A program made the translations under genes and the position numbers. From NCBI GenBank assembly GCA_021161545.1, contig JAGHAJ010000081.1:1-6666 (forward strand): a DNA stretch of 6,666 nt, in the 5' to 3' direction. The notes beneath the pieces are model-generated. The model searched no databases. It saw only the letters and a list, made by a program, of their open reading frames with translations, and was not told the DNA's origin. Source of the DNA: Synergistota bacterium. Its GTDB lineage: Bacteria > Synergistota > JAGHAJ01. Below, in pieces: positions 1 through 6,666 of this stretch. Positions within the stretch are counted from its first letter, which is position 1. Each line of letters starts with the position of its first letter.

Positions 1-580
1 ACTGCACTCCCTGAAGAAACTTCTCAACAATCAACCTTCTGCTTCCCGAATAACTCCTCGAAAACTCATAAGCCCATTTTAAGTCTACTCCTTTAGTAAG
101 CCTCAATACACCTCTTGCCCCACTATTATCCACCGGCTTCAACACACAAGGATACCCAAACTTGTTAACAGCTTTCTTCAAATCGCTAAAGTGCGCAATG
201 CTTTCGTATTCTGGCAAGTTCACATTATAATCCTTCATAAGTTCCTTTGCAAAATACTTATCCTTAGATACGCTAGCCAATTTATAAGTTGTATAATAGT
301 GAACTCCAAGAATTTCAGAGGCTCTCGCAAGGATATCAGGTATATCAACGCCAAAAGCTATAACTCCATCTATACTCCTACTTTTATAGCTCTGAAGAAA
401 TGTCTCAACTTCCTTTACATGTTTAATACTAACAGGATAAAATTCATCAACCAAAGAAGCCCCTCTGCTATAAGGGTCTGCATCCAAGCCCACCAAATAA
501 ATATCCATTTCTTTCGCTCTTCTTATACCTGGTATCTGGTCTGCCCCCGTGCCAAAAACAAGAAGTGTCTTTTTACCCAT
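1..580 (-). CDS. ATP-grasp ligase (carboxylate-amine ligase type), 3'-truncated
   Basis: I translated the minus strand from the ATG at 580 and found an open frame of 193 codons running off the window at position 1. The N-terminus is a pre-ATP-grasp domain (TLLVFGTGADQIPGIRRA at residues 5-22, then GLDADPYSRGA at 31-41). The ATP-grasp domain follows, with SKDKYFAKELM at 105-115, FGYPCVLKPVDNSGARGV at 141-158 containing the ATP-binding Lys148 and a flexible loop, and LIVEKFLQG at 183-191, where Glu186 fits the adenine-binding hinge. Members of this family join a carboxylate to an amine or similar nucleophile through an acyl phosphate. The metal-binding residues lie beyond the edge. Such enzymes recur in surface-sugar clusters, where attachment of an acyl or amino acid group is a plausible task (inference). 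The gap after the SDR stop is 15 bases. The substrate cannot be stated; PurK or carbamoyl phosphate synthase homology is only at fold level. Confidence 0.85.
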   Translation of the reverse strand, partial: MGKKTLLVFGTGADQIPGIRRAKEMDIYLVGLDADPYSRGASLVDEFYPVSIKHVKEVETFLQSYKSRSIDGVIAFGVDIPDILARASEILGVHYYTTYKLASVSKDKYFAKELMKDYNVNLPEYESIAHFSDLKKAVNKFGYPCVLKPVDNSGARGVLRLTKGVDLKWAYEFSRSYSGSRRLIVEKFLQGVQ

Positions 581-583
581 CTT

Positions 584-590
584 CCACCTT
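584..590 (-). promoter_or_regulatory. Ribosome binding site of the ATP-grasp gene
   Basis: AAGGTGG lies three bases before the ATG at 580, in the short gap after the SDR stop codon. The spacing is short but no other good match is present, and the encoded N-terminus aligns well with the family's first strand. Confidence 0.5.
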
Positions 591-595
591 ATAGG

Positions 596-1348
596 TCAAA
601 CCCCATGACTCAGTAGCATCCCTCCATTGACATTTATAGTCTGCCCAGTTATATATGATGCATCATCGCTCACAAGAAAGGAAACTACCTTAGCAATTTC
701 TTCCGGTGTTGCAATCCTACCCAAAGGGATACTTTTTACTTTTTGCTTACCCTGCTCTGTTAAAAGTTCAGCAGAAGACATATCGGTAAGCACAAGCCCA
801 GGAGATACCGCATTAGAAGTTATACCATATTTAGAATATATCTTAGCAATTGAATGGGTCAAGCTTATCAGAGCAGCCTTTGATGCAGCATAATGAACTT
901 GGTTAAATCCTCCCCACTGCCCACCTATAGAAACAATATTTATAATCCTCCCCCACTTTTTCCTCAGCATAAAAGGTAATACTTCCTGAATCAACATAAA
1001 TGGACCCTGTAAATTTACCTTTAGCATCCTTTCCCAATCACTATCAGTTATAACTTCAAAAGGCTTTTCCTGAGAAATAGCCGCATTGTTAATCAAAATA
1101 TCTATAGCACCTAAATCATTCATTACAGTTCTTACTATGCTCCTTACGCTATCTCTATCTGACTGTTCAAGCTGAAAATACGAGACTCTAAAACCATCTC
1201 TTGCAAGAGTTTGCAACAAATCTTCTGCCATATCTCCCCTAAAATTATATGTAAAGACAACTTTATAACCACTCACAGCAAGTTCTCTTACTATAGAACG
1301 CCCTATTCCTCTACTTCCTCCAGTAACAAGAGCTACTCTTTGAGACAC
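596..1348 (-). CDS. Short-chain dehydrogenase/reductase, FabG-like
   Basis: The 250-residue protein is a complete classical SDR. The cofactor motif TGGSRGIG is at residues 9-16, NNAA at 87-90, and the catalytic tetrad is Asn112, Ser140, Tyr153 and Lys157 (YAASK). PLGRIATPEEIAKVVSFL and the C-terminal ITGQTINVNGG are typical of the FabG branch. It should reduce a carbonyl, or oxidise an alcohol, with NAD(P)H in the cytoplasm. Arg37 after the second strand is compatible with NADPH use, but this is weak evidence. FabG itself reduces 3-oxoacyl-ACP, yet no acyl carrier or fatty acid gene is present here. Its start lies inside the transketolase gene (16-base overlap), so a ketose or keto-sugar substrate is more likely (inference). 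The GTG at 1348 is preceded by AAGGGGTGG at seven bases and by AAGGAA directly adjacent. An in-frame extension is not needed, since the family's first strand begins at residue 4. Confidence 0.9.
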   Translation of the reverse strand: MSQRVALVTGGSRGIGRSIVRELAVSGYKVVFTYNFRGDMAEDLLQTLARDGFRVSYFQLEQSDRDSVRSIVRTVMNDLGAIDILINNAAISQEKPFEVITDSDWERMLKVNLQGPFMLIQEVLPFMLRKKWGRIINIVSIGGQWGGFNQVHYAASKAALISLTHSIAKIYSKYGITSNAVSPGLVLTDMSSAELLTEQGKQKVKSIPLGRIATPEEIAKVVSFLVSDDASYITGQTINVNGGMLLSHGV

Positions 1349-2247
1349 TTCCTTACCACCCCTTCTATAGCTTCAGGCCCTATGCCATACATTTCTGCAA
1401 GTTCTAAGGGGTCACCAGACTTACCAAAATCATCTTTGATGCCAAGTTTTACCAACCTAACTCCTATTACTTGTTCGGCAATTACATCTGCCACCGCAGA
1501 ACCCAATCCATTATACACATTATGATCCTCAATCGTTATTGCAATTTTCACTTGTTGTAGTATCTTCCCAAACGCCTTGCCATTTATAGGTTTCAACGTT
1601 GGAACATTCACAAGCCATGTGTTGTACTCCTCCACAATAGGCAAAGCCCTATGGGTAGTAATTCCTGTCGTAAACACAGCTATTTCCTTACCTTTTCTTA
1701 GAACATCCGGCAACCCCAAAGCAAAGTCATAGCCAGAAGCGTGAACATCAGGGACAGGACTTCTCCCCGTTCGCATGTATACTGGGCCTTTATAATCGAG
1801 CATGAAGTCCACACACTTTTTTAGCTCTATTTCATCAGCAGGAGACAAAACAACAAAGTTTGGGATAGTTCTGTATATACCCAAATCTTCCACTGCCTGG
1901 TGTGTAGCTCCATCAGGTCCTACATCTATTCCAGGGTGTGAGGCAACAATTTTAACATTAAAAGATGGATATGCAATTGCATTCCTCGCCTGCTCTATTG
2001 CTCTCATAGAAGCAAAAACACCGTAAGTAGTCACTATAGGAATAATTCCCACAGTCGATAAACCAGCTGCAACTCCGAACATATTCTGCTCTGCTATTCC
2101 ACACTCCACAAACCTTTCTGGATACCTCTCTCTAAACCAATGTGTGCATGTTCCCCCAGCCACATCAGCATCTAACACAAAGAAATCCTTTCTATTCTCT
2201 GCAATTTCTACAAGGTATTTACCAAAAGCATTCCTCAATGGTATCAT
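1333..2247 (-). CDS. Transketolase, C-terminal (pyrimidine-binding) subunit
   Basis: The 304-residue protein carries the pyrimidine-binding and C-terminal domains of transketolase. FVLDADVAGGT is at residues 23-33. The segment ECGIAEQNMFGVAAGL at 48-63 holds Glu53, the residue expected to activate the thiamine ring. TTYGVFASMRAIEQ is at 73-86, DVGPDGATHQAVEDLG at 108-123, YMRTGRSPVP at 157-166, and EDHNVYNGLGSAVADV at 240-255 in the C-terminal domain. Its ATG at 2247 overlaps the stop of the N-terminal subunit gene (ATGA), typical of subunits made in equal amounts. AAAGGAG lies eleven bases upstream, and an in-frame TGA precedes the start closely. Together the two chains total 570 residues, shorter than single-chain bacterial transketolases of about 660. 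The GIAEQ motif is also found in DXP synthase, but the split organisation and the N-terminal partner favour transketolase. Confidence 0.93.
   Translation of the reverse strand: MIPLRNAFGKYLVEIAENRKDFFVLDADVAGGTCTHWFRERYPERFVECGIAEQNMFGVAAGLSTVGIIPIVTTYGVFASMRAIEQARNAIAYPSFNVKIVASHPGIDVGPDGATHQAVEDLGIYRTIPNFVVLSPADEIELKKCVDFMLDYKGPVYMRTGRSPVPDVHASGYDFALGLPDVLRKGKEIAVFTTGITTHRALPIVEEYNTWLVNVPTLKPINGKAFGKILQQVKIAITIEDHNVYNGLGSAVADVIAEQVIGVRLVKLGIKDDFGKSGDPLELAEMYGIGPEAIEGVVRKCLKE
1356..1364 (-). promoter_or_regulatory. Ribosome binding site of the SDR gene
   Basis: AAGGGGTGG ends seven bases before the GTG at 1348, inside the transketolase C-terminal subunit gene. A second purine-rich match, AAGGAA at 1349-1354, touches the start codon and is too close to be the main site. 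Confidence 0.5.
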
Positions 2248-3044
2248 CCGACATCAATCTCCTTTAAGGCCAACTCCAACTCTTCATCTGTTAATCCCCT
2301 ACTACCATGCCACTCCGGCTTATCTTCCATAAATGAAACACCTTTACCCTTGATAGTGTGAGCCACAATACATGTAGGTGTACCTTTGGCCTCTCTCGCA
2401 CTTGTAAATGCAGACTCTATATCATCAAAGTCATGACCATCTATTTCAATCACATTCCATCCAAATACTTTCCACTTAGACGCCACGTCACCTAATGCAG
2501 TAACATTATCACACCTATCATCGCTCTGAAGGCCATTGTAGTCAACTATTGCAACCATATTGTCAAGGTGGTGGTATACCCCAAACATAGCACCCTCCCA
2601 TACCTCACCTTCATTACATTCTCCATCTCCAAGGATGGTATAGACCCTAAAAGACATCGTCAACCTCTTTCCTCCAAGTGCCATACCGAGCGCAGCAGAG
2701 AAGCCCTGTCCCAACGAGCCAGAAGCTGCCTCTATACCAGGTATCCCCACTTCAGGGTGACCCTGAAGCAATGCCCCAGTGTGTCTCAGTTTCCACAGTT
2801 CCCTCTCTTCTATAAAACCTTTCATAGACAAAACAGCATACAAAGCAGGACAAGCATGCCCCTTTGAAAGAACAAACCTATCCCTGTTAGGATCATCCAA
2901 GTCATCGATGCACATTTCCTTAAAGTAAAGATAAGCCAGCAACTCAACAATAGACAAAGAGCCCCCTGGGTGACCCGAGCCCGCATGGTATATTGACAGT
3001 AGAAGCAATTTTCTTATATTTCTGGCTATTCCTGCAAGCTCCAT
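2244..3044 (-). CDS. Transketolase, N-terminal (TPP-binding) subunit
   Basis: The 266-residue protein is the thiamine-diphosphate half of a split transketolase. Visible motifs are SGHPGGSLS at residues 23-31, LSKGHACPALYA at 59-70, ASGSLGQGFSAALGMA at 107-122, and the Mg-TPP motif GDGECNEGEVWEGA at 139-152, closing with Asn170 in VDYNG. IKGKGVSFME is at 231-240 and WHG at 245-247. With the downstream subunit it would move a two-carbon ketol unit between a ketose and an aldose, in the cytoplasm. ATG at 3044 is the first in-frame start after an in-frame TAA at 3065-3063, and lies seven bases after the FkbM stop. Its Shine-Dalgarno is weak (GGGGGTG, about ten bases away), which suggests coupling to translation of the gene before. 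Location in a glycan operon argues for a dedicated role rather than the housekeeping pentose phosphate enzyme, but the latter cannot be excluded. Confidence 0.93.
   Translation of the reverse strand: MELAGIARNIRKLLLLSIYHAGSGHPGGSLSIVELLAYLYFKEMCIDDLDDPNRDRFVLSKGHACPALYAVLSMKGFIEERELWKLRHTGALLQGHPEVGIPGIEAASGSLGQGFSAALGMALGGKRLTMSFRVYTILGDGECNEGEVWEGAMFGVYHHLDNMVAIVDYNGLQSDDRCDNVTALGDVASKWKVFGWNVIEIDGHDFDDIESAFTSAREAKGTPTCIVAHTIKGKGVSFMEDKPEWHGSRGLTDEELELALKEIDVG
2259..2265 (-). promoter_or_regulatory. Ribosome binding site of the transketolase C-terminal subunit gene
   Basis: AAAGGAG is a good Shine-Dalgarno match inside the preceding gene. Its eleven-base distance to the ATG at 2247 is slightly long; the ATGA overlap probably adds coupling. 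Confidence 0.6.
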
Positions 3045-3051
3045 GCTACTT

Positions 3052-4146
3052 CTACACCCCCATTATACAGTACAAAACACTATCATACCACGTCTGCGTA
3101 TGATGCCCCAAAAACATTCTATACCCTGGAACCCAATCTCTAAGCATTAACGGAATTTCCCATATATGAGATGTGCGATGGTAAACAGATACTTGGAGTT
3201 TGGGCTTGTACTTTTTTACAATCTCTTTTGCACCCTTCAATGCCTCAACTTCTGCACCTTCTATATCCATCTTTATCAGTGTCGGAGATTTCTTTACATT
3301 CTCAAAGGAGGTATCCAAAGATACACCATTAACATAATACTTCCCCTTACCTCCATCTATGTGGGAAAACATATCACCAACACCGTTGAATCCTAAACGC
3401 ATGCTTTTACTCCACAGAGCCGCCTTTACCAAAAATACATCCTCCTCACCCACAGACTCCTCCAACTTACTATAATTTTCCTCATCAGGTTCAAAAGCGT
3501 ATATAACGACATCTTTTCCTAATTCGCAAGTAATCTCTTTTATGGTATCACCAGAATATGCACCAGCATCCACTACCACATCACCCCTTATTGGACTAAC
3601 GATGGGGTGGAAATACCGCTTATAATCTGAAACAACGATTTTGGAGGCATCTCCATCAATCAAATAAACCAATAATGACAAAAATACACCCTTACTTTCC
3701 TCATCTCCCAGCAACTCCCACACCGTTAGTAAATTCTTCCAGTTATTGTAAATCTCACTACCCTCTATGTCGAATTCACAAAGACTGAGTATGCACGGAA
3801 GATAACTCACTCCCATGCGATTTAGTTCCTTAGCTATCTCTTTTTCATACACACTCCCTATAACAACTACATCACCCATCTTCAATTCACTGGGACTCCT
3901 CACCTCCAAGCCTCTCAGTTTTTTGTTCCATTTCAAAGGATTACTATCCACAAAATACTTGACAGTCACACCTTGCTTCTCCAGCACATCTAAAGTTCTT
4001 TCTCCACCTTTACTCGCACCCCAAACGACTACACCATCATTCTTCACAGCATCTAAAGATTGTCTTATAGAACTTCCATACTTAAAATACAATGTGTTTT
4101 TATTCACTCGCTCCTCAACAAGCTTACGAAATTCACTCAAATCCAA
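3052..4146 (-). CDS. FkbM-family methyltransferase with N-terminal Rossmann-like domain
   Basis: The 364-residue protein has two parts. Residues about 37-115 form a small Rossmann-like domain (VVVWGASKGG, YFVDSNPLKW, GLEVRSPSEL, DVVVIGSVYEKEI), closely related to the tail of the preceding glycosyltransferase. Residues about 185-362 form an FkbM-type SAM-dependent methyltransferase. The SAM motif is VVDAGAYSGDT at 191-201, then AFEPDEENY (218-226), LIKMDIEGAEVEALKGA (290-306) and SVYHRTSHIWEIP (320-332), with a C-terminal segment ending in VLYC. FkbM enzymes usually methylate sugar or polyketide hydroxyls, so O-methylation of the glycan is likely (inference). The start is TTG at 4146, chosen because AGGTGAGG lies upstream at good spacing and an in-frame ATG is lacking nearby. 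The gap to the preceding stop is 11 bases. No membrane segment is seen. The acceptor and the role of the first domain are unknown. Confidence 0.87.
   Translation of the reverse strand: MDLSEFRKLVEERVNKNTLYFKYGSSIRQSLDAVKNDGVVVWGASKGGERTLDVLEKQGVTVKYFVDSNPLKWNKKLRGLEVRSPSELKMGDVVVIGSVYEKEIAKELNRMGVSYLPCILSLCEFDIEGSEIYNNWKNLLTVWELLGDEESKGVFLSLLVYLIDGDASKIVVSDYKRYFHPIVSPIRGDVVVDAGAYSGDTIKEITCELGKDVVIYAFEPDEENYSKLEESVGEEDVFLVKAALWSKSMRLGFNGVGDMFSHIDGGKGKYYVNGVSLDTSFENVKKSPTLIKMDIEGAEVEALKGAKEIVKKYKPKLQVSVYHRTSHIWEIPLMLRDWVPGYRMFLGHHTQTWYDSVLYCIMGV
3808..4032 (-). other. Rossmann-like module, copy in the FkbM protein (residues 39-113)
   Basis: Aligned by eye without gaps to residues 272-346 of the glycosyltransferase, this segment has 32 identical positions out of 75 (about 43 percent). 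Shared landmarks are VVV-GAS--G, FVD, KW-K, G-EV--PS, DVV and EI-K-L--MG. The glycine-rich turn after the first strand and the acidic residue after the second suggest a nucleotide-binding fold, similar in layout to the N-terminal domain of PglD-type enzymes. The ligand is not known. Confidence 0.75.
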
Positions 4147-4150
4147 CTGT

Positions 4151-4159
4151 CCCTCACCT
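4151..4159 (-). promoter_or_regulatory. Ribosome binding site deciding the TTG start of the FkbM gene
   Basis: AGGTGAGGG overlaps the stop codon of the glycosyltransferase gene. The GGTGA core lies seven bases before the TTG at 4146. This strong site is the main reason to accept a TTG start. Confidence 0.72.
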
Positions 4160-5216
4160 ACCCTATAATGAATTTCTCCAATCCCATATTTTTAAGCTGT
4201 TTCACTATCTCCCTACTCCAGCTACTCGCTACAAAGACCACATCTTCCTTCGAAATACTGCTGGGTGGTTTGACTTCAATTCCATCAATCACCTTGCCCC
4301 ACTTTTCTCTGTCATTATCCACAAAAAACCTACACATCACTCCCATTCTCCTTAAATCCCTCAGGACACCCCTTCCATGAGCACTCGCTCCAAACACCAC
4401 TACAGGAACACCCTTCTCGATAACATCATTCACCATTTCCTTTACACTCTTATATCTCCCATGAAACCAGCCATAACCAACATGGTCGCCAAAATCTCCA
4501 GGATATTTGCGGAAAATATACTCTTTTTGAGACTTCACAACAGATGGATTTCGCATACCAACGCTTAGATTATCACCATGAATACCTCTCTTTACTAACG
4601 GTTCATTTATAAATTTAAATAGGCACTTCTTCGTAACCCTCAGCCACAAATCCCACACTTCCGGTCCCATTAAATACTCATCAAATCCTCCTACTTCTTC
4701 CAAACACTTCTTCCTAACCAAAGCTGAAGATATAAGAATAAAATCCCCTCGCACTATTTCAGCATGTAAATCCCCTTCAACTTTCTCAACAACAGACAAA
4801 AATGGGCTTACCACACTCTCCTCGCCCAACATTTGTAAATAACCAGTATACACAACACCAACATCAGGCGAACTTTTCTCCATCACTTCAATCTGCCTCT
4901 CCAGTTTCTCCGGCAACCATTCATCATCACTGTCTAAAAATGCCACGTACTCTCCTCTTGATAATCTTATTCCGCTATTTCTTGCTGCAGATGGACCCCT
5001 GTTCCGAACATACCTAATATAAATCAATCTCTCATCGTTATACCTCATCACTATATCAGAAGTATCATCCTCAGAGCCATCATCCACAACTATAAGTTCA
5101 AAATCACCATAAGTCTGACTTAATACACTATCTACTGCCTTAACAACCAAATCACTTCGATTATATGTCGGTATTATCACGCTAACTTTGGGATTAACAT
5201 TTTTTTCCTTTACCAT
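4158..5216 (-). CDS. Family 2 glycosyltransferase with C-terminal Rossmann-like domain
   Basis: The 352-residue protein starts with a GT-A glycosyltransferase domain. VSVIIPTYNRSD is at residues 11-22, ELIVVDDGSEDDTSD at 40-54, RGPSAARNSG at 73-82, and the metal and nucleotide-sugar binding motif FLDSDDEWLPEKL at 93-105. GPEVWDLWLRV at 184-194 fits the usual acceptor-site ED region, although the usual second acidic residue there is Val187. This domain transfers a sugar from a nucleotide donor to a growing glycan, at the inner face of the membrane. A second domain follows at about 265-350, with VVVFGASAHGRGVL, FFVDNDREKWG, GIEVKPPSS and VVFVASSWSREI. It resembles a dinucleotide or nucleotide-sugar binding fold and matches the N-terminal domain of the next gene. 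The ATG at 5216 overlaps the preceding stop (ATGGTAA). No membrane segment is seen. Donor and acceptor sugars are unknown. Confidence 0.88.
   Translation of the reverse strand: MVKEKNVNPKVSVIIPTYNRSDLVVKAVDSVLSQTYGDFELIVVDDGSEDDTSDIVMRYNDERLIYIRYVRNRGPSAARNSGIRLSRGEYVAFLDSDDEWLPEKLERQIEVMEKSSPDVGVVYTGYLQMLGEESVVSPFLSVVEKVEGDLHAEIVRGDFILISSALVRKKCLEEVGGFDEYLMGPEVWDLWLRVTKKCLFKFINEPLVKRGIHGDNLSVGMRNPSVVKSQKEYIFRKYPGDFGDHVGYGWFHGRYKSVKEMVNDVIEKGVPVVVFGASAHGRGVLRDLRRMGVMCRFFVDNDREKWGKVIDGIEVKPPSSISKEDVVFVASSWSREIVKQLKNMGLEKFIIG
4179..4403 (-). other. Rossmann-like module, copy in the glycosyltransferase (residues 272-346)
   Basis: This is the partner of the module at the start of the FkbM protein. 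Here it sits at the C-terminal end, so the two copies face each other across the gene junction. It reads VVVFGASAHGRG, then FFVDNDREKWG, then GIEVKPPSSI, then DVVFVASS, ending eight residues or fewer before the stop. Confidence 0.75.
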
Positions 5217-6037
5217 TCTTTATCCCTCTCATATCCGAGCTGTATTAAAAGGTCCCCAGCTACTTCCTTAAATATATCTTTGTGTTCTTCCCTAAAAAAA
5301 TTCCGCCAATCTGCATTATCCCCTTTCCTCAGGTGAGAAGGAGCCTCCCTCTTCATATTCGAGAAAGAAAATTCCTCGATAAAGCTCTCTTCCATTTTAT
5401 TCAAACCACAAACAGAAAGCAGCAAGGCCTTACCCTTCTTCTGTATTAAGTCTTCAAACCTAACTAAAACAAACTTATCCTTCACCTCCAAGAAGGATTC
5501 CACATGTATCTTCCACTGCAGCACATATTTTTTGAAAAGAGAAAGGTCTTTATATACCTCCTCTGCTGTAAAATAATTATAAGTTGGCTGACACAAAATA
5601 GACTCTTCTCTCACTACATGGTGAATAAGTGAGTTAACCACAGCTCTACCATCTCTAAGTATATAAAATAACTTATCAAACCTATCTAAGATACCATCTC
5701 CGTACAATAAGGCAGGAGGGGTATGACTCCAAATCAGGGAAGATACAGACAATACAAAATCCAAATCCACATTTATAAAGGAGGAAAGTTTCCCATCCTC
5801 CCGCAACTGCTTATGGAAATATATTTTACCCTCTTTCCACTCAATCCTATCCAATTCAAAGACTTCACTAAAATGCGGCTTTAACCCTAATGTGTTATAA
5901 ACCTTCTTGGTAAGGTCACCAATCCCACTTCTTGCACTAAAACTACTATACACACCAAGGATTTTTTGGCACTTTCTTAATATCCTCCACATCAGATAAT
6001 TTCCTGACTTTTGGCACCCACATTGCAATACCTTCAC
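5210..6037 (-). CDS. PAPS-dependent sulfotransferase family protein
   Basis: The 275-residue protein has the hallmarks of the sulfotransferase superfamily. A 5'-phosphosulfate-binding loop lies at residues 7-20 (GCQKSGNYLMWRIL). HTP follows at 105-107. The 3'-phosphate-binding segment is at 124-137 (FYILRDGRAVVNSL, with R128 and S136). VRFEDLI is at 192-198, and the C-terminal LRKGDNADWRNFF (236-248) matches the conserved RKG...W loop that closes over PAPS. The family moves a sulfuryl group from PAPS to a hydroxyl or amine; in this setting a glycan or a lipid-linked sugar is the likely acceptor (inference). The start is GTG at 6037 in the overlap GTGA. An in-frame TGA lies directly upstream at 6040-6038, so no earlier start is possible, and GGTGGAG sits four bases before the GTG. 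Length is typical for a single-domain cytosolic enzyme; no signal peptide or membrane segment is seen. The acceptor cannot be read from the sequence. Confidence 0.82.
   Translation of the reverse strand: MKVLQCGCQKSGNYLMWRILRKCQKILGVYSSFSARSGIGDLTKKVYNTLGLKPHFSEVFELDRIEWKEGKIYFHKQLREDGKLSSFINVDLDFVLSVSSLIWSHTPPALLYGDGILDRFDKLFYILRDGRAVVNSLIHHVVREESILCQPTYNYFTAEEVYKDLSLFKKYVLQWKIHVESFLEVKDKFVLVRFEDLIQKKGKALLLSVCGLNKMEESFIEEFSFSNMKREAPSHLRKGDNADWRNFFREEHKDIFKEVAGDLLIQLGYERDKEW
5224..5230 (-). promoter_or_regulatory. Ribosome binding site of the glycosyltransferase gene
   Basis: GAGAGGG ends seven bases before the ATG at 5216 and lies inside the 3' end of the sulfotransferase gene. The spacing is standard and supports this start. 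Confidence 0.6.
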
Positions 6038-6666
6038 TCAACTCCACCCCCCCCCAATACTCCTTTAACTATTTTATTCACATCACACATCTTTAAAGAT
6101 GCTTCTCTATGAAATAATTCGGATAACTTACTACTGTTCTTAATAAAGCCCCTTATTCTTTCTGCCGCAATACCAATACTTACTTCCCTGAAAAAACCAA
6201 GTGTTTCTATACAACCACATCTTTCCTTCAAAACATTTGCAGAAATAGCGTTCTCTTTGGTGTGAGACACAATCAAGGCTGGTATTCTCAAGTAGATAAG
6301 CTCATAGACTGTGATACCAAAAGCAGATATAACCACATCACTATCAACAATGGCATCCAAGCTATAAGGTCTCAAAGAAAAGTTCTTAGGCAACTTAACC
6401 ATGGACAACCTATCTCTGTGTTTAAACGCCTTGCCAATGAGAAAAGACACACTCGTATCTTTACATATGTACCTCATCGCATCTATTAGCCAGAACAAAA
6501 CTCCCTCAGGGTCACTTCCTCCAGTTGTAACTGCAATCCTTTCCACTGTATTCGGTACACTAACTTTAGGTTTTCTATCCCTGACATCTTCATTTATTAT
6601 TACATATTCAAGACCCCACAAGACATTTAGAGTTCCAGGATACCTATCAACAAAATGAGCATTTGG
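6034..6666 (-). CDS. PseG/SpsG-like nucleotide-sugar hydrolase or GT-B-fold glycosyltransferase, 5'-truncated
   Basis: The frame is open to the window edge, so the 210 visible residues are the C-terminal part; a TTG at 6621 is internal, because in-frame codons upstream read PNAHFVDRYPGTLNV. Segments seen are LWGLEYVIINED, resembling the Gly-x-x-Tyr region of PseG/SpsG proteins, then TTGGSDPEG, typical of the nucleotide-binding half of this GT28-like fold, then SDVVISAFGITVYELIYL and IPALIVSHTKENA, which match the UDP-binding C-terminal region. PseG removes UDP from a 2,4-diacetamido-trideoxy sugar during pseudaminic acid synthesis; relatives such as SpsG act in spore-coat or surface polysaccharide synthesis. 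The N-terminal half with the expected catalytic His is outside the window, so the exact reaction cannot be assigned. The 3' end carries a run of nine G encoding part of GGGG. The stop overlaps the next start by four bases. Expected in the cytoplasm. Another UDP-sugar-binding GT-B protein is the main alternative. Confidence 0.75.
   Translation of the reverse strand, partial: PNAHFVDRYPGTLNVLWGLEYVIINEDVRDRKPKVSVPNTVERIAVTTGGSDPEGVLFWLIDAMRYICKDTSVSFLIGKAFKHRDRLSMVKLPKNFSLRPYSLDAIVDSDVVISAFGITVYELIYLRIPALIVSHTKENAISANVLKERCGCIETLGFFREVSIGIAAERIRGFIKNSSKLSELFHREASLKMCDVNKIVKGVLGGGGVE
6042..6048 (-). promoter_or_regulatory. Ribosome binding site of the sulfotransferase gene
   Basis: GGTGGAG lies four bases upstream of the GTG start at 6037, inside the end of the preceding gene. 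Its first two bases are the end of the nine-G run, so a change in run length alters the sequence just upstream of the core GGAG but not its distance to the start. Confidence 0.55.
6047..6055 (-). repeat. Nine-G homopolymer (coding strand) at a gene junction
   Basis: The plus strand shows nine consecutive C, which are nine G on the coding strand, in the last codons of the PseG-like gene. It is the longest single-base run I noticed in the window. Runs of this length can vary by slippage in some bacteria. Here ten G would end the protein as LGGGWS just before the downstream GTG, whereas eight G would replace the tail with about 30 foreign residues, ending at a TAG at 5948-5946. Confidence 0.9.

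Follow-up and report, generated by a model that had tools for sequence, protein, structure and literature searches.

Two neighbouring genes for unrelated enzymes, a GT2 glycosyltransferase and an FkbM-family methyltransferase, carry the same Rossmann-like module at their facing ends, and this module is fused to a wide range of other enzymes of glycan clusters, often to several neighbours at once. The module represents a variant within an already known superfamily, and its fold was known too; the interesting part is its serial use along glycan clusters. We put at roughly even chances the interpretation that it is a non-catalytic nucleotide or NDP-sugar module, which would provide a common ligand signal for successive glycan enzymes. 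Serial use of such a module on consecutive glycan enzymes was not found described in a literature search, which does not prove that no description exists.

The gene run and its two module copies

The window, the whole stretch of DNA that was analysed, is an entire contig of 6,666 bases (C36) from a draft genome of 1.58 Mb in 288 contigs. All of its genes reside on the minus strand, and neighbours overlap or are about 10 bases apart; thus, judged by this arrangement, they probably form a single operon, which resembles a cluster for a surface glycan or an unusual sugar. The run enters the window with a PseG-like protein truncated at the window and contig end (6034-6666), which scores 44.8 bits with TIGR03590, far under the equivalog cut-off of 153.55. 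It is followed by a sulfotransferase (5210-6037; PF00685, 36 bits), the upstream neighbour of the glycosyltransferase gene, with which it overlaps by 7 nt. The GT2 protein (4158-5216, 352 aa) is assigned by PF00535 at 133 bits (cut-off 23.3) over residues 12-119, and its motifs VVDDGS (DDGS) and FLDSDDEW (LDSDD) are intact. The FkbM protein (3052-4146, 364 aa, TTG start) is recognised by PF05050 (59.3 bits, cut-off 22.7) and TIGR01444 (63 bits, cut-off 37.7) and contains the SAM motif in VVVDAGAYSGD and the KMDIEG motif in IKMDIEGAE. Directly downstream lies a split transketolase (1333-3044, minus strand), consisting of an N-terminal subunit (2244-3044; PF00456, 159 bits) and a C-terminal subunit (1333-2247; PF02779 and PF02780), beside genes for an SDR dehydrogenase (596-1348; PF13561, 204 bits) and an ATP-grasp protein truncated at the window end (2-580; PF02222, 28.7 bits; PF02786, 22.3 bits). 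These transketolase, SDR and ATP-grasp genes resemble a small pathway dedicated to an unusual cofactor or sugar.

The module is located at residues 272-346 of the GT2 protein (4179-4403, minus strand), the full domain spanning about 271-352, and at residues 39-113 of the FkbM protein (3808-4032, minus strand). A first-pass annotation of the region 3808-4403, made by eye, had reported 32 identities in 75 ungapped positions between these segments and had placed them at facing ends of two unrelated catalytic domains. BLASTP returned exactly this alignment (32/75 identities, 42.7%, zero gaps, E about 5e-20), and the range, the residue limits and the placement at the GT2 C-terminus and the FkbM N-terminus are likewise exact. 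Among 20,000 shuffles the mean number of identities was 5.8 and the maximum 18, and the highest BLOSUM score was 22 as compared to 160 for the real pair; the E value and the shuffles together rule out a chance similarity. At the DNA level the copies are identical at 115 of 225 positions (51%), with agreement at 28 of 75 third positions and a shared codon at 16 of the 32 identical residues, and a search for an in-register direct DNA repeat between them found none. The low DNA identity, the third positions and the missing repeat indicate that the similarity is real but old and resides at the protein level. A recent duplication or DNA-level gene conversion is ruled out by the 51% identity and the lack of such a repeat. 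The draft genome contains a single FkbM gene and eight GT2 genes, and the module profile matches strongly only in the two neighbouring genes described here; a third, weak match (E 5e-4) falls in a frame of 228 aa at another place in the genome, which may encode a Rex-type protein.

Fold, family and conserved positions

Over the module region of either window protein, all Pfam models remain under their gathering cut-offs. The Pfam and NCBIfam matches of the window modules are weak and sub-threshold but all belong to one superfamily, comprising the second half of Methyltransf_14, PglD_N, CoA_binding and NeuD. The C-terminal Methyltransf_14 model (PF08484) scores 19.3 bits on the GT2 copy and 14.3 bits on the FkbM copy, below the gathering value of 23.5. 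PglD_N (PF17836) matches the GT2 copy with 14.8 bits, under its cut-off of 23.4, and does not match the FkbM copy; the cut-off is passed by a few other module proteins, such as L100:7968-9131 with 28.5 bits. PF13727 (CoA_binding_3) does not match the window proteins, while the match of the A1 module profile in a PglF-like dehydratase falls within the CoA_binding_3 domain of that enzyme. When a profile of nine modules was compared to solved structures, 3nkl (E 9e-11), Rex and VioB were among the matches, and a profile of the FkbM copy matched 3nkl and Rex.

An AlphaFold (AF2) model of the GT2 module (pLDDT 92.5, pTM 0.82) has its structural matches among proteins of this kind, where values differing by less than 1 Z are to be read as ties: WbaP 8t53 (Z 11.9, 93 residues), 3nkl (11.4), CAC2185 2g6t (11.2), the perosamine N-acetyltransferase PerB (11.1), Rex (10.9), VioB (9.5), 2py6 (9.1), KijD1 (8.8) and PglD (8.5). 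The full-length FkbM model is of low confidence (mean pLDDT 63); only its comparison with 2py6 and the confidently predicted portion of its N-terminal domain were used. Its best structural match is 2py6, a solved FkbM protein of Methylobacillus flagellatus with identical domain order (Z 21.4 over 328 residues, N-terminal domain included) but distant sequence; thus, an FkbM protein with such an N-terminal domain has already been solved, the domain being unnamed in the title of the entry. A search for functional work on 2py6 found none. The profile searches place both window segments in the same superfamily, and the predicted fold agrees with this, which rules out different folds or unrelated families for the two segments; the profile matches and the predicted fold thereby bear out the initial description of the module as Rossmann-like. 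A narrower assignment, to the non-catalytic Rossmann-like domains of the PglD_N, CoA_binding_3 (the WbaP 'DUF') or C-terminal Methyltransf_14 kind, forms part of the interpretation to which we give roughly even chances.

In an alignment of 87 modules conservation is highest at three columns, namely the first glycine of the loop, G276 (98%), the aspartate following strand 2, D300 (95%), and loop position three (glycine in 77%, serine in 16%), and the GT2 copy of the window reads GASAHG...FVDN. This conserved loop and the aspartate support the nucleotide-binding signature noted in the first-pass annotation, and the Rossmann-like fold, the loop Ser/Gly and the Asp after strand 2 are structural features shared with PglD_N. 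In Pcryo_0637, this domain is a platform for UDP, with Ser11, Asp40 and Asp41 touching ribose and uracil; the contact residues are kept in PglD, and in both proteins the serine and one aspartate contact the ribose and the second aspartate the uracil of the UDP-sugar (PMC8040287). By our reading of the motifs, the loop position and the aspartate of the module may be equivalent to these residues. The position of the base-contacting Asp36 of PglD is, in most modules including both window copies, occupied by Asn or Ser, so that the base preference may differ. The structural neighbours use various ligands, namely TDP-sugar (VioB), GDP-perosamine (PerB), UDP (Pcryo_0637), NAD(H) (Rex) and TDP-sugars (KijD1 and TcaB9).

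Several known systems resemble the window modules in part. The PglD_N or NeuD-type domains (PglD, VioB, PerB, Pcryo_0637) share the GAxxHG-type loop, the Asp after strand 2 and the fold (Z 8.5-11.1); they bind NDP-sugar, and the same ligand class is predicted for the window module. In contrast to them, the window proteins are devoid of a hexapeptide acetyltransferase domain, have the second Asp replaced and remain under the Pfam cut-off. The WbaP DUF, and with it the PglF-like dehydratases whose CoA_binding_3 domain is reached by the A1 profile, appear similar in fold, and share the accessory position of the domain and the link to glycan-assembly enzymes. However, the WbaP DUF resides between membrane helices and has a swapped beta-hairpin, whereas the window module is terminal on soluble glycosyltransferase or methyltransferase domains. 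The C-terminal domain of TcaB9 and KijD1 (Methyltransf_14) is comparable in fold and by the weak match to its second half, but is attached to a sugar C-methyltransferase instead of GT2 and FkbM. The N-terminal domain of CAC2185 is similar in fold but has another catalytic partner; we take its structure, 2g6t, to represent the C2185-like_N family (PF22674), which matches several modules weakly and does not reach the window proteins.

Fusion partners and clustering of module genes

A search of other genomes for further fusions, as the first-pass annotation had suggested, found the module on many other glycan enzymes. In distant bacteria the glycosyltransferase partners are GT2 (usually with a C-terminal module), GT4 (at either end), GT8, DUF5672, TOD1-type and GT-D; further partners are FkbM (N-terminal module), TylF-like and other methyltransferases, LicD, WbsX, Capsule_synth, cytidylyltransferase and radical-SAM proteins. 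No module match was found in plasmid and phage collections. Runs of the module on neighbouring glycan genes occur in several phyla. In Alkalihalobacillus trypoxylicola four consecutive genes (L100:4377-9131) bear it, the first being an FkbM gene (N-terminal module) and the next a GT2 gene (C-terminal module), which are the two architectures of the window in reversed order, and in a Lachnospiraceae region it is present on 10 of 17 called genes. A related genome, G006, holds four copies within 7 kb, two in short frames, of which one is visible only when read from an internal start, and two at C-termini, of a GT2 and of a glycosyltransferase-like (GT4-type) protein. At the loci L107 (G195:C40:50001-70000) and L110 (G197:C2:267001-287000), more than half of the glycan-cluster genes bear the module, and several catalytic parts of these genes are not recognised by Pfam. 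Free-standing copies of about 130 aa are present in the related genomes G002, G004 and G008. In three related genomes such modules of 128-134 aa (L017:6486-6890, L018:6158-6562, L019:6401-6787) have constant flanks: on one side a TPR/glycosyltransferase-like protein (about 675 aa), on the other a protein of 108 aa, which has a prepilin-like N-terminus in the single copy read.

In 11 genomes, each reached via one module and with the seed genes excluded, 49 of 59 module genes have another within 10 kb, as compared to 2.9 expected for a uniform distribution. Since glycan genes cluster regardless of the module, GT2 genes with and without it were compared: among the GT2 genes listed, again with seed genes excluded, another module gene is located within 10 kb of 6 of 7 with a module versus 20 of 142 without (Fisher p = 1e-4), where matching by frame length may miss some module-bearing GT2 genes. 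In an order-wide sample of 38 genomes unselected for the module, 29 are without it, and the other nine hold 26 matches, 18 of which (counted by hand) are within 10 kb of another. Within the sample of the window's own phylum, clustering occurs in only two of the eight genomes with more than one match, and the remaining matches look, by frame length, like PglD-type and PglF-type enzymes. Together, these samples indicate that clustering is pronounced where terminal modules are frequent, but not universal. Modules of the same locus are no more alike than those of different loci (mean identity 0.231 and 0.233, respectively); thus, their co-occurrence is not simply due to recent tandem duplication, and something favours keeping modules together.

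Possible role and origin of the module

If the module provides a common ligand signal, its GxSxxG/GxGxxG loop and the aspartate following strand 2 would most likely hold a pathway nucleotide (UMP, UDP or TDP) or a corresponding nucleotide-sugar, and the binding state would be passed on to the catalytic part of the protein. Since a single glycan cluster has the same module on many enzymes that are otherwise unrelated, consecutive reactions, in the window the transfer of a glycosyl group and a methylation, could in this way come under a single signal, for example the nucleotide by-product of glycosyl transfer. We infer the identity of the ligand, and a regulatory rather than purely positioning role, from WbaP and the PglD-type enzymes. 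The WbaP DUF binds uridine nucleotides, and UMP inhibits WbaP at the micromolar level; its authors propose pathway feedback and that such DUFs may act on several enzymes of a pathway (PMC10942596). A grouping of glycan assembly and methylation by means of the module, as put forward in the first-pass annotation, is a plausible hypothesis. On the other hand, the fold is widespread and sharing it is no proof of function, and docking or cluster-wise gene transfer would also yield a clustering of module genes. More tentatively, and with the balance somewhat against it, it might be speculated that an interchangeable nucleotide-binding module, placed at either end of many unrelated enzymes per cluster and also occurring as a free protein, serves as a cluster-wide sensor or handle coordinating successive assembly steps. 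If true, there would be a general design principle by which the synthesis of surface polysaccharides is coordinated. The proposal for WbaP and PglF-like dehydratases, by-product feedback via a shared DUF, would then also cover glycosyltransferases, methyltransferases and other enzymes, and soluble isolated domains would make that proposal directly testable. The module would also be a marker of enzymes acting in one pathway, many of which are without an assigned function.

The main task of the module might instead be docking or dimerisation, with like modules associating to gather the enzymes of glycan assembly into a complex. Such a role would suit the runs of module neighbours with unrelated catalytic domains, the placement at either end and the small standalone modules of related genomes, and most of the WbaP dimer interface lies in its DUF (PMC10942596). 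We nevertheless consider it improbable, as locus-mates show no extra likeness, conservation is highest at the ligand loop and Asp rather than at a surface patch, and the WbaP dimer employs a beta-hairpin swap beside the fold, of which the window module has no sign. We give a similarly low probability to a module that is part of the active site of each enzyme, positioning its own nucleotide-sugar or acceptor as in the N-terminal domain of PglD, VioB and PerB or the C-terminal domain of TcaB9 and KijD1, so that the pairing of neighbours would reflect a shared substrate type only. The structural matches do include these same substrate-binding domains, with NDP-sugar bound (PMC8040287), and the resemblance of the FkbM copy to 2py6 over the entire length indicates that the pairing of FkbM with this N-terminal domain is old. 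However, the chemically diverse partners, including LicD, WbsX, radical SAM, cytidylyltransferase and GT-D, are hard to fit to a single role of this kind. In addition, GT2 enzymes already bind their donor in the GT-A domain.

Least probable, and in our view very unlikely, is a purely local history in which the two copies arose by duplication of one module, or by the splitting of a GT-module-module-FkbM fusion, and have since had unrelated or no common work. The first-pass annotation had suggested a local duplication, and part of this stands: by score, each window copy has the other as its best match (154), although the modules on their nearest catalytic relatives are less similar (56-57 for GT2, 99-100 for FkbM), the AU test does not reject the two as sisters (p-AU 0.63), and a tandem module pair within one protein exists elsewhere (L105:10310-12040). 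The margin over modules of other genomes is, however, small (149 and 146), third-codon-position similarity is at background, and locus-mates are generally no more alike. Moreover, the GT2 copy is 47% identical to a Geobacillus TylF-type module, above its identity to the FkbM copy, and the combination of FkbM with an N-terminal module is a common architecture that other bacteria have too. The window pair ranks 28th of 3,736 module pairs by similarity, and only 10 of 84 branches are starred in the 87-module tree, the sequences being too short and divergent for resolution. Thus, given the narrow margin and the old divergence, a local duplication is possible but unproven, and the scores hint at an exchange or duplication of the module within the window lineage. 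The L105 pair belongs to a radical-SAM/SPASM protein in a glycan cluster, and its two modules are close sisters (100/95 support), the clearest recent module duplication seen.
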